Assembly: GCA_903865745.1 (NCBI GenBank)
Contig: CAIPKV010000071.1
Coordinates: forward strand, 1-64,000
Direction of reading: 5' to 3'
DNA length: 64,000 nt
Origin: an uncultured Verrucomicrobia subdivision 3 bacterium
Lineage (GTDB): Bacteria; Verrucomicrobiota; Verrucomicrobiia; Limisphaerales; UBA11358
Each line of letters opens with the position of its first letter. Position 1 is the stretch's first letter. The notes under the pieces are model-generated. The model was given only the letters and a program-made list of their open reading frames with translations, did not search any database and was not told the DNA's origin. The position numbers were made by a program, and so were the translations under genes. Below, piece after piece: positions 1-64,000 of this stretch.

Positions 1-126
1 GCGAGATGCGACATCCGAGAGGCGAGATGCGACATCCGAGAGGCGAGATGCGACATCCGAGAGGCGAGATGCGACATCCGAGAGGCGAGATGCGACATCC
101 GAGAGGCGAGATGCGACATCCGAGAG
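1..126. repeat. Array A1: 6 identical tandem 21-bp units (gcgagatgcgacatccgagag), cut by the window start
   Basis: Direct reading: perfect copies start at 1, 22, 43, 64, 85 and 106. On the minus strand the unit reads GTCGCATCTCGCCTCTCGGAT. Confidence 0.97.
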
Positions 127-205
127 GCCCTTTTCCAAAGGAAACAAGGCTTTTGGAGCGGATTTTCAGCGAAATTCAAGCCCAAAGTCGCCTAAAACGC
201 CTCGT

Positions 206-1129
206 TTGCCCGGTATCAGGCGGGGATGTCCTTCCTCCATTTCAGAAATCGTCAATCGTAAATCGAAAATCGTAAATTCCCCCGCCTTCTCGCTCATCGA
301 GGTTTTGGTCGTGGTCAGCCTGCTTTCGCTCATTGTCCTGGCGCTGATGGCGGTTTTCAGCAGCACGCAGCGCGCCTTCCGCTCCGCCGTCACCCAAACG
401 GACGTGCTGGAAAGCAGCCGCGCGGCCATGGACCTGATCTCGTCCGACCTGCGCGGTTTGACCCCGTGCGGGGGCGTGAGCAATGGCCCGGTGAATCTCG
501 CGGTGCTGGCCAATTACACCTACTATTCGCCCCTCATCCAAGCGTTGCCGGGCAGTTCGTCGCAGCGCACCAATTTGTTGAACTATTTCTTTGTGTTGGG
601 CCGTCGAAATACCACTTGGACGGGCACCGGCTACATCGTGAATTCCGCCTCGGCCAGTCCGCTATACCCGTTGTACCGGTTTTATGCTGAAACCAACGTT
701 GCCAATTCGCCGGCGGTGTTGAGCAGTCTGTTTTTTAATATGATCAACAACGCCCAATTCACGAACATGAGCCACCTCGTGGATGGCGTGGTGAATCTGA
801 CTGTGCGTGCCTACGATCCCAACGGTGTTTGGATCAATAATTATTACCAGTCCTACACCAATGCCTTGAACACCACCTTCCTTTATCCGCCCGCGACCGG
901 CATCGGCAATGGCTACGGCGAGGCGCAGTTGTATATGTTCAGCAACACCGTGCCGGCCTCGTTGGAATTGGAACTGGGTGTGTTGGAAGACCGGCCGCTG
1001 GCGCATGCGGAGTCGCTCCCGCAAAATTCTACGGCGCAGTTCAATTATCTGGCGCAGCAGGCGGGTGCGGTGCATTTGTTCCGCCAGCGCGTGACCATCC
1101 CCAACGTTGACCCCACAGCCTACCCATGA
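206..1129 (+). CDS. Prepilin-type N-terminal cleavage/methylation protein (Verru_Chthon cassette protein C-like)
   Basis: Leader followed by AFSLIEVLVVVSLLSLIVLALMAVFSS (type IV pilin-like N-terminus); followed by a large Verru_Chthon A-like ORF. Exact start uncertain. Confidence 0.65.
   Translation: MPGIRRGCPSSISEIVNRKSKIVNSPAFSLIEVLVVVSLLSLIVLALMAVFSSTQRAFRSAVTQTDVLESSRAAMDLISSDLRGLTPCGGVSNGPVNLAVLANYTYYSPLIQALPGSSSQRTNLLNYFFVLGRRNTTWTGTGYIVNSASASPLYPLYRFYAETNVANSPAVLSSLFFNMINNAQFTNMSHLVDGVVNLTVRAYDPNGVWINNYYQSYTNALNTTFLYPPATGIGNGYGEAQLYMFSNTVPASLELELGVLEDRPLAHAESLPQNSTAQFNYLAQQAGAVHLFRQRVTIPNVDPTAYP
240..285. repeat. Dispersed 'atcgtaaatcg' repeat (single arm) in the prepilin leader
   Basis: cgtcaatcgtaaatcgaaaatcgtaaattc; same motif as at 1141-1228. 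Confidence 0.7.
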
Positions 1130-4100
1130 AAACGTCAGCTAAATTTACGATTTACGATTCGCGATTTACGATTTGGAAGAAGTCGTCCGTCGGCCATCGT
1201 AAATCGTATATCGTAAATCATAAATCCCGTTCCGGCATCGCCTTGGTCATCACGCTGATCATGCTGGCGGTGACGCTGGTCATGGCGGTGGCGTTCCTGG
1301 CCATCGCCCGGCGCGAGCGCAACGCCTCCACCACCGCCACGGATACCGCCGCCGCGCGGCTGGCCGATGACGCCGCGCTCGCCGCCGCGCAGGCGCAGAT
1401 TGCCGCCAACCTGCTCGCCACCGCTAATCCTTACAATTACAACCTGCTCGTCTCCACGAACTACACCACGGCTGGCGGCATAATCCCCAACACGGCGACC
1501 TTAGACTACATCAGTTATTATGACACGAACGGAGATTTATTGACAGGCGACTACCTGGCCCAGAGCATCGCCAACCTCTATCTGCTGCCGCGCGCGCCGG
1601 TGTTCGTAGCCAACCCCAAAACCGGGTCTAATGATTTTCGCTTTTACCTCGACCTGAATCGCAACGGCCAGTTTGACCCGAACGGGGTGGTGTCAAATCT
1701 GGAATTCCAGAGTGGCAATCTCGTCACCAACGGCACGGTCATGGTGCAGGGCGATCCCGAATGGATTGGCATATTGGAGCATCCCGACCAGCCGCACAGC
1801 GCGAACAATCCGTTCGTGGCGCGCTACGCGTTTCTGGCGCAACCTGCCGGCAATTCGCTCGACCTGAATTACATTCACAATCAAGTTTTTGATGAGAACA
1901 GTGCCAGCACGACTGTCTATCCAAACAACTCGGACGCCTTCTTTCGTAATCAGAGTGTCGGCTCGTGGGAACTTAATCTAGCGGCTTTTCTGACGGACTT
2001 GAACACTAATCAATGGGGACAAGTCATCGGGAGCCCAGCCAATGGAAACACTGCTTTTTACTATTATCAGTATCTCGGTGGTGATAATCGCGGAGTCGCT
2101 TTTTATGACGCTCAAGCGCTGCTGGCCTGGCGTTATGCAAATAATTACAGTTCTTTGTCTAAGGCCAACCAGATTTTCATCAACACTCCCTTTAACGCCG
2201 CCAATATTTTCCCTTACGACAACATTGATGAATATAGTGACGGGCCTTTACAGATTACGACCGCAAATATAAATGAAGGTTTGGGTATCCATACCGCGGA
2301 TGGCGACTGGCATTCGGATACCATGCCGTGGGCCGGCTCGGACAACACCAATCGTTTCTTCGCCGTGGTTTCGGATTTGTTTGATCCGACCAAGAGTTCG
2401 GCCAATTTCACAAGTCGGCTCACGGCGACGGGCACCAATGTTGACACCTACGACCGCTATACTTATTACCGGATGCTGGACGAGCTGGGCACCGATTCCA
2501 CTACCGACGACAGCCGGATGAATTTGAACTATCGCAACATTACCAACGGCGTGGTGGTGCCCGGCATGGAAACGAATTGCTCTCCGTGGGGCGCACTGGA
2601 TTTCTTCACCAACGCCGCCGACCGGATGCTGCGCTATTACACGGCCAACTGGGTCGCGGCCAATTATACCGCCTACACCAACACCTTTGGCATGTCCGTC
2701 ACCAACGCCTTTGGCGTGACGAACATTCCGGTCTATATCAACGGCCAGTTTGTCTATACCCCCGCGGTCAACCGCATCCTCCAGCTTGCGGCGAACATGT
2801 ATGACGCCACGACCAACCAGACCGTCGGCGGGGCGGTCCGGGATTATCCCTCCGTCTTCCGGCCGGTCTTCACGCGGATACAAGACGGCGTCAACCAGGA
2901 CGTGTTCATCATCGGCTACACCCGGGTCGCCAACGTGAACACAACCGACATCAATACGAATCCGGCCAATCCTTTGTATCCGCCTTTCAGCCTGCCGGAC
3001 ATTGCGAGCGGGATGGCCACCGGCGTACCGAACTATATCAACATCTATGGCGTGCCCTGGATCATCGGCGCGAAAAAGGGCTATCCGAACTTCAACGAGT
3101 TTGCGATGAAGAATACGCTTTCTGTCACCCGGCGGCTACAGTTCACGCGCACGACGAATAATGCGACGGTGCAGATGACCGGCACCAACCAGATGTATAC
3201 GATGGGCCTGAACAGCTCCATCGGCATCGAGTTCTGGAACTCCTACATCTCCAACTATACCGGCACCATCTGGGTGGGCATGAATGAAAACGCCTCGCTG
3301 TCCATCACTAATGACGACCCCGGCTTCAACGTGCATCCGGGCACTCCGGTTCCCAACTATTTTTACACCAACGTCGTGTATGCCGTTAGCAACTGGACGG
3401 GCTCGGGCACGGGTCTGGTCAGCGGCAACGTTGACACCAACTCTTTTTTGGTGGCCAACCTTGTCGGGCCGACGATGCCCATTTCGGTTTATCGTTCGCC
3501 TTCTGCAACCGCCGCGAACCTGGGCGGTTTGGGTTTTGTTGCACCCTGTTTTATGAACACCAATTTTTTTGGTAATCTGTCGCCATTGTCGATTTACGAG
3601 ACCGGCTCTGCGAACGGATTTCACTTTCCGCAGTTCGGCGTGGTGCTGACGAATCGGCTGCGGGTATTTATGCTGGCAGTGGACAACGGCGCAACCAATG
3701 TCATTGACTATGCCAGCTTCGCCGGGCCGGACGGCAGCTTCAATGTGAACTCGAAACTGGCCGACCCTGACGCTGGCGGTAGCATTCAAAGGTTTAGCAG
3801 CGGTGGTGTATGGAGCACCAATTATAAGCCAGGTAATTTGGCTCCGAACGGGGCGACCTGGGGCATCTTGAATCAGATTACGGCTGGAACAAGCGGCGAC
3901 ATCCCGGGGCCCGATGGTGGTGGCACTTGGAAAGCTGATCCAGAGGCGAATATGCTGGGAACCACCGCTATCAGCCAGGCGGCAAATTTCGCCGCATTTT
4001 TTAAGGCAGGATTCAACCTGCCCTTGACCGTGCAGGCGCCTTATACGCCGACCCGCAACATTGTCCAGTATTTCACCTGGCAGGCCTCCGACCCGCTGGT

Positions 4101-5208
4101 GCATTATCTCGCAAGCGACATTTCTGGGCCGCCGCCGGTGGTTGATACCACGACGTTTCCCCAACTGGGTGTGAACCCTTACAATTCCGGCCAGACGATC
4201 CTGCCCTTGACCAGCCTTAATTTGGGCAAGGTCAACTACCGCTATATGCCGTGGAGCGGTAACCAGTGTTTTCCACCCAGCGAACTGGTCACGCTGGACA
4301 CAAATCGTTTTACCTTATCTGAACGTGACCCGGGGGTGCTCCAGCCGGAGAACTGGGATTTTCCAAATTACAAGTTTCCCACCATCGGCTGGCTGGGTCG
4401 CGTCCATCGCGGCACGCCATGGCAGACGGTCTATCTCAAGGCGAGCGACTTTCTGGCTAACAACAACTACCCCGCCTGGCAGGCGTGGACCGGTGACACC
4501 AATGTTTTTGACGCCACTAACGCTGCGCCGGTGCAGGACGCGCGGCTGTTTGACTTGTTTTCCACCACGCCCAACGGCAACGCCACGCACGGCACGTTGT
4601 CCGTCAACCAAACACATCTCGCCGCGTGGTCGGCGGTGTTTGGCGGTCTCGTGGCGCTGACCAATGTCACCACTTCCCCTAATTCCATCACGGCACCGAT
4701 GGTGAACAGTCTTGCCATTCCGCCCGCCGGGCCGGACACCGTCAACTCCGCCCTCGCGCTGCTGTTGAACGGCACGCAGGGCATCAACGCCACGCGTGGG
4801 GCTACGACTAATGCGGACGGTGTCACCGGCGCATTTGAGCACGTCGGCGACATTTTGCGGACGCCGGCGTTGACCGAGCAGTCGCCGTTTTTGAACTGGA
4901 ACAACACCGCGCAGCAGCAATACGGCATCAGCGATGAACTTTACGAATGGCTGCCGCAGCAGACGCTCGGGCTGTTGCGCCTGAGCAGCGCGCCGCGCTA
5001 CGTGGTTTATTGCTACGGCCAGGCACTGCGGCCCGCGCCGAACTCGGTGGTGACGGCTAGCGGCCAGTATTTCGGTCTGGTCACGAATTACCAGATTACG
5101 GCGGAAACGGCTGCGCGGGCGGTCATCCGTGTGGACAAGAATGTGACTGCGACCGGCACCAATTATTCATCGGTGATCGAAAGTTATGTGCCGCTGCCAC
5201 CGCAGTGA
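1126..5208 (+). CDS. Large pilus-associated protein (Verru_Chthon cassette protein A-like)
   Basis: 1360 aa; hydrophobic N-terminal segment SGIALVITLIMLAVTLVMAVAFLAIARRERNA; overlaps the upstream prepilin gene by 4 nt. Confidence 0.6.
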   Translation: MKTSAKFTIYDSRFTIWKKSSVGHRKSYIVNHKSRSGIALVITLIMLAVTLVMAVAFLAIARRERNASTTATDTAAARLADDAALAAAQAQIAANLLATANPYNYNLLVSTNYTTAGGIIPNTATLDYISYYDTNGDLLTGDYLAQSIANLYLLPRAPVFVANPKTGSNDFRFYLDLNRNGQFDPNGVVSNLEFQSGNLVTNGTVMVQGDPEWIGILEHPDQPHSANNPFVARYAFLAQPAGNSLDLNYIHNQVFDENSASTTVYPNNSDAFFRNQSVGSWELNLAAFLTDLNTNQWGQVIGSPANGNTAFYYYQYLGGDNRGVAFYDAQALLAWRYANNYSSLSKANQIFINTPFNAANIFPYDNIDEYSDGPLQITTANINEGLGIHTADGDWHSDTMPWAGSDNTNRFFAVVSDLFDPTKSSANFTSRLTATGTNVDTYDRYTYYRMLDELGTDSTTDDSRMNLNYRNITNGVVVPGMETNCSPWGALDFFTNAADRMLRYYTANWVAANYTAYTNTFGMSVTNAFGVTNIPVYINGQFVYTPAVNRILQLAANMYDATTNQTVGGAVRDYPSVFRPVFTRIQDGVNQDVFIIGYTRVANVNTTDINTNPANPLYPPFSLPDIASGMATGVPNYINIYGVPWIIGAKKGYPNFNEFAMKNTLSVTRRLQFTRTTNNATVQMTGTNQMYTMGLNSSIGIEFWNSYISNYTGTIWVGMNENASLSITNDDPGFNVHPGTPVPNYFYTNVVYAVSNWTGSGTGLVSGNVDTNSFLVANLVGPTMPISVYRSPSATAANLGGLGFVAPCFMNTNFFGNLSPLSIYETGSANGFHFPQFGVVLTNRLRVFMLAVDNGATNVIDYASFAGPDGSFNVNSKLADPDAGGSIQRFSSGGVWSTNYKPGNLAPNGATWGILNQITAGTSGDIPGPDGGGTWKADPEANMLGTTAISQAANFAAFFKAGFNLPLTVQAPYTPTRNIVQYFTWQASDPLVHYLASDISGPPPVVDTTTFPQLGVNPYNSGQTILPLTSLNLGKVNYRYMPWSGNQCFPPSELVTLDTNRFTLSERDPGVLQPENWDFPNYKFPTIGWLGRVHRGTPWQTVYLKASDFLANNNYPAWQAWTGDTNVFDATNAAPVQDARLFDLFSTTPNGNATHGTLSVNQTHLAAWSAVFGGLVALTNVTTSPNSITAPMVNSLAIPPAGPDTVNSALALLLNGTQGINATRGATTNADGVTGAFEHVGDILRTPALTEQSPFLNWNNTAQQQYGISDELYEWLPQQTLGLLRLSSAPRYVVYCYGQALRPAPNSVVTASGQYFGLVTNYQITAETAARAVIRVDKNVTATGTNYSSVIESYVPLPPQ
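1141..1228. repeat. Inverted 'atttacgatt' dyad element inside the coding leader
   Basis: Left arm aaatttacgatttacgattcgcgatttacgattt and right arm atcgtaaatcgtatatcgtaaatcataaat are imperfect reverse complements. Confidence 0.75.
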
Positions 5209-5249
5209 ACGAAGGTTTAAGGCACAATGAAAAAGGCAAAAAGGGGTCG

Positions 5250-5320
5250 TCCGCAGATTACGCGGATGAACGCAGATTGGGGGGTCTGCTTTAATCGGCG
5301 CAATCGGCGAAATCTGCGGA
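5250..5320. repeat. Intergenic dyad repeat of the 'cgcagattacgcagatt' type
   Basis: tccgcagattacgcggatgaacgcagatt ... aatcggcgcaatcggcgaaatctgcgga; related to 58647-58714. Confidence 0.7.
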
Positions 5321-5411
5321 TAAAGCTGGTTCTTGGCGGACAATTGAAAATAGCAGACAGAAGCTGGATGGGTTAGATTCTAACCACTGGCTGCCAAATT
5401 TAAAAAATGTT

Positions 5412-8400
5412 ATGAAAAGAAGTTTTTGGATTGTGCTGTGCGTGCTCGCCGTGGCGGCCGCGTGGCTGTTGTGGCCGCCCACCAACCATCCGTCATCGGT
5501 GTTGAAAAAAAACACCGCCGCGCCCGCTGCGTCCACCGCCCTGACGGCATCGCCGACAATCGTTCTGCCCAAGTCCATTGCCATCGGCCCCAACAGCCTT
5601 TCGGTTCGCACCAACCGGCTTGCCTTCCGCCTCGCGAATACGACCAAAACCATCGGCCAGCTGGCGTCTGACCGCCACGCCATCCTGCTGGACAACGCGC
5701 TGATTGAGACGGATGCGAAGATGAACTTGAAAATACCGGCGCACCTGCGCGCGGTAGGCGATCCCGGCGCGTATATCGTTCAGGCGCGCGGAGTGATTGG
5801 TGGAGCGTTCTGCGCGGCGCTGGCGGCGGCGGGCGGGCAGATTGTCTCCTACATTCCAAACAACGCGTATCTTGTGCAGTTGGATTCGGTCGGCGCGGGG
5901 GCGTTGACCGGGAACCCGCTCGTGCAGGCGGTGCTGCCGTATGATCCCTATTACAAAGTGCAGTCGTCCCTGCTTGGCCTGGCGGTGAACCAAAAGCCGT
6001 TGCCGGACAATACCTATCTCACCCTTGGCCTGTTCAGTGCAAATACGGCGGCGACGGCGGCGCAGATTCAAAGTCTCGGCGGCGTGATTGTGGGGACGGA
6101 CCGCTCACCGTTCGGCCCGGTTCTCCATGTGCAGCCGCCGGATAATTGGATTGCGCTGGCACAACTGCCCGGCGTGCAGATCGTGGAGCCGGCGCACCGG
6201 CGCGTGTCAGCCAACGACCTTTCGCGGCAGACTATGGGCGTGGCGGTGACTTCCGTCGCGCAGACGAATTATTTGAACCTGACCGGCACGAACGTGCTGG
6301 TGGAGGTCAACGATACCGGCATTGATGCGAGCCATCCCGATTTGACGAACCGCGTGTCCTTTGATTCTCCCGGCAGCGGCTATGACACGGACGGCCATGG
6401 GACGTTTGTAGCGGGACAGATTGCCGGTGATGGCACAAAGTCAACCACGGTGACGAACGCGCAAGGTTCCATCATGTCGGGGACGAATGGCCAGTTTCGC
6501 GGCATGGCACCGGCGGCTCATCTGTATTCCGTCGGCGGCGTTGGCGGCTATGAGGCGGACGAAGGCATCCTTGGGCGTGTCGGCGTTGGCGGCAATGACA
6601 CCAATACTTTCACCATCGGCCAGAATTTCTTTCTGCCGGGCGCAACCATTTATGAGTTGGGCCAGTCGAACACAATTGTTCCGTTCTACGTTCAGTATCC
6701 CGACTGGTATCTGCAGGAGGCACCGGCGGTGACGAACGCGTTGATTTCCAACAATAGTTGGGTGAACGAGGGCGACAACCAATACGACCTCGCGGCGGCG
6801 AGCTACGACGCGGCGGTGCGCGACGCGCTGCCGGAAGTTACCGGGCCGCAGCCGGTGCTGTTCGTTTTCGCGGCGGGCAACGGCGGCGGCGGAAATGACG
6901 ACGGCGGCGGCGGCAATCCGGACACCATCGCGTCGCCCGCCACGGCCAAGAATGTCATCACCGTTGGCGCGATGGAGCAGGAGCGTTTCATCACCAACTG
7001 GGTGACGGCACTGGATGGAACGTCCAATCAGGTATGGTATGCCGGGACGTCACCAGCATACAACCAGCCCGAAGTGGCGGGCTTCTCGGCGCGTGGCAAC
7101 GTAGGGATCGGCACGGAAGGAACCTATGGCCGGTTCAAGCCGGATGTGGTTGCGCCGGGGACGTTCGTCATCTCGACGCGCTCGACGGACTGGGATACGA
7201 CGACGTATTACAATCCGACCAATGTTTACAAACAGACCATCACTGGCGAAACGGTGGGCGTCAATCCAGCGGTGAATTCTTACGACCTCTACAACGACTT
7301 CGGCTTCATCGCTGCGAGCAATGTCGTCAGCATCACCATTCAGGTTTTGAACACGGATCCGGACGTGCCGAATATGCCGATTTATGTTTCGCTGACCAAC
7401 GCCGCTCCCGATGCGGGGAACAATGATTTTTCCACCAGCAACAACATTGTGAGCATCCCGCCGGACGGCGGGATGAATTATCTCGCGTCCATCGTCAACA
7501 ATGGTGATTTTTATTTCAGCGTCGGTAATCCCACGAACGTGCCGGTGACCTACGGCGTGGAGGTGACGCTGGTCACGACCAATGACAATGGCGACCACTT
7601 CATGGTGTTGAGCAATATGAACAACTCGCTCGGGCCATGGTATCGCTACGAGAGCGGCACGAGCATGGCGGCGGCGGATGTTTCCGGCGTGCTGGCGCTG
7701 ATGCAGGATTATTTCACCAACACGCTGCACACCGTGCCCAGCCCCGCGCTGCTCAAGGCTATGCTCATCAATGGCGCGCGGCCGAAGGGCATCTACAATC
7801 TCCAGGTCAACAACACCATCAACTACGAGGGCTGGGGGCTTGTCAACCTGACCAATTCCATTCCCGCCACGCTCACCAACACGGCCGTCGCCAACAACCA
7901 GTTTTTCTTTGTGGACCAGAACCCGACCAACGCGCTAGCCACGGGCGACACGCGGACTTACACAATTTCCGTCCCGCCTGCCTCGCAGGCACAGCCGCTG
8001 CGCGTCACGCTGGCGTGGACTGACTCGCCCGGCAACCCCGCCGCCGCGCTCAAGCTCGTCAATAACCTGAGCCTCATCGTCACCAACACGGACAACGCGA
8101 CCAACCCCGTGGTCTATTTCGGAAACGACATCGAGGCCGGCGGGTATTACAACAACGTCGAAAACGCGACCAATCCGGCGGTGCTGGACAACATTAACAA
8201 TGTGCAGAATGTGTTTATCAACCTGGCGCAGCATCCCGGCACCAACTTCACCATCGTCGTGTCCGCCACCGCCGTGAACGTGAACGCCGTCACCACGCAG
8301 ACCAACGACGCGTCCGGCAACTACGCGCCAAACATCACGCAGGATTTTGCGCTCGTCATTTCCAGCGGCGAAGGCGGTTCCAGCACCAACGGCTTTTCCG

Positions 8401-11400
8401 TCACGGCCACGGGCGCGGCGTCCAATCCCACCGCCGGCCAGCGCGTTACCGTGGTCGTCAGCACCAACGCGCCGCTGCTGAACCAGACGGTCGGCGCGAA
8501 CTCGCCGGTGATGTCCACCAACACCGTCGGCTTTGTTCCCGGTTCGCCGTATGTCACCAACGCGCTGCTGACCATTGGCCAGACGAACCAGTGGCATTTC
8601 TATGTCGTCACCAATACCGGCGCCGATACGACCTACACCAATGCCGCCTTCGCTGTATTCCTACCGGACACGCTGGCGATTCCGCGTCAGGGCGTGTTTG
8701 CTGGCTCGGACGCCAACAGCACGCTGCCGGAGGCGAACCTTGATTTGTTTGTGACGACCGACTCGAATCTGTTGACGTTGTCGCCCGTGACCATTTCCAA
8801 CTGCATCAGCGGTCCGCAAGTTGGCGCAACCAGTAATGGCGTTTTCTACGGCTCGGCTCTGGCCCGGGGCGGCTCAAAATTCATCGTGGATTCTAATTCC
8901 ACGGCGGGCGCAACGCCGGAAGTCTATTATGTCGGCGTACAGTCCGAGGACCGGATGGCGGCGGAATATGACTTCCTGTCGGAGTTCAGCAACATCCCGT
9001 TCAGCCAGTTGAACTCCAACGGCGATGAGACAGTAACGTTTTTCACAGTAGACATCCCCGACCCCACCGCCGACGGGACTCTGCCCGGGTACACCAACAC
9101 CCTCGGCCTGGCCATCTACCCGGTCGAACTCCAGCGCGTCGTGGCCACCAATGTGGTGGCCATGCAAAATTACGGCGACGTGGCGGTGGCGTTGAGCCAT
9201 TCCACGGCGGCGGCCGGCAGCGCGGCGGTGGATCTGGTGTCCCACTTTGCTCCGAATTCGCCCGGCATCTACACCAACATTTATGATGACAGCGGCCGGA
9301 ACGACATCACGAATTCGCAGCCTTCCGCCGGGCCTGGTTCCCTGAACCAGTATGTCCGGCAGCAAGGAGAAGGCATTTGGAACTTGCACTCGGCCGACGA
9401 CGCACCCAGCTTTGTGGGCAGTATCAGCGGCAGTCTGTTGCTTGAGAAGTACCAAGATCCGACCAAGCATCCCATCACCGTCACCGTCCAGCGTCAAAGC
9501 TGGTATTACACCTATGTGACCGTGCCGGTGGGCTATACCAACCTCACGGTGTATGGGGATGACATAACTACACCAATCCCGAAAGTTTTTGATACGCTAG
9601 CGGTGCAGTTGGGTACTGATCCGACCACAATAAATAATGGGGTCTTGCTGAACAGCTATGATATTACACCGCCTCCTGACTTTTTGCCCGGCTTGACTAA
9701 CTCCATTTCCATCGGGCCACCGCTGACGCCGGGCACCTATTACATCGGCATCTACAATCCCGACATCACGGCGCACACTGTGGAAATCGGCGCGACGCTG
9801 GGGCTTTATTTCTCCTCGGCGGTGACCATTCTGGACTACGACTCCACCGGCTCGGTGCCGCTGTCGGACGACGCGGTGACCTATGCTTACTTGGATGTGA
9901 CCAACACGGATGTGATTCAGGGCATCAGCATCGGTCTGCGCGTGGACCATCCGCGCATTTCGGACTTGGTGTTCCACCTCATCAGCCCCGACGGCACGCG
10001 CTATCTGCTCATGGAAAATCGCGGCGGTCAGGACACCAACGGCTGCGGCGCGGATCTCGTCACCACGAACGTCTTCCAAGCCTCGGCCGGTGGCCGGGGA
10101 TTGCCCACCACCAATGTCTTTAACGTCGGCAAGCTGTCCGGCACGATTCCGATCACCTACAATTTTTATACGGTGCCTGATCAGATGACGGTCTATTACG
10201 GGACTGCCCCGACCACTTTCAACACGAACTTGCCCTATTGCATCACGAACACGGGTTTTATCCGTAACCCGTCCCTTGGAAATGGCGGGGGCGCGCAGAA
10301 TACGCAGCCGGAAACCTTGACGGTTAGCTTCCCGCCGCCGGGGGTTCTGACTAACTCGACTTATCTCACGGTAATCATGAACCAGTTCGGGACTTATAAC
10401 AACGTCGGCGCGAATGGGACGGAGTGGACCTACTCCATCGGCACCGTGGCGTCGAACTTCGTCTATCTGTCCTTCACCGAGGATACCAATTTGACCACAA
10501 CGCCCATCAAGTTCGCGCCAACGCCGTTCGTGCCGCAGACCAATTTCACGCCGGTGCTGGCGGATAGTTTTGAGGCTTACAATCCGCCGCAAACTTATTC
10601 CCAAGGCGGCGCAGGCTTTGGCGGCTGGACAGTGGCGACCAATTCCGTGGCCATTGTTACGAACCCGCTGGCCTATGACGGCACTAACTCCTTGCAACTG
10701 TCCAATGGTGTGGTGGCCATTAATCTGACCACCGTACCGAACCGGAAGTATAATCTTACCTATGAACTGGGCAGCCTTCTGGGCGTCACCAACGCCAACT
10801 GGCAGGCGGAAAATTATGCATTCACCGCCACGGCTACCAACACGACCCTGGTGCTGGCGGCCTCCGCCAATGTCCTAAACGGCCTGGCTTTCACCAATGC
10901 GCAGGAACTTACCTTCGATACCAACACGCTGCTCGACAACCTCGTTCTGACGGAGTTGCCAGCCAACCTTTATTATCAGGCCGAGCAGGATATCAGCGGC
11001 CTCACCGGCAACAGTGCTTACGGCACCATGGCCAATGGCAACCCGTGGCAGTTGGAAATCCTCGATAACCGCGCCGGTGCCACCAACAACGCCACGTTGC
11101 TGGGCTGGCAACTGGAATTCACCTTTGCCAACACCAACCTATTCACCTCCTCGATTATTGTCAGCAATGTGCCGGGTGGCATCGCGCAGAGCAATACCCT
11201 GAACGGTGGTGCTATTGCTTGGTACGCCTTCACCGTGCCGACCAATGCCAGTTATGCCACCAACATCATTGACTACGCCTCTGCGCCGGTGAATCTCTGG
11301 TTCAGCACCAACAATCTCCCCACCACCACTGGCTCCGGCGATGTGAAATTGATTACTGGTTCTACCAACGGTTCCGCGCTGTTGACCAAATCGGTTTATA

Positions 11401-11771
11401 CCAATTCGCCAGCGTATATCATTCCGGGCCAGACCTATTATCTGGGCGTACAGAATCCTAACGACGTCATTCCTATCACCTACGGAATTGAGGTGGACTT
11501 CGATCACGGCAACGACCCCAACTCCATATATGGGTCGGCTGTGGTGATCAGCAGCGCCAAAGTCAGTGCCGGTGCCGTTCACCTCTCTTGGGCTGCCGCC
11601 AGCGGGGCGGCGTATCAGGTGCAATGGAAGACCAACCTCACTGCGGCTTGGAATACCGTCACCAATCCCGCCACTACCACGACCAATGGCGTCGCCACCT
11701 TCAGCGACAACGGCGCCCAGACCGCGCCGCTCGGGCCAATGCGCTTCTATCGGCTGGTCCGGACCAATTAG
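5412..11771 (+). CDS. Giant secreted S8 subtilisin-like serine protease
   Basis: D/H/S motifs VNDTGIDASHPDL, GHGTFVAGQIAG, SGTSMAAADVSGVLALM; P-domain-like region VTYAYLDVTNTDVIQGISIGLRVDHPRISDLVFHLISPDGTR; 2119 aa, Asn/Thr-rich. Confidence 0.88.
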   Translation: MKRSFWIVLCVLAVAAAWLLWPPTNHPSSVLKKNTAAPAASTALTASPTIVLPKSIAIGPNSLSVRTNRLAFRLANTTKTIGQLASDRHAILLDNALIETDAKMNLKIPAHLRAVGDPGAYIVQARGVIGGAFCAALAAAGGQIVSYIPNNAYLVQLDSVGAGALTGNPLVQAVLPYDPYYKVQSSLLGLAVNQKPLPDNTYLTLGLFSANTAATAAQIQSLGGVIVGTDRSPFGPVLHVQPPDNWIALAQLPGVQIVEPAHRRVSANDLSRQTMGVAVTSVAQTNYLNLTGTNVLVEVNDTGIDASHPDLTNRVSFDSPGSGYDTDGHGTFVAGQIAGDGTKSTTVTNAQGSIMSGTNGQFRGMAPAAHLYSVGGVGGYEADEGILGRVGVGGNDTNTFTIGQNFFLPGATIYELGQSNTIVPFYVQYPDWYLQEAPAVTNALISNNSWVNEGDNQYDLAAASYDAAVRDALPEVTGPQPVLFVFAAGNGGGGNDDGGGGNPDTIASPATAKNVITVGAMEQERFITNWVTALDGTSNQVWYAGTSPAYNQPEVAGFSARGNVGIGTEGTYGRFKPDVVAPGTFVISTRSTDWDTTTYYNPTNVYKQTITGETVGVNPAVNSYDLYNDFGFIAASNVVSITIQVLNTDPDVPNMPIYVSLTNAAPDAGNNDFSTSNNIVSIPPDGGMNYLASIVNNGDFYFSVGNPTNVPVTYGVEVTLVTTNDNGDHFMVLSNMNNSLGPWYRYESGTSMAAADVSGVLALMQDYFTNTLHTVPSPALLKAMLINGARPKGIYNLQVNNTINYEGWGLVNLTNSIPATLTNTAVANNQFFFVDQNPTNALATGDTRTYTISVPPASQAQPLRVTLAWTDSPGNPAAALKLVNNLSLIVTNTDNATNPVVYFGNDIEAGGYYNNVENATNPAVLDNINNVQNVFINLAQHPGTNFTIVVSATAVNVNAVTTQTNDASGNYAPNITQDFALVISSGEGGSSTNGFSVTATGAASNPTAGQRVTVVVSTNAPLLNQTVGANSPVMSTNTVGFVPGSPYVTNALLTIGQTNQWHFYVVTNTGADTTYTNAAFAVFLPDTLAIPRQGVFAGSDANSTLPEANLDLFVTTDSNLLTLSPVTISNCISGPQVGATSNGVFYGSALARGGSKFIVDSNSTAGATPEVYYVGVQSEDRMAAEYDFLSEFSNIPFSQLNSNGDETVTFFTVDIPDPTADGTLPGYTNTLGLAIYPVELQRVVATNVVAMQNYGDVAVALSHSTAAAGSAAVDLVSHFAPNSPGIYTNIYDDSGRNDITNSQPSAGPGSLNQYVRQQGEGIWNLHSADDAPSFVGSISGSLLLEKYQDPTKHPITVTVQRQSWYYTYVTVPVGYTNLTVYGDDITTPIPKVFDTLAVQLGTDPTTINNGVLLNSYDITPPPDFLPGLTNSISIGPPLTPGTYYIGIYNPDITAHTVEIGATLGLYFSSAVTILDYDSTGSVPLSDDAVTYAYLDVTNTDVIQGISIGLRVDHPRISDLVFHLISPDGTRYLLMENRGGQDTNGCGADLVTTNVFQASAGGRGLPTTNVFNVGKLSGTIPITYNFYTVPDQMTVYYGTAPTTFNTNLPYCITNTGFIRNPSLGNGGGAQNTQPETLTVSFPPPGVLTNSTYLTVIMNQFGTYNNVGANGTEWTYSIGTVASNFVYLSFTEDTNLTTTPIKFAPTPFVPQTNFTPVLADSFEAYNPPQTYSQGGAGFGGWTVATNSVAIVTNPLAYDGTNSLQLSNGVVAINLTTVPNRKYNLTYELGSLLGVTNANWQAENYAFTATATNTTLVLAASANVLNGLAFTNAQELTFDTNTLLDNLVLTELPANLYYQAEQDISGLTGNSAYGTMANGNPWQLEILDNRAGATNNATLLGWQLEFTFANTNLFTSSIIVSNVPGGIAQSNTLNGGAIAWYAFTVPTNASYATNIIDYASAPVNLWFSTNNLPTTTGSGDVKLITGSTNGSALLTKSVYTNSPAYIIPGQTYYLGVQNPNDVIPITYGIEVDFDHGNDPNSIYGSAVVISSAKVSAGAVHLSWAAASGAAYQVQWKTNLTAAWNTVTNPATTTTNGVATFSDNGAQTAPLGPMRFYRLVRTN

Positions 11772-11879
11772 CTACTCCACAACGACTGCTTTTTGACCGA
11801 CCAACGTCCGTCGGAGGCTGTTTGGGGTCAAAAAGGACTGGTTTTTGCCGTTTTCGGCTTGTTTATGAGGTTTGACCGC

Positions 11880-12160
11880 TTGGCGGAATCATTCCGCCAA
11901 ACCCTCCGTCACCGCTGCCAAGCCGTCCTTGTTCTCCGCCGGTTGGCAGAGTTGCTCCGCCAGCCAACTTTCTGCGCCGCCAGTTGGCAGAATCATTTGA
12001 CCAAGCCGACGCGCAGCTCCGCCACTTGGCAGACTTGCTCAGTCAGCCGACTTTTTGATCTGCCAATTGGCGGAAATGCCCTGCCAAACCGTCCGGAAGA
12101 CCTGCCACTCAGCGGCGGCGTTCTGCCAAGCCACTGGGACATTCCGCCAAGCCGTCGGTT
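11880..12160. repeat. Array A2: degenerate 21-bp (42-bp super-period) repeats with core TTGGCRGA / TCYGCCAA
   Basis: Units such as ccaattggcggaaatgccctg / ccaaaccgtccggaagacctg / ccactcagcggcggcgttctg / ccaagccactgggacattccg, each 21 nt (a few +/-1). Begins with the perfect palindrome ttggcggaat-c-attccgccaa (11880-11900). Confidence 0.9.
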
Positions 12161-12294
12161 AGGTCGAAAAGCCCGTAGGCAGGCTATAATCTTTGGCTGG
12201 CCCGGCTTTCGGTTTGGTCGCTGCAACTCCGGCTTTGCTTTCTGCGCGGCTTGGCGTAGGTTCCATCTTTCGGTAGATAGCGAAATTTACAGCT

Positions 12295-15264
12295 ATGAGC
12301 AAAGAGTTCATCAAAATCGGCGGCGCGCGCGAGCACAACCTCAAAAACCTCACGCTGACCATCCCCCGCGACAAGTTGGTGGTGGTCACCGGCCTCAGCG
12401 GGAGCGGTAAGTCCTCGCTCGCTTTCGACACCATCTACGCCGAGGGCCAGCGCAAATATGTCGAGTCGCTCTCCGCCTACGCGCGGCAGTTCCTCGACCA
12501 GTTGCAGAAGCCCGACGTGGATTTCATCGAAGGTTTGTCGCCCGCCATTGCCATTGAGCAGCGCAGTTCGGGCAGCAGCCCGCGTTCGATCATCGCCACC
12601 ACGACGGAGATTTATGATTACCTGCGCCTGCTGTACGCGCACATTGGCAAGGCGCATTGTCCCGAAACTGGCGTGCCCATCTCCACCCAATCCACGAGCG
12701 ATATTGTGGATAAAATTCTCGCGCTGCCACTCAAGACGCGCGTCGTGTTGCTCGCGCCGGTCGTGCGCCGGCAGAAGGGGGAGTTCCGCGACGTGTTCGA
12801 GCGGCTTGGTCGCGAAGGTTTTGTGCGCGTGCGCGTGGACGGGAACATCATGGAGCTGGGCGAGGACATCGCGCGCATAAAACTCGATAAAAAGAAGTTT
12901 CACAACATCGAGGCGGTGGTGGACCGGCTGGTGATTGACGACAAAATCCGCGTCCGCCTCGGCGACTCGGTGCAAACCGCGCTACGGCTGGGCGATGGCG
13001 TGATGTTCATGCTGCATCAACTGCCGGAAGAGTCCAAAGGCCAAGGGCCAAAGTCTAAAGTCGGGGAAGGGGTGCCTAGTAAGTCTGACGATTGGATTGA
13101 GACTTTGCATTCGAACAAGATGTGTTCGCCCGCGACGGGCAAAAGTTACGATCCGCCGACGCCCAAGCACTTTTCTTTTAATGCGCCGGCCGGGGCGTGT
13201 CCCGTCTGTCACGGGCTCGGCCAGAAAATGGTTTTTGACGAGCACCTCGTCGTGCCGAACCCGGACGAACCGCTCGAAAGCTCGATCCAACCGTGGCGCC
13301 GCGCGGGCAAGCGGATGAATATTTATTACAAGGCGATGCTGCGCAGTGTGGCTGGCCATTTCAACGTGGCCCTGGAGACGCCGTGGAAGGATCTGCCGCC
13401 GGATTTCAAACAGGCTTTGCTCAATGGCACGGGCGAAGACAGCGTGGCGTTCAAGTTCTGGCGCGCGGGCAAGGTCAGCACCATTGACCGGCCGTTCGAA
13501 GGCGTGTTGCCCAACCTCGAACGCCTCGCCACGGAAAGCGAAAGCGAGTTCATCCGGAACCGCTTGAAGGCTTACATGAGCCCGCAGTTCTGCGACGCCT
13601 GCCGCGGCAAACGCTTGAAGCCGGAAATTCTCGCCGTGACTTTGGGCGGCGCGGAGTTTTCGTCGCAATTCAAAACTAAAACTTCAAAAGCTAAAACGCT
13701 TAAGATCCCCGGCCTGTCCATCATGGACGTCTGCAGCTTGTCGGTGGAGAAGGCGGATGAATTTTTTGCCGCGCTCACGCTGACGGAGTTCGAACGGAAG
13801 ATTGCAGCGGAAGTCGTCAAAGAAATCCGCGCGCGGCTCGGCTTCCTCAAGAATGTCGGCCTCGGCTACCTGACGCTCGACCGCGAGAGCGGGACGCTAT
13901 CCGGCGGCGAGGCGCAGCGCATCCGCCTCGCCACGCAGATCGGCGCGGCGCTCGTGGGCGTGCTTTACGTTTTGGATGAGCCGAGCATCGGTTTGCATCA
14001 GCGCGACAACGACCGCCTGCTCGCGACGCTGAAGGGGCTGCGCGATTTGGGCAACACCGTGCTCGTGGTGGAGCATGACGCGGACACCATTCGCGCCGCG
14101 GATTACATTTTGGATCTGGGGCCGGGCGCGGGTGTTCATGGCGGGGAACTCGTGGCGGCGGGGACGTTGCCGGAGATTCTCGCGGCGAAGAAATCTTTGA
14201 CCGGCCAGTATCTCACCGGCGAATTAAATATTCCCGTTCCGAAGAAAAGGGTGGCACCGACGGAGGAGAAGGGCTGGCTCGAAGTCATCGGGGCGACCGA
14301 AAACAATTTGCAGAACATTGACGTGCGCATTCCGCTCGGCACGTTTACCTGCGTGACCGGCGTGAGCGGTTCCGGCAAGAGCACGCTCGTCAGCGACATC
14401 TTGCAGCGCGCGCTGTTCCGCAAGTTCTTCGGTTCCAAGGAACGTCCGGGTGAACACAAGGCCCTGCGCGGTTTTGAGGGACTTGATAAGGTCATTGTCA
14501 TTGATCAATCACCGATTGGCCGGACGCCGCGCAGTAATCCGGCGACTTACACCGGCATGTTCAACCATATCCGCGATTTGTTTGCGAAGCTGCCCGCCGC
14601 CAAAGTGCGCGGCTACGAGCCGGGGCGGTTCAGTTTCAACGTCAAGGGCGGCCGCTGCGAGAAGTGCGAGGGCGATGGCGTGCTGAAGATCGAGATGAAT
14701 TTCCTGCCGGCGGTCTATGTGACCTGCGAGGCGTGCAATGGCAAGCGCTATAATCGCGAGACGCTGGAAATCGCGTATAAAGGCAAGAATATCGCGGACG
14801 TTTTGGACATGACGGTGGAAGAAGCCGTGACGTTCTTTCGCGCGGTCCCGAAGATATTTGATCCGCTGCTGACGCTCGCGGAAGTCGGCCTCGGCTACAT
14901 CCGCCTCGGCCAGCAGGCCACGACGTTGAGTGGCGGCGAGGCGCAGCGTGTTAAACTGGCCACGGAACTTTCGCGTAAGGCGACGGGCCGGACGCTCTAC
15001 ATTTTGGATGAGCCGACGACGGGTTTGCACTTTCACGACGTGGCCAAGCTGCTCGAAGTGTTGTTCAAGCTGCGCGACACGGGCAACACATTGCTCATCA
15101 TCGAGCACAACCTCGATGTCATCAAGACGGCGGATTGGATCATCGATCTCGGGCCGGAAGGGGGCAGCGGCGGGGGCAAAATTGTCGCGGAAGGTCCGCC
15201 GGAGAAGGTCGTGCATTGCGCCGCGAGCTTCACGGGGCACTATTTGAAGAGTGTGCTGGCCTAA
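12295..15264 (+). CDS. uvrA: Excinuclease ABC subunit A
   Basis: [35 protein letters not shown], two ABC cassettes, zinc-finger CxxC motifs. Confidence 0.98.
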
Positions 15265-15318
15265 TGGGCTCGCGATTTCCCGCTTTTGTCGCTGCGCACG
15301 GTCGTTTAGATTCCACGC

Positions 15319-17928
15319 ATGGCTTTATTGCGGCGATGGCTGGTGATTTTTTCTGTGCTCGTGCTCGGCGGCGGGCAGTTGGCGGTCGCCAGCGGGCGTG
15401 AAGAGCGCGCGTTTGCGGCAGCGACTGCGAACTTTCAAGACCGGAACTGGGATCGCGCGGAGTCGCAGTTCGCCCAGTTCGTCCAGCGTTACCCCCAATC
15501 GGATAAGGTACCGGCGGCGATCTTGGCGGAGGCGCAAGCTCGGTTCGAGCAAGGTAAATATGCCGCCGCTGCGGCGCTGCTGTCGCCGCGCGCGGTAGGT
15601 GCGAGCGGTGGCTTGGCTGACGCCTACACTTATTGGCTCGGTGAGGCGCAGTTCGCGGCGGGCGATTTCACCAACGCGGCGTCAACCTTTTCGGCAGTTG
15701 CTAATAATTTCCCTGATTCGTCATTGCGCCTGACGGCGGTGGTTGAGGCGGCGGCGGCCTATGCGCGCTTCCCCGATTGGCCGCGTCATGACGCCTTGTT
15801 GGAGGCGACGAACGGCGTCTTCGCGCGCGCAGCGCAGCTTGACCCGGACAATGCACTGGTCATCAACGGTCGGCTTTCGCTGGCGCAATCTAAACTGGCG
15901 CAGGCTGATTTTGTTGCCGCCGGAAAATATCTGGCACTGCTCAATCCAAAAATCCTCGCGCCGGAACAGGATTGGCAGCGGCTGAATTTGCAATATCAAG
16001 TTGCGCTTGGTGAGAACGATCTCGACGCGGCGCAGGTGGTCGCGACCAATCTCCTGCAGTCAGCGAAGGGCGCCGGGCGGGTGGCAGATAGCGTGGCGCT
16101 GCTGGCAACGGTGTTGGAAAACAAGAATCAGCCTACGGCCGCCGTGGCCGCTTGGTCGGAGAATTTGACCAACAGCGCGCCGGTTGAACGTCAGCGCGAG
16201 GCCATCCTAAAAATCGCGGCGCTGGCGGCGACGCAGAATGACTTGACGAATGCGGCGGCGAGCCTTGAAAAATATCTGGCGCAGTTTCCAGATTCGCCGG
16301 CGGCGGCACTGGCGCTGTTGACGCTGGGTGAACTGCGGCTCAAAGATTTCATGGATACTTCGGTGCCGGACCAGTTGACGGCAGCGCAGACGAATTTCGA
16401 CCGGTTTATCGGTGCGTACACGAACAGTCCGCTGACCGGCAAGGCGTGTCTGGACCGGGGTTGGTGCAATTGGAAGGCGCAGCAATATACGAACAGCCTC
16501 GTGGACTTTCGCGCAGCGGCCCAGCGGCTACCGGCGTCGCCGGACCTGGCCGTGGCTAAATTCAAGACTGGCGACGCCCTGTTCATGCTGGGGGATTATG
16601 CTGTGGCGCGGGAGAATTACCGGTTCGTACTGAATAATTTCAACGCCTTCCCGGAGGTGGCAAAGTCCTTGGGCGACCGCACGCTTTACCAGATTTTGCG
16701 AACGGACTTGAAGCTGCGGGACATGGCGGACGCCGAGGTGGCGATGCAGCAACTGCTCCGGGATTACCCGGCGAGCGATTTCGCGGACAATGGCCAGTTG
16801 CTGCTCGGGGAGGCCTTTTCAGATTTCAACCAGCCGGAGCAGGCGCGTGAAGTGTTTAAGGAATTTGCCCAGTTGTTTTCCACTTCACCCCTCGCGCCGC
16901 AGGCGGAGCTCGCAGCCGCGCGCACGTTCGAGCGCCAGACCAATTGGCCGGCGGCCATCAAGAGTTACGAAAACTGGCTGAACAACCATCCGACCAACAG
17001 CCTGCTCCCGCAGGTGGAATACTCGTTGGGCCTGGCCAATTATCAAGCGGGTCGCGAGCCGGACGCCTTCCGCATCTTCACGGTGTTTGTGGCGCGATTC
17101 CCGACGGACACCAACGCGCCGCTGGCCCAGTGGTGGGTGGCGGACCATTACTTCCGGCTGGGTGGGACGAACTTTGTGGCAGCGGAGCAGAACTACGAAC
17201 TGATCTTTCAGACGCCTGCGTGGCGAAATTCCGCGTTATTTTATCCGGCGCAATTGATGGCGAGCCGGGTGGCCGTGGGCCGACAAGATTTTCCGGACGC
17301 AAAAAATTATCTCGTCAGTCTGCTGGCCGACACGAATTGTCCGCCGCCGCTGGTAACCGAGGCGATGTTCGCCTATGGCGGCGTGCTGATGCAGCTGGAT
17401 TCGTCGGACACGAACCGACCGACGGCCAACTTCGAGCTGGCGACCAATGTCTTCGCACAAATCATCCAGGCTAATCCGGCCAATGCAATGGGTGCGCTCG
17501 CGTTGAACGATCTGGGCAAATGTCAGCTGCAGTTGCAGAATTATACGGGGGCGACCAACTCTTTCGCGCAGGTCTTCAATTCTGCGTATGCGGATGTTTC
17601 CACGCGCAGCGAGGCCAAGCTTGGCTATGGCCAGGTGCTGGAAAAAATCGCCGCTACGCTGACTGGTACGAATCAGGCCGCCATCCTGCGGCTGGCGCGT
17701 GACAGCTATCTGGATGTGTTTGATACGTGGACTGGAACCAATCTGCGTACCGGCGAAACGGCGGATTCGTTCTGGGTGAAGCAGGCTGGCTTGCTCGTGC
17801 TGCCTCTGGCCGAGACGCTTGGCCTCGGCCATCCAGACGATTTCATTAATCGTATGGAAACATTGTTCCCACAGTCAAAAGCCTCGCTCGAAAAGAAGCG
17901 GGTTGCGCTAGCCGCAGTAAAGAACTGA
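15319..17928 (+). CDS. Tetratricopeptide/TolA-binding (YbgF-like) repeat protein
   Basis: 869 aa, signal-like N-terminus, repeated helical TPR pattern (e.g. FARFPTDTNAPLAQWWVADHYFRLG). Confidence 0.7.
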   Translation: MALLRRWLVIFSVLVLGGGQLAVASGREERAFAAATANFQDRNWDRAESQFAQFVQRYPQSDKVPAAILAEAQARFEQGKYAAAAALLSPRAVGASGGLADAYTYWLGEAQFAAGDFTNAASTFSAVANNFPDSSLRLTAVVEAAAAYARFPDWPRHDALLEATNGVFARAAQLDPDNALVINGRLSLAQSKLAQADFVAAGKYLALLNPKILAPEQDWQRLNLQYQVALGENDLDAAQVVATNLLQSAKGAGRVADSVALLATVLENKNQPTAAVAAWSENLTNSAPVERQREAILKIAALAATQNDLTNAAASLEKYLAQFPDSPAAALALLTLGELRLKDFMDTSVPDQLTAAQTNFDRFIGAYTNSPLTGKACLDRGWCNWKAQQYTNSLVDFRAAAQRLPASPDLAVAKFKTGDALFMLGDYAVARENYRFVLNNFNAFPEVAKSLGDRTLYQILRTDLKLRDMADAEVAMQQLLRDYPASDFADNGQLLLGEAFSDFNQPEQAREVFKEFAQLFSTSPLAPQAELAAARTFERQTNWPAAIKSYENWLNNHPTNSLLPQVEYSLGLANYQAGREPDAFRIFTVFVARFPTDTNAPLAQWWVADHYFRLGGTNFVAAEQNYELIFQTPAWRNSALFYPAQLMASRVAVGRQDFPDAKNYLVSLLADTNCPPPLVTEAMFAYGGVLMQLDSSDTNRPTANFELATNVFAQIIQANPANAMGALALNDLGKCQLQLQNYTGATNSFAQVFNSAYADVSTRSEAKLGYGQVLEKIAATLTGTNQAAILRLARDSYLDVFDTWTGTNLRTGETADSFWVKQAGLLVLPLAETLGLGHPDDFINRMETLFPQSKASLEKKRVALAAVKN

Positions 17929-17940
17929 CGCCTTCGAATA

Positions 17941-17975
17941 AAAACGCCGTTCCGATTGTTTCGGAACGGCGTTTT
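17941..17975. terminator. Bidirectional intrinsic terminator-like hairpin
   Basis: aaaacgccgttccga ... tcggaacggcgtttt, 15-bp perfect stem between convergent genes. Confidence 0.85.
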
Positions 17976-17988
17976 GTCTTTCTGGTTT

Positions 17989-20631
17989 TTAGATCCAGTT
18001 CTTCTTTACCATCCATTGTTTAGTCAGCTGCGTCAGGCCAACGTAGCAAAGCAGGGTCAGCGCTATCAACGGCCAGAACTGCCACGGCAACGGCACAAAT
18101 CCGAGATACTGTGCCAGCGGCGAGAATGGCAGCCATGCGCCGGCGGCCATGATGGCGATGGTGGTCATAGTCAGTTGCCAGCTCGCCCGCGATTGGATGA
18201 ACGGGATCTGGTTGGTGCGTATGATGTGGATGATAAGTGTCTGAGTCATCAATGATTCGACGAACCAGCCGGTGTTGAACAGGTGCGCGGCATAGGTATG
18301 GTTGGCGGCATCGTCGCCGAATTTGGCCGCCAACTCCGGCGGAACCACCACGTTGTTGCATTTGAAGTAGAACCACATCAGCGCATAGGTCGTGTAGTCA
18401 AAAATGGAGCTAATCGGGCCGATAAACAGGATGAACCGGGTGATTTCACCCATGTGCCAAGGGCGCGGTTTCGAGATGACCGCCGTGCCGACGTTGTCGG
18501 TAGGTATCGGTACCTGGGAGAAATCGTAGAGCAGGTTGTTTGTGAGCACTTGGATGGGTTGCATGGGTAGATAAGGTAGCCAAGCGCTGGCGCCGAGCAC
18601 GCTAAACATGTTGCCGAAGTTGGAACTCGCGCCCATTCGGATGTATTTCAAAATATTTACGAAGACTTTGCGACCTTCGAGCACGCCTTCTTCCAACACC
18701 ATCAAATCTTTTTCTAGTAGAATCATGTCGGCTGATTCCTTGGCGATGTCCACGGCGGTGTCCACGGATAACCCCACATCGGCGGCGCGGAGTGCGGGCG
18801 CGTCATTGATGCCATCGCCCATGAAGCCGACCACATGCTTATTCTTTTGCAACGCCTGCACGACGCGCTTTTTGTGAGCGGGTGACAGACGCGCGAACAC
18901 GTCTGTCGTCTCGACTTCTTTGGCTAATTCCTCGTCCGTCATTTTTTCGACATGGCTGCCCAGCAGGATTTTTTCGGCGTGAATGCCGACTTCGGTGCAC
19001 ACCTTGCGGGTGACCAGGTCGTTGTCGCCCGTCAATACCTTTACGGTGATGCCGTTTTGCCGCAGCGCGGTGATGGCTTTGGCGGCGGAATCCTTCGGTG
19101 GATCAAGGAAGGCAAGGTAACCGGTCAGTACGAGATCATTTTCGTCGGCCTTGGAGAACGAGGTTTGTTCGCCAAGTTTTTTGGTGGCCACCGCGAGCAC
19201 GCGGAAACCGTCCTCGCTTAATTCATTCACCTGCTGCACGAGATCCCCAACGAGGATTGGTTCCATCGGTAGGATTTCGCCGTCGCTTTCGAAGTGCGAG
19301 CATTTGGCGAACACCGCTTCGGGCGCGCCTTTGGTAAGCAACTGGCGCTCGCCGTTCGGCAACTCAATGGCCACGGACATCATGCGCCGCGAAAAATCGA
19401 ACGGGATTTCGTCCACCATCTTGTATTTGTCGACGCCGAGTTCGCCGTGCAGTTCCTTGTATTTCAGTACGGCGCGATCGAGCACGTTTTTTAAGCCAGT
19501 CTGAAAATGGCTGATGAGATACGCGTCGCGCAGCACCGCTTCGCTTTCTGATTTGAACACGTCCACATGCAACTCAAGGATGACGTGGTCAATTGTCAGC
19601 GTACCCGTCTTATCAGTGCAGAGCACATCCATTGCGCCGAAGTTCTGGATGGAATTCAATTTTTTGACGATGACCTTTTTCTTTGCCATCGCCAGGGCGC
19701 CCTTGGAAAGGCAGACGGAAACAATCATTGGCAACATTTCTGGCGTGAGGCCAACGGCCACGGCCATGGCGAAGAAGAAGGCGTCCTTCCAGTTGTGCTT
19801 CATGAAGCCATTGATGAGGAAAACCATCGGCACCATCACCACCATGAATGACAGCATCAGCCAGACGAATTTCTTCACGCCCTTGTCAAAAGCGGTTTCG
19901 GGTTGCTGACCGGCGAGGCTGCTGGCCACCTTGCCGAAATAAGTCTGTGCGCCCGTTGCCAGGATTACCGCTGTGGCCGCCCCGCTTTCCACGCTAGTGC
20001 CGAGGAAGCAGAGGTTCGTATGTTCGATGGACGAAACATTACTGCGGGTGTCGCGCGCGTCGGTTTTTTCCACCGGCAATGATTCACCCGTGAGCGTGGC
20101 CTGAATGATGAACAAATCTTTCGCCGCCAACAGCCGCGCGTCGCCGGGTATCATGTCGCCAGCGGACAACTTCACCACGTCACCGGGCACTAGGTCTCGC
20201 AGCGGAATTTCCTTCGGCTGCCCGTCGCGCACCACGGAGGCGGTGACCTTGATCATCGCTTTAAGTTTGGCGGCGGCGTTGTCGGCCTTCGTCTCCTGCA
20301 CGAAGCGCAGCGTCACCCCCAGCAGCACCATGATTAGCATCATCGTCCCGCCCGGAACGTCATCGGTGAGATAGGACAGGATGGACAAAACCGTCAGCAG
20401 AATCACCAGCGGGTTGCGGATGGCGACCCACAGCCGGTGCAACCACTCGTGTTTCTTTTCCTGACCGACTTCGTTGGGCCCGTATTTCGCTAGCCTTTGC
20501 TGGGCTTCGGCTTCGGTCAACCCGTTCGGCGTCGAACCGAGCGATTGCAAAACGGCGGCGCTTTCCTGTGTGGCGGCTTCGCTCAAGGAATCTACGGCGC
20601 GCGGGTTATTCAATGGATTTGTGATAGCCAT
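17989..20631 (-). CDS. mgtA: Magnesium-translocating P-type ATPase
   Basis: DKTGTLT phosphorylation motif, TGES, GDGINDAPAL; overall MgtA-like. Confidence 0.9.
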   Translation of the reverse strand: MAITNPLNNPRAVDSLSEAATQESAAVLQSLGSTPNGLTEAEAQQRLAKYGPNEVGQEKKHEWLHRLWVAIRNPLVILLTVLSILSYLTDDVPGGTMMLIMVLLGVTLRFVQETKADNAAAKLKAMIKVTASVVRDGQPKEIPLRDLVPGDVVKLSAGDMIPGDARLLAAKDLFIIQATLTGESLPVEKTDARDTRSNVSSIEHTNLCFLGTSVESGAATAVILATGAQTYFGKVASSLAGQQPETAFDKGVKKFVWLMLSFMVVMVPMVFLINGFMKHNWKDAFFFAMAVAVGLTPEMLPMIVSVCLSKGALAMAKKKVIVKKLNSIQNFGAMDVLCTDKTGTLTIDHVILELHVDVFKSESEAVLRDAYLISHFQTGLKNVLDRAVLKYKELHGELGVDKYKMVDEIPFDFSRRMMSVAIELPNGERQLLTKGAPEAVFAKCSHFESDGEILPMEPILVGDLVQQVNELSEDGFRVLAVATKKLGEQTSFSKADENDLVLTGYLAFLDPPKDSAAKAITALRQNGITVKVLTGDNDLVTRKVCTEVGIHAEKILLGSHVEKMTDEELAKEVETTDVFARLSPAHKKRVVQALQKNKHVVGFMGDGINDAPALRAADVGLSVDTAVDIAKESADMILLEKDLMVLEEGVLEGRKVFVNILKYIRMGASSNFGNMFSVLGASAWLPYLPMQPIQVLTNNLLYDFSQVPIPTDNVGTAVISKPRPWHMGEITRFILFIGPISSIFDYTTYALMWFYFKCNNVVVPPELAAKFGDDAANHTYAAHLFNTGWFVESLMTQTLIIHIIRTNQIPFIQSRASWQLTMTTIAIMAAGAWLPFSPLAQYLGFVPLPWQFWPLIALTLLCYVGLTQLTKQWMVKKNWI

Positions 20632-20786
20632 GTTATGAGATTAATGATTACCGAGTCGCCAAGGAAACGACAGTAACGATTCGGTGTCATTTTGCGCTTG
20701 CCAATTTAATCGGGCAAGCCTGCGGAGAAATTTTCTTTCCGGCCGCGCGCTTGCACGGTTGGGCTGAATCCGTTAGCTTAAGCCCG

Positions 20787-22894
<2,108 letters not shown>

Positions 22895-22913
22895 ACGTAA
22901 ACCGGGGCGATTT

Positions 22914-22989
22914 GAACCGAAGGTAACGAAGGGAACGAAGAAATTCCGGTTAAGCAGTCCCAACCTTCGTTTCCTTCGTTCGCTTCTGT
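22914..22989. repeat. 76-nt dyad repeat element ('gaaggtaacgaagggaacgaag'), copy 1
   Basis: Internal inverted arms; its reverse complement aligns end to end with 23405-23480. Confidence 0.8.
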
Positions 22990-23052
22990 AGAGATTGGCC
23001 GGAAAATCGAGGCGGCGCGCTCGCGCCTCACGGCCGATGATTTAGTTTAGTC

Positions 23053-23074
23053 GGGCAGAGCTGCCGCTCTGCCC
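23053..23074. terminator. Hairpin followed by T-rich tract
   Basis: gggcagag ctgccg ctctgccc attttt. Confidence 0.5.
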
Positions 23075-23106
23075 ATTTTTATATCCCAATCGTCCCAGTG
23101 AGTTAG

Positions 23107-23295
23107 GTAAACGCCTTTGCGTAGCTGGTAAACGTCTTTTTCTACTATGTAAACGTCTGTTTGCGGGTCGTAAACGTACAAGTGGAGGGTGTAAACGTCT
23201 TTTTGTGCCCGGTAAACGTCCGTTTGCCCCTCGTAAATGTCTGCTTGGGGGGTGTAAACGTCTGGTTGCACCCGGTAAACGTCTGGCTGCACCGG
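23107..23295. repeat. Array A3: 9 exact-length 21-bp units, core GTAAACGTCT + about 11 nt variable
   Basis: Unit starts 23107, 23128, 23149, 23170, 23191, 23212, 23233, 23254, 23275; GTAAA invariant in all nine units. Confidence 0.97.
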
Positions 23296-23369
23296 ATAAA
23301 TAGCTTTTTTACACATCTAAATCATTTAAACCTCTCAAAAAGCTATTTACGGAGCGCAACCAGACGTTT
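23277..23369. repeat. Inverted repeat at the edge of array A3
   Basis: 23277-23309 aaacgtctggctgcaccggataaatagcttttt; reverse complement of 23337-23369 is aaacgtctggttgcgctccgtaaatagcttttt (about 27/33 identical). Confidence 0.9.
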
Positions 23370-23404
23370 CAGCGGTGGCGTGGATTATGTGCCGGCCAAA
23401 AATT

Positions 23405-23480
23405 ACAGAAGGTAACCAAGGAAACAAAGATTGGGATAGGCTGACAGGAATTCCTTTGTTCCCTTGGTTGCTTCCTGTTC
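23405..23480. repeat. 76-nt dyad repeat element, copy 2 (inverted relative to copy 1)
   Basis: acagaaggtaaccaaggaaacaaagattggga...ggaattcctttgttcccttggttgcttcctgttc. Confidence 0.8.
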
Positions 23481-23796
23481 AAAACCCGGCCGGTTGGCAG
23501 TTGGAAAGTTTGGTTTACCGATGTTATGCCGAGGTTTTGGAACAAGAGCGAGTCGCGCGGACGCGAGCCGTTGACGTTTTGGCGTCGGTATTTGTCGTTG
23601 ATGTAGGCCGGCGGGACGTCGCCCGACGAGCATGAGTCAGAGATTGGGCGGTTGGCGGCGTTGCAACCGGTCATCTTGCGGGAGAAACCCGGCTGGGTTC
23701 GACGTCGCCAGCAAAACCAAGTTGGCGTGGCTGGCTAAAAGTTTGTTCCGTAGCAATTACCCCAGAAACGCACCGGCGTGGAGCGGTCGCCGTCCT

Positions 23797-24129
23797 TTAC
23801 GCTCCGAGCGCCAGCCAACTGAAAGCCACGGAGTAAACGCGCGTCTCCCGCCAGGTGGCAATTTCGGCGATGAAGCCGGTGCCGGTGATTTCTGTGGCGG
23901 TGAGCGTGAGGCGGCTGGCATCGCGCTGGTCGAGGTCGAAGCCGGTCAAGCCGAGGTGGACGACGGGCGGCGCAGCGAACGGCGTGCTGAAATAGACCGC
24001 GAAGCGCAGGACGCGGATTTCATCGTGAGCATCAGCCGGCGGCGTGGCGAGGGTCCAACCTTCGGTGAGCGTGCCGACTTGTACGGTGGCGGACAGGGAT
24101 TTCCAAGATTGCATATGAGTTCCAATCAA
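23797..24129 (-). CDS. Small H-type lectin domain-like protein
   Basis: AVYFSTPFAAPPVVHLGLTGFDLDQRDASRLTLTATEITGTGFIAEIATWRETRVYSVAFSWLALG resembles the H-type lectin fold motif pattern. Confidence 0.65.
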   Translation of the reverse strand: MIGTHMQSWKSLSATVQVGTLTEGWTLATPPADAHDEIRVLRFAVYFSTPFAAPPVVHLGLTGFDLDQRDASRLTLTATEITGTGFIAEIATWRETRVYSVAFSWLALGA

Positions 24130-24282
24130 ACGGGTTAAAGTTTCTCCTTGGCTGCAACCGCGGTTACGGCGCGCAGCTACCTGAGATTTAAATCAGGGCC
24201 GGGCGCGAACGCAAGCCTGCAATGGAAAAATGGGCGGGCAATCGGACCGCCCCCGACGCCGTTGCCGATGGAATCCTCCGGA

Positions 24283-24471
24283 TCAGCCCCAAGCGGCCAG
24301 GATGGCTTCGGCTTTCACGACTTGCTCGGGCGATCCGGTGAAGTTGAATTTGAATTTTCCGGACTGGCGGGTGACGAGGATTTTGATGGTGTCGAGTCCA
24401 TGCGAGATCATGTGGAAGCGGAGTTGTTTGTTGATTTCGCGGAATCCGTGTTGTTGGAGGCTATTGCTCAT
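24283..24471 (-). CDS. Small hypothetical protein
   Basis: 62 aa ORF, MSNSLQQHGFREINKQLRFHMISHGLDTIKILVTRQSGKFKFNFTGSPEQVVKAEAILAAWG. Confidence 0.45.
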   Translation of the reverse strand: MSNSLQQHGFREINKQLRFHMISHGLDTIKILVTRQSGKFKFNFTGSPEQVVKAEAILAAWG

Positions 24472-24534
24472 GCTCCAGCTTCAGTGCGGGACCGAGGCAT
24501 AGCAATGTTAAACGCCGTTTAATTCAAACTCGCC

Positions 24535-24867
24535 TCAGGCCTTCTTTACGAAGCAGGCTTTGAGACCGACGGCGATGCCGTCCACTTTGCAGGAAATTTC
24601 GTGGTCCCCATCTACGAGACGGATGGGTTTGGACTTGGAGCCGCCCTTGAGCACGGACGAACCGCCGAGCTTCAAATCTTTGATGAGGATGACGCAATCG
24701 CCATCGGCGAGGACGTTGCCGTGGGCGTCTTTGACGACGCGCGGCCCGGCGGCGACTTCGGGCGCGGCTGCGCGCGGCCATTCGTGACCGCAGGTGACGC
24801 ATTCCCATTTATCAGGGAACTCCAGGACTTCGGTCATTTCGCACATCGGGCAGGCAGGTTGGCTCAT
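24535..24867 (-). CDS. yjdM: PhnA/YjdM-family zinc-ribbon protein
   Basis: CPMCEMTEVLEFPDKWECVTCGHEW plus VVKDAHGNVLADGDCVILIKDLKLGGSSVLKGGSKSKPIRL. Confidence 0.88.
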   Translation of the reverse strand: MSQPACPMCEMTEVLEFPDKWECVTCGHEWPRAAAPEVAAGPRVVKDAHGNVLADGDCVILIKDLKLGGSSVLKGGSKSKPIRLVDGDHEISCKVDGIAVGLKACFVKKA

Positions 24868-24941
24868 AAAGATACAGCTTAGCAGATTTTTGCGGGCGGA
24901 TACAAGTGTGCCCTGACAGCCGGCGGGAAGCTCAACGTAGT

Positions 24942-25532
24942 TTATGGTTTCTCGCGCTCGTTGATGACCTGTTCAATGCGGCGATCCGGCACGAGCCAGA
25001 GGGCGGCGACGAAGATGAACAGCGCGTGCGAAATATACGGACTCACAAACGCGAGCGGAATGGCCGCGAGATAGCAGAGCGGCGAAATGTTTTCCTTCCA
25101 GCGGTTGCCGACGGCGAGCGCGAGCAACGAGTCTTTACCCTGCTGCCGGATGATGGCGTGCTCCAAAATATAGTACGCCACGCCCGCCATCATCAGCACG
25201 AAGGCGTAAACCGCCGTGGGCGCAGGCGCGAGGTGGTTTGCACCGACCCACGCGGTGGTGAAGGGAAACAGCGACAACCAGAACAGGAGATGCAGGTTCG
25301 CCCAGAGGATGCCGCCGGTGACTTTCTCAGTCGAATGGAACATGTGGTGATGATTGTTCCAGTAGATGCCGACGTAGATGAAACTTAAAACGTAACTTAG
25401 AAAAACGGGCAGCAGCCCCTTCAAGTCGGCCAAGCCGTCAGCATGCGCCGGCACATGAAGCTCCAGCACCATGATGGTGATTATGATGGCGATGACGCCG
25501 TCGCTGAAGGCCTCGACGCGATTCTTTTCCAT
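24942..25532 (-). CDS. TMEM175/DUF1211 family integral membrane protein
   Basis: N-terminus MEKNRVEAFSDGVIAIIITIMVLELHVP is the family signature. Confidence 0.88.
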   Translation of the reverse strand: MEKNRVEAFSDGVIAIIITIMVLELHVPAHADGLADLKGLLPVFLSYVLSFIYVGIYWNNHHHMFHSTEKVTGGILWANLHLLFWLSLFPFTTAWVGANHLAPAPTAVYAFVLMMAGVAYYILEHAIIRQQGKDSLLALAVGNRWKENISPLCYLAAIPLAFVSPYISHALFIFVAALWLVPDRRIEQVINEREKP

Positions 25533-25595
25533 GCGGCGATTTTATAGGACTGGCGGGGGCGGTGCAAATGTCGCGCGAACAGTTGCCGGAAAAAA

Positions 25596-25629
25596 CTGTC
25601 GCTCCTGAAGGAAGTTTCAGGAGCGACAG
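25596..25629 (-). terminator. Intrinsic terminator of a small basic ORF
   Basis: Perfect 14-bp stem ctgtcgctcctgaa/ttcaggagcgacag followed by a T-run on the minus strand. Confidence 0.8.
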
Positions 25630-25645
25630 GCAATGCTGACTGGCG

Positions 25646-25771
25646 TTACCGTTTCTTGCCAGCGGCGGACTTGGCCGCAACGGCGGCGTTTTTCTTCGCG
25701 TTGGCGCTGCTGGTCTTGGCGTCTTTCTGGCCGGACTTCTTCTGCGTGGCTTTCGGGGATTTATCGCCCAT
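25646..25771 (-). CDS. 41-aa Lys/Ala-rich basic mini-protein (below ORF-track cutoff)
   Basis: MGDKSPKATQKKSGQKDAKTSSANAKKNAAVAAKSAAGKKR*, followed by a terminator. Confidence 0.6.
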   Translation of the reverse strand: MGDKSPKATQKKSGQKDAKTSSANAKKNAAVAAKSAAGKKR

Positions 25772-25878
25772 AACTTTTTATTTTGGTTCTGCGGTTGACT
25801 GACCGGCGGCATGGAATTTTCTCCGGCGGGAAGACTATCGTGCTGGCCCGCCTGGTAATTGTAAAGGCGGGCGGGGAT

Positions 25879-26616
25879 TTATTTGCGGGGGCGCGTCACG
25901 CGGACTTCGACCCGATAAACGATGCGCACCAGCAAATCGCCACGGCCACCGCGCGGTTTCGGCAAGCCTTCGTTTGCGAGGCGGATGATTTCTCCGCGCG
26001 CCACGCCGCGCGGAATCGGGACGCGCAACTGGCTGCCGGTGAGGCCGCGAATCATTTCTGAGCCGCCTTGCACGGCGCGTTCGGATTTAATTTTCAGATC
26101 ACAACGCAAATCGGAGCCGCGCACTTTGAAGCGGAAGTTTGGCTGTGCCTTTACGCGCAGTTGCACGCAGCCGCCGGCGAAAGTACCGGTGCGCGAAAGC
26201 TTGAAGCGCGTGCCGGGGGCGGTTTCTGGCGGGATGACAAGGTCGTAAGTCTCCGCGCCATCGGGGTTGGCGGGGTCGGAGATGCGCACCTCGCGTCTCG
26301 TACCGCGCAGAAAGTCTTCGAGAGGCAGGTGAACGTCCTGCGCCAGGTTGCGCTGGATTTTTGTGCCTTGCGCGGGTGCGGAAGACGGTTTTGGCGCATC
26401 GAGTTCTCGGTCGTAGGCGGCGCGCAGGTCTGGATCGCTTAAGACTTCGTGCGCAGCATTGAGTTCCTGCGTGCGCGCCAGGGCGGCAGGCGAATCTGGA
26501 TTTACGTCGGGATGAAGCTGTTTGGCCAGCAACCGGTAGGCGGCGCGGATTTGCGCCAGCGTGCAGCGTCGGTCAAGTCCGAGCGTGGCGTAGTGATTTT
26601 TTCCGGCGCGTTGCAA
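25879..26616 (-). CDS. DnaJ/CbpA-like co-chaperone
   Basis: J-domain NHYATLGLDRRCTLAQIRAAYRLLAKQLHPDVNPDSP plus DnaJ C-terminal domain. Confidence 0.88.
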   Translation of the reverse strand: MQRAGKNHYATLGLDRRCTLAQIRAAYRLLAKQLHPDVNPDSPAALARTQELNAAHEVLSDPDLRAAYDRELDAPKPSSAPAQGTKIQRNLAQDVHLPLEDFLRGTRREVRISDPANPDGAETYDLVIPPETAPGTRFKLSRTGTFAGGCVQLRVKAQPNFRFKVRGSDLRCDLKIKSERAVQGGSEMIRGLTGSQLRVPIPRGVARGEIIRLANEGLPKPRGGRGDLLVRIVYRVEVRVTRPRK

Positions 26617-26625
26617 GTTGCCAGC

Positions 26626-26862
26626 TTACTGCGCGACGGCGTCCACGTCAGCTTCATTGATGGCCGGCGACTTTTTGCCGGCGGTCAACAGGTGCGCACC
26701 CTTGAGCAGGCGGCAGAAATCTTTTTTGCTGGTGACGACTTTGGTGCCGGCTTTGCTGGTGAGGCTGGGATGGGATTTATATTCCACCTCCAAGCGTTCG
26801 AGGCGGACAATGCGGATAAACTGGCCGTCTTTTTTCCAGACCTGGGCTTGGGCGAGTTTCAT
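26626..26862 (-). CDS. Small conserved-looking hypothetical protein
   Basis: 78 aa, MKLAQAQVWKKDGQFIRIVRLERLEVEYKSHPSL..., between dnaJ-like and basic mini-ORF. Confidence 0.5.
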   Translation of the reverse strand: MKLAQAQVWKKDGQFIRIVRLERLEVEYKSHPSLTSKAGTKVVTSKKDFCRLLKGAHLLTAGKKSPAINEADVDAVAQ

Positions 26863-26926
26863 GCTAAGGAAATTAAACTATCTCGGGCGGCGTCCGCTGC
26901 GCCGGGATGAAGTTGGCGGAAGAAGT

Positions 26927-26959
26927 TTGCCTCTCCTGTTGTTTGTGCAGGAGAGGCAA
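26927..26959. terminator. Hairpin downstream of the basic mini-ORF
   Basis: ttgcctctcctg ... caggagaggcaa, 12-bp perfect stem. Confidence 0.55.
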
Positions 26960-26971
26960 TAACCAGCAATG

Positions 26972-27058
26972 TTACTTCTTTTTGGCGGCGGGCTTTTTGG
27001 CAGCGGCCTTTTTCGGAGCGGGTTTGGATGCTTTGGATTTAACAACTTTTTTAGCCAT
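26972..27058 (-). CDS. 28-aa Lys/Ala/Pro-rich histone-H1-tail-like mini-protein (below ORF-track cutoff)
   Basis: MAKKVVKSKASKPAPKKAAAKKPAAKKK*. Confidence 0.6.
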   Translation of the reverse strand: MAKKVVKSKASKPAPKKAAAKKPAAKKK

Positions 27059-27383
27059 GATGTTGATTTGAGTTACAGTTTGACTGCGTGCGGGATGATT
27101 AGTTTCCCCGCAACCTTCGGCATCATGTTACGCTCCGGTGACATTGTAAATGACCGAAATGAAATGATTTTCGCGTCATCCGGTAAAGCTAGCCTGATTT
27201 ATTTGTTGAAATAAGGCTTGTGCCGCGCCAGAAAGAGTCCATGCTCACCGAATCTGTTAGATAGCTTGTCAGTCCCACGGCATGGTAAATCTTCAAGTGA
27301 ACTTGTTTCAGTGATGATTTGAAATCCGAAAGTCGGAAACAGTCTGGTGAGTGCAGTGTTAGTCGGACAGTAAAATACATCAC

Positions 27384-27713
27384 ATGAGCAATAAACTATT
27401 CGTAGGAAATCTTTCCTTCAATACTACCGAAAACGACCTGAACGACGCCTTTGCGGCGCACGGCACGGTCACGGAAACCAACCTGATGATGGATCGCATG
27501 ACCAACCGCCCCCGTGGCTTTGGTTTCGTGACCATGAGCACGGCGGAAGAAGCGCAGAAAGCCATTGCCGCCTTGAACGGTGCGCAATTGGATGGCCGCG
27601 CCCTCACCGTCAACGTCGCCCGTCCGCGTGAAGAACGCGCGCCCGGCAGCGGTGGTGGTGGCCGTCGCGAATTCGGCGGTGGCGGCGGTGGCGGTCGTCG
27701 CGAACGTTACTAA
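27384..27713 (+). CDS. RRM-domain RNA-binding protein with Gly/Arg-rich tail
   Basis: RNP motifs LFVGNLS and RGFGFVTM; tail [22 protein letters not shown]. Confidence 0.95.
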
Positions 27714-27733
27714 TCCGTTTTAGGATTTTGCAC

Positions 27734-27769
27734 GGCGGGGTTCGGGTGAACCGAACCCCGCCTTTTTTA
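27734..27769 (+). terminator. Intrinsic terminator
   Basis: ggcggggttcgg tgaa-type loop ccgaaccccgcc followed by tttttt. Confidence 0.88.
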
Positions 27770-27789
27770 TTTTTCCCCGTTACGTCTGC

Positions 27790-28017
27790 ATGAAAGCTCC
27801 CACTAAAGAAGAACATATCGAAGTCGAAGGCCGGGTTCAAACCGTCCTGCCCGGCACGATGTTCCGCGTCGAGTTGGAGAACAAGCACGTTGTCCTGGCC
27901 ACCATCTGTGGCAAGATGCGCAAACGCTGGGTTCGCCTGACCGTCGGCGACCGCGTCAAGATGGAGATGTCGCCCTACGACTTGAATAAGGCGCGCATCA
28001 CCTGGCGGTTGAAATAA
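27790..28017 (+). CDS. infA: Translation initiation factor IF-1
   Basis: [64 protein letters not shown]. Confidence 0.97.
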
Positions 28018-28094
28018 GTTTTCTGCGCGGCTCCTCGCTGCGCCGCCCATTCGAGCGTGCCAAACCGCTCCCCGATTTTTACACTCTTTCAGTT

Positions 28095-29540
28095 ATGTCA
28101 TTTGAAGTTCTCGGCCTCGCGCCCAAAATTCTGCAAGCCGTCAAAGAAGCCGGTTACACCGAGCCCACCCCAATTCAGTTGGCGGCAATACCGCCGATTG
28201 TCGCCGGCCACGATCTCATCGGTATCGCGCAGACTGGCACCGGTAAGACGGCGGCGTTCACGCTGCCGATGCTCACGAAGCTCGCTGCTGCCCAAGCCGC
28301 CGCCGGCCCGAATCGCCGCACCCGCGTGCTGATCCTGGCGCCCACGCGCGAACTCGTCGTGCAGATCGAGGAAAACATCCGCGCCTACGCCAAACATCTT
28401 CCGCTCACTATCGCCACGGTTTTCGGTGGGGTGGGCGAACAGCCGCAAATCCGCGCCTTGCGTGCCGCAACCGACATTGTCGTCGCGTGTCCGGGGCGGT
28501 TGCTCGATTTGCTCGGTCGGCGTAATGGCGATTTCTCCGGCCTGCAATTTCTCGTGCTCGATGAAGCTGACCGCATGCTGGACATGGGTTTTCTTCCATC
28601 CATCCGGCAGATTGTCCGCCAGCTTCCGAAGCAGCGCCAGACGCTGATGTTCTCCGCCACGCTTTCGAAGGAGATTGAGTCGCTCACGCACGAATTTCAA
28701 AACGCGCCCAAAATTATCCAGATTGGCCGCCGCGCGAATCCGGCCGAGACCGTCACCCAGCTGGTCTACGAAGTGCCGAAGCATCTGAAGACGCCGCTGC
28801 TTATCCATCTGTTGAAGGAGCCCAATATGGATATGGTATTGGTTTTCTCGCGCATGAAGCACGCCGCCGACCGCCTCGCGCGCCAGTTGGAACAAGCCGG
28901 TATCCGCACCGCCACGCTGCATTCGAACCGTTCCCAAAACCAGCGTTTGCGCGCGTTGCAAGATTTCAAGTCCGGCGCCGTGCGCGTGCTCGTGGCAACG
29001 GACATCGCGGCCCGGGGCATTGATGTGGACGGCATATCGCACGTCGTGAATTATGATTTCCCGATGCACGTCGAAGATTACGTTCATCGCATTGGCCGCA
29101 CCGGCCGCGCGAATGCCATCGGCGACGCCATCAGCTTCGTGACCAACGAAGATCACAGCGAACTCCGCGCGCTCGAACGTTTCATCGGCCGTGGGATCGT
29201 GCGTAAAAAAGCGGAAGGTTTTAATTATACCGCCGCTGCGCCCGCCTACAATCCGGCCGACGAAGAACGTCGTCATCCGCGGCATCAACCGCAGCGCGGT
29301 CAACGTCCGCCGCGCAACGATCAACGCGAACAGCGCGGGCCGCAAAACTTTCCGCGCCCGTCATCCGGTCCGCGCCCGCCGCAGAGTGGCCGTCCACAGA
29401 GCGGCCGCCCGCAGTTCAGCTCCGGCCAACGTCCTCCGTCCGAGCCGGCCAGCGGTAATCGCGAAGGCGGTAACGAACGCCATTTTCCCAGCACCGCGCC
29501 CAGGTCGGGCGGCTTCCGCCGGCGCTTTGGCTTGCGCTGA
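28095..29540 (+). CDS. DEAD-box RNA helicase (RhlE-like)
   Basis: AQTGTGKT, PTRELVVQ, DEAD (VLDEADRMLDMGF), SAT, HRIGRTGR; basic low-complexity tail. Confidence 0.96.
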   Translation: MSFEVLGLAPKILQAVKEAGYTEPTPIQLAAIPPIVAGHDLIGIAQTGTGKTAAFTLPMLTKLAAAQAAAGPNRRTRVLILAPTRELVVQIEENIRAYAKHLPLTIATVFGGVGEQPQIRALRAATDIVVACPGRLLDLLGRRNGDFSGLQFLVLDEADRMLDMGFLPSIRQIVRQLPKQRQTLMFSATLSKEIESLTHEFQNAPKIIQIGRRANPAETVTQLVYEVPKHLKTPLLIHLLKEPNMDMVLVFSRMKHAADRLARQLEQAGIRTATLHSNRSQNQRLRALQDFKSGAVRVLVATDIAARGIDVDGISHVVNYDFPMHVEDYVHRIGRTGRANAIGDAISFVTNEDHSELRALERFIGRGIVRKKAEGFNYTAAAPAYNPADEERRHPRHQPQRGQRPPRNDQREQRGPQNFPRPSSGPRPPQSGRPQSGRPQFSSGQRPPSEPASGNREGGNERHFPSTAPRSGGFRRRFGLR

Positions 29541-29624
29541 ACGCACCCTTGGGTGCTGGCTAATTCGGCTGGCTTGGATTTATTTCGCCGGTAACTTTCC
29601 GGCAAAGTCTTCGTCAATCAAGGT

Positions 29625-30605
29625 ATGAGTTTTAAGCCAGCTCTACTCTCCTTGTGGTTGGTCTGTCTGCTGACGCGGGCAGCGGATTATAATCCTTTGG
29701 CGGTGGACCAAGCCGTTACGCCGATTCATGTGGACGTGACGTTTCACGATGCGGCCCGCAACCGCGACCTGCCGTTACGTATTTATCTCCCGACGAATAC
29801 CGTGCCGGAGCCGGTCGTTTTGTTTAGTCACGGTCTGGGTGGTACGCGCGCGGGCAGCGTTTTCCTGGGCGAACACTGGGCTGCGCGTGGCTACGTCGCG
29901 GTCTTTCTGCAGCATCCCGGCAGCGACGATTCCGTCTGGAAAGACCAGCCAATTGCGAAAAGGTTGCGCGCCATGAAGCAAGCCGCTTCGCTGGATAATT
30001 TTCTCCGGCGCGTTCGCGATGTCCCCGCCGTGCTCAACCAGCTTGAATTCTGGAACGCGGACAAAACCAATTTTCTCTTCGGTCGCCTGGATTTGAAAAA
30101 GGTCGGCATGTCCGGCCATTCTTTTGGCGCAGTAACGACCGAGGCCGTCAGTGGCGAGACGCTGCCCATCGAAGGCCAGAAGATTACCGACTCACGCATC
30201 ACGGCGGCGATTGCCTTTAGTCCGAGTCCCCCGCACGGTATTAGTACGGCGAAGGCGTTCGGCTCCGTGAAAATCCCGTGGCTGCTGATGACTGGCACCA
30301 AGGACGTCGCGCCCATTGGCAATGCGGATGTGCCGGCGCGCCTCTCCGTCTATCCCGCCTTGCACGGCGCCCCGAAATATGAGGTCGTCCTCTTTAACGC
30401 CGAGCACTCCGCCTTCACCGACCGGGCGCTGCCGGGCGACCGCGAACCGCGCAACCCGAATCATCATCGCGTGATCCTCGCCTTATCCACGGCCTTCTGG
30501 GACGCCTATCTGCGCGGCGATGCTGACGCGCTTGCGTGGCTGAATGGCGCCGGTCCGCGTTCGGTTATGGAGTCAGCGGATCGCTGGCAGTTTTCCGTGA
30601 AGTGA
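29625..30605 (+). CDS. Alpha/beta hydrolase (dienelactone-hydrolase-like)
   Basis: VLFSHGLGG and nucleophile motif GMSGHSFGA. Confidence 0.8.
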   Translation: MSFKPALLSLWLVCLLTRAADYNPLAVDQAVTPIHVDVTFHDAARNRDLPLRIYLPTNTVPEPVVLFSHGLGGTRAGSVFLGEHWAARGYVAVFLQHPGSDDSVWKDQPIAKRLRAMKQAASLDNFLRRVRDVPAVLNQLEFWNADKTNFLFGRLDLKKVGMSGHSFGAVTTEAVSGETLPIEGQKITDSRITAAIAFSPSPPHGISTAKAFGSVKIPWLLMTGTKDVAPIGNADVPARLSVYPALHGAPKYEVVLFNAEHSAFTDRALPGDREPRNPNHHRVILALSTAFWDAYLRGDADALAWLNGAGPRSVMESADRWQFSVK

Positions 30606-30640
30606 TGGCGCACCGCCGCCGCCTGCATTATCTTGGCGGC

Positions 30641-31135
30641 ATGAAAGAGCCACTCGCTACCCAACCAATCAATCCCGGCGTTCGCATCGGTCATGTCCAC
30701 CTCAAGGTGGCTGACCTTGAGCGCGCGCTGAAATTTTACTGCGGTGTGCTGGGCTTTGAACTGCAACAGCGCTTCGGGACGCAGGCGGCGTTTATTTCGG
30801 CGGGCGGTTATCATCATCACATCGGGCTGAATACGTGGGAGAGCGCGGGCGGTTCGCCGCCGCCACCGCGCAGCACCGGACTTTATCACGTCGCCATTTT
30901 GTATCCGACGCGCGCGCTGCTCGCGGACGCCGTGCGCCGCGTGCTGGCCGCCGGCGTGGAACTCGACGGGGCGGCCGACCACGGCGTGAGCGAGGCGATT
31001 TATCTGCGCGACCCGGATGACAATGGCGTGGAGCTTTACCGGGATCGTCCGGAAGCGGAATGGCCGCGCACACCCAATGGCGAACTCACCATGTACACGC
31101 GGCATCTCGATCTGGCCGGTCTGCTGAAGAACTGA
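30641..31135 (+). CDS. VOC/glyoxalase family protein
   Basis: RIGHVHLKVADLERALKFYCGVLGFEL...HHHIGLNTW...DPDDNGVELY; start trimmed to internal ATG. Confidence 0.85.
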   Translation: MKEPLATQPINPGVRIGHVHLKVADLERALKFYCGVLGFELQQRFGTQAAFISAGGYHHHIGLNTWESAGGSPPPPRSTGLYHVAILYPTRALLADAVRRVLAAGVELDGAADHGVSEAIYLRDPDDNGVELYRDRPEAEWPRTPNGELTMYTRHLDLAGLLKN

Positions 31136-31141
31136 GCCGGC

Positions 31142-32488
31142 TTACTCGAACTGAAAACCCTGCTGCCGCAGCCGTTGCAATTTGTAGAGCAACGCGCGGC
31201 GGCTGATGCCCAAGGCCTTCGCCGTTTCCGTGCGGTTAGACTTGTGCTGTTTCAGCGCGGCGAGAATCGCGTGCCGCTCGATTTCATCCATCGTCTGCGT
31301 GTCCGGCGAGGGCAACGGCGTGGCGGATTTCGCGGCGTCGCGCAATTTAGCCGGCAGATGTTCCGGCAGAATCAATTCACTTTGCGAGAGCAGCACCGCG
31401 CGTTCGATGGCGTTGCGCAGCTCGCGCACATTGCCGGGCCACGGATAATTCTGCAGACAATCCACCGTCGCGTCGGCGAGGCGCGCGCGATTGCGGGCGA
31501 ACTCGGCGGTGAATAGATTCGCCAGCGGCAAAATATCTTCGCGCCGTTCGCGCAGCGGCGGCAGGTTCAGCTCCACCACATTCAGGCGATAAAATAAATC
31601 TTCGCGGAAGCGGCCCGCTTTCACTTCCGCTTCGAGATCGCGATTGCTGGCGGCGAGAATGCGCGCGTTCGTGCGGATTTCGCGATTCGAGCCGATGCGC
31701 TGGAATTTGCCATCCTGCGTCACGCGCAGCAGCTTCGCTTGCAGGCCGGGCGACATCTCGGTGATTTCATCGAGAAAAATCGTCCCGCCATCCGCCTCCT
31801 CGAAGCGCCCGATCCGCATGGCGCTCGCGCCGGTGAACGACCCTTTCTCGTGACCGAACAATTCGCTTTCCAGCAACGTCTCCGGAATCGCGGCGCAATT
31901 AATCTTGATAAGCTTGCCACTGGCGCGGGCGCTCCACGCGTGAATCATGTCCGCGACCACTTCCTTGCCCGTACCGCTTTCGCCCGTGATGAGCACGCGC
32001 GTTTCCGACGGCGCAATCAGCGCAATATCTTGGAACAGCGCCAGGGTCAACGGACTTTGGGCCACGATGTGCGGGGGCAACGCTTTGCCGGGGCCGAGCT
32101 TGGGCGCCGCGGTTTGCGTGAGGCCGGTGGCTTGCCGGACCGTGGCGAGGAGTTCATCGAGGTCAATCGGCTTCGCGAGATAATTCAGCGCGCCATCGCG
32201 CATCGCGATCACGGCATCGCGGATATCGGCGTAAGCGGTGACGAGCAGGACGGGCAGCGCGGGAAATTGCGGACGCACGCGGCGGAGCGTTTCGAGGCCG
32301 GACAAGCCGGGCATCCGCACATCGGAAATCATCAGGTCGAAGTGGCCGGTCGGCAGGGTGGCCAAAGCCGATTCGCCCGAATCGGCGAGGACGGTATCAA
32401 AGCCCTGACCGCGCAGGAACGACTCCAGCAGACTGCGCTGGCCGGGATCATCGTCCACGATGAGGATGCGCGGCGTTTTAATTGGCAC
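31142..32488 (-). CDS. Sigma-54-dependent NtrC-family response regulator
   Basis: Receiver domain (ILIVDDDPGQRSLL), Walker A GESGTGKE, GSFTGA loop, Fis-type HTH NRTETAKALGISRRALLYKL. Confidence 0.93.
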   Translation of the reverse strand: MPIKTPRILIVDDDPGQRSLLESFLRGQGFDTVLADSGESALATLPTGHFDLMISDVRMPGLSGLETLRRVRPQFPALPVLLVTAYADIRDAVIAMRDGALNYLAKPIDLDELLATVRQATGLTQTAAPKLGPGKALPPHIVAQSPLTLALFQDIALIAPSETRVLITGESGTGKEVVADMIHAWSARASGKLIKINCAAIPETLLESELFGHEKGSFTGASAMRIGRFEEADGGTIFLDEITEMSPGLQAKLLRVTQDGKFQRIGSNREIRTNARILAASNRDLEAEVKAGRFREDLFYRLNVVELNLPPLRERREDILPLANLFTAEFARNRARLADATVDCLQNYPWPGNVRELRNAIERAVLLSQSELILPEHLPAKLRDAAKSATPLPSPDTQTMDEIERHAILAALKQHKSNRTETAKALGISRRALLYKLQRLRQQGFQFE

Positions 32489-32814
32489 AAGCTGAAGCTA
32501 GTTTAAAACGCAGCGGGCAAAAAGGAAATTTGCGGCGCACAGCAAACGCCGGTGCCGGACTATTGCCGAGGTTGAATAACCCGTTGCGCGGGTGGTCCGG
32601 CAGGTTTTTCGATAGCAAAGGATGGGTAGTAAATGACAAAGCTTGGGAAGCACTGCTTTTGGCTATTTGAAAAACTGTACCCATCGCAGGATCTACTATT
32701 CGGGAAATGTCTCCCTCCTCGCCGCTCGGCGCTACCTCGCAACAACCATCGGCAACTTTGCGAACTTGGACGGCGGCAGGTTCAATGCCAGCGGTGGGGG
32801 GTGCAATAGTAGCG

Positions 32815-33045
32815 GCTACTGCTCATCCAGCTACGGCTACTGCTTACGCATCCACGGCTACTGCGTGCTCAACTACCGCTACTGCTTACGCACCTACGGC
32901 TACTGCGTGCGCAACTGCCGCTACTGCTCACGCATCTACGGCTACTGCGTGCGCAACTGCCGCTACTGCTCACGCATCTACGGCTACTGCGTACGCAACT
33001 GCGGCTACCGCTCACGCATCTACGGCTACTGCTCATCCATTCGCC
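32815..33045. repeat. Array A4: 11 tandem 21-bp units, core GCTACTGC (minus strand GTAGC), alternating two unit types
   Basis: Unit starts every 21 nt from 32815 to 33025; units 5 and 7 identical (gctactgcgtgcgcaactgcc), 6 and 8 identical (gctactgctcacgcatctacg). Confidence 0.97.
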
Positions 33046-33198
33046 GCTACTTTTTCACCTCTTTTCATCGAAAATGAGCCTTTTAGGCTTAAAAGCTTCG
33101 GTTCGACGCCAAAAACGTCGTTTCCACCCATTTGGGGCGCACTAAAAAACTGTCACGGGCGTTGTCCCCGACAGGCTGCCTCACTAGACGGTTAATCA

Positions 33199-33921
33199 AT
33201 GACCTCAAAAACTATGAAACATAACTCTTATTATCCGCCAGGTCAGCCTGCCCAGATTGTCTGGCTCACGACCTTTGGCAACGAAATCCAAGCCCTCGGT
33301 CCCGGCTTAGGCTACACGGCGCTGCAAATCGCCGCCATGGTGGCCGATTGCCGCTGGATTATCTACCTGCTGCAAGCCTGGCTACCCGCCACGCGGCACT
33401 GGTCGCAGAACGGTACGCATACGGTGGCCGACGCCCTCACCGGCGACGGCAGCAAACTCATGGTGTTACCCGTTTACCTCGCCCCGGATCTACCGGAAGG
33501 CGCGGTGCCGGTAAATACCGGTGCCCTCAACCGCATCTTTGCGGTGGCGCAAGATATCAAGAACGGCGGTAAATGTTCTGAAACGGATCAAGTTAAACTC
33601 GGGATTCTGGGCACGGCGGCGGTCGGACCGGATATGACCAGCATCCAACCGGTGTTCAGCCTCAGCATCGTGGGTGGACAAGTGGTGTTGCATTCAGGTT
33701 TCGGCGGTTATTCCGCCTACCTGGACGCCATCGAATGGCGGGTGAACCGGAACGATGGCAAGGGCAACGGGCCCCTGGTCATGACCACCTCGCAGAACTA
33801 TACGGACCTGCAACCGTTTCCCGTCGCAAGCACGGTCTGGACTTATAGCGGCATTTTTCTATTGAATAATGTGCGCGTGGGCGTCTGGAGCCAGCCCGTC
33901 AGCATCGCCGTGCAGGCGTGA
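33199..33921 (+). CDS. Hypothetical protein
   Basis: 240-aa ORF with intrinsic terminator downstream; no family recognised. Confidence 0.6.
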   Translation: MTSKTMKHNSYYPPGQPAQIVWLTTFGNEIQALGPGLGYTALQIAAMVADCRWIIYLLQAWLPATRHWSQNGTHTVADALTGDGSKLMVLPVYLAPDLPEGAVPVNTGALNRIFAVAQDIKNGGKCSETDQVKLGILGTAAVGPDMTSIQPVFSLSIVGGQVVLHSGFGGYSAYLDAIEWRVNRNDGKGNGPLVMTTSQNYTDLQPFPVASTVWTYSGIFLLNNVRVGVWSQPVSIAVQA

Positions 33922-33941
33922 TATAATATCCACAAACCGCA

Positions 33942-33972
33942 AGCGGCCTCCGGCGACGGGGGCCGCTCTTTT
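33942..33972 (+). terminator. Intrinsic terminator
   Basis: agcggcctccggcgacgggggccgct followed by ttttttt. Confidence 0.75.
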
Positions 33973-34093
33973 TTTATCGGATGCTACGGGCAGGGGCGAG
34001 CGTCACACCAAAAAACGGCTGGACTAAGGAATGTGACCGGCGCAATCTCCGCTTCATGAAACCGGATAGATTAAACGAGGAGGCGTCGATTAC

Positions 34094-34467
34094 CTGTTAG
34101 GCGGCATCACTAGTTATGCAACAAGAGCCAGACTTTGCTAATGAAGTAGAGGAGATTGAGCCGCGCGATCCAGTTTGGCTAAGGTGGTCGAAGTTTTTGT
34201 CCGTCATTGTTGTTTTAGCCTTGATGCTTGGCGGTTTATTCGGGATTTCGATTCATGTTGTTGCGTGGCATACCCAGCTTACTTCAGACACCTACATCCC
34301 GATTGGACCGCGAAAGACGCGTTATATGGAACAGTCAGCCAACGACACCAGACAGGCTTTCAAACAGAGATTTATTGTTGGCAGCACAATCGGCGGTGTG
34401 TGTGGGTTGATTTATGTCATTCGTTGTTTGATTAAGGATGAAGACCCATAACCATGCCGCCTAACAG
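34094..34467. mobile_element. Possible integron gene-cassette-like insertion (tentative)
   Basis: Perfect 14-bp inverted repeat ctgttaggcggcat (34094-34107) / atgccgcctaacag (34454-34467) tightly flanks one ORF; contains GTTAGGC (GTTRRRY) and GCCTAAC (RYYYAAC). Confidence 0.4.
34116..34451 (+). CDS. Small hypothetical membrane protein
   Basis: 111 aa, two hydrophobic segments (FLSVIVVLALMLGGLFGISIHVV; IVGSTIGGVCGLIYVI); composition looks more AT-rich than neighbours. Confidence 0.6.
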   Translation: MQQEPDFANEVEEIEPRDPVWLRWSKFLSVIVVLALMLGGLFGISIHVVAWHTQLTSDTYIPIGPRKTRYMEQSANDTRQAFKQRFIVGSTIGGVCGLIYVIRCLIKDEDP

Positions 34468-34635
34468 ACTGATAGGCTGCATTGGTTAAGTTCACCCCTT
34501 CAGCTTCCGCTCCAGCATCCCGCCGACCCGCATCCCGCCGCGCCCGCTCCGAGGCGTCTTTGCGCTGGCAGTTTTGCGGGCGGTTCCGTATTTTTCGCGG
34601 CGAGCGGCAAACTCTAACTTTAACCCACCTATAAT

Positions 34636-35142
34636 ATGACTTCATTTCTCAGAATCCTGGCGACTAAATCCTGCGTCAGCGCGGCGGCGAGCCTGTTCAT
34701 CCTGACCGCCCTGCTGGGCGCCGGTTGCAGTTCGCTGAATAAACCGGCCTCGGCTGGCTTCGCGTCGGTGATCATTTCCAATCCCAGTATGGATAAAATC
34801 CGGGCGGCGGCGGTGACGGTGTTCCAGCAAAACGGCTACCGGCAAATGGCGTTGCCCGCCGATGAACTGGCGTTCGAACGCGAGGCGACGCGGCGCGAGC
34901 AGATCGACTACGCGGGCTTCGTGGGCGCGCATGAGGGCGAAGAGGTGCTGATCCGGGTGCGGCTGAGCATTGAGGCGAGCGGCGTGGGTGCGTACCGGCT
35001 GAGCTGCAAGGCTTACGCGGTGTGTAATCCGGGCCAGGCGGTCTTTGAGACTTCGACGGCGCTGTTCGGTTTCCAGAGCGGGCCGTACCAGAAGCTGCTG
35101 GATAATGTCAAAGGCACGGCGGAAATGCCCGGCGCGAAATAA
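34636..35142 (+). CDS. Putative lipoprotein
   Basis: Lipobox-like LLGAGCSSL after a hydrophobic N-terminus. Confidence 0.6.
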   Translation: MTSFLRILATKSCVSAAASLFILTALLGAGCSSLNKPASAGFASVIISNPSMDKIRAAAVTVFQQNGYRQMALPADELAFEREATRREQIDYAGFVGAHEGEEVLIRVRLSIEASGVGAYRLSCKAYAVCNPGQAVFETSTALFGFQSGPYQKLLDNVKGTAEMPGAK

Positions 35143-35145
35143 AAA

Positions 35146-35169
35146 AAGCGCGTCATTGCTGACGCGCTT
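35146..35169. terminator. Terminator hairpin between convergent genes
   Basis: aagcgcgtca ttgc tgacgcgctt, preceded by an A-run. Confidence 0.65.
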
Positions 35170-35193
35170 GAAGTGGTTAAAACGGGCGAGCCG

Positions 35194-36651
35194 TTAAGCG
35201 GCCGCCGCCGCCTTCGCCGCCACGCGGCTGTCCTTGCGATCTTTAAAGCCTTTGAAGAACTCGAAGCCTTCGCGCAGGCGGCGCACCATGACGTCCTTGT
35301 CCTCGAGCATGGTTTTGACAATGCGCAGGATGGGTTTCGGGCGGAAATAATACTGGCGATAGAAGCGCTCGACTTCTTCGAAGATCTCTTCCTTGTTCAG
35401 GCCGGGATATTCAATGGTGCTGCTCTGGTAACCGACGTCGCCAAGCAAATCGGTCTTCTCTTTCTTGGCAAACCAGCCGTTGAGCTTGGCCTGCTCGTAC
35501 AGTTCGGTGCCGGGATAGGGCGCGGCGAGCGAGACCTGCATGGAGAAGACATCGAGCTCCTTCGCGAAGTCGATGGTCTGCTGAATGGTCTCGCGGGTCT
35601 CGACCGGCAGGCCGAGGATGAAGGTGCCGTGAATAATGACGCCGGCGCGGTGCGCGTCCTTGGTGAAGCGGCGCATTTCATCGACGGTGACGCCCTTCTT
35701 GATGTTCTTGAGGATCTGGTCGTTGCCGCTCTCGTAGCCGACGAGGAAGAGGCGAAGGCCATTGTCCTTGAGCAATTTGATGTTGTCGTAGTCGATGTTC
35801 GCGCGGCTGTTGCAGGACCATTGGACGCCGAGCGGCGAAATCTTCTTCGCAATCTCGCGGGCGCGGGGCAGGTTGGCCGTGAAGGTGTCGTCGTCGAAGA
35901 AGTATTCCTTCACTTCGGGGAACAGCTTTTGCAGATGCGCCATCTCGGCGGCGACGCTGTCGGCCGAGCGCACGCGGTACTTATGGCCGCCAATGGTCTG
36001 CGGCCAGAGGCAGAAGGTGCATTGCGCCGGGCAACCGCGCCCGGTGTACAGGCTCATGTACGGGTGGTTCAGATAGCCGTTGAAATATTTCTGAACGTCG
36101 AGGTCGCGGCGGTAGATATCGCCAATCCAAGGGAGTTCGTCGAGGTTCTGAATGAGTTCGCGCTCGGGGTTATGCTTGATCTTGCCGTCTTTGTCTTTGT
36201 AGGACAAACCGTGGATGGTCGAAAGCTCGCGGCCTTCGGCGACTTCCTTGCAGGTGTAATCAAACTCCTTGCGGCCGACCCAGTCGATGGCGGACGACGC
36301 CTTGAGCGTCTCGGTGGGCAACACGGCGACGTGCGCGCCGACGAAGCCGATCTTCGTCTCGGGCTTCTGCGCCTTGATGGCTTCGGCCACCTTGCAATCG
36401 TTTTTCAGCGACGGCGTGGAGGTGTGAATGATGATGTGATCGAATTCCTTCGCGGCCTTGAGGCATTCTTCGATGCCGATGTTATGCGGCGGGCAATCCA
36501 TCAGCTTGGAATTGGGCGTGAGCGCGGCGGGCATGGCCAGCCACGTCGGATACCAATAGCTGGTGACTTCGCGGACGGTCTGGTAGCGCGCACCGGCGCC
36601 GCCATCAAAGCCGTCGAAACTCGGGGGTGAAAGAAACAGGGTCTTGCTCAT
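35194..36651 (-). CDS. hpnJ: B12-binding radical SAM protein, HpnJ-like (hopanoid biosynthesis associated)
   Basis: N-terminus LFLSPPSFDGFDGGAGARYQTVREVTSYWYPTWLAMPAALTP; radical SAM CPAQCTFCLW. Confidence 0.78.
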   Translation of the reverse strand: MSKTLFLSPPSFDGFDGGAGARYQTVREVTSYWYPTWLAMPAALTPNSKLMDCPPHNIGIEECLKAAKEFDHIIIHTSTPSLKNDCKVAEAIKAQKPETKIGFVGAHVAVLPTETLKASSAIDWVGRKEFDYTCKEVAEGRELSTIHGLSYKDKDGKIKHNPERELIQNLDELPWIGDIYRRDLDVQKYFNGYLNHPYMSLYTGRGCPAQCTFCLWPQTIGGHKYRVRSADSVAAEMAHLQKLFPEVKEYFFDDDTFTANLPRAREIAKKISPLGVQWSCNSRANIDYDNIKLLKDNGLRLFLVGYESGNDQILKNIKKGVTVDEMRRFTKDAHRAGVIIHGTFILGLPVETRETIQQTIDFAKELDVFSMQVSLAAPYPGTELYEQAKLNGWFAKKEKTDLLGDVGYQSSTIEYPGLNKEEIFEEVERFYRQYYFRPKPILRIVKTMLEDKDVMVRRLREGFEFFKGFKDRKDSRVAAKAAAAA

Positions 36652-36681
36652 GTGGATACGATAGATGTTTGATCGGAGAAG

Positions 36682-38121
36682 TTATTCCGCCTTTTTGACG
36701 GCTTTGATTTTCGCGAGCAATTCGTCGCGTTCGGAGGTGTCGGACGTGCCGCAGTGGCTACCGACGTGGGCCTCGTGACCATTGCCGTTGTGGCTGTGCT
36801 CTTCTTCCTTGTGGGAGAAGGCACCGCGCGCACCGGCGGCGGGGGAATTGATGACGGCCTTGGCTTCAGCGAGATGGCCTTTGCCAATGGTCACGCCGTT
36901 GTAGGCGCGCTTCGCGAGTTCGGGTGAAGCGGGATACGGCTTGGGCTTCGCGCCGAAGTTGTATTTGAAATTCTTCCAGTTGTCGCCGGACTGATAATTC
37001 GTGCCGAGCGCGCCGCTGGGGTCGTAGCCGCAATGCACCATGCAATGTTCGCAGCGCGGGTCGCGGGCTTTGCCATTCACGACGCCATAGTTTTCCCACT
37101 TCACTTCGCGCAACATTTCCTGATAGCCGCCGTAATGGCCGTCGGTCATCAGATAGCAGGGCGCTTTCCAGCCCTTGACGTTGTAGGTGGGAATGGCCCA
37201 GGCGGTGCAGGTCAGCTCGCGTTTGCCGGCGAGAAATTCCTGATATACCGGCGTGCCGAAAATGGTGAAGGCCTTGCCCCATTCCTGAATCTTGGCGAAT
37301 TTGGCGCGGGTCATGTCGCGCGTGAGGAAGAATTCCTTGGGATCGCGACCGAGGCGCGAGACCATGTCCTTCTTGGCGGCGTCGTAATCGTAGCCGGGCG
37401 AGATGGTGTGGCCGTCCACTTCGAGCGAGGAAAGATACTTGAACATATCCTCAATCTCCGCCACGTCCGTCTCGCGATAGACGGTGGTGTTGGTCGCGAC
37501 CTGGTAACCGCAAATCTTCGCCATCTTGATGGCCTCAACGCATTCCTTGAAGACGCCTTCGCGCTCGACGATGAGGTCGTGCGTGAATTCCAAACCGTCC
37601 ACGTGGACGTTCCAATACATCCATTGCGTGGGGCGGATGACGACTTTTTTCTTGGCCGCGTCGTCGGACTTGCGGATGACGTCCGCTTCCTTGTCCGTGA
37701 TGAGTTTGCCATCGAGCAACTGCTTGAGCATTGGCTCCAGCGCTGGCGTATAAATGGCAGCAAGGTAATCGCGCATTTTCTTGCGCATGAACATCCCGTT
37801 CGTGCAAACGTAGATGACGCGGCCCTGGTCGAGCAGGCCGGCGATGAGTTCCTCGATCTTGGGATAAATCAGCGGTTCGCCGCCACAGATGGAAACCATC
37901 GGGGCATCGCATTCGACGGCGGCCTGCAGACATTGCTCCAGCGGCACCATGTCCTTGAGGGACGTGGAGTATTCGCGGATGCGGCCGCAGCCGGTGCAGG
38001 TCAAATTGCAGGTGTGCAGCGGTTCGAGCTGCAAGACCATGGCGAATTTGGGGGTCTTACGCAGTTTGTGTTTGATAATGTGGCTGGCGATTTTCTTCGT
38101 CAGCGCGAATGGGAAACGCAT
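36682..38121 (-). CDS. hpnH: Radical SAM protein, HpnH-like (hopanoid biosynthesis)
   Basis: Radical SAM CNLTCTGC in LQLEPLHTCNLTCTGCGRIREY, CGGEPLIYPKIEELIAGLLDQGRVIYVCTNG; adjacent to hpnJ-like gene. Confidence 0.72.
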   Translation of the reverse strand: MRFPFALTKKIASHIIKHKLRKTPKFAMVLQLEPLHTCNLTCTGCGRIREYSTSLKDMVPLEQCLQAAVECDAPMVSICGGEPLIYPKIEELIAGLLDQGRVIYVCTNGMFMRKKMRDYLAAIYTPALEPMLKQLLDGKLITDKEADVIRKSDDAAKKKVVIRPTQWMYWNVHVDGLEFTHDLIVEREGVFKECVEAIKMAKICGYQVATNTTVYRETDVAEIEDMFKYLSSLEVDGHTISPGYDYDAAKKDMVSRLGRDPKEFFLTRDMTRAKFAKIQEWGKAFTIFGTPVYQEFLAGKRELTCTAWAIPTYNVKGWKAPCYLMTDGHYGGYQEMLREVKWENYGVVNGKARDPRCEHCMVHCGYDPSGALGTNYQSGDNWKNFKYNFGAKPKPYPASPELAKRAYNGVTIGKGHLAEAKAVINSPAAGARGAFSHKEEEHSHNGNGHEAHVGSHCGTSDTSERDELLAKIKAVKKAE

Positions 38122-38123
38122 AG

Positions 38124-38324
38124 TTATTTGGAAGAAGCGATTTCGCTGGAAATTACCGGGGGCAACCCCGGCGTTTTAACCGGCGCGTCATTTTTCAGCA
38201 ATCCTGGCAGAAAAAAGCTGGCCGGTGAGACGCTCTGGCTGGAGTTCACGCCGGAACAGCCAGCGCTCGCAAGCGCGACTGCGGCCAGCATGGCCAGACC
38301 AAGAAAATTCCAGTGTAATCTCAC
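38124..38324 (-). CDS. Small putative lipoprotein upstream of hpnH (GTG start)
   Basis: VRLHWNFLGLAMLAAVALASAGCSGVNSSQ; start inferred as GTG. Confidence 0.5.
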   Translation of the reverse strand: MRLHWNFLGLAMLAAVALASAGCSGVNSSQSVSPASFFLPGLLKNDAPVKTPGLPPVISSEIASSK

Positions 38325-38376
38325 TTGCCGAGTATAAATTACTTCGTCACGATGGCAACTTCTAATTGACTGCATC

Positions 38377-39153
38377 ATGTTACCGAATCTGCGCATTCTG
38401 GGAGTACTAGCCGTTGCCTTTTGGCTGGCGGCAGTGGCGGTTGCCATGGCGCAATCGCCTGAAGACCGGATTTTTGCCGCCCGCGCGCAAACGGCCTTTG
38501 AGCTTGCCCAGAAGCATTATCAGGCCGACACCAATTCCACTGCGGCCGCGCAGGAATTGGCGCGAAGCAGTTTTGAGGTGGCGGATCTGGCGACCAACGA
38601 GACGAAGCGCGCGGAATTTGCCCGCATCGGCATTGCCGTCTGCCACCATTGGCTCAAGCGCGAGCCTAATTCTGCTGCCGGTCATTACTATCTTGCCATG
38701 AACCTTGGTAAACTGGCGCAGGCTGAGGCACCGTCGCTCGCCGCCTACCGGCTGGTTCACGAGGTTGAGCAAGAGTTTACGGAGGCGGCGAAACTTGATA
38801 TGCAGTTTGACCATGCCGGGCCGGCGCGTTGCCTGGGCGAGCTTTATTTTGAGGCTCCCGGCTGGCCGTTCAGTGTCGGCAACAACCACAAGGCGCGCGA
38901 ATGGTATGAACGCGCGGTCGCCATCGCGCCGGAATATCCCGGCAACCAGCTCGACCTGGCCGAGGCGCAGTTGCAATGGCGTGAGCCGGCGGCGTTGGAG
39001 ACAACGATGAAAAGCCTCGACGCCCACTGGCCGGCCGCAAAAACTAATTTTGCAGGCGTTGTTTGGGAGGCGGACTGGCTGGATTGGAACGCCCGTCGGG
39101 CGGCGCTCGCAGTGGAGCTTCAGAAGATTCACCGGCGTGACTCGGGTTCATAG
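38377..39153 (+). CDS. Hypothetical exported protein (TPR-like)
   Basis: Signal-like N-terminus FWLAAVAVAMAQ and helical repeat pattern. Confidence 0.6.
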   Translation: MLPNLRILGVLAVAFWLAAVAVAMAQSPEDRIFAARAQTAFELAQKHYQADTNSTAAAQELARSSFEVADLATNETKRAEFARIGIAVCHHWLKREPNSAAGHYYLAMNLGKLAQAEAPSLAAYRLVHEVEQEFTEAAKLDMQFDHAGPARCLGELYFEAPGWPFSVGNNHKAREWYERAVAIAPEYPGNQLDLAEAQLQWREPAALETTMKSLDAHWPAAKTNFAGVVWEADWLDWNARRAALAVELQKIHRRDSGS

Positions 39154-39214
39154 TGATTTTGGTGGGTGCAAAAGTGAACGGATAATCTACACTGCCGTCC
39201 AAGATATCAGAAAG

Positions 39215-39799
39215 ATGGCCAAAAAAATCATCGCGGCTCTGGCGGATTCGACACTCTTCTTGCGTGAATGGTTTGTAAACCCGCAGCGCACGGGCTCGGT
39301 GGCTCCCAGTTCGCCGCAGCTTGGCGCGGCAATGGCGCGCTGGCTGCCACGCGACCCAAAGAGTTATGTTCTAGAACTCGGCCCTGGCACTGGGGCTGTA
39401 ACCAAAGCCCTGCTCAAATATGGTCTGCGCGAGGACCGGCTGATTGCTATCGAGCACAATCCAACGCTAGCCCGCCTGCTTCAAAAGAAATATCCGCGCG
39501 CCACTATCATTGCTGGCGACGCTTGGGAGTTGGACACCTTGCTCGCCGGACTGCCGGAACCGGTTATGGCTGTTGGTGCGGTTATCTCCAGCCTACCGCT
39601 GCTTAATTTCCCCAAACAACAGGCGGAAGCGCTGGCGCAAAAGATCCGCACCGTGCTCGAACCACGCGGACGCCTCGTGCAATATAGCTACCACATTGTA
39701 AAAGACCGCAGCCGGGGCGCAGATGATTTCCGGCTGCTCGCCTCCCAGATTGTCTGGTGGAATTTGCCGCCAGCGCGGGTCCACGTCTTTCAGAAGTGA
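39215..39799 (+). CDS. SAM-dependent methyltransferase (phospholipid N-methyltransferase-like)
   Basis: VLELGPGTGAVTKALL motif; FLREWFVNPQRTGSVAPSSPQL; start trimmed to internal ATG. Confidence 0.8.
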   Translation: MAKKIIAALADSTLFLREWFVNPQRTGSVAPSSPQLGAAMARWLPRDPKSYVLELGPGTGAVTKALLKYGLREDRLIAIEHNPTLARLLQKKYPRATIIAGDAWELDTLLAGLPEPVMAVGAVISSLPLLNFPKQQAEALAQKIRTVLEPRGRLVQYSYHIVKDRSRGADDFRLLASQIVWWNLPPARVHVFQK

Positions 39800-39841
39800 T
39801 TCTTCGTCGGGGTGGGGTGGACCTCGGGTTGTTAGGGTTAG

Positions 39842-39858
39842 TTTAGAATTATTCTAAA
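39842..39858. promoter_or_regulatory. Fur/PerR-type operator candidate
   Basis: Perfect 17-nt palindrome tttagaat-t-attctaaa 38 nt upstream of the fur-family start. Confidence 0.75.
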
Positions 39859-39895
39859 TCTTGACTTGCCGCTTCCCTGGGATAGATTTTCCGCG

Positions 39896-40321
39896 ATGAA
39901 GGCACGCAGCCAGCCGCAAGACGAACAGCACCTGACTGAACAGTTGGGTGCGACGGGTCTGCGTCTGACGCCGCAGCGCCAGCAGGTCTATGACGTGCTG
40001 CTCCACAAGCGCGATCATCCGACGGCGGAGGAAGTATTCATCCGGGCCAAAAAAGCGATGCCGGAAATATCGCACGCGACGGTCTACAATTGTCTTGATG
40101 CGCTGGTGAAGAGCGGCCTCGCACGGCAGGTCACGTTAGATCGTGGTGCGACGCGCTATTGCCCGAACATGCATGAACACGGCCATTTCCATTGCAGTTC
40201 GTGTGAGACGGTTTTTGATGTGGATTTGCCCGCGCAAGCCATGAAGTTGCCGAAAGGTTTTAAGGCCGAACATTTTGATATCGCCATTCACGGCATTTGC
40301 CCGGATTGCGACAGTAAGTAA
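39896..40321 (+). CDS. Fur-family (Fur/PerR-like) transcriptional regulator
   Basis: LTPQRQQVYDVLLHKRDHPTAEEVFIRAKKAMPEISHATVYNCLDALVKSGL; HEHGHFHCSSC metal site. Confidence 0.93.
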   Translation: MKARSQPQDEQHLTEQLGATGLRLTPQRQQVYDVLLHKRDHPTAEEVFIRAKKAMPEISHATVYNCLDALVKSGLARQVTLDRGATRYCPNMHEHGHFHCSSCETVFDVDLPAQAMKLPKGFKAEHFDIAIHGICPDCDSK

Positions 40322-40333
40322 TAAATTTTAAAG

Positions 40334-41782
40334 ATGAGCACTGCGACCGATACAATCGAAAGCTTAGTTAAACAGGAATATAAATACGGCTTCGTCACCG
40401 ATGTCGAATCCGAGTCCACACCGCCCGGATTGAACGAGGACACCATCCGCCATATCTCCACCAAGAAGAACGAGCCGGTCTGGCTGACTGATTGGCGGAT
40501 TAAGGCCTTCCGTTATTGGCAGACGATGAAGGAGCCGACCTGGCAATTCGTCAAATATCCTAAAATTGATTTCCAAGACATCAGCTACTTCTCCCAGCCT
40601 AAGCCCAAAGGCGATGCGCCGAAGAGCTTGGATGAGGTGGACCCCAAGCTCCTAGAGACTTACGAAAAGCTTGGTATTCCATTGCGTGAACGCGGCCGTT
40701 TGGCGGGCGTGGCGGTGGATGCGATTTTTGATTCCGTTTCCGTCGGCACGACGTATCGCGAAGACCTGGCGAAGAAAGGAATTATTTTCTGTTCGTTCAG
40801 CGAGGCAGTGCACAACCATCCCGACCTCGTCAAAAAATATCTCGGTTCGGTGGTGCCTTACACGGATAACTATTACGCCGCACTCAACTCCGCAGTTTTT
40901 ACCGACGGCTCGTTTTGCTACATACCAAAAGGCGTGCGGTGCCCGATGGAGCTTTCGACTTACTTCCGCATCAATGCCGCCAAATCGGGGCAGTTCGAGC
41001 GGACGCTTATCGTCGCCGACGAAAGTGCCAGCGTGAGTTATCTCGAAGGCTGTACTGCGCCGATGCGTGATGAAAACCAGTTGCACGCCGCCGTGGTGGA
41101 ACTTGTTGCGCTCGACCAAGCGGAAATCAAATACAGCACGGTGCAAAACTGGTATCCCGGCGATGAGAATGGCGTCGGTGGCATTTACAATTTCGTTACC
41201 AAGCGCGGCTTGTGCAAAGGTAAGAACTCGCGCATTACTTGGACGCAGGTGGAAACTGGCTCGGCGATCACTTGGAAATATCCCAGTTGCATCTTGCTCG
41301 GCGATGGCTCGAAGGGTGAATTTTATTCCGTCGCCGTTGTTAACAATATGCAGCAGGCCGACACTGGCACCAAGATGATCCACATCGGCAAGAACACGAA
41401 AAGTACGATTGTTTCCAAGGGGATTTCTGCTGGACGCGGTCAGAACAGCTATCGCGGACTGGTGGAAATTCGCAAGAGCGCTGCGAACTCGCGCAATTTT
41501 TCGCAGTGCGACTCCATGCTCATCGGTGCGAAATGTGGTGCGCATACATTTCCGTACATTGAGGTGAAAAACACGTCGTCATCGGTCGAACATGAGGCTT
41601 CGACTTCGAAGATCGGCGAAGACCAGATTTTTTATTGCAACGCGCGCGGACTTTCCACGCAGGACGCAGTAAATATGATCGTGAACGGCTTCTGCAAAGA
41701 GGTCTTCAAGGAATTGCCGATGGAATTTGCCGTCGAGGCGCAGAAACTTCTGGGCGTAAGTCTTGAGGGAAGCGTTGGCTGA
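40334..41782 (+). CDS. sufB: Fe-S cluster assembly protein SufB
   Basis: [49 protein letters not shown]. Confidence 0.97.
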
Positions 41783-41833
41783 TAAAAGGCCACTGAGTTA
41801 AAATGATTGGCGCAGTAAATGATGTTGGTTTTC

Positions 41834-41873
41834 CTCTGTCAAAATCTGTGTTTCATCTGTAAGAACCTGTGGC
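41834..41873. repeat. Single arm of a 'cacagatg' dispersed repeat
   Basis: ctctgtcaaaatctgtgtttcatctgtaagaacctgtggc; compare 60544-60579. Confidence 0.55.
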
Positions 41874-41891
41874 TAGAATGAATTTTAGAAC

Positions 41892-42650
41892 ATGAGCAAG
41901 CAACCTATTCTTGAAATCGAAAACCTCCACGCGGGCGTGGAGAATAAACAAATCCTGAAAGGCTTCAACCTGACGATCAATGCAGGCGAAGTCCACGCGT
42001 TGATGGGGCTGAACGGCTCCGGCAAGAGCACGCTCGCCGCGATTCTCGCGGGTCGCGACGGCTACGACGTGACTGAGGGCACGGTGAAATATCTTGGAAA
42101 AGATTTGCTGGAACTCGATCCTGAAGAGCGCGCCCGCGAAGGTGTGTTTCTCGCGTTTCAGTATCCGGTGGAAATCCCCGGCGTGAACAGCACCTATTTC
42201 CTCAAGGCCGCGCTCAATGAGATTCGCAAGTCCAAAGGCCAGCCGGAATTAGACGCCATCGAATTTCTGGAACTCGTCAAAGACAAAATCAAATTGCTCG
42301 AGCTCAAAGACGATTTGCTCAAGCGGTCGGTGAACGAAGGTTTTTCCGGAGGCGAAAAGAAGCGCAATGAAATTTTCCAGATGGCTGTGCTGGAGCCAAG
42401 ACTGGCCATCCTCGACGAAACGGATTCCGGTCTGGACATCGACGCGTTGAAAATTGTTTCCACCGGTGTCAACAAACTGAAGCGTCCCGATTCCGCGCAA
42501 CTCGTCATTACACACTATCAGCGGCTGCTCAATTACATCGTACCGGATTTCGTGCATGTCATGGCCGACGGCCGCATCGTGAAATCTGGCGGCAAAGATT
42601 TGGCGCTAGAACTCGAAGCTAACGGCTACGAGGCGATTTTAAAGTCGTAA
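41892..42650 (+). CDS. sufC: Fe-S cluster assembly ATPase SufC
   Basis: GLNGSGKSTLAAILAGRDGY, FSGGEKKRNEIFQMAVLEPRLAILDETDSGLDIDAL. Confidence 0.97.
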   Translation: MSKQPILEIENLHAGVENKQILKGFNLTINAGEVHALMGLNGSGKSTLAAILAGRDGYDVTEGTVKYLGKDLLELDPEERAREGVFLAFQYPVEIPGVNSTYFLKAALNEIRKSKGQPELDAIEFLELVKDKIKLLELKDDLLKRSVNEGFSGGEKKRNEIFQMAVLEPRLAILDETDSGLDIDALKIVSTGVNKLKRPDSAQLVITHYQRLLNYIVPDFVHVMADGRIVKSGGKDLALELEANGYEAILKS

Positions 42651-42663
42651 TCTAGTTCAATCA

Positions 42664-42698
42664 AACCGGCGTTTCTGCCTTGGGCAGGAACGCCGGTT
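42664..42698 (+). terminator. Intrinsic terminator
   Basis: aaccggcgtttctgcc ttg ggcaggaacgccggtt. Confidence 0.8.
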
Positions 42699-42754
42699 GT
42701 TATTTTCTCATTTTCATTTCCGGCGATTCGCCTAATTTCCCCTCACGAATTTCT

Positions 42755-44602
42755 ATGGCTGAAAAAACGACACCAGTTTACGACGAGAGCAAGATTAAGA
42801 CGTTGTCCTCGCTTGAGCACATCCGGCTGCGCACGGGCATGTATATCGGGCGCATCGGCACGGGTGCGCATCCCGACGACGGCTGTTACGTCCTGCTCAA
42901 GGAGGTCGTGGACAATGCGATTGACGAATACATCATGGGCCACGGTAAGGAGGTCCAAATCACGCTTGAGGGCAACAAAGTGGCCGTGCGCGATTACGGA
43001 CGCGGAATTCCGCTGGGCAAAATCGTGGACTGCGTTTCCAAAATCAACACCGGTGCGAAATATAACGACGAGGTGTTTCAGTTCAGCGTTGGGCTCAACG
43101 GCGTCGGGACGAAAGCGGTGAACGCGCTGTCAAAAAACTTTTTCGTGCGCAGTCATCGCGATGGCGAGTTTGCTGAGGCGAGTTTCAAAATCGGCAAACT
43201 GAAGAAGGAAGACACCGGCAAAACGAAAGAGCCGAACGGCACGCTGATCGAGTTCGAACCGGATGACACCATTTTCAAAGAAAGCGAATTCCGTCTCGAA
43301 TATATTGAGCGCCGGCTAAGGCATTACAGTTATCTGAACACCGGGCTGAAGCTTGTCCTCAAGACGCCGGAACTGGCCGAGCCGAAGGTGTTCCAATCGC
43401 GCCATGGGCTGATGGATCTGGTGATGGAAGATTTGGCGAGCAATGGCAGTGAACCGATTTATGCGCCGCTGCATTATGCGGGCAAGACGCTGGAGTTTTG
43501 CTTTACGCACAGCAATTCACGCTACGGCGAAACGTTTTACTCTTTCGTCAACGGCCAATACACCAGCGACGGCGGTACGCACTTGAGTGCCTTTCGCGAA
43601 GGTCTGTTAAAGGCGGTCAATGAATATGGTAATACCAAATATGAAGGCGACGACGTGCGCGAGTGCATGGTCGGCGCGGTGGCGATTCGCCTGAAAGATC
43701 CGGTGTTCGAATCGCAGACGAAGAACAAGCTTGGCAATACCGAGATTCGGACTGAACTCGTCAACAGCGTACGTGAGGAACTGCTGCATTTCTTCCAGCG
43801 CAACAAAACCATTGCCGAGACCATCATGGCGAAGGTTGCAGACACGCAGCAGTTGCGGAAGGAATTACAGAACGTCAAGAAGCTCGCGCGCGAACGGGCG
43901 AAGGCCATCACGTTGCGTATTCCGCAGTTGAAGGACTGCAAAAATCATTTCGACAAGAAGAAGGAGAAAGGTAAGGGCACGATGGTCTTCATCTGCGAAG
44001 GCCAGTCCGCCGCTGGGTCCATCACGAGTTGCCGCGACGTAAATAATCAGGCGGTGTTTGTGCTGAAGGGCAAGCCGCTGAACGTCTGGGATCTCAAGCG
44101 CGACGTGATGTATAAAAACGACGAGATGTATAACCTGATGCAGGCCCTCAACGTCGAGGACAACACCGAAGGCTTGCGCTACGACAAGGTGATTCTCGCG
44201 ACCGACGCGGACGTGGACGGCATGCACATCCGCAATTTGATGATCACGTATTTCTTCAAATTCTTCGAGCAGCTCGTTCACGACGGCCATGTCTATGTTT
44301 TAGAAACGCCCCTGTTCCGCGTGCGCAACAAGGCCGAGACGATTTATTGTTACAGCGAAACCGAGCGCGACGCTGCCGCTACGAAGCTGGGGGGTAAGCC
44401 CGAGATCACGCGGTTCAAAGGTCTTGGCGAAATCAGCCCGAAAGAATTCGCCCAGTTCATTGGCAAGCAGATGCGGACGAGCAAGGTTGAATACGCGCCG
44501 CGGGCCGAGTCCGGGCCAATCTTCAATTTCTACATGGGCAAGAACACGCCCGAGCGTAAAGATTACATCATGGACAGCCTGGTGGTGCCGGTCGAAGACT
44601 AA
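42755..44602 (+). CDS. parE: Type II topoisomerase subunit B (ParE/GyrB family)
   Basis: GHKL ATPase (VDNAIDEYIMGHGKEV), TOPRIM ICEGQSAAGSI and ATDADVDGMHIRNLM; start trimmed to internal ATG. Confidence 0.85.
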   Translation: MAEKTTPVYDESKIKTLSSLEHIRLRTGMYIGRIGTGAHPDDGCYVLLKEVVDNAIDEYIMGHGKEVQITLEGNKVAVRDYGRGIPLGKIVDCVSKINTGAKYNDEVFQFSVGLNGVGTKAVNALSKNFFVRSHRDGEFAEASFKIGKLKKEDTGKTKEPNGTLIEFEPDDTIFKESEFRLEYIERRLRHYSYLNTGLKLVLKTPELAEPKVFQSRHGLMDLVMEDLASNGSEPIYAPLHYAGKTLEFCFTHSNSRYGETFYSFVNGQYTSDGGTHLSAFREGLLKAVNEYGNTKYEGDDVRECMVGAVAIRLKDPVFESQTKNKLGNTEIRTELVNSVREELLHFFQRNKTIAETIMAKVADTQQLRKELQNVKKLARERAKAITLRIPQLKDCKNHFDKKKEKGKGTMVFICEGQSAAGSITSCRDVNNQAVFVLKGKPLNVWDLKRDVMYKNDEMYNLMQALNVEDNTEGLRYDKVILATDADVDGMHIRNLMITYFFKFFEQLVHDGHVYVLETPLFRVRNKAETIYCYSETERDAAATKLGGKPEITRFKGLGEISPKEFAQFIGKQMRTSKVEYAPRAESGPIFNFYMGKNTPERKDYIMDSLVVPVED

Positions 44603-44620
44603 ACTCATTCAATTTCAAAA

Positions 44621-46747
44621 ATGTCAGCCAAACGAAAAAAAGATTCCGGCCAGACTGAATTGCCCATCGCGGGCGTGACGCCGGCCGCACCTGCGGAAGC
44701 CAAATCGAAACCAGCCGCCGATGCCAACGGCAACGGTGCGAATCACGTCGTTGCCGAGACGGTCGAGACGCCCATTGTCCACAAGCCGTTTGACCCGAAG
44801 AAGCTTGAGATTGGTTTGCACACGCGCGTCGATCGCGGCTTTCTGGATTATGCCAGCTATGTCATCCGTGACCGCGCGATTCCGAATCTGGCGGACGGCT
44901 TGAAACCGGTGCAGCGGCGCATCCTCTGGGCGTTGCACGAGAAGGATGACGGGCGTTTCATCAAGGTCGCCAATGTCGTCGGCCATACGATGCAATATCA
45001 CCCCCACGGCGACGCATCCATCGGCGATGCGCTGGTGGTGCTGGCGAACAAGCGCTATCTCATCGAAGGCCAGGGTAATTTTGGCAACATCTTTACCGGA
45101 GATCCTGCCGCTGCGTCGCGTTATATCGAGTGCCGGCTGACCGAACTCGCGCGCACGGAAGTTTTCAACGACGCCATCACGGAGTTTATTCCCAGCTACG
45201 ACGGGCGCAACAAAGAGCCGGTGACATTGCCGTGTAAATTGCCGCTCAACCTCATGCTGGGCACGGAAGGCATCGCGGTCGGTTTGAGTGCGCGGATTTT
45301 GCCGCATAATTTCCCGGAATTACTCGAAGCGCAGATTGCCATTCTCAAGCAGCAGCCGTTCAAATGTCTGCCGGATTTTGCGACCGGCGGGTTGATGGAC
45401 GCGCGCGATTATCAAGATGGCAAAGGCTCGGTGAAAGTCCGCGCCCGCATCAAGACCAAGGACGATGCTACGGTGGTCATCACGGAAATCCCGCCGACGA
45501 CCACCACGGAATCGCTTATCGCCTCTATCGAAGACGCGGTGCAGAAGGGCAAGCTCAAGGTGAAATCCATCAACGATTTCACGTCCGAGACCGTCGAGAT
45601 TGAAATCCGCTGTCCGCAGGGCGTGGATGCGGAAAAACTGGTGGATGCGCTTTACGCCTTCACGGATTGCGAAGTGTCCATCGCCAGCCGTATCGTGGTG
45701 ATTAAGAACAACCGGCCGGTGGAATTGACGGTGTCGGAAATTCTGCGCGAGAATACGGACCAGCTCGTTGCCATTCTCAAGCGCGAGTTGGAACTGAGCG
45801 AGCGCCAACTGCTCGACGAACTGCATTATCGCACGCTAGAACGCATCTTTATCGAGGAACGCATTTACAAGTTGATTGAAAAGTGCAAGACGAACGAAGC
45901 CGTGACTGCCGCCGTTTATGAAGGGTTTAAACCGTTCACGAAACAGCTTGTGCGTGAGATTGTGGCTGCGGACGTGGAGAAATTATTGCAAGTGCGCATC
46001 CGCCGGATTTCGCTGTTCGACATCAACAAGCATCGTGAGGAGATGGAGCAGACCAAGGCGGAACTCGACGAGACGCGCAAGCATCTCAAGGGGCTTACCA
46101 AATATGTCATCTGCCACCTCGAAGGGTTGCTGGAGAAATACGGCCCACAATATCCGCGCCTGACCACCAAGTCCGCGCGGCACGAGGAAGTGGATGTGAA
46201 GGCCGTGGCGTTCAAGTCGTTCAAGGTCGCCTACGACCGCGAGACCGGCTACGTCGGTTACAAAGTCTCGGGCGAAGAGTTCAGGCTCGAATGCACGAAG
46301 TTCGATAAGATTCTGCTCGTGTTCAAGGATGGCACTTACAAGGTCAGCGAGTTGCCCGAGAAATTGTTTGTCGGCCAGGAATTATTTTACTGCGGCCTGC
46401 CGGACCGCGACCGCGTGTTCACCTGCGCCTACACGGATCGCAACGCGAGCTATTTGAAACGGTTCACCTTCGGTGGCACCATCATGAACAAGGCGTATCT
46501 GTGCATCCCGGAGAAATCGCGCATCCTGTATTTTGCGCCGGATACGCCTAAGTTGCTTTACGTCCGCTACAAGCCGGCGCCGCACCAGAAAGTTTCGCAG
46601 CAGACCTGCGAGCCGGAGCAGGTGGAGGTGAAATCACCGAAGACGCGCGGGCGGCAGCTATCCATCAAGGATATTTCCTCCGTGACCGCCGAGCCGACGC
46701 GCGGTTGGGACGAAAAAGAGCCGACGACGAAGATTGTGTTTGCGTGA
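44621..46747 (+). CDS. parC: Type II topoisomerase subunit A (ParC/GyrA family)
   Basis: DYASYVIRDRAIPNLADGLKPVQRRILWALH...YHPHGDASIGDALV...NFGNIFTGDPAAASRYIECRL. Confidence 0.87.
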   Translation: MSAKRKKDSGQTELPIAGVTPAAPAEAKSKPAADANGNGANHVVAETVETPIVHKPFDPKKLEIGLHTRVDRGFLDYASYVIRDRAIPNLADGLKPVQRRILWALHEKDDGRFIKVANVVGHTMQYHPHGDASIGDALVVLANKRYLIEGQGNFGNIFTGDPAAASRYIECRLTELARTEVFNDAITEFIPSYDGRNKEPVTLPCKLPLNLMLGTEGIAVGLSARILPHNFPELLEAQIAILKQQPFKCLPDFATGGLMDARDYQDGKGSVKVRARIKTKDDATVVITEIPPTTTTESLIASIEDAVQKGKLKVKSINDFTSETVEIEIRCPQGVDAEKLVDALYAFTDCEVSIASRIVVIKNNRPVELTVSEILRENTDQLVAILKRELELSERQLLDELHYRTLERIFIEERIYKLIEKCKTNEAVTAAVYEGFKPFTKQLVREIVAADVEKLLQVRIRRISLFDINKHREEMEQTKAELDETRKHLKGLTKYVICHLEGLLEKYGPQYPRLTTKSARHEEVDVKAVAFKSFKVAYDRETGYVGYKVSGEEFRLECTKFDKILLVFKDGTYKVSELPEKLFVGQELFYCGLPDRDRVFTCAYTDRNASYLKRFTFGGTIMNKAYLCIPEKSRILYFAPDTPKLLYVRYKPAPHQKVSQQTCEPEQVEVKSPKTRGRQLSIKDISSVTAEPTRGWDEKEPTTKIVFA

Positions 46748-46850
46748 AGCGCATAGACGAAGGTCCTGGCGTGCATTTGATGAGTTATTAACATTCGCCG
46801 CTTGACCTTTGCCGTGGGTGGGTCTTAACTGTTCGCGATTAGGTACATTC

Positions 46851-47879
46851 ATGCTAGAGCAATTCAAAAGCCTGTTCTCCAATGACATTGGCATCGATTT
46901 AGGGACTGCAAATTCCCTGGTCTATGTGCGGGACCGTGGCATTGTCCTGCGCGAACCTTCGGTGGTGGCCATTCAGGCCGGCACAACTAATGTGCTGGCG
47001 GTCGGTGACGAAGCTAAACGGATGCTGGGCCGTACGCCCGGCAACATCGTGGCCATCCGGCCGATGAAAGACGGCGTGATCGCCGACTTCGAAATCACCG
47101 AGGCGATGCTGCGCCACTTCATCCAGAAGGTTCATCACCGAAAGTTAATCGCCCCACGCGTCGTGGTGGCCGTGCCTTCGGGGATTACGGAAGTGGAGAA
47201 ACGGGCGGTAAAAGATTCCGCCACGCACGCGGGTGCGCGCGAGGTTTATTTGATCGAGCAGCCCATGGCTTCGGCCATCGGCGTCGGTCTGCCGGTGCAT
47301 GAGCCGGCGGGCAACATGATCGTGGATATCGGCGGCGGGACTTGCGAAATCGCAATCATCTCGCTCGCGGGCATCGTCTTCAGCCGGAGCCTGCGGGTGG
47401 GCGGCGACGAGCTGGATTCCACGATTGTCGCCCACATGAAGCGTGCCTATAACATGATGATCGGTGAACGCACCGCAGAAGAAATCAAGATAAGAATAGG
47501 CTCCGCCTTTCCGCTGGAACAAGAGTTGACGATGGATGTTAAAGGCCGCGATTTGGGTTCGGGTCTTCCGAAGACGCTCACCATTCGTTCCGAGGAAATC
47601 CGCGAGGCCTTGCAGGAACCGCTTTCGAGTATTCTCGAATCAATCCGCATCACGCTCGAACGCTGCCCTCCAGAACTCGCCTCCGATCTCGTCGATCGCG
47701 GCCTGGTGATGGCCGGTGGCGGCTCGTTGATTCGCGGCATTGACAAGCTCGTGGCTGGTGAAACCGGCCTGCCCGTCCATCTCGCTGACGACCCAATGAG
47801 CGCCGTCGCCGAGGGAACGGGCCGCGTGTTGCAGGAAATCGAATTCCTGAAACGCGTCGCGACCAACGCAAAATACTGA
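46851..47879 (+). CDS. mreB: Rod shape-determining protein MreB
   Basis: DIGIDLGTANSLVYVRDRGIVLREPSVVAI; start trimmed to internal ATG. Confidence 0.97.
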   Translation: MLEQFKSLFSNDIGIDLGTANSLVYVRDRGIVLREPSVVAIQAGTTNVLAVGDEAKRMLGRTPGNIVAIRPMKDGVIADFEITEAMLRHFIQKVHHRKLIAPRVVVAVPSGITEVEKRAVKDSATHAGAREVYLIEQPMASAIGVGLPVHEPAGNMIVDIGGGTCEIAIISLAGIVFSRSLRVGGDELDSTIVAHMKRAYNMMIGERTAEEIKIRIGSAFPLEQELTMDVKGRDLGSGLPKTLTIRSEEIREALQEPLSSILESIRITLERCPPELASDLVDRGLVMAGGGSLIRGIDKLVAGETGLPVHLADDPMSAVAEGTGRVLQEIEFLKRVATNAKY

Positions 47880-47927
47880 TTCTTCTTCCGGGAGTTCACC
47901 GCCAACGGCTGCAAAGCCGTTACGCGG

Positions 47928-48731
47928 ATGTTCAAACAAAAAAATTATCTCGCGCTCGGCGCTGTGGTGCTGGTGGCAATCATTCTCTTGAGTTTGCCTT
48001 CCCGCGCGACCGCGCGCCTGAAACTTGCCGCTGGAAGCTGGTTTCTACCCCTCTTTGAACTCGCCGGTGCCGCGCAACAATTACCAGCTGACCTGGCCGA
48101 TTCGGTGATGACCCGCCGCGAGTTGCTGCATCAGGTTGATAGTCTGCGGCGCGAAAACCAGCAGCTACGTTCGCAAGCGGTCCAAGCTGTCGCCATCGCG
48201 CGGGAGAATGACCAGCTGCGCGAGTTGTTCAACTGGCAGCGGCAATCGCCGTGGCGACTCAAGCTGGCCAACGTCGTTATGCGCGACCCGGCGAACTGGT
48301 GGCGCACGGTGCAAATCGACCTTGGTACCCGCGATGGCTTGCGAGAAAATCTGCCGGTCATAACCGACGCCGGCTTGGTCGGGCGGGTCAGTTCCGTCAG
48401 CCTCACCCGGGCGCAGGTGATTTTGGTCGGCGATCCAAACTGCCGCGTTTCTGCCATCGTCGAAAATGCTTCGCGCGACATGGGCGTGTTGCTCGCTGGC
48501 GGTACGTTGGACACTTCGCTCGTGGAACTGACGTATCTTGCCAGTAGCGCCAATTTGAAATCCGGCCAGAGCGTTATTACCAGCGGCCTCGGCGGGATTT
48601 TCCCGAAAGGCATTCCCATCGGCCAGGTGGTGGACTCGCGCTCCGTCGAATACGGGCTTTACACCGACGCGCGGGTAAAACTGAACGCGAACCTTGGCTC
48701 GCTCGAACAGGTCTGGGTGCTGTTCCCATGA
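47928..48731 (+). CDS. mreC: Rod shape-determining protein MreC
   Basis: Position plus coiled coil and VMRDPANWWRTVQIDLGTRDGLRENLPVIT. Confidence 0.9.
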   Translation: MFKQKNYLALGAVVLVAIILLSLPSRATARLKLAAGSWFLPLFELAGAAQQLPADLADSVMTRRELLHQVDSLRRENQQLRSQAVQAVAIARENDQLRELFNWQRQSPWRLKLANVVMRDPANWWRTVQIDLGTRDGLRENLPVITDAGLVGRVSSVSLTRAQVILVGDPNCRVSAIVENASRDMGVLLAGGTLDTSLVELTYLASSANLKSGQSVITSGLGGIFPKGIPIGQVVDSRSVEYGLYTDARVKLNANLGSLEQVWVLFP

Positions 48732-49285
48732 ATCTTTTCCGAACCACTTTAATTCTGGCGTTTGCGTTTCTCGCCGTATTTGGCGAGGCGACGCTCGCCG
48801 CGCCGCGCCAATTGCTCGGGGCGCAGGTGGATCTTCTGCCGGCGCTCATGGTTTATGCCGCGCTCAATGCCGGGCTGCCGACCATCGCGTTGCTTGCGGT
48901 GCTGGGTGGCGTCTGGTTCGACACGCTTTCCGCGAATCCGTTGGGTGTCAGCATTCTGCCGTTGGTCGTCATCGGCTGGCCGATTTATTGGCGGCGGGAT
49001 TTGATACTACACGATCTGCCCTTTGCACAATTTGTGCTGGGTGCCGTCGCCAGTGCCCTTGCGCCTGCGCTGACAATGTTGCTCCTACTAAGCGGTGGCA
49101 AGGATCTGCTCGTGGGTTGGGGCACGCTCTGGCAATGGCTGGTTATGACCTTCGTAGGTGCCGTAGCGACGCCGTTTATTTTTTCGCTGATGGATGCGTG
49201 CAATCGCGCGCTGGGATATCAGGAGCGGGTCGAGCCCGGGTTCCGCCTCGACCGTGAAATTCAACGTAGCCGGAAGAAATTGTAA
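48728..49285 (+). CDS. mreD: Rod shape-determining protein MreD-like membrane protein
   Basis: Hydrophobic 185-aa ORF overlapping mreC by 4 nt, upstream of PBP2. Confidence 0.78.
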   Translation: MNLFRTTLILAFAFLAVFGEATLAAPRQLLGAQVDLLPALMVYAALNAGLPTIALLAVLGGVWFDTLSANPLGVSILPLVVIGWPIYWRRDLILHDLPFAQFVLGAVASALAPALTMLLLLSGGKDLLVGWGTLWQWLVMTFVGAVATPFIFSLMDACNRALGYQERVEPGFRLDREIQRSRKKL

Positions 49286-49286
49286 A

Positions 49287-51332
49287 ATGCTAGTCGTTGA
49301 CGAACTAAAAAAGAACGAACCGCATCTCCGCCTCGTCGCGGTGGGGTTGGTGGCGGGGCTTGGCATTTTGCTCGCGGGCTTGTGGTGGGTGCAGGTCGTC
49401 TCGTCGCGCGAATATCAGGAGCATTTGACTACGCAGGCATATCGTACCATCCGGCTGCCAGCCGTGCGCGGCAAAATTCTTGACCGCGAAGGTCGCGTGC
49501 TGGCCGAGAATCAGCCGCGTTACAACCTGAGCCTTTACCTTGATGACTTGCATCAATCGTTTGATGCGGCTTACGGCGAACTTTTGAAAGCCGCCCGCTT
49601 GGCCCAGAAGCACAATATTGAAATCGCGGAAAAAAAACTAGACCGCTCGCTAACGAAGGCGGAACGGAAACGGTTTGCCTTCACGCCGGAGCAACTTCAG
49701 TCCTTACACGAACTCGCGCGGGTGCGCGTCGCGAATAGGGTCGTGGCCCAAGTCAGCCAGAAAATCGGCCAACCGCTCACGCTGGATCCGGTGGCCTTCA
49801 ATCGCCATTACGGAGCCAGACTTGCGCTGCCTTTTCCGGTTCTGAAGAACCTTGATGCCACGCAAATCGCGCGGTTTCAGGAGAACTTCTCCGGTGCACT
49901 CGGCGCGGATTTGGAACTGCAGTCCGTGCGCAGCTATCCGCTGGGTGACACGGCGGCGCATCTGCTCGGGTATTTGCAGCGCCATGATGATTCGCAGGAA
50001 GGTGAGGATTCGGTGTTCAACTATCGTATCCCCGATTTTCAAGGAGCGGTAGGTGTGGAATCCGGCTTTGACGAACAGTTGCGCGGGCGGGCAGGTGCGG
50101 AGTCGTTGCTGGTAAACAGTCAGGGCTATCGCCAGTCCGAAACCGTCGAGAGCCACCCAGAGCCGGGACAAAACGTGGTGCTAACAATTGACCTCGATTT
50201 GCAACGCGCCGCCGAGGAGTCTATTGCCAACCATCATGTACCGGGCGCGCTGGCGGCAGACGCGCGTGCCGCGGTGGTCGTGATGGATGTGCGCGATGGC
50301 GATGTGTTGGCTATGGCTTCTTCGCCCACGATTAATCCGCTCTTTTTCACGGGTAGCCTGACGCCGGACGAAATGCAGCGTGAAGCCACTCGGCGGGCGG
50401 ATGTGAAACTGCGCCCGGAAATCAACCGCGCGACGCAGGAGAATTACGCGCCTGGCTCCATCTTCAAGGTCATCGTTGGACTCGCGGCGCTGGAAGCGGG
50501 CTTGAACCCGGAAAAATATTACACGGTTGAGCCTGACCCGACGCGGCCGGGCAAAGGGTGTGTTTACATCGGCCGGCGCAAGATTGACGACACCGCGCCG
50601 CCCGGCGAATACAATTTCAAGCGCGCTTTGGAGCGTTCCAGTAATTCTTATTTCATCCAGACCGGCTCGGACGTGGGCGCGGAGCGCATCGTGGCATTGG
50701 CGGAAAGATTTCACCTCGGCGAGAACTTTGACTTACCGACGCGCCAGGAGACGAGCGGAAATATTCCGTCGGAGGACCGTATCCGTGAAGGCTGGAGTGC
50801 GGGCGACACGGCGAACTTATGCATCGGGCAAGGCGAAGTGTCGGTCACGCCGTTGCAGATGGCGGTGGTATATTCGGCGATTGCGAATGGCGGCACGGTT
50901 TACTGGCCCCGGCTGGTCTCGCGGATCGAGCCACAGGATCCGATGTCGCACGACGTGGCGACGAATTTGCCGACCGCACTGGTGTGCGATCACATCGGCG
51001 TGAGCGGGCGCAGCCTGCGGATTTTGCACAACGCGATGCTGGCGGAAACCGAGGATGTGGAAGGCACAGGTAAGGCGGCTTGCGTGCCGGGCTTACGCAT
51101 TTGCGGCAAAACCGGCACGGCCCAAGTGGAAGATGCGCACAACCGTGTAGTGGATCACACGACGTGGTTTGCGTCGTTCGCGCCGTACGAGAATCCGAAA
51201 TACGCGGTAGTGGTAATGGTGGAGAGCGGCTCTTCCGGCGGTGAGTCTTGTGCACCCATCGCGCATGACATCTACCAAGCGATTTTAGATAAAGAAAAAG
51301 GCGTGGCCGGGAAAGTCCTGGCGGCAAATTAA
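49287..51332 (+). CDS. mrdA: Penicillin-binding protein 2
   Basis: RGKILDREGRVLAENQPRYNLSLY; NYAPGSIFKVIVGLAALEAG; SSNSYF; KTGTAQ. Confidence 0.95.
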   Translation: MLVVDELKKNEPHLRLVAVGLVAGLGILLAGLWWVQVVSSREYQEHLTTQAYRTIRLPAVRGKILDREGRVLAENQPRYNLSLYLDDLHQSFDAAYGELLKAARLAQKHNIEIAEKKLDRSLTKAERKRFAFTPEQLQSLHELARVRVANRVVAQVSQKIGQPLTLDPVAFNRHYGARLALPFPVLKNLDATQIARFQENFSGALGADLELQSVRSYPLGDTAAHLLGYLQRHDDSQEGEDSVFNYRIPDFQGAVGVESGFDEQLRGRAGAESLLVNSQGYRQSETVESHPEPGQNVVLTIDLDLQRAAEESIANHHVPGALAADARAAVVVMDVRDGDVLAMASSPTINPLFFTGSLTPDEMQREATRRADVKLRPEINRATQENYAPGSIFKVIVGLAALEAGLNPEKYYTVEPDPTRPGKGCVYIGRRKIDDTAPPGEYNFKRALERSSNSYFIQTGSDVGAERIVALAERFHLGENFDLPTRQETSGNIPSEDRIREGWSAGDTANLCIGQGEVSVTPLQMAVVYSAIANGGTVYWPRLVSRIEPQDPMSHDVATNLPTALVCDHIGVSGRSLRILHNAMLAETEDVEGTGKAACVPGLRICGKTGTAQVEDAHNRVVDHTTWFASFAPYENPKYAVVVMVESGSSGGESCAPIAHDIYQAILDKEKGVAGKVLAAN

Positions 51333-51333
51333 A

Positions 51334-52551
51334 ATGTTTTCGACCGGCACAACTCCGAGACAATCGTCCGACCGGCTGCAAATCGCGGCTCTGGTCGGGT
51401 TGATGATTGTCGGCGCGGCGTTCGTGTTCAGCGCGACGATGGTAAATCCGCTGGAGACGGAAAAAATCTGGTTCGCGCAGATTTGGTTCCGGCAGATTAT
51501 CTGGTATTTGCTGGGTGCCGGCGTGGCGGCGATGATGTGCGTGCTGGATTATCACACGCTGGCGCGGTGGTCGTTCGTGGCCTATTGGGCGATGATTCTC
51601 TGCCTCGTCGCGGTGCTGATTCCGCACATTGGCCAGACGCATGGCTGGGGCGCGCGGCGGTGGATTGACCTGCCGTTCTTTCAGTTTCAGCCGAGCGAGT
51701 TTGCGAAGCTGGCGTTCATCCTCGCGGGCGCAAATTTCCTAAGCCGGCCGCCGGATGAATTGCGGCAATCAAAAGTCTTCTGGCAAGGCATCGGCCTGAT
51801 GATGCTGCCGTTCCTGCTCATCTTGAAAGAACCGGATTTGGGTTCTGCGCTCGTGCTGCTGCCGACGGGCTTGGTGATGATGCTGGTCGCGGGTACGCCG
51901 AGAATTTATTTAATCAAGCTGCTGCTCGGGGTCGGCCTGCTGGCGTCGCTGTTTGTCGCGGATCTTTTATTCGCGCCGCCACGCTGGCAGGTGCCGATGG
52001 AAACCTATCAGCGCAACCGGCTGCTGATTTATTTTGGTCGGGATTACACCCACTTTGCTCCGCCGAACGCCACACCGGCGGAGTTGCAACGCCTGCGTCA
52101 GCGTCAGTTAGATGACGCCTACAACGTACGGCAGGCGTTGATTTCGGTCGGCTCCGGTGGGCTGATCGGAAAAGGCTGGCGGCAGGGTACCCAGAATGCG
52201 CTGGGCTATCTGCCGCGGGCCGTGGCTCACAACGACTTCATTTTCTCGGTGATTGCCGAGGAGGAAGGGTTCGTTGGCAGCGTCATTGTTTTGACGCTGT
52301 ATGCGGTGGTTCTCTTCACCGGATTGAGAATCGCCGGCCAGGCGCGCGACCGCCTGGGCAAGCTCGTGGCGGTGGGCGTGGTCACGCTCATCTTCAGCCA
52401 CGTATTCATCAACATCGGAATGAACATTCGCATCATGCCCGTGACGGGGGTGCCACTGCCGCTGCTATCGTATGGCGGATCTTCAGTGCTGTGCTCCCTG
52501 TTCGCCGTGGGCCTGCTGCAAAACATCCACATCCATCGAAGAGGATATTAA
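51334..52551 (+). CDS. rodA: Rod shape-determining protein RodA (SEDS)
   Basis: HTLARWSFVAYWAM...GARRWIDLPFFQFQPSEFAKLAFILAGA...PVTGVPLPLLSYGGSS. Confidence 0.95.
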   Translation: MFSTGTTPRQSSDRLQIAALVGLMIVGAAFVFSATMVNPLETEKIWFAQIWFRQIIWYLLGAGVAAMMCVLDYHTLARWSFVAYWAMILCLVAVLIPHIGQTHGWGARRWIDLPFFQFQPSEFAKLAFILAGANFLSRPPDELRQSKVFWQGIGLMMLPFLLILKEPDLGSALVLLPTGLVMMLVAGTPRIYLIKLLLGVGLLASLFVADLLFAPPRWQVPMETYQRNRLLIYFGRDYTHFAPPNATPAELQRLRQRQLDDAYNVRQALISVGSGGLIGKGWRQGTQNALGYLPRAVAHNDFIFSVIAEEEGFVGSVIVLTLYAVVLFTGLRIAGQARDRLGKLVAVGVVTLIFSHVFINIGMNIRIMPVTGVPLPLLSYGGSSVLCSLFAVGLLQNIHIHRRGY

Positions 52552-52553
52552 CT

Positions 52554-54521
52554 ATGAGCAATAACTTCTCGCGGCGCCGCCGCGGTATGCGCTTCAAACC
52601 CAAAGGCGGCCTAAACCCCGCCCACCAAAAAACCGACCGCGACGCCCTCGAAGCGCGTCAAGACGTGGTCACTGAACAAGGCGGACAGGAACGCTTGTTC
52701 GAAAAACGCCATCAAGTCGAAATCGAACGCGCCGAAAACGTCGCCGCCGGTTTGCCGCCGGAGGCCAAAACGGAAACCGCCACGTCGCATGCCGAACACG
52801 CGCATCCGCACGAGCATCAGCCCGAGCCGGCTCCCGCCATGCCGGTCGCCGAGGTGCCGTTTGCGCCGGTGAAGATTCCTGAGCAGCCGAAAGGTTTGCT
52901 TGAGACCATCACCGCCACGGCGGCAAACATCGTCAAGAAGGTCCAGCGGCTCATCCGCCCGGAAAAGAAAGTCCACAAGGAAGTCATCATCAATGCCGAG
53001 ACGCTCGAAACGCGCGTCGCGGTGACCGAAGATGGCAAGCTGGAGGAATTCAACATCGAGCGCACCACCGAGGAGCGCCTTGTCGGCAGCATCTTCAAGG
53101 GCCGCGTCCGCAATCTCGAAGACGGCTTGAAAGCCGCGTTCGTGGACATCGGTTTCGAGAAGAATGCCTTCCTGCACTACTGGGACATCGTCCCCAACCA
53201 GTTCGATTCCGGCGTGGAAATCGTCGAGCGCGAAAACCAGGGCCGCCGTCCCCAGAAACCCAAGATCACGCAGAAGGATATACCGCGCCTTTACTCCCCC
53301 GGTGCGGACATCATCGTGCAGGTCACGAAAGGACCGATTGGCACCAAAGGTCCGCGCGTCACGACCAACCTCGTGTTGCCCGGCCGTTTCCTTGTGCTGT
53401 TGCCGAACTCCGACCAGTCCGGCATCTCGCGCAAGATTGAGAATCCCGAGGAGCGCAAGCGCCTCAAGAAAATCCTCCGCGAACTCCACATCCCCGACGG
53501 CATGGGTGTCATCATGCGCACCGCCGGCGAGGGGCAGCAGCTCCGTTACTTCGTGCGCGACCTCGCGTTCCTCGTCGAGGAATGGAACTCGATTCAGGAG
53601 CGCATCAAGAAGCAGCCCATGGCCACCTGCGTCTTTCAGGAGCCTGACCTCATCGAACGCACCGTGCGCGATTTCCTCACCGAGGACGTCGAACGCATTG
53701 TGGTGGACAACAACAAGGCTTACGACCGGATGCGCGAGATGATTTCCAAGATCTCCAAACGTTCGGCCAACAAGATTAAATTCTACACCGAAGCCCAGCC
53801 GATCTTCGACCGGTTCAACGTCAGCAAACAGTTGGAGAACACCTTCTCGCGGCAGGTCAACCTCAAGAGCGGCGGCGCCATCGTCATCGACGAAACCGAG
53901 GCGCTCGTCGCCATTGACGTGAACACCGGCCGGCATAAGGGCGGCAAGGATCAGGAAGCCGTCATCCTCAAGGTCAACCTCGAGGCCGCCGAAGAAATCA
54001 CCCGCCAATTGCGCCTGCGCAACATGGGCGGACTCATCGTGCTCGACTTCATTGACATGAAATCCGGGCGCGACCGCCAGGCCGTCCACAACAAGATGCG
54101 CGAAGGATTGCGTCGCGACAAAGCCAAGACCCACATCCTGCCCATCTCGCAGCTCGGCCTGATGGAGATGACGCGCCAGCGCCACAGCGAGAGCGTGCGC
54201 GCCGCCGTGTATGACGATTGCCCGTATTGCAAAGGCCGCGGCAAGGTGAAGAGCACCGAGACGATGAGCGTGGAAATCCAGCGCAAGCTCCAGGAAATCC
54301 TCAAGAAGCGCACGCGCGACGAGAACGACTTCCAATTGCGCATCGTCGTGCATCCCACGGTGCTGGACCGGTTGCGCACCGAGGACGAAAAGCATCTCAT
54401 CGAGATGGAGAAGCGTTATTTCGGCAAGCTCTCCTTCCGGGCGGACACCGGGATGCATGCCGAACAGTTCAAGATTGTGAACGTGGAGTCGAACGAAGAA
54501 CTCGCCAGCGTCGGCGCGTAA
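52554..54521 (+). CDS. rng: Ribonuclease E/G
   Basis: S1-like GSIFKGRVRNLEDGLKAAFVDIGFEKNAFLHYWD; DETEALVAIDVNTGRHKGGKDQE; CPYCKGRG. Confidence 0.93.
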   Translation: MSNNFSRRRRGMRFKPKGGLNPAHQKTDRDALEARQDVVTEQGGQERLFEKRHQVEIERAENVAAGLPPEAKTETATSHAEHAHPHEHQPEPAPAMPVAEVPFAPVKIPEQPKGLLETITATAANIVKKVQRLIRPEKKVHKEVIINAETLETRVAVTEDGKLEEFNIERTTEERLVGSIFKGRVRNLEDGLKAAFVDIGFEKNAFLHYWDIVPNQFDSGVEIVERENQGRRPQKPKITQKDIPRLYSPGADIIVQVTKGPIGTKGPRVTTNLVLPGRFLVLLPNSDQSGISRKIENPEERKRLKKILRELHIPDGMGVIMRTAGEGQQLRYFVRDLAFLVEEWNSIQERIKKQPMATCVFQEPDLIERTVRDFLTEDVERIVVDNNKAYDRMREMISKISKRSANKIKFYTEAQPIFDRFNVSKQLENTFSRQVNLKSGGAIVIDETEALVAIDVNTGRHKGGKDQEAVILKVNLEAAEEITRQLRLRNMGGLIVLDFIDMKSGRDRQAVHNKMREGLRRDKAKTHILPISQLGLMEMTRQRHSESVRAAVYDDCPYCKGRGKVKSTETMSVEIQRKLQEILKKRTRDENDFQLRIVVHPTVLDRLRTEDEKHLIEMEKRYFGKLSFRADTGMHAEQFKIVNVESNEELASVGA

Positions 54522-54540
54522 ACTAAAGCTGTAAACAGCA

Positions 54541-54568
54541 AACGCCCCGCAAGCCATTGCGGGGCGTT
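54541..54568 (+). terminator. Intrinsic terminator after rng
   Basis: aacgccccgcaa gcca ttgcggggcgtt ttta. Confidence 0.85.
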
Positions 54569-54733
54569 TTTAATTACTACGGAGAGGGTTTCTCTATTTT
54601 CCACTTCTGGCTTATTACTCGCAATGCCGCGTGGCGGCGAATATATGGCAAGGAACCAAAAAGGAATATCAATACTTCTATACCAGACTCTATTTAACCG
54701 ACCCGAAAGGCGGTGTGCCCGGCGGGAAAAGGG

Positions 54734-55122
54734 GCTTGGCAGAGGGATTCTGCCAGTTGGCAGAACAAAAAGACGGCTTGGCGGAACACTTCCGCCAACT
54801 GGCCGAGCCAAAAGGCGGCTGGCAGAGCCATTCCGCCAACTGGCGGAATGGTTTGACGGCTTGGCAGAATGATTCTGCCAACTGGCGGAGCCGAAAGTCG
54901 GTTGGCGGAGCAACTCTGCCAATTGGCGGAGCAAAAGGATGGCTTGGCGGAATGATTCTGCCAACTGGTCGAGACCAAGGACGGCTTGGTCGAGCCAAAG
55001 GTTGGCTTGGTCAAAGGCTTCCGCCAAGGGGCGGGGAGTCCGGGCGGTCTGGCCGGGCATGGCTGCCAACTGGCCGGGCGTCTCGACAGCTTGGCGGAAG
55101 GTAGCTGCCAAGGGGTGGCGGG
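54734..55122. repeat. Array A5: degenerate 21-bp units in a 42-bp super-period, core TTGGCRGA...TCYGCCAA
   Basis: e.g. gcttggcagaatgattctgcc / aactggcggagccgaaagtcg; several units are near-perfect palindromes (ttggcggaacacttccgccaa, ttggcagaatgattctgccaa). Same core as A2. Confidence 0.93.
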
Positions 55123-55205
55123 GAGTGTTCATCTGGGGGCTTAGTTTCTGCGTCCCCTTTTAGGTTGCCTCGAACGGCGGGAGGTTTAACTTGTCCATCA
55201 TTCGC

Positions 55206-56090
55206 ATGAAAACTTTATTCGTCCTTGGTCTGGCGGTGCTGGGCCTGCTCCGCGCGTCGGCGCAGGTGAGCTTGGAATTGTCGCTGGACCAGGAACAGTT
55301 TCTGCCGAGCGAGACCCTGCCGCTGGCGGTCAAGGTCATCAACCGGTCCGGTCAGCAGGTGCATCTGGGCACGGAACCGGACTGGCTGACGTTCAATGTG
55401 GAGGCGGTGGACGGCTTCGTGGTGCTCAAGAATGCAGAGGTGCCGGTGACGGGCGCATTCGATTTGGAGACGGGTCAGCTCGGTATCAAGCGGGTGGATT
55501 TGCAACCGTACTTCAACCTGACCCGGCCCGGCCGCTACCGGATTATCGCCACGTTGCGCATCAAGGACTGGGGCGCGGAGATCGCGAGCGAGCCGAAGGC
55601 GTTTGACGTGATCACGGGCGCGAAGCTGTGGCAACAGGATTTCGGGGTGCCGTCGCCAACAAATGGGGTGCCGGAGGTGCGCAAATATACGTTGGAGAAG
55701 GCGAATTATCTGGCGAGCCAGTTGCGCCTGTACGTGCAGGTCAGCGATCAGGCGGAAGCAGTAGTTTATAAGGTGTCGGCGCTGGGACCGATGGTGTCGT
55801 TCAGTCAGCCGGACGCGCAAGTGGACCGGTCAGGCCATTTGTGCGTGCTGTGGCAGACGGGCGCGCAGACGTTCAGCTACGCGCTGGTGAACCCGGACGG
55901 CACGGTGGCGGCGACGGACTTCTACGATAACTTCTTTTCGCGCCCGCGCCTGTCTATCACGAATCAGGGTGACGTAGCGGTGGTGGGTGGCACGCGCCGG
56001 CCCCGGCCGATGGAGTTGCCCATCGTCAAGGCACCGAATGAGCTGCCCGCGCTGACCAAGCCGGTGATGCCGGTAGGGTCGACGAATTGA
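55206..56090 (+). CDS. Hypothetical secreted protein
   Basis: Signal peptide-like MKTLFVLGLAVLGLLRASAQ; 295 aa; start could also be upstream at 55191. Confidence 0.65.
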   Translation: MKTLFVLGLAVLGLLRASAQVSLELSLDQEQFLPSETLPLAVKVINRSGQQVHLGTEPDWLTFNVEAVDGFVVLKNAEVPVTGAFDLETGQLGIKRVDLQPYFNLTRPGRYRIIATLRIKDWGAEIASEPKAFDVITGAKLWQQDFGVPSPTNGVPEVRKYTLEKANYLASQLRLYVQVSDQAEAVVYKVSALGPMVSFSQPDAQVDRSGHLCVLWQTGAQTFSYALVNPDGTVAATDFYDNFFSRPRLSITNQGDVAVVGGTRRPRPMELPIVKAPNELPALTKPVMPVGSTN

Positions 56091-56327
56091 AGTAACCCGT
56101 CCGTTAGTAGGATTATTTCTCCTTGCCAGTGCGGGTCTTTCCCGTATCCTAATCCTGCCTGAACGCCGCGTGTGCGGATGTTCATTGAGGCTGAGAAAAA
56201 ACCGTTAACCAATAACCTAACCTTTAACCTCCGTTGCCCTCGCAGCGTTTGTTGGTAGTTAGGCAATGGAGTCTTCCAGTTCCTTTCGGAACGAAAAGTC
56301 TCCCGCAGTGCAGTTCACAGTAAAGTT

Positions 56328-57989
56328 ATGCTCACCATGGAACAGGCTCTCAAGCAGAGCAAAAAACAACTCGTCACCCAGGGCGAAATCGTCAAGGGTA
56401 CCGTCATCGAAGTCCGCGCCAAGGAAGTCCTCGTGGACATCGGCTACAAAAGCGAAGGCATCGTCCCGCTCAACGAATTCGTGGAACCGGCCGCCGTTCA
56501 GGTCGGCAGCGAAATCGATGTGCTGATCGAGAAGCTCGAAAATAAGGAAGGCACCGTCGTTCTCTCGCACCAAAAGGCGGAATTCAAGAAGAACTGGGAC
56601 CGCATCCTCACCATTTGCAACGAAGGCGGCCGCGTCATGGGCAAAGTCACCGCGCTGGTCAAGGGCGGCCTCATCGTCAATGTCGGCGTCGAGGCGTTCC
56701 TGCCGTCGTCGCAGCTCGACGTCATCACGCCGAAGAATCTTTCCGGTTTCGTGGGCAACACCTACGAATTCAAGGTCGTCAAAATCAATCAGGAGCGCCA
56801 GAACATCGTGCTCTCCCGCCGCGAACTCATCGAAGCGGAACGCGGCGACAAGCGCGCGAAATTGCTGGCCGACATGGTCCCGGGCGACATCCGCAAGGGC
56901 ATTGTCAAAAACCTCACGGACTTCGGCGCGTTCATTGATTTGAACGGCCTCGATGGTTTGCTCCACATCACGGACATGAGCTGGGGTCGCCTCGGCCATC
57001 CGTCGGAAATCCTCAAGGTCGGCCAGGAACTCGACGTGGTCGTGCTCGACGTGAACAAGGAAAAGGAACGCGTCAGCCTTGGCCTCAAGCAGAAGCTCGC
57101 CAATCCGTGGGACAGCATCGAGACGAAGTTCCCGATCGGTACCAAGGTCAAGGGCAAGGTCGTCAGCCTCGTGCCGTACGGCGCGTTTGTGCAGCTCGAA
57201 CCCGGCGTCGAAGGTCTGATCCACGTCACCGAATTGTCCTGGACCAAGCGCATCGCCAAGCCGAGCGACGTGCTCAAGCAGGATCAGGAAGTCGAGGCCA
57301 TCGTCCTCGGCATCAACCGCGATGAACAGAAAATCTCCCTCGGCATCCGCCAGCTCGAATCCAATCCGTGGGACGGCGCGGCGGCGAAATACACCGTTGG
57401 CACCAAGATCAAAGGTCAGGTGCGCAACACCACGAGCTACGGCGCGTTTGTCGAACTCGAAGAGGGCATCGACGGCATGGTGCACGTCTCGGACATGTCC
57501 TGGACGCGCAAGATCAATCATCCTTCGGAAGTCTTGAAGAAGGGCGACGTCGTTGACGCCATCGTGCTCGAAGTGGACCGCGCCAACCAGCGCATCGCGC
57601 TCGGCATGAAGCAGCTCGAAACCGACCCGTGGTCGAACATCGAGACGCTCTACAAAGTCGGCGATCTCGTCACCGGCAAGGTCACCAAGCTCGCCAGCTT
57701 CGGCGCGTTTGTCGGCCTGCAACACGAAATCGACGGTCTCGTGCACATCTCGCAGATCAGCGAGGAACGCGTGGACAAGATCAAGAACGTGCTCAAGCCC
57801 GGCCAGGAAGTCAGCGCGCGCGTCGTGAAAATCGACCGCAACGAACGCCGTATCGGTCTGTCCATCAAGGCGGCCGCTTACACGGACGAACAGATCAAGG
57901 AAGAGCAGAAGATTCTCGACGCGCTCAAGCCCGGCGAAGATCTGGTTGCCCTGCAACACGCCTTCGACGCGCTCGACGACGTCAAATAA
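56328..57989 (+). CDS. rpsA: 30S ribosomal protein S1
   Basis: Multiple S1 domains (VKGKVVSLVPYGAFVQLEPGVEGLIHVTELSWTKRIAKPSDVLK...). Confidence 0.97.
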   Translation: MLTMEQALKQSKKQLVTQGEIVKGTVIEVRAKEVLVDIGYKSEGIVPLNEFVEPAAVQVGSEIDVLIEKLENKEGTVVLSHQKAEFKKNWDRILTICNEGGRVMGKVTALVKGGLIVNVGVEAFLPSSQLDVITPKNLSGFVGNTYEFKVVKINQERQNIVLSRRELIEAERGDKRAKLLADMVPGDIRKGIVKNLTDFGAFIDLNGLDGLLHITDMSWGRLGHPSEILKVGQELDVVVLDVNKEKERVSLGLKQKLANPWDSIETKFPIGTKVKGKVVSLVPYGAFVQLEPGVEGLIHVTELSWTKRIAKPSDVLKQDQEVEAIVLGINRDEQKISLGIRQLESNPWDGAAAKYTVGTKIKGQVRNTTSYGAFVELEEGIDGMVHVSDMSWTRKINHPSEVLKKGDVVDAIVLEVDRANQRIALGMKQLETDPWSNIETLYKVGDLVTGKVTKLASFGAFVGLQHEIDGLVHISQISEERVDKIKNVLKPGQEVSARVVKIDRNERRIGLSIKAAAYTDEQIKEEQKILDALKPGEDLVALQHAFDALDDVK

Positions 57990-58017
57990 CGAATCATCGA
58001 TTCGTCAGTAGAATTCA

Positions 58018-58047
58018 AACCGGCGGACTGGTAACAGTCCGCCGGTT
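58018..58047. terminator. Terminator hairpin between rpsA and folA
   Basis: aaccggcggact ggtaac agtccgccggtt tttt. Confidence 0.85.
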
Positions 58048-58049
58048 TT

Positions 58050-58640
58050 TTATTTCAGCAGCTCGCGGTGCCGGTAGTGCAGAATCTTGAAGTCCGGTTC
58101 GTCGCGGATTTCTTCCACCAATTCAAACTTGTCTTCAAATGGCGGAAAGAATGCATCGCCGCCCTCGACCTCGCGTTTCACCAGTGTCAGGTAAAGGTCC
58201 GAGCAGAAGGGCAGGGCTTTCTTGTAGATTTGTGCGCCGCCAGCGATAAAGAACTCCAGTGGCGAACTAGCGGGGTCCAGCTTCAGCACGTTCTTGATGA
58301 TGCGCAGATCTACCGTCGCCGCGCCGCCGACTTTGGGTAGCTCGAACTGCGCCGGCTTCTGTGGGAAACGCGTCTTACCGCGTCCGACCCAGGCCTGCGC
58401 GAAGACCGTCGGCAGACTCGTCTGCAACCGGCCCGGATGCCGGCTGAGCACGATATTGATGCGGTTGGGCAGTGGCTTGTTGCCGAGGCTTTCAAACGTC
58501 TTGCGCCCCATGATGACCACGTGGCCGGAAGTCATCTTCTTGAACCACTTGAAATCCTCCGGCAGATGCCACGGGATTTTGTTCCCCGCGCCGATCACGC
58601 GGTTCAGCGACATTGCGGCGATGGCTTTGAAATGCTTCAT
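58050..58640 (-). CDS. folA: Dihydrofolate reductase
   Basis: AIAAMSLNRVIGAGNKIPWHLPEDFKWFKKMTSGHVVIMGRKTFES. Confidence 0.95.
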   Translation of the reverse strand: MKHFKAIAAMSLNRVIGAGNKIPWHLPEDFKWFKKMTSGHVVIMGRKTFESLGNKPLPNRINIVLSRHPGRLQTSLPTVFAQAWVGRGKTRFPQKPAQFELPKVGGAATVDLRIIKNVLKLDPASSPLEFFIAGGAQIYKKALPFCSDLYLTLVKREVEGGDAFFPPFEDKFELVEEIRDEPDFKILHYRHRELLK

Positions 58641-58646
58641 GTTGCT

Positions 58647-58714
58647 ACCCGCAGATTACGCAGATTTCTGCAGAGAATAAATTAAATCTGCGCCGGTCTG
58701 CGCAATCTGCGGGT
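58647..58714. repeat. Dyad repeat of the 'cgcagattacgcagatt' type
   Basis: acccgcagattacgcagatttctgcag ... aaatctgcgccggtctgcgcaatctgcgggt. Confidence 0.75.
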
Positions 58715-58718
58715 GTTC

Positions 58719-59516
58719 TTAGACGGCAATCGGCGCTTTGATGGCCGGATGCGGGTCGTAGCCGACCAGCTCGAAATCTTCAAACTTGAAATCGTGGATG
58801 TCCTTCACCGCCGGATTAAGCTTCATCTGCGGCAGCGGACGCGGCTCGCGCGCGAGCTGGAGCTTGGCCTGTTCCAGATGATTCGCGTAGAGATGCAGGT
58901 CGCCGAAGGTGTGGACGAAATCGCCCGGCTTCAGGTCGCACACCTGCGCCACCATGCGCGTGAGCAGCGCGTAGCTGGCGATGTTGAACGGCACGCCGAG
59001 AAACAAATCCGCGCTGCGCTGATAAAGCTGGCAGCTCAACTCGCCGTCTTGCACGAAGAATTGAAACATCGTGTGGCACGGCGGTAACGCCATCGTCTCG
59101 ATCTCGCCCGGATTCCACGCGCTGACGATGAGCCGGCGGCTGTCGGGATTCTTTTTGATGGAAGCGACGACGTGGTCGATCTGGTTGATGCTCCGCCCGT
59201 CCGCCGTGCGCCAATCGCACCATTGCGCGCCATAGACGCGGCCGAGGTCGCCGGTCGCTTTATTGGCCCATTCATCCCAGATGGTGACGCCGCGTTCCTG
59301 AAGCCAGCGGACGTTCGTCTCGCCGCGCAGGAACCAGAGCAGTTCGTAAATGATGGACTTGAGGTGAAGTTTCTTGGTGGTGAGGACGGGAAAATTCTGG
59401 CGCAAATCAAACCGTGCCTGCGCGCCGAACACGGAATAGGTGCCGGTGCCGGTACGGTCGGCCTTGAACTTGCCGTGGTCGAGGACGTGCCGGAGCAAAT
59501 CGAGGTATGCAATCAT
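58719..59516 (-). CDS. thyA: Thymidylate synthase
   Basis: [86 protein letters not shown]. Confidence 0.97.
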
Positions 59517-59726
59517 CGCGGGGAAAAGTTAAACACGAAAGCCGCGAAAGACAGCAAAGAAATCAGTCGCCAAGTTCATGCATCAACCCGAATCACATCG
59601 GTCTCGGTTCGCACAAAGCGTGGCAACTGTCTCTAATTGACCACCTCAAACGCGCCAATGGTCAGCTCGAAGCCTCAAATCATCGTTGCGAGGCTCATTA
59701 TGGGACATTTTATTCGTGAAATAGTG

Positions 59727-59936
59727 GTCGAAACGCGTCAAAAGTCCGTCGCAGGTCTCCCAATTACCGTCGCAAGTGGTCCGGAGGCCGTCGCAGCTCG
59801 TCCGAACCCCGTCGCAGGTGCCCCGAAGGTCGTCGCAGGTCGTCCGATCGGCGTCGCAAGTCTCCCGAAGCCCGTCGCAGGTCATCCGCAAGCCGTCGCA
59901 GGTGGTCCGGAGGGCGTCGCAGGTCGATTTTCACCC
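59727..59936. repeat. Array A6: about 10 units of 21 bp, core GTCGCARGT..CCG
   Basis: Exact 21-nt spacing of GTCGCA at 59748, 59769, 59790, 59811, 59832, 59853, 59874, 59895, 59916; degenerate edge units at 59727 and 59937. Confidence 0.97.
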
Positions 59937-59999
59937 GTCGCCGGCGTTCGGACTGAAATCGGCTAGCCTCACCGGACGTTTGCTGCAAAACTGCGCGCC

Positions 60000-60407
60000 A
60001 TGCGAATCCTCGCCCTCGATCACGGAACCAAGCGCATCGGCGTCGCCGTCAGCGATGAGACCAAAACCATCGCGATGCCGCTCGAATACATTCTCGCGGA
60101 GCCGTTCGCCGCGTTTCTGGAGCGGCTCAAGCAGATCCTCGTCGAGAAGGAGGTTGATCTCATTCTCATTGGCAATCCGCGCAACATGGACGGCAGCTAC
60201 GGTCCGGCGGCGCAGAAGGTGCAGACCTTCGTCGGCGTCCTGAAAACTGCCGTTACGGTACCCATCAAGTTGTGGGATGAGCGCCTGACCAGTTCGCAGG
60301 CGAATAAGATCTTGATTCAAGGCGGCGTCCGGCGTGATCAGCGCAAGGAGAAGGTGGATAAGATGGCCGCCGCGATCTTGTTGCAAAGCTATCTGGACGG
60401 GATTTGA
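60000..60407 (+). CDS. ruvX: Putative Holliday junction resolvase YqgF/RuvX
   Basis: MRILALDHGTKRIGVAVSDE...LWDERLTSSQA. Confidence 0.93.
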   Translation: MRILALDHGTKRIGVAVSDETKTIAMPLEYILAEPFAAFLERLKQILVEKEVDLILIGNPRNMDGSYGPAAQKVQTFVGVLKTAVTVPIKLWDERLTSSQANKILIQGGVRRDQRKEKVDKMAAAILLQSYLDGI

Positions 60408-60579
60408 TTTTTGCCACAGATGGGCACAGATGAAACACAGATGGGGAAAACATTTCGGCTGGTGGGGCGAGCGTCCTCGCGAGCCAAATCGGAATGGTGG
60501 CCGTGCGCAAGCACCGGCTCGCGGGGACGCTCGCCCCACCGGTTATCTGTGTTTCATCTGTGTGCATCTGTGGCAAAAA
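60408..60579. repeat. Nested double inverted repeat (outer 'cacagatg' arms, inner GC-rich arms)
   Basis: Outer arms 60408-60443/60544-60579 (about 33/36); inner arms 60461-60485/60516-60540 (24/25). Confidence 0.93.
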
Positions 60580-60580
60580 A

Positions 60581-61393
60581 ATGTCTGCGTTAATTAAATA
60601 CAACCTCGTCATCGCTTACGACGGCACGGCCTATCAGGGCTGGCAGTGGCAGCGTATCGGCCTCGGCGTGCAGCAGCGCGTGGAGGAGGCGCTGGCGAAA
60701 CTATTCCCCAGTGCGCCGCGCCTCCACAGCTCCAGCCGCACAGATACCGGCGTCCACGCGCTCGGCATGGTGGCGCATTTTGAGGTGCCCGCCGCCGAGA
60801 TGCGGCGCCTGACGACCGCGCGCCTGCCGATCGCCATCAATTCGCTGCTGCCGCACGATATCCGCGTGCAGTCGGCCGTGCGCAAGCCGGCGAAGTTCCA
60901 CGCGCGCTTCGATGCGACGGGCAAGCAATATCGTTACTTCGTCTGGAATCATGTCGGCATGAACCCGCTGCTGCGCCACACGGCGTGGCACGTGCCGCGC
61001 AAGCTGGATTTTGCGGCGATGCGCGCGGCGGCGAAGTTATTTCTCGGCGAGCAGGACTTTCAATCGTTCGCGTCTAATCCCGGCTACAAGCGCACGACGA
61101 CGGTGCGCCACCTGACGCGGTGTGAGTTCAAGAAGTCCGGCGCGCAACTCACCTTCATCATCGAGGGCGACGGCTTTCTCTACAAGATGTGCCGCGGCAT
61201 CGTCGGGACGATTGTGCAGGTGGGCATGGGCAAGTTCACGCCGGACGAAGTCGCCGCGATGCTCGCGAAGGCCGACCGCCGTGTGGCCGGCATGAGCGCG
61301 CCCGCGCACGGCCTGGTGCTGTGGAAGGTTAATTATGCAAAGCGCGGGCACCAAGCCGCCAAGCCGCGAAACCAAGTGGAGGTCGAAGAGTGA
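60581..61393 (+). CDS. truA: tRNA pseudouridine synthase A
   Basis: YDGTAYQGWQWQ, SSRTDTGVHALG; start trimmed to 60581. Confidence 0.94.
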   Translation: MSALIKYNLVIAYDGTAYQGWQWQRIGLGVQQRVEEALAKLFPSAPRLHSSSRTDTGVHALGMVAHFEVPAAEMRRLTTARLPIAINSLLPHDIRVQSAVRKPAKFHARFDATGKQYRYFVWNHVGMNPLLRHTAWHVPRKLDFAAMRAAAKLFLGEQDFQSFASNPGYKRTTTVRHLTRCEFKKSGAQLTFIIEGDGFLYKMCRGIVGTIVQVGMGKFTPDEVAAMLAKADRRVAGMSAPAHGLVLWKVNYAKRGHQAAKPRNQVEVEE

Positions 61394-61444
61394 AGGGTTT
61401 GGTTTATTCCTTGCGTCTTTGCCGCCTCGCGCCTTTGCGTTAAA
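61337..61444. repeat. Degenerate 'gcaaaggcgcgaggcggcaaagacgcaag' repeat spanning the truA stop
   Basis: Left gcaaagcgcgggcaccaagccgccaagc, right ccttgcgtctttgccgcctcgcgcctttgc (reverse complement similar). Confidence 0.45.
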
Positions 61445-61453
61445 AGTTTTGCC

Positions 61454-61921
61454 ATGAATGTTGTGCTGCTTGAACCGGAGATTCCGCCGAATACTGGCAA
61501 TGTGGCGCGGCTCTGCGCGGCCACGAAGTCCACGCTGCACCTCATCGAGCCGTTTGGCTTCAAGCTGGACGACGCGCAACTCAAGCGCGCAGGCATGGAT
61601 TATTGGCAGCAGGTCGCGTGGCATCGCTGGAAGAACTGGACGGCGTTCGCGGGGAAGTTGTCGCCGGATGCGCGACTATGGTTCATCGAATCCAATGGCG
61701 CGAAGAATTATAGCGAGGTCAAATTCGAGGCGGACGATTATCTGGTGTTCGGCCGCGAGACGGCGGGTTTGCCGAAACAGCTTCTGGAGCAGCATCGCGA
61801 GTCCTGGCTGCGCATTCCGATGTTCAATGCGGAATCCCGTTCGCTGAATTTATCAAACTGCGTGGCGCTGGTGTTGTTCGAGGCGCTACGGCAGCAGGGA
61901 TTTGCTGGCGAGATACTTTAA
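61454..61921 (+). CDS. trmL: tRNA (cytidine(34)-2'-O)-methyltransferase
   Basis: MNVVLLEPEIPPNTGNVARLCAATKSTLHLIEPFGFKLDD; SLNLSNCVALVLFE. Confidence 0.93.
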   Translation: MNVVLLEPEIPPNTGNVARLCAATKSTLHLIEPFGFKLDDAQLKRAGMDYWQQVAWHRWKNWTAFAGKLSPDARLWFIESNGAKNYSEVKFEADDYLVFGRETAGLPKQLLEQHRESWLRIPMFNAESRSLNLSNCVALVLFEALRQQGFAGEIL

Positions 61922-61929
61922 CTCGGACT

Positions 61930-62571
61930 TTAGTTAACGCCGAAGATTCTTATCAATAAATCCAAGGTGCCGTAAGTCACAAAACCTAGTGCTCCTCGCA
62001 CTGGGGGAAGTTGCAGCAGCACGATGATTATTATGAAGCCGAAACGCGCGAAGTTGGCGTAGGTCTCGTGGGTCATCCCAGTCGCGACGCGCAAGACGTG
62101 CGAGCCGTCCAGCGGCGGCACGGGAATCAGATTGAAGAAGCACAGGACGAGGCTCAAGCCAGCCGCTTGCAAACCGAAGTCAATTAATTGGCCGGAATGG
62201 AAAACCATGCCAACTCGCGCCAGCGCTACGAGGCCGATGGCGAGCACCAGGTTCATCGCGGGGCCGGCCATCGTCACGAGGATGTCGTCACGCTTGGGAT
62301 GGTTCAGATTGTAGGGATTGACCGGCACGGGCTTCGCCCAACCAATGAGAAAGCGCCCCGCGCCCGGCATGAATATCATCAGCAGCGGCAGCAGCACGGT
62401 GCCGATGGGGTCAATGTGCACGACGGGATTCAGCGAGACGCGGCCTTGCAGGCGCGCCGTGTCGTCGCCACATTTCCACGCGGTCCACGCATGGCCGTAT
62501 TCGTGAAAGGTCAGCAGCGCGACCAGCATCAGATACTGGATCAGGCCGTCGGCGATTGCATTTTGGTCCAT
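61930..62571 (-). CDS. Site-2 protease (M50) family membrane protein
   Basis: LTFHEYGHAWTAWKCGDDTARLQGRVSLNP; FNLIPVPPLDGSHVL. Confidence 0.93.
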   Translation of the reverse strand: MDQNAIADGLIQYLMLVALLTFHEYGHAWTAWKCGDDTARLQGRVSLNPVVHIDPIGTVLLPLLMIFMPGAGRFLIGWAKPVPVNPYNLNHPKRDDILVTMAGPAMNLVLAIGLVALARVGMVFHSGQLIDFGLQAAGLSLVLCFFNLIPVPPLDGSHVLRVATGMTHETYANFARFGFIIIIVLLQLPPVRGALGFVTYGTLDLLIRIFGVN

Positions 62572-62676
62572 CGGCGGGAGGATAATTAGTCAGGGGCGGC
62601 GAGTCGAGGCTGTGAATTTTCTTTGCGCGGCAGGGTGTAAAAGAATTAAGCTGGCGGTCGTTAAACCAAACACTTT

Positions 62677-63447
62677 ATGCCATTACTTGAAGGAAAAACC
62701 GGGATTGTCTTCGGCGTCGCCAACAAACGCTCCATCGCTTGGGCCATCGCGCAGGCGTGGGCGCGCGAAGGTGTGAAACTCGCGTTCACCTACCAGGGCG
62801 AACGCCTCAAGGACAACGTCGAAGAACTCGCCGGCACGTTCGGTGCGGACACGCTGATTCTGCCGTGCGACGTGACGAAGGACGAGGACATTGCCCGCGT
62901 CTTCAGCGAAGTCGGCGCGAAGTTTGGTAAGTTGAATCTGCTTCTGCACTCCGTAGCCTTCGCGCCGAAAGATGCGCTCGAAGGCGAGTTTGTGAACACG
63001 AGCCGCGAGGCGTTCCGCGTGGCGCATGATGTCAGCGCGTATTCACTCGTCGCGCTTGCGCGTGGGGCGGCACCGTTGATGACCGACGGCGGCAGCATCG
63101 TGGCGATGAGCTATTACGGTGCGGAAAAGGTTGTGCCGCATTACAACGTGATGGGTGTGGCCAAGGCAGCGCTGGAAGCCAGTACGCGCTATCTCGCCTA
63201 CGATTTGGGTCCGAAGAAAATCCGCGTAAACTGCATCAGCGCGGGACCGGTTAACACGCTTGCTGCCCGCGGCATTTCCGGCTTCATGGAGATGATCAAA
63301 CATTACGAAGCGCACGCCCCACTCAAGCGCACCTGCTTGCCCGAAGAACTCGGCGCGACCGGTGCGTTTCTCGCGAGCGACGGCGCGGCCGCTATAACTG
63401 GTCAGGTCATCTACGTGGACGGCGGGTATCAGATCATGGGGATGTGA
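62677..63447 (+). CDS. fabI: Enoyl-[acyl-carrier-protein] reductase (NADH)
   Basis: MPLLEGKTGIVFGVANKRSIAWAIAQA; SYYGAEKVVPHYNVMGVAKAALEASTRYLA. Confidence 0.97.
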   Translation: MPLLEGKTGIVFGVANKRSIAWAIAQAWAREGVKLAFTYQGERLKDNVEELAGTFGADTLILPCDVTKDEDIARVFSEVGAKFGKLNLLLHSVAFAPKDALEGEFVNTSREAFRVAHDVSAYSLVALARGAAPLMTDGGSIVAMSYYGAEKVVPHYNVMGVAKAALEASTRYLAYDLGPKKIRVNCISAGPVNTLAARGISGFMEMIKHYEAHAPLKRTCLPEELGATGAFLASDGAAAITGQVIYVDGGYQIMGM

Positions 63448-64000
63448 GCGCCGCGCCGAAACCGCCGGCGAAGCTGGACTTCGGTCACGCGCCGGAAACC
63501 ATTCAATTCTGGAAGCGCCTCGTTCGCGAGGCGCTTTCGCTTTCCACCCCTACGCCGTTCTACGTTTTTTCCTCGCTGCCAATTGATGAACGAATTGCTG
63601 AATTAGATACGGCGCTTAAGAATGCTGGAATAAAATCCGCACTCCACACTCCGACTACCGCAATCGCCTTCCGCCATTGGCTTTCGTGCAAAACCCAGCC
63701 AGTCGCACCACTACTTCGCTGGTGGCGTGAGCAGGGTAGGGGTATCGAGGTGGTCAGCGAGTTTGAACTGCGCGCCGCATTCAAGGAAGGATTCACCCCG
63801 CAAAACATTCTCGTCAACGGTCCAGCCAAGCATCACTGGCTGTCGCATTTTGAGCTCCGCGATTTAGCGGTAAACTTCGATTCGCCCGCGGAACTCACCG
63901 CCCTCCTGCCGCTTGCCCAGAATCTAAACTGGCGTTGCGGGGTTCGCATCTTGACGGGCGAAGAAGTCGACCCGGAAAGCCCGCAGTTTCCCACGCAGTT
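63444..64000 (+). CDS. Type III PLP-dependent decarboxylase (diaminopimelate decarboxylase-like), truncated by window end
   Basis: Manual translation from GTG: VSAAPKPPAKLDFGHAPETIQFWKRLVREALSLSTPTPFYVFSSLPID...GRGIEVVSEFELRAAFKEGFTPQNILVNGPAK; open to the edge and absent from the ORF track. Confidence 0.72.
   Translation, partial: MSAAPKPPAKLDFGHAPETIQFWKRLVREALSLSTPTPFYVFSSLPIDERIAELDTALKNAGIKSALHTPTTAIAFRHWLSCKTQPVAPLLRWWREQGRGIEVVSEFELRAAFKEGFTPQNILVNGPAKHHWLSHFELRDLAVNFDSPAELTALLPLAQNLNWRCGVRILTGEEVDPESPQFPTQ

Follow-up and report, generated by a model that had tools for sequence, protein, structure and literature searches.

The thyA-ruvX intergenic region contains an array of 21-bp units

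Within the window, by which we mean the entire 64,000-nucleotide stretch of DNA that was analyzed, the divergent genes thyA and ruvX are separated by an intergenic region containing an array of 21-bp units, here designated A6 (Table 1). The word GTCGCA starts at positions 59748, 59769, 59790, 59811, 59832, 59853, 59874, 59895, and 59916, with a step of exactly 21 bp, which bears out the first-pass annotation of nine consecutive units at exact 21-bp spacing. Alignment of the units likewise agreed with the column conservation described at that stage, positions 1-6, 9, and 21 being invariant and positions 13-15 strongly conserved. The extent of the array had to be revised. It had been placed at 59727-59936 and described as filling the intergenic region; the perfect units occupy 59748-59936, the flanking units at 59727 and 59937 are degenerate, and 230 bp more (59517-59747) separate the perfect units from thyA.

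The lag-21 identity of A6 was 0.69 (over 168 bp), whereas 300 shuffles of the 4 kb around it never exceeded 0.40. Column permutation gave P = 0.0017 for the invariant block of 7 bp, and the probability was below 1 in 100,000 assuming equal rates per column. An averaged signal for an internal repeat at the half-period (10-11 bp) was absent, and covariation in the GTCGCA units was confined to neighboring columns.

Table 1. Positions of genes, arrays, and associated elements in the window
Feature	Position	Strand	Description
Perfect array	1-128		GCGAGATGCGACATCCGAGAG; at contig end
Array	23107-23316		core GTAAACGTC
Gene-linked array	32815-33045	+	core GCTACTGC (GCTACTGCt.aCgCA.CTaCg)
Array-linked family gene	33199-33921	+	N-terminal part helical, C-terminal part FnIII-like; immediately 3' to the array at 32815-33045
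Array	54737-55007		core TGGCnGA with dyads
thyA	58719-59516	-	thymidylate synthase, PF00303
Leader motif	59625-59650	+	AACTGTCNCTNNTTGACCACCTNAAA; common to 21-bp arrays with other cores in array-bearing genomes
Leader-to-array spacer	59651-59726	+	same part A/T-tracted in several other elements
Degenerate first unit	59727-59747	+	GTCGAAACGCGTCAAAAGTCC; begins GTCGAA
A6 array	59748-59936	+	nine 21-bp units, consensus GTCGCAgGTcgtCCgaa.gcC, GTCGCA invariant
Degenerate last unit	59937-59957	+	GTCGCCGGC...; begins GTCGCC, runs into the ruvX promoter block
ruvX-proximal conserved block	59953-59999	+	tTGAAATCGGCtCGCC...; kept in array-less relatives; element directly upstream
ruvX	60000-60407	+	PF03652

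A6 is noncoding and its predicted RNA folding is unexceptional

The open frames crossing A6 had been judged unlikely to be coding, and this was confirmed by the even spread of changes over the three codon positions (14/12/11). As a control we used a viral contig match of the same repeat pattern, an array truly coding for a 7-residue repeat, in which the changes were distributed 53/1/0, that is, 53 of 54 at one codon position. Furthermore, units of 20 bp occur within GTCGCA arrays elsewhere, and each of the six frames is interrupted by stops in several sister arrays. A protein-coding 7-residue repeat was rejected on these three grounds. An RNA hairpin was also rejected for A6, as GTCGCA arrays lack a dyad and the folding of A6 RNA was no better than that of shuffles on either strand (z scores of +1.4 and 0.05); an Rfam search gave no match in the window. 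Self-complementary units were found in approximately 40% of arrays versus 5% expected by chance, but the GTCGCA arrays, unlike the others, had no dyad excess. The asymmetry of G.T versus A.C in the stems, by which an RNA strand was sought, was uneven among arrays and had no consistent tie to leader orientation.

Arrays of period 21 with differing cores are found throughout the genome

The source genome (G000) comprises 3.6 Mb in 87 contigs, its closest named relatives being Verrucomicrobia subdivision 3 / Limisphaerales MAGs, and approximately a quarter of it was read as stretches; this and the other assemblies are MAGs with mechanical gene calls. Of 51 short-period repeats in 890 kb, 44 had a period of 21 or a multiple. 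We found 54 arrays in 980 kb, or one per 18-20 kb of a sample in which some stretches had been picked for arrays or transposases, and this scales to some 200 per genome. The arrays of this genome are intergenic and contain roughly 8-19 units, with a core particular to nearly every array. The window alone has four more 21-bp arrays besides A6, no two with the same core (Table 1). Steps between units were exactly 21 bp in 547 of 580 cases; 20-bp steps were rare and mostly in GTCGCA arrays. A6 is one member of a genome-wide array class and not a local feature, and its significance is genome-wide, beyond the field of view of the first-pass annotation.

GTCGCA arrays were present in 8 of 59 relatives, the source genome itself counted, two of which (G014 and G017) have only near-perfect arrays of a different type. 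In samples of 20-40 kb, 21-bp arrays were found in G017, G020, and G026 and in none of eleven other congeneric species. The window also has tandem repeats of the heptamers AAATCGT, ATTTACG, and ATCGTAA at 246-277, 1143-1174, and 1196-1226, just before type II secretion-like genes; these are a separate repeat class.

Genes of a fast-evolving family usually have an array 5' of them

Listing the genes beside arrays revealed a recurrent, fast-evolving family of 205-300 amino acids, with the array always 5'. Because these seeds came from array neighborhoods, the link was retested using proteins found by sequence search alone. Among 45 such genes of the genus, a few of which were original seeds, a 21-bp array was located within 900 bp upstream in 29 and downstream in none. 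Outside the genus an array was upstream of approximately 13 of 15 evaluable genes, a second class included, and every core was different. By genome, the evaluable genes with an upstream array were 7 of 7 in G306, 2 of 2 in both G137 and G340, 2 of 3 in G083, and 0 of 1 in G084. In another bacterial family, a near-perfect 12-unit array, AAAATGCATGTGCGCTACGAT, is found in L436 (G340:C22) upstream of a family gene at 1135-1776 on the minus strand. A palindromic 20-bp array (GACGGCAAAGTC...) at L059:2370-2680 also adjoins a family gene.

Secondary structure was judged from sequence for two branches of the family. The branch in alignment A4, including the product of window gene 33199-33921, has a helical N-terminal part and an FnIII-like end, while the branch in alignment A5 looks all-helical and ends in W..ASHVEK. 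Neither was convincingly matched in Pfam, NCBIfam, PHROGs, PADLOC, or PDB sequences, and no recognized DNA-binding domain was found in the family. A single-sequence model of the 33199-33921 protein had a pLDDT of 30 and was set aside. This protein and that of L205 are 59% identical, and their arrays are unlike.

The closest gene of the A5 branch in the source genome, C79:73569-74249, adjoins the C79 GTCGCA array, and GTCGCA arrays also lie upstream of homologues in G015, G020, G021, G023, and G026. Subfamily f was present in all six genomes having degenerate GTCGCA arrays. On the sense strand, six f genes have 8-13 copies of TGCGAC upstream and no GTCGCA. The GTCGCA word is kept across species whose linked proteins share only 50-70% identity, and related f genes have the cores GTCGCA, TCCGCA, CCGCAC, CGCGCA, and TGCACA, which are concerted variants. 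In 7 of 12 cases the f gene is separated from its array by a promoter of the form TTGnnn-N16-CATAnT, which occurs in 2.5% of random windows; lying beyond this promoter, the array is not the 5' UTR of the f gene. In the source genome, the C79 copy is gene-linked and A6 is a solo copy. Of the 54 arrays sampled in that genome, about 45 had no family gene beside them; A6 and approximately four fifths of the arrays are solo copies.

Some arrays share a leader and flanking sequences

The leader AACTGTCNCTTTTTGACCAC was found 5' of A6 (at 59625) and of arrays with very different cores in five array-bearing genomes, and was not found in four array-free genomes searched. Most arrays lacked a detectable copy, and the leader contains a -35-like TTGACC directed into the array. 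Between a leader-like motif and the array, phased A-tracts recur every 9-10 bp or so at L185:17749-18063 (G017, with flank to 18180), which suggests curved DNA adjoining arrays.

Three elements of the source genome have common flanks, with the entire array core differing. Near-identical flanks with wholly different dyad cores (GGATG..CATCC versus AGTAC..GTACT) were observed at L200:388-681, L213:150-380, and L201:1393-1623, and also at G000:C13:32439 and G000:C29:10334; such elements have apparently undergone concerted turnover within a fixed frame.

The elements could be delimited at one shared end (the leader); within this limit, target-site duplications and terminal inverted repeats were not seen, and no transposase was found. 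In array-bearing genomes, 5 of 13 genes for Y1 (RAYT-type) transposases were within approximately 1.3 kb of a 21-bp array (L337, L338, L342, L343, and L347), yet Y1 genes were present in 17 of 18 genomes, including array-free ones, and we rejected the transposase as the driver. A viral or plasmid origin was rejected as well, since phage and plasmid records held no similar arrays; the IMG/VR pattern matches, among those with units listed, look like coding repeats or chance.

A6 was gained in this lineage

The thyA-ruvX spacer is 483 bp in the window versus 69, 69, and 111 bp in the three relatives that keep these genes adjacent. The three short spacers hold no array and represent the empty orthologous site, with the ruvX-proximal block conserved among the relatives and the additional DNA located directly upstream of it. 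A6 was gained in the lineage after divergence from these relatives, and the idea that the array is conserved at orthologous ruvX loci was rejected.

The local regulatory role that the first-pass annotation implied for ruvX or thyA was not upheld, given the array-less orthologous spacers. Regulation of ruvX is also not supported because solo arrays occupy every type of gap. Of 37 solo arrays, 16 are in codirectional, 11 in divergent, and 10 in convergent gaps, about the random ratio, which argues against solo arrays generally regulating their neighbors. Relative to thyA, A6 has the order seen at f genes (gene, leader, and outward-pointing array), and thyA does not belong to the array-linked family.

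Discussion

We propose, with a probability of roughly 45%, that A6 is a solo copy of a gene-plus-array element whose array is a DNA platform bound by a putative, likely cognate, protein. The full element would consist of a gene for a 205-300 amino acid protein, a promoter, sometimes a leader and A/T tracts, and then some 8-19 units of 21 bp, with the array outside the transcribed part of the gene. The array would act as DNA, presenting one recognition core per two helical turns on a single face. The units would be bound cooperatively, most likely by the product of C79:73569-74249 or by a partner. We infer recognition by a cognate protein; array and binder would co-evolve, and their cores would then change together. 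A6 and the other solo arrays would be scattered copies of the platform, either tolerated or serving in spreading, anchoring, or partition, and would not be promoters of their neighbors. Judging by presence or absence, the element is presumably mobile. In favor of the proposal are the predominance of period 21 with no half-period signal, the 5' placement of arrays at family genes from several families and two classes, the tie of GTCGCA arrays to subfamily f, the promoter separating array and f gene, the unexceptional RNA folding of A6, the empty orthologous spacers, and the concerted cores of related f genes. Counted against it are the absence of a recognized DNA-binding domain, the FnIII-like end, which would be unusual for a DNA-binding protein, the unrelated cores beside some close proteins, and the many arrays without a gene.

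Among the alternatives, the arrays could be MITE-like, nonautonomous mobile DNA in which leader and array are moved by some enzyme, with the gene as cargo and the array at ruvX having no function of its own. A single leader heading arrays of different core and missing from the four array-free genomes searched, the lineage-specific gain at ruvX, near-identical elements at two G020 loci, the patchy distribution inside one genus, the random gap types, and the 5 of 13 Y1 genes within about 1.3 kb of an array are all in keeping with such an origin. Passive cargo, however, needs no conservation of core blocks, and these are conserved within arrays and, for GTCGCA, across species; in addition, terminal inverted repeats and target-site duplications were not seen, Y1 transposases are found in array-free genomes too, and the leader accompanies only a minority of arrays. 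We consider this explanation unlikely, while giving it some weight. Slippage minisatellites, whose conserved blocks would reflect chance and shared recent ancestry, could account for the perfect arrays at contig ends, the variable unit numbers, and the concerted change of cores inside an array. This is quite improbable given a single period of 21 over many unrelated sequences in several families, a 7-bp invariant block at P = 0.0017 or lower, retention of GTCGCA over species with linked proteins 50-70% identical, and arrays near the gene family on its 5' side only.

The excess of self-complementary units (about 40% of arrays versus 5% expected), the joint change of both arms in some arrays, and the leader's TTGACC directed into the array might instead point to transcribed repeat RNAs, with hairpin units or the core serving as a trans-acting protein or RNA target, for example as a sponge. 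Such RNAs would not be expected to hold a strict 21-bp step, and the dyad-free GTCGCA arrays, the unremarkable stability of A6, and the absence of an Rfam match in the window make this improbable, if a shade less so than slippage. The reading first implied, in which A6 is an operator array acting in cis on ruvX and/or thyA, would be in keeping with its position directly upstream of the conserved ruvX promoter-like block. That block is nonetheless kept by array-less relatives, solo arrays are equally common in convergent and divergent gaps, and the GTCGCA family is tied to a different gene; we regard this as the least probable of the explanations.

Returning to the gene-plus-array element, our results suggest that it extends across the phylum Verrucomicrobiota and was hitherto undescribed. 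More tentatively, at somewhat less than even odds, it may constitute a new class of bacterial element, in which a fast-evolving orphan protein family and its own 21-bp arrays would co-evolve, the period being kept while the word turns over in concert, with hundreds of solo arrays chromosome-wide as protein targets. Homology searches would miss a noncoding class that conserves period and not letters and is tied to an orphan gene family phylum-wide. If protein and array do co-evolve, the matched protein-DNA pairs would amount to a natural series in which concerted change of a recognition word can be tested, and the system would be a bacterial parallel to drive-like systems. The class would also explain some of the DNA between genes in these uncultured bacteria.

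Relation to known systems

In the open-access literature we found no described system with this combination of features, and nothing relevant on 21-bp intergenic arrays or on such arrays before a gene family. The iterons bound by Rep at plasmid origins are direct repeats near 20 bp, spaced about two helical turns apart, beside an AT-rich stretch and 5' of a gene. The 21-bp arrays resemble them in their direct repeats of about 20 bp at helical spacing, their array-specific sequence, their AT-rich neighbor, and their place directly 5' of a gene. Unlike iterons, they are chromosomal, number about 200 per genome with dozens of cores, and in many cases lack a gene, and the linked family had no Rep-type domain in Pfam, NCBIfam, PHROG, or PDB searches. 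REP/BIME sequences, which go with RAYT (Y1) transposases, are repeats scattered between genes, many of them palindromic, and a rarer copy is linked to a gene. The 21-bp arrays are likewise dispersed, intergenic, and often palindromic, with gene-linked copies in the minority, but are built of strict 21-bp tandem units whose core varies by array, and no transposase is encoded by the linked gene; moreover, the GTCGCA unit is not palindromic and Y1 genes are not confined to array-bearing genomes. A CRISPR locus consists of a leader and then an array with conserved and variable blocks, an order the 21-bp arrays share, but here the conserved block is 6-10 bp, the variable block is biased and not unique, the units are without viral origin, and no Cas gene came to notice next to the arrays.

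Borgs, which are extrachromosomal elements of archaea, carry pervasive, fast-evolving tandem repeats (PMC9879509). In contrast to those repeats, the 21-bp arrays are chromosomal and bacterial, have a single period, and are accompanied by a linked gene family. Genomes of Beggiatoaceae contain approximately 170 intergenic sets of direct repeats of the heptamer TAACTGA, patchy in distribution and of unknown function (PMC4679880). The 21-bp arrays are similar to these in being patchy intergenic sets of direct repeats and in their number. The Beggiatoaceae repeats, however, are a single unvarying word of 7 bp immediately before start codons, with no linked family, whereas the arrays described here vary in their word and keep to one period.
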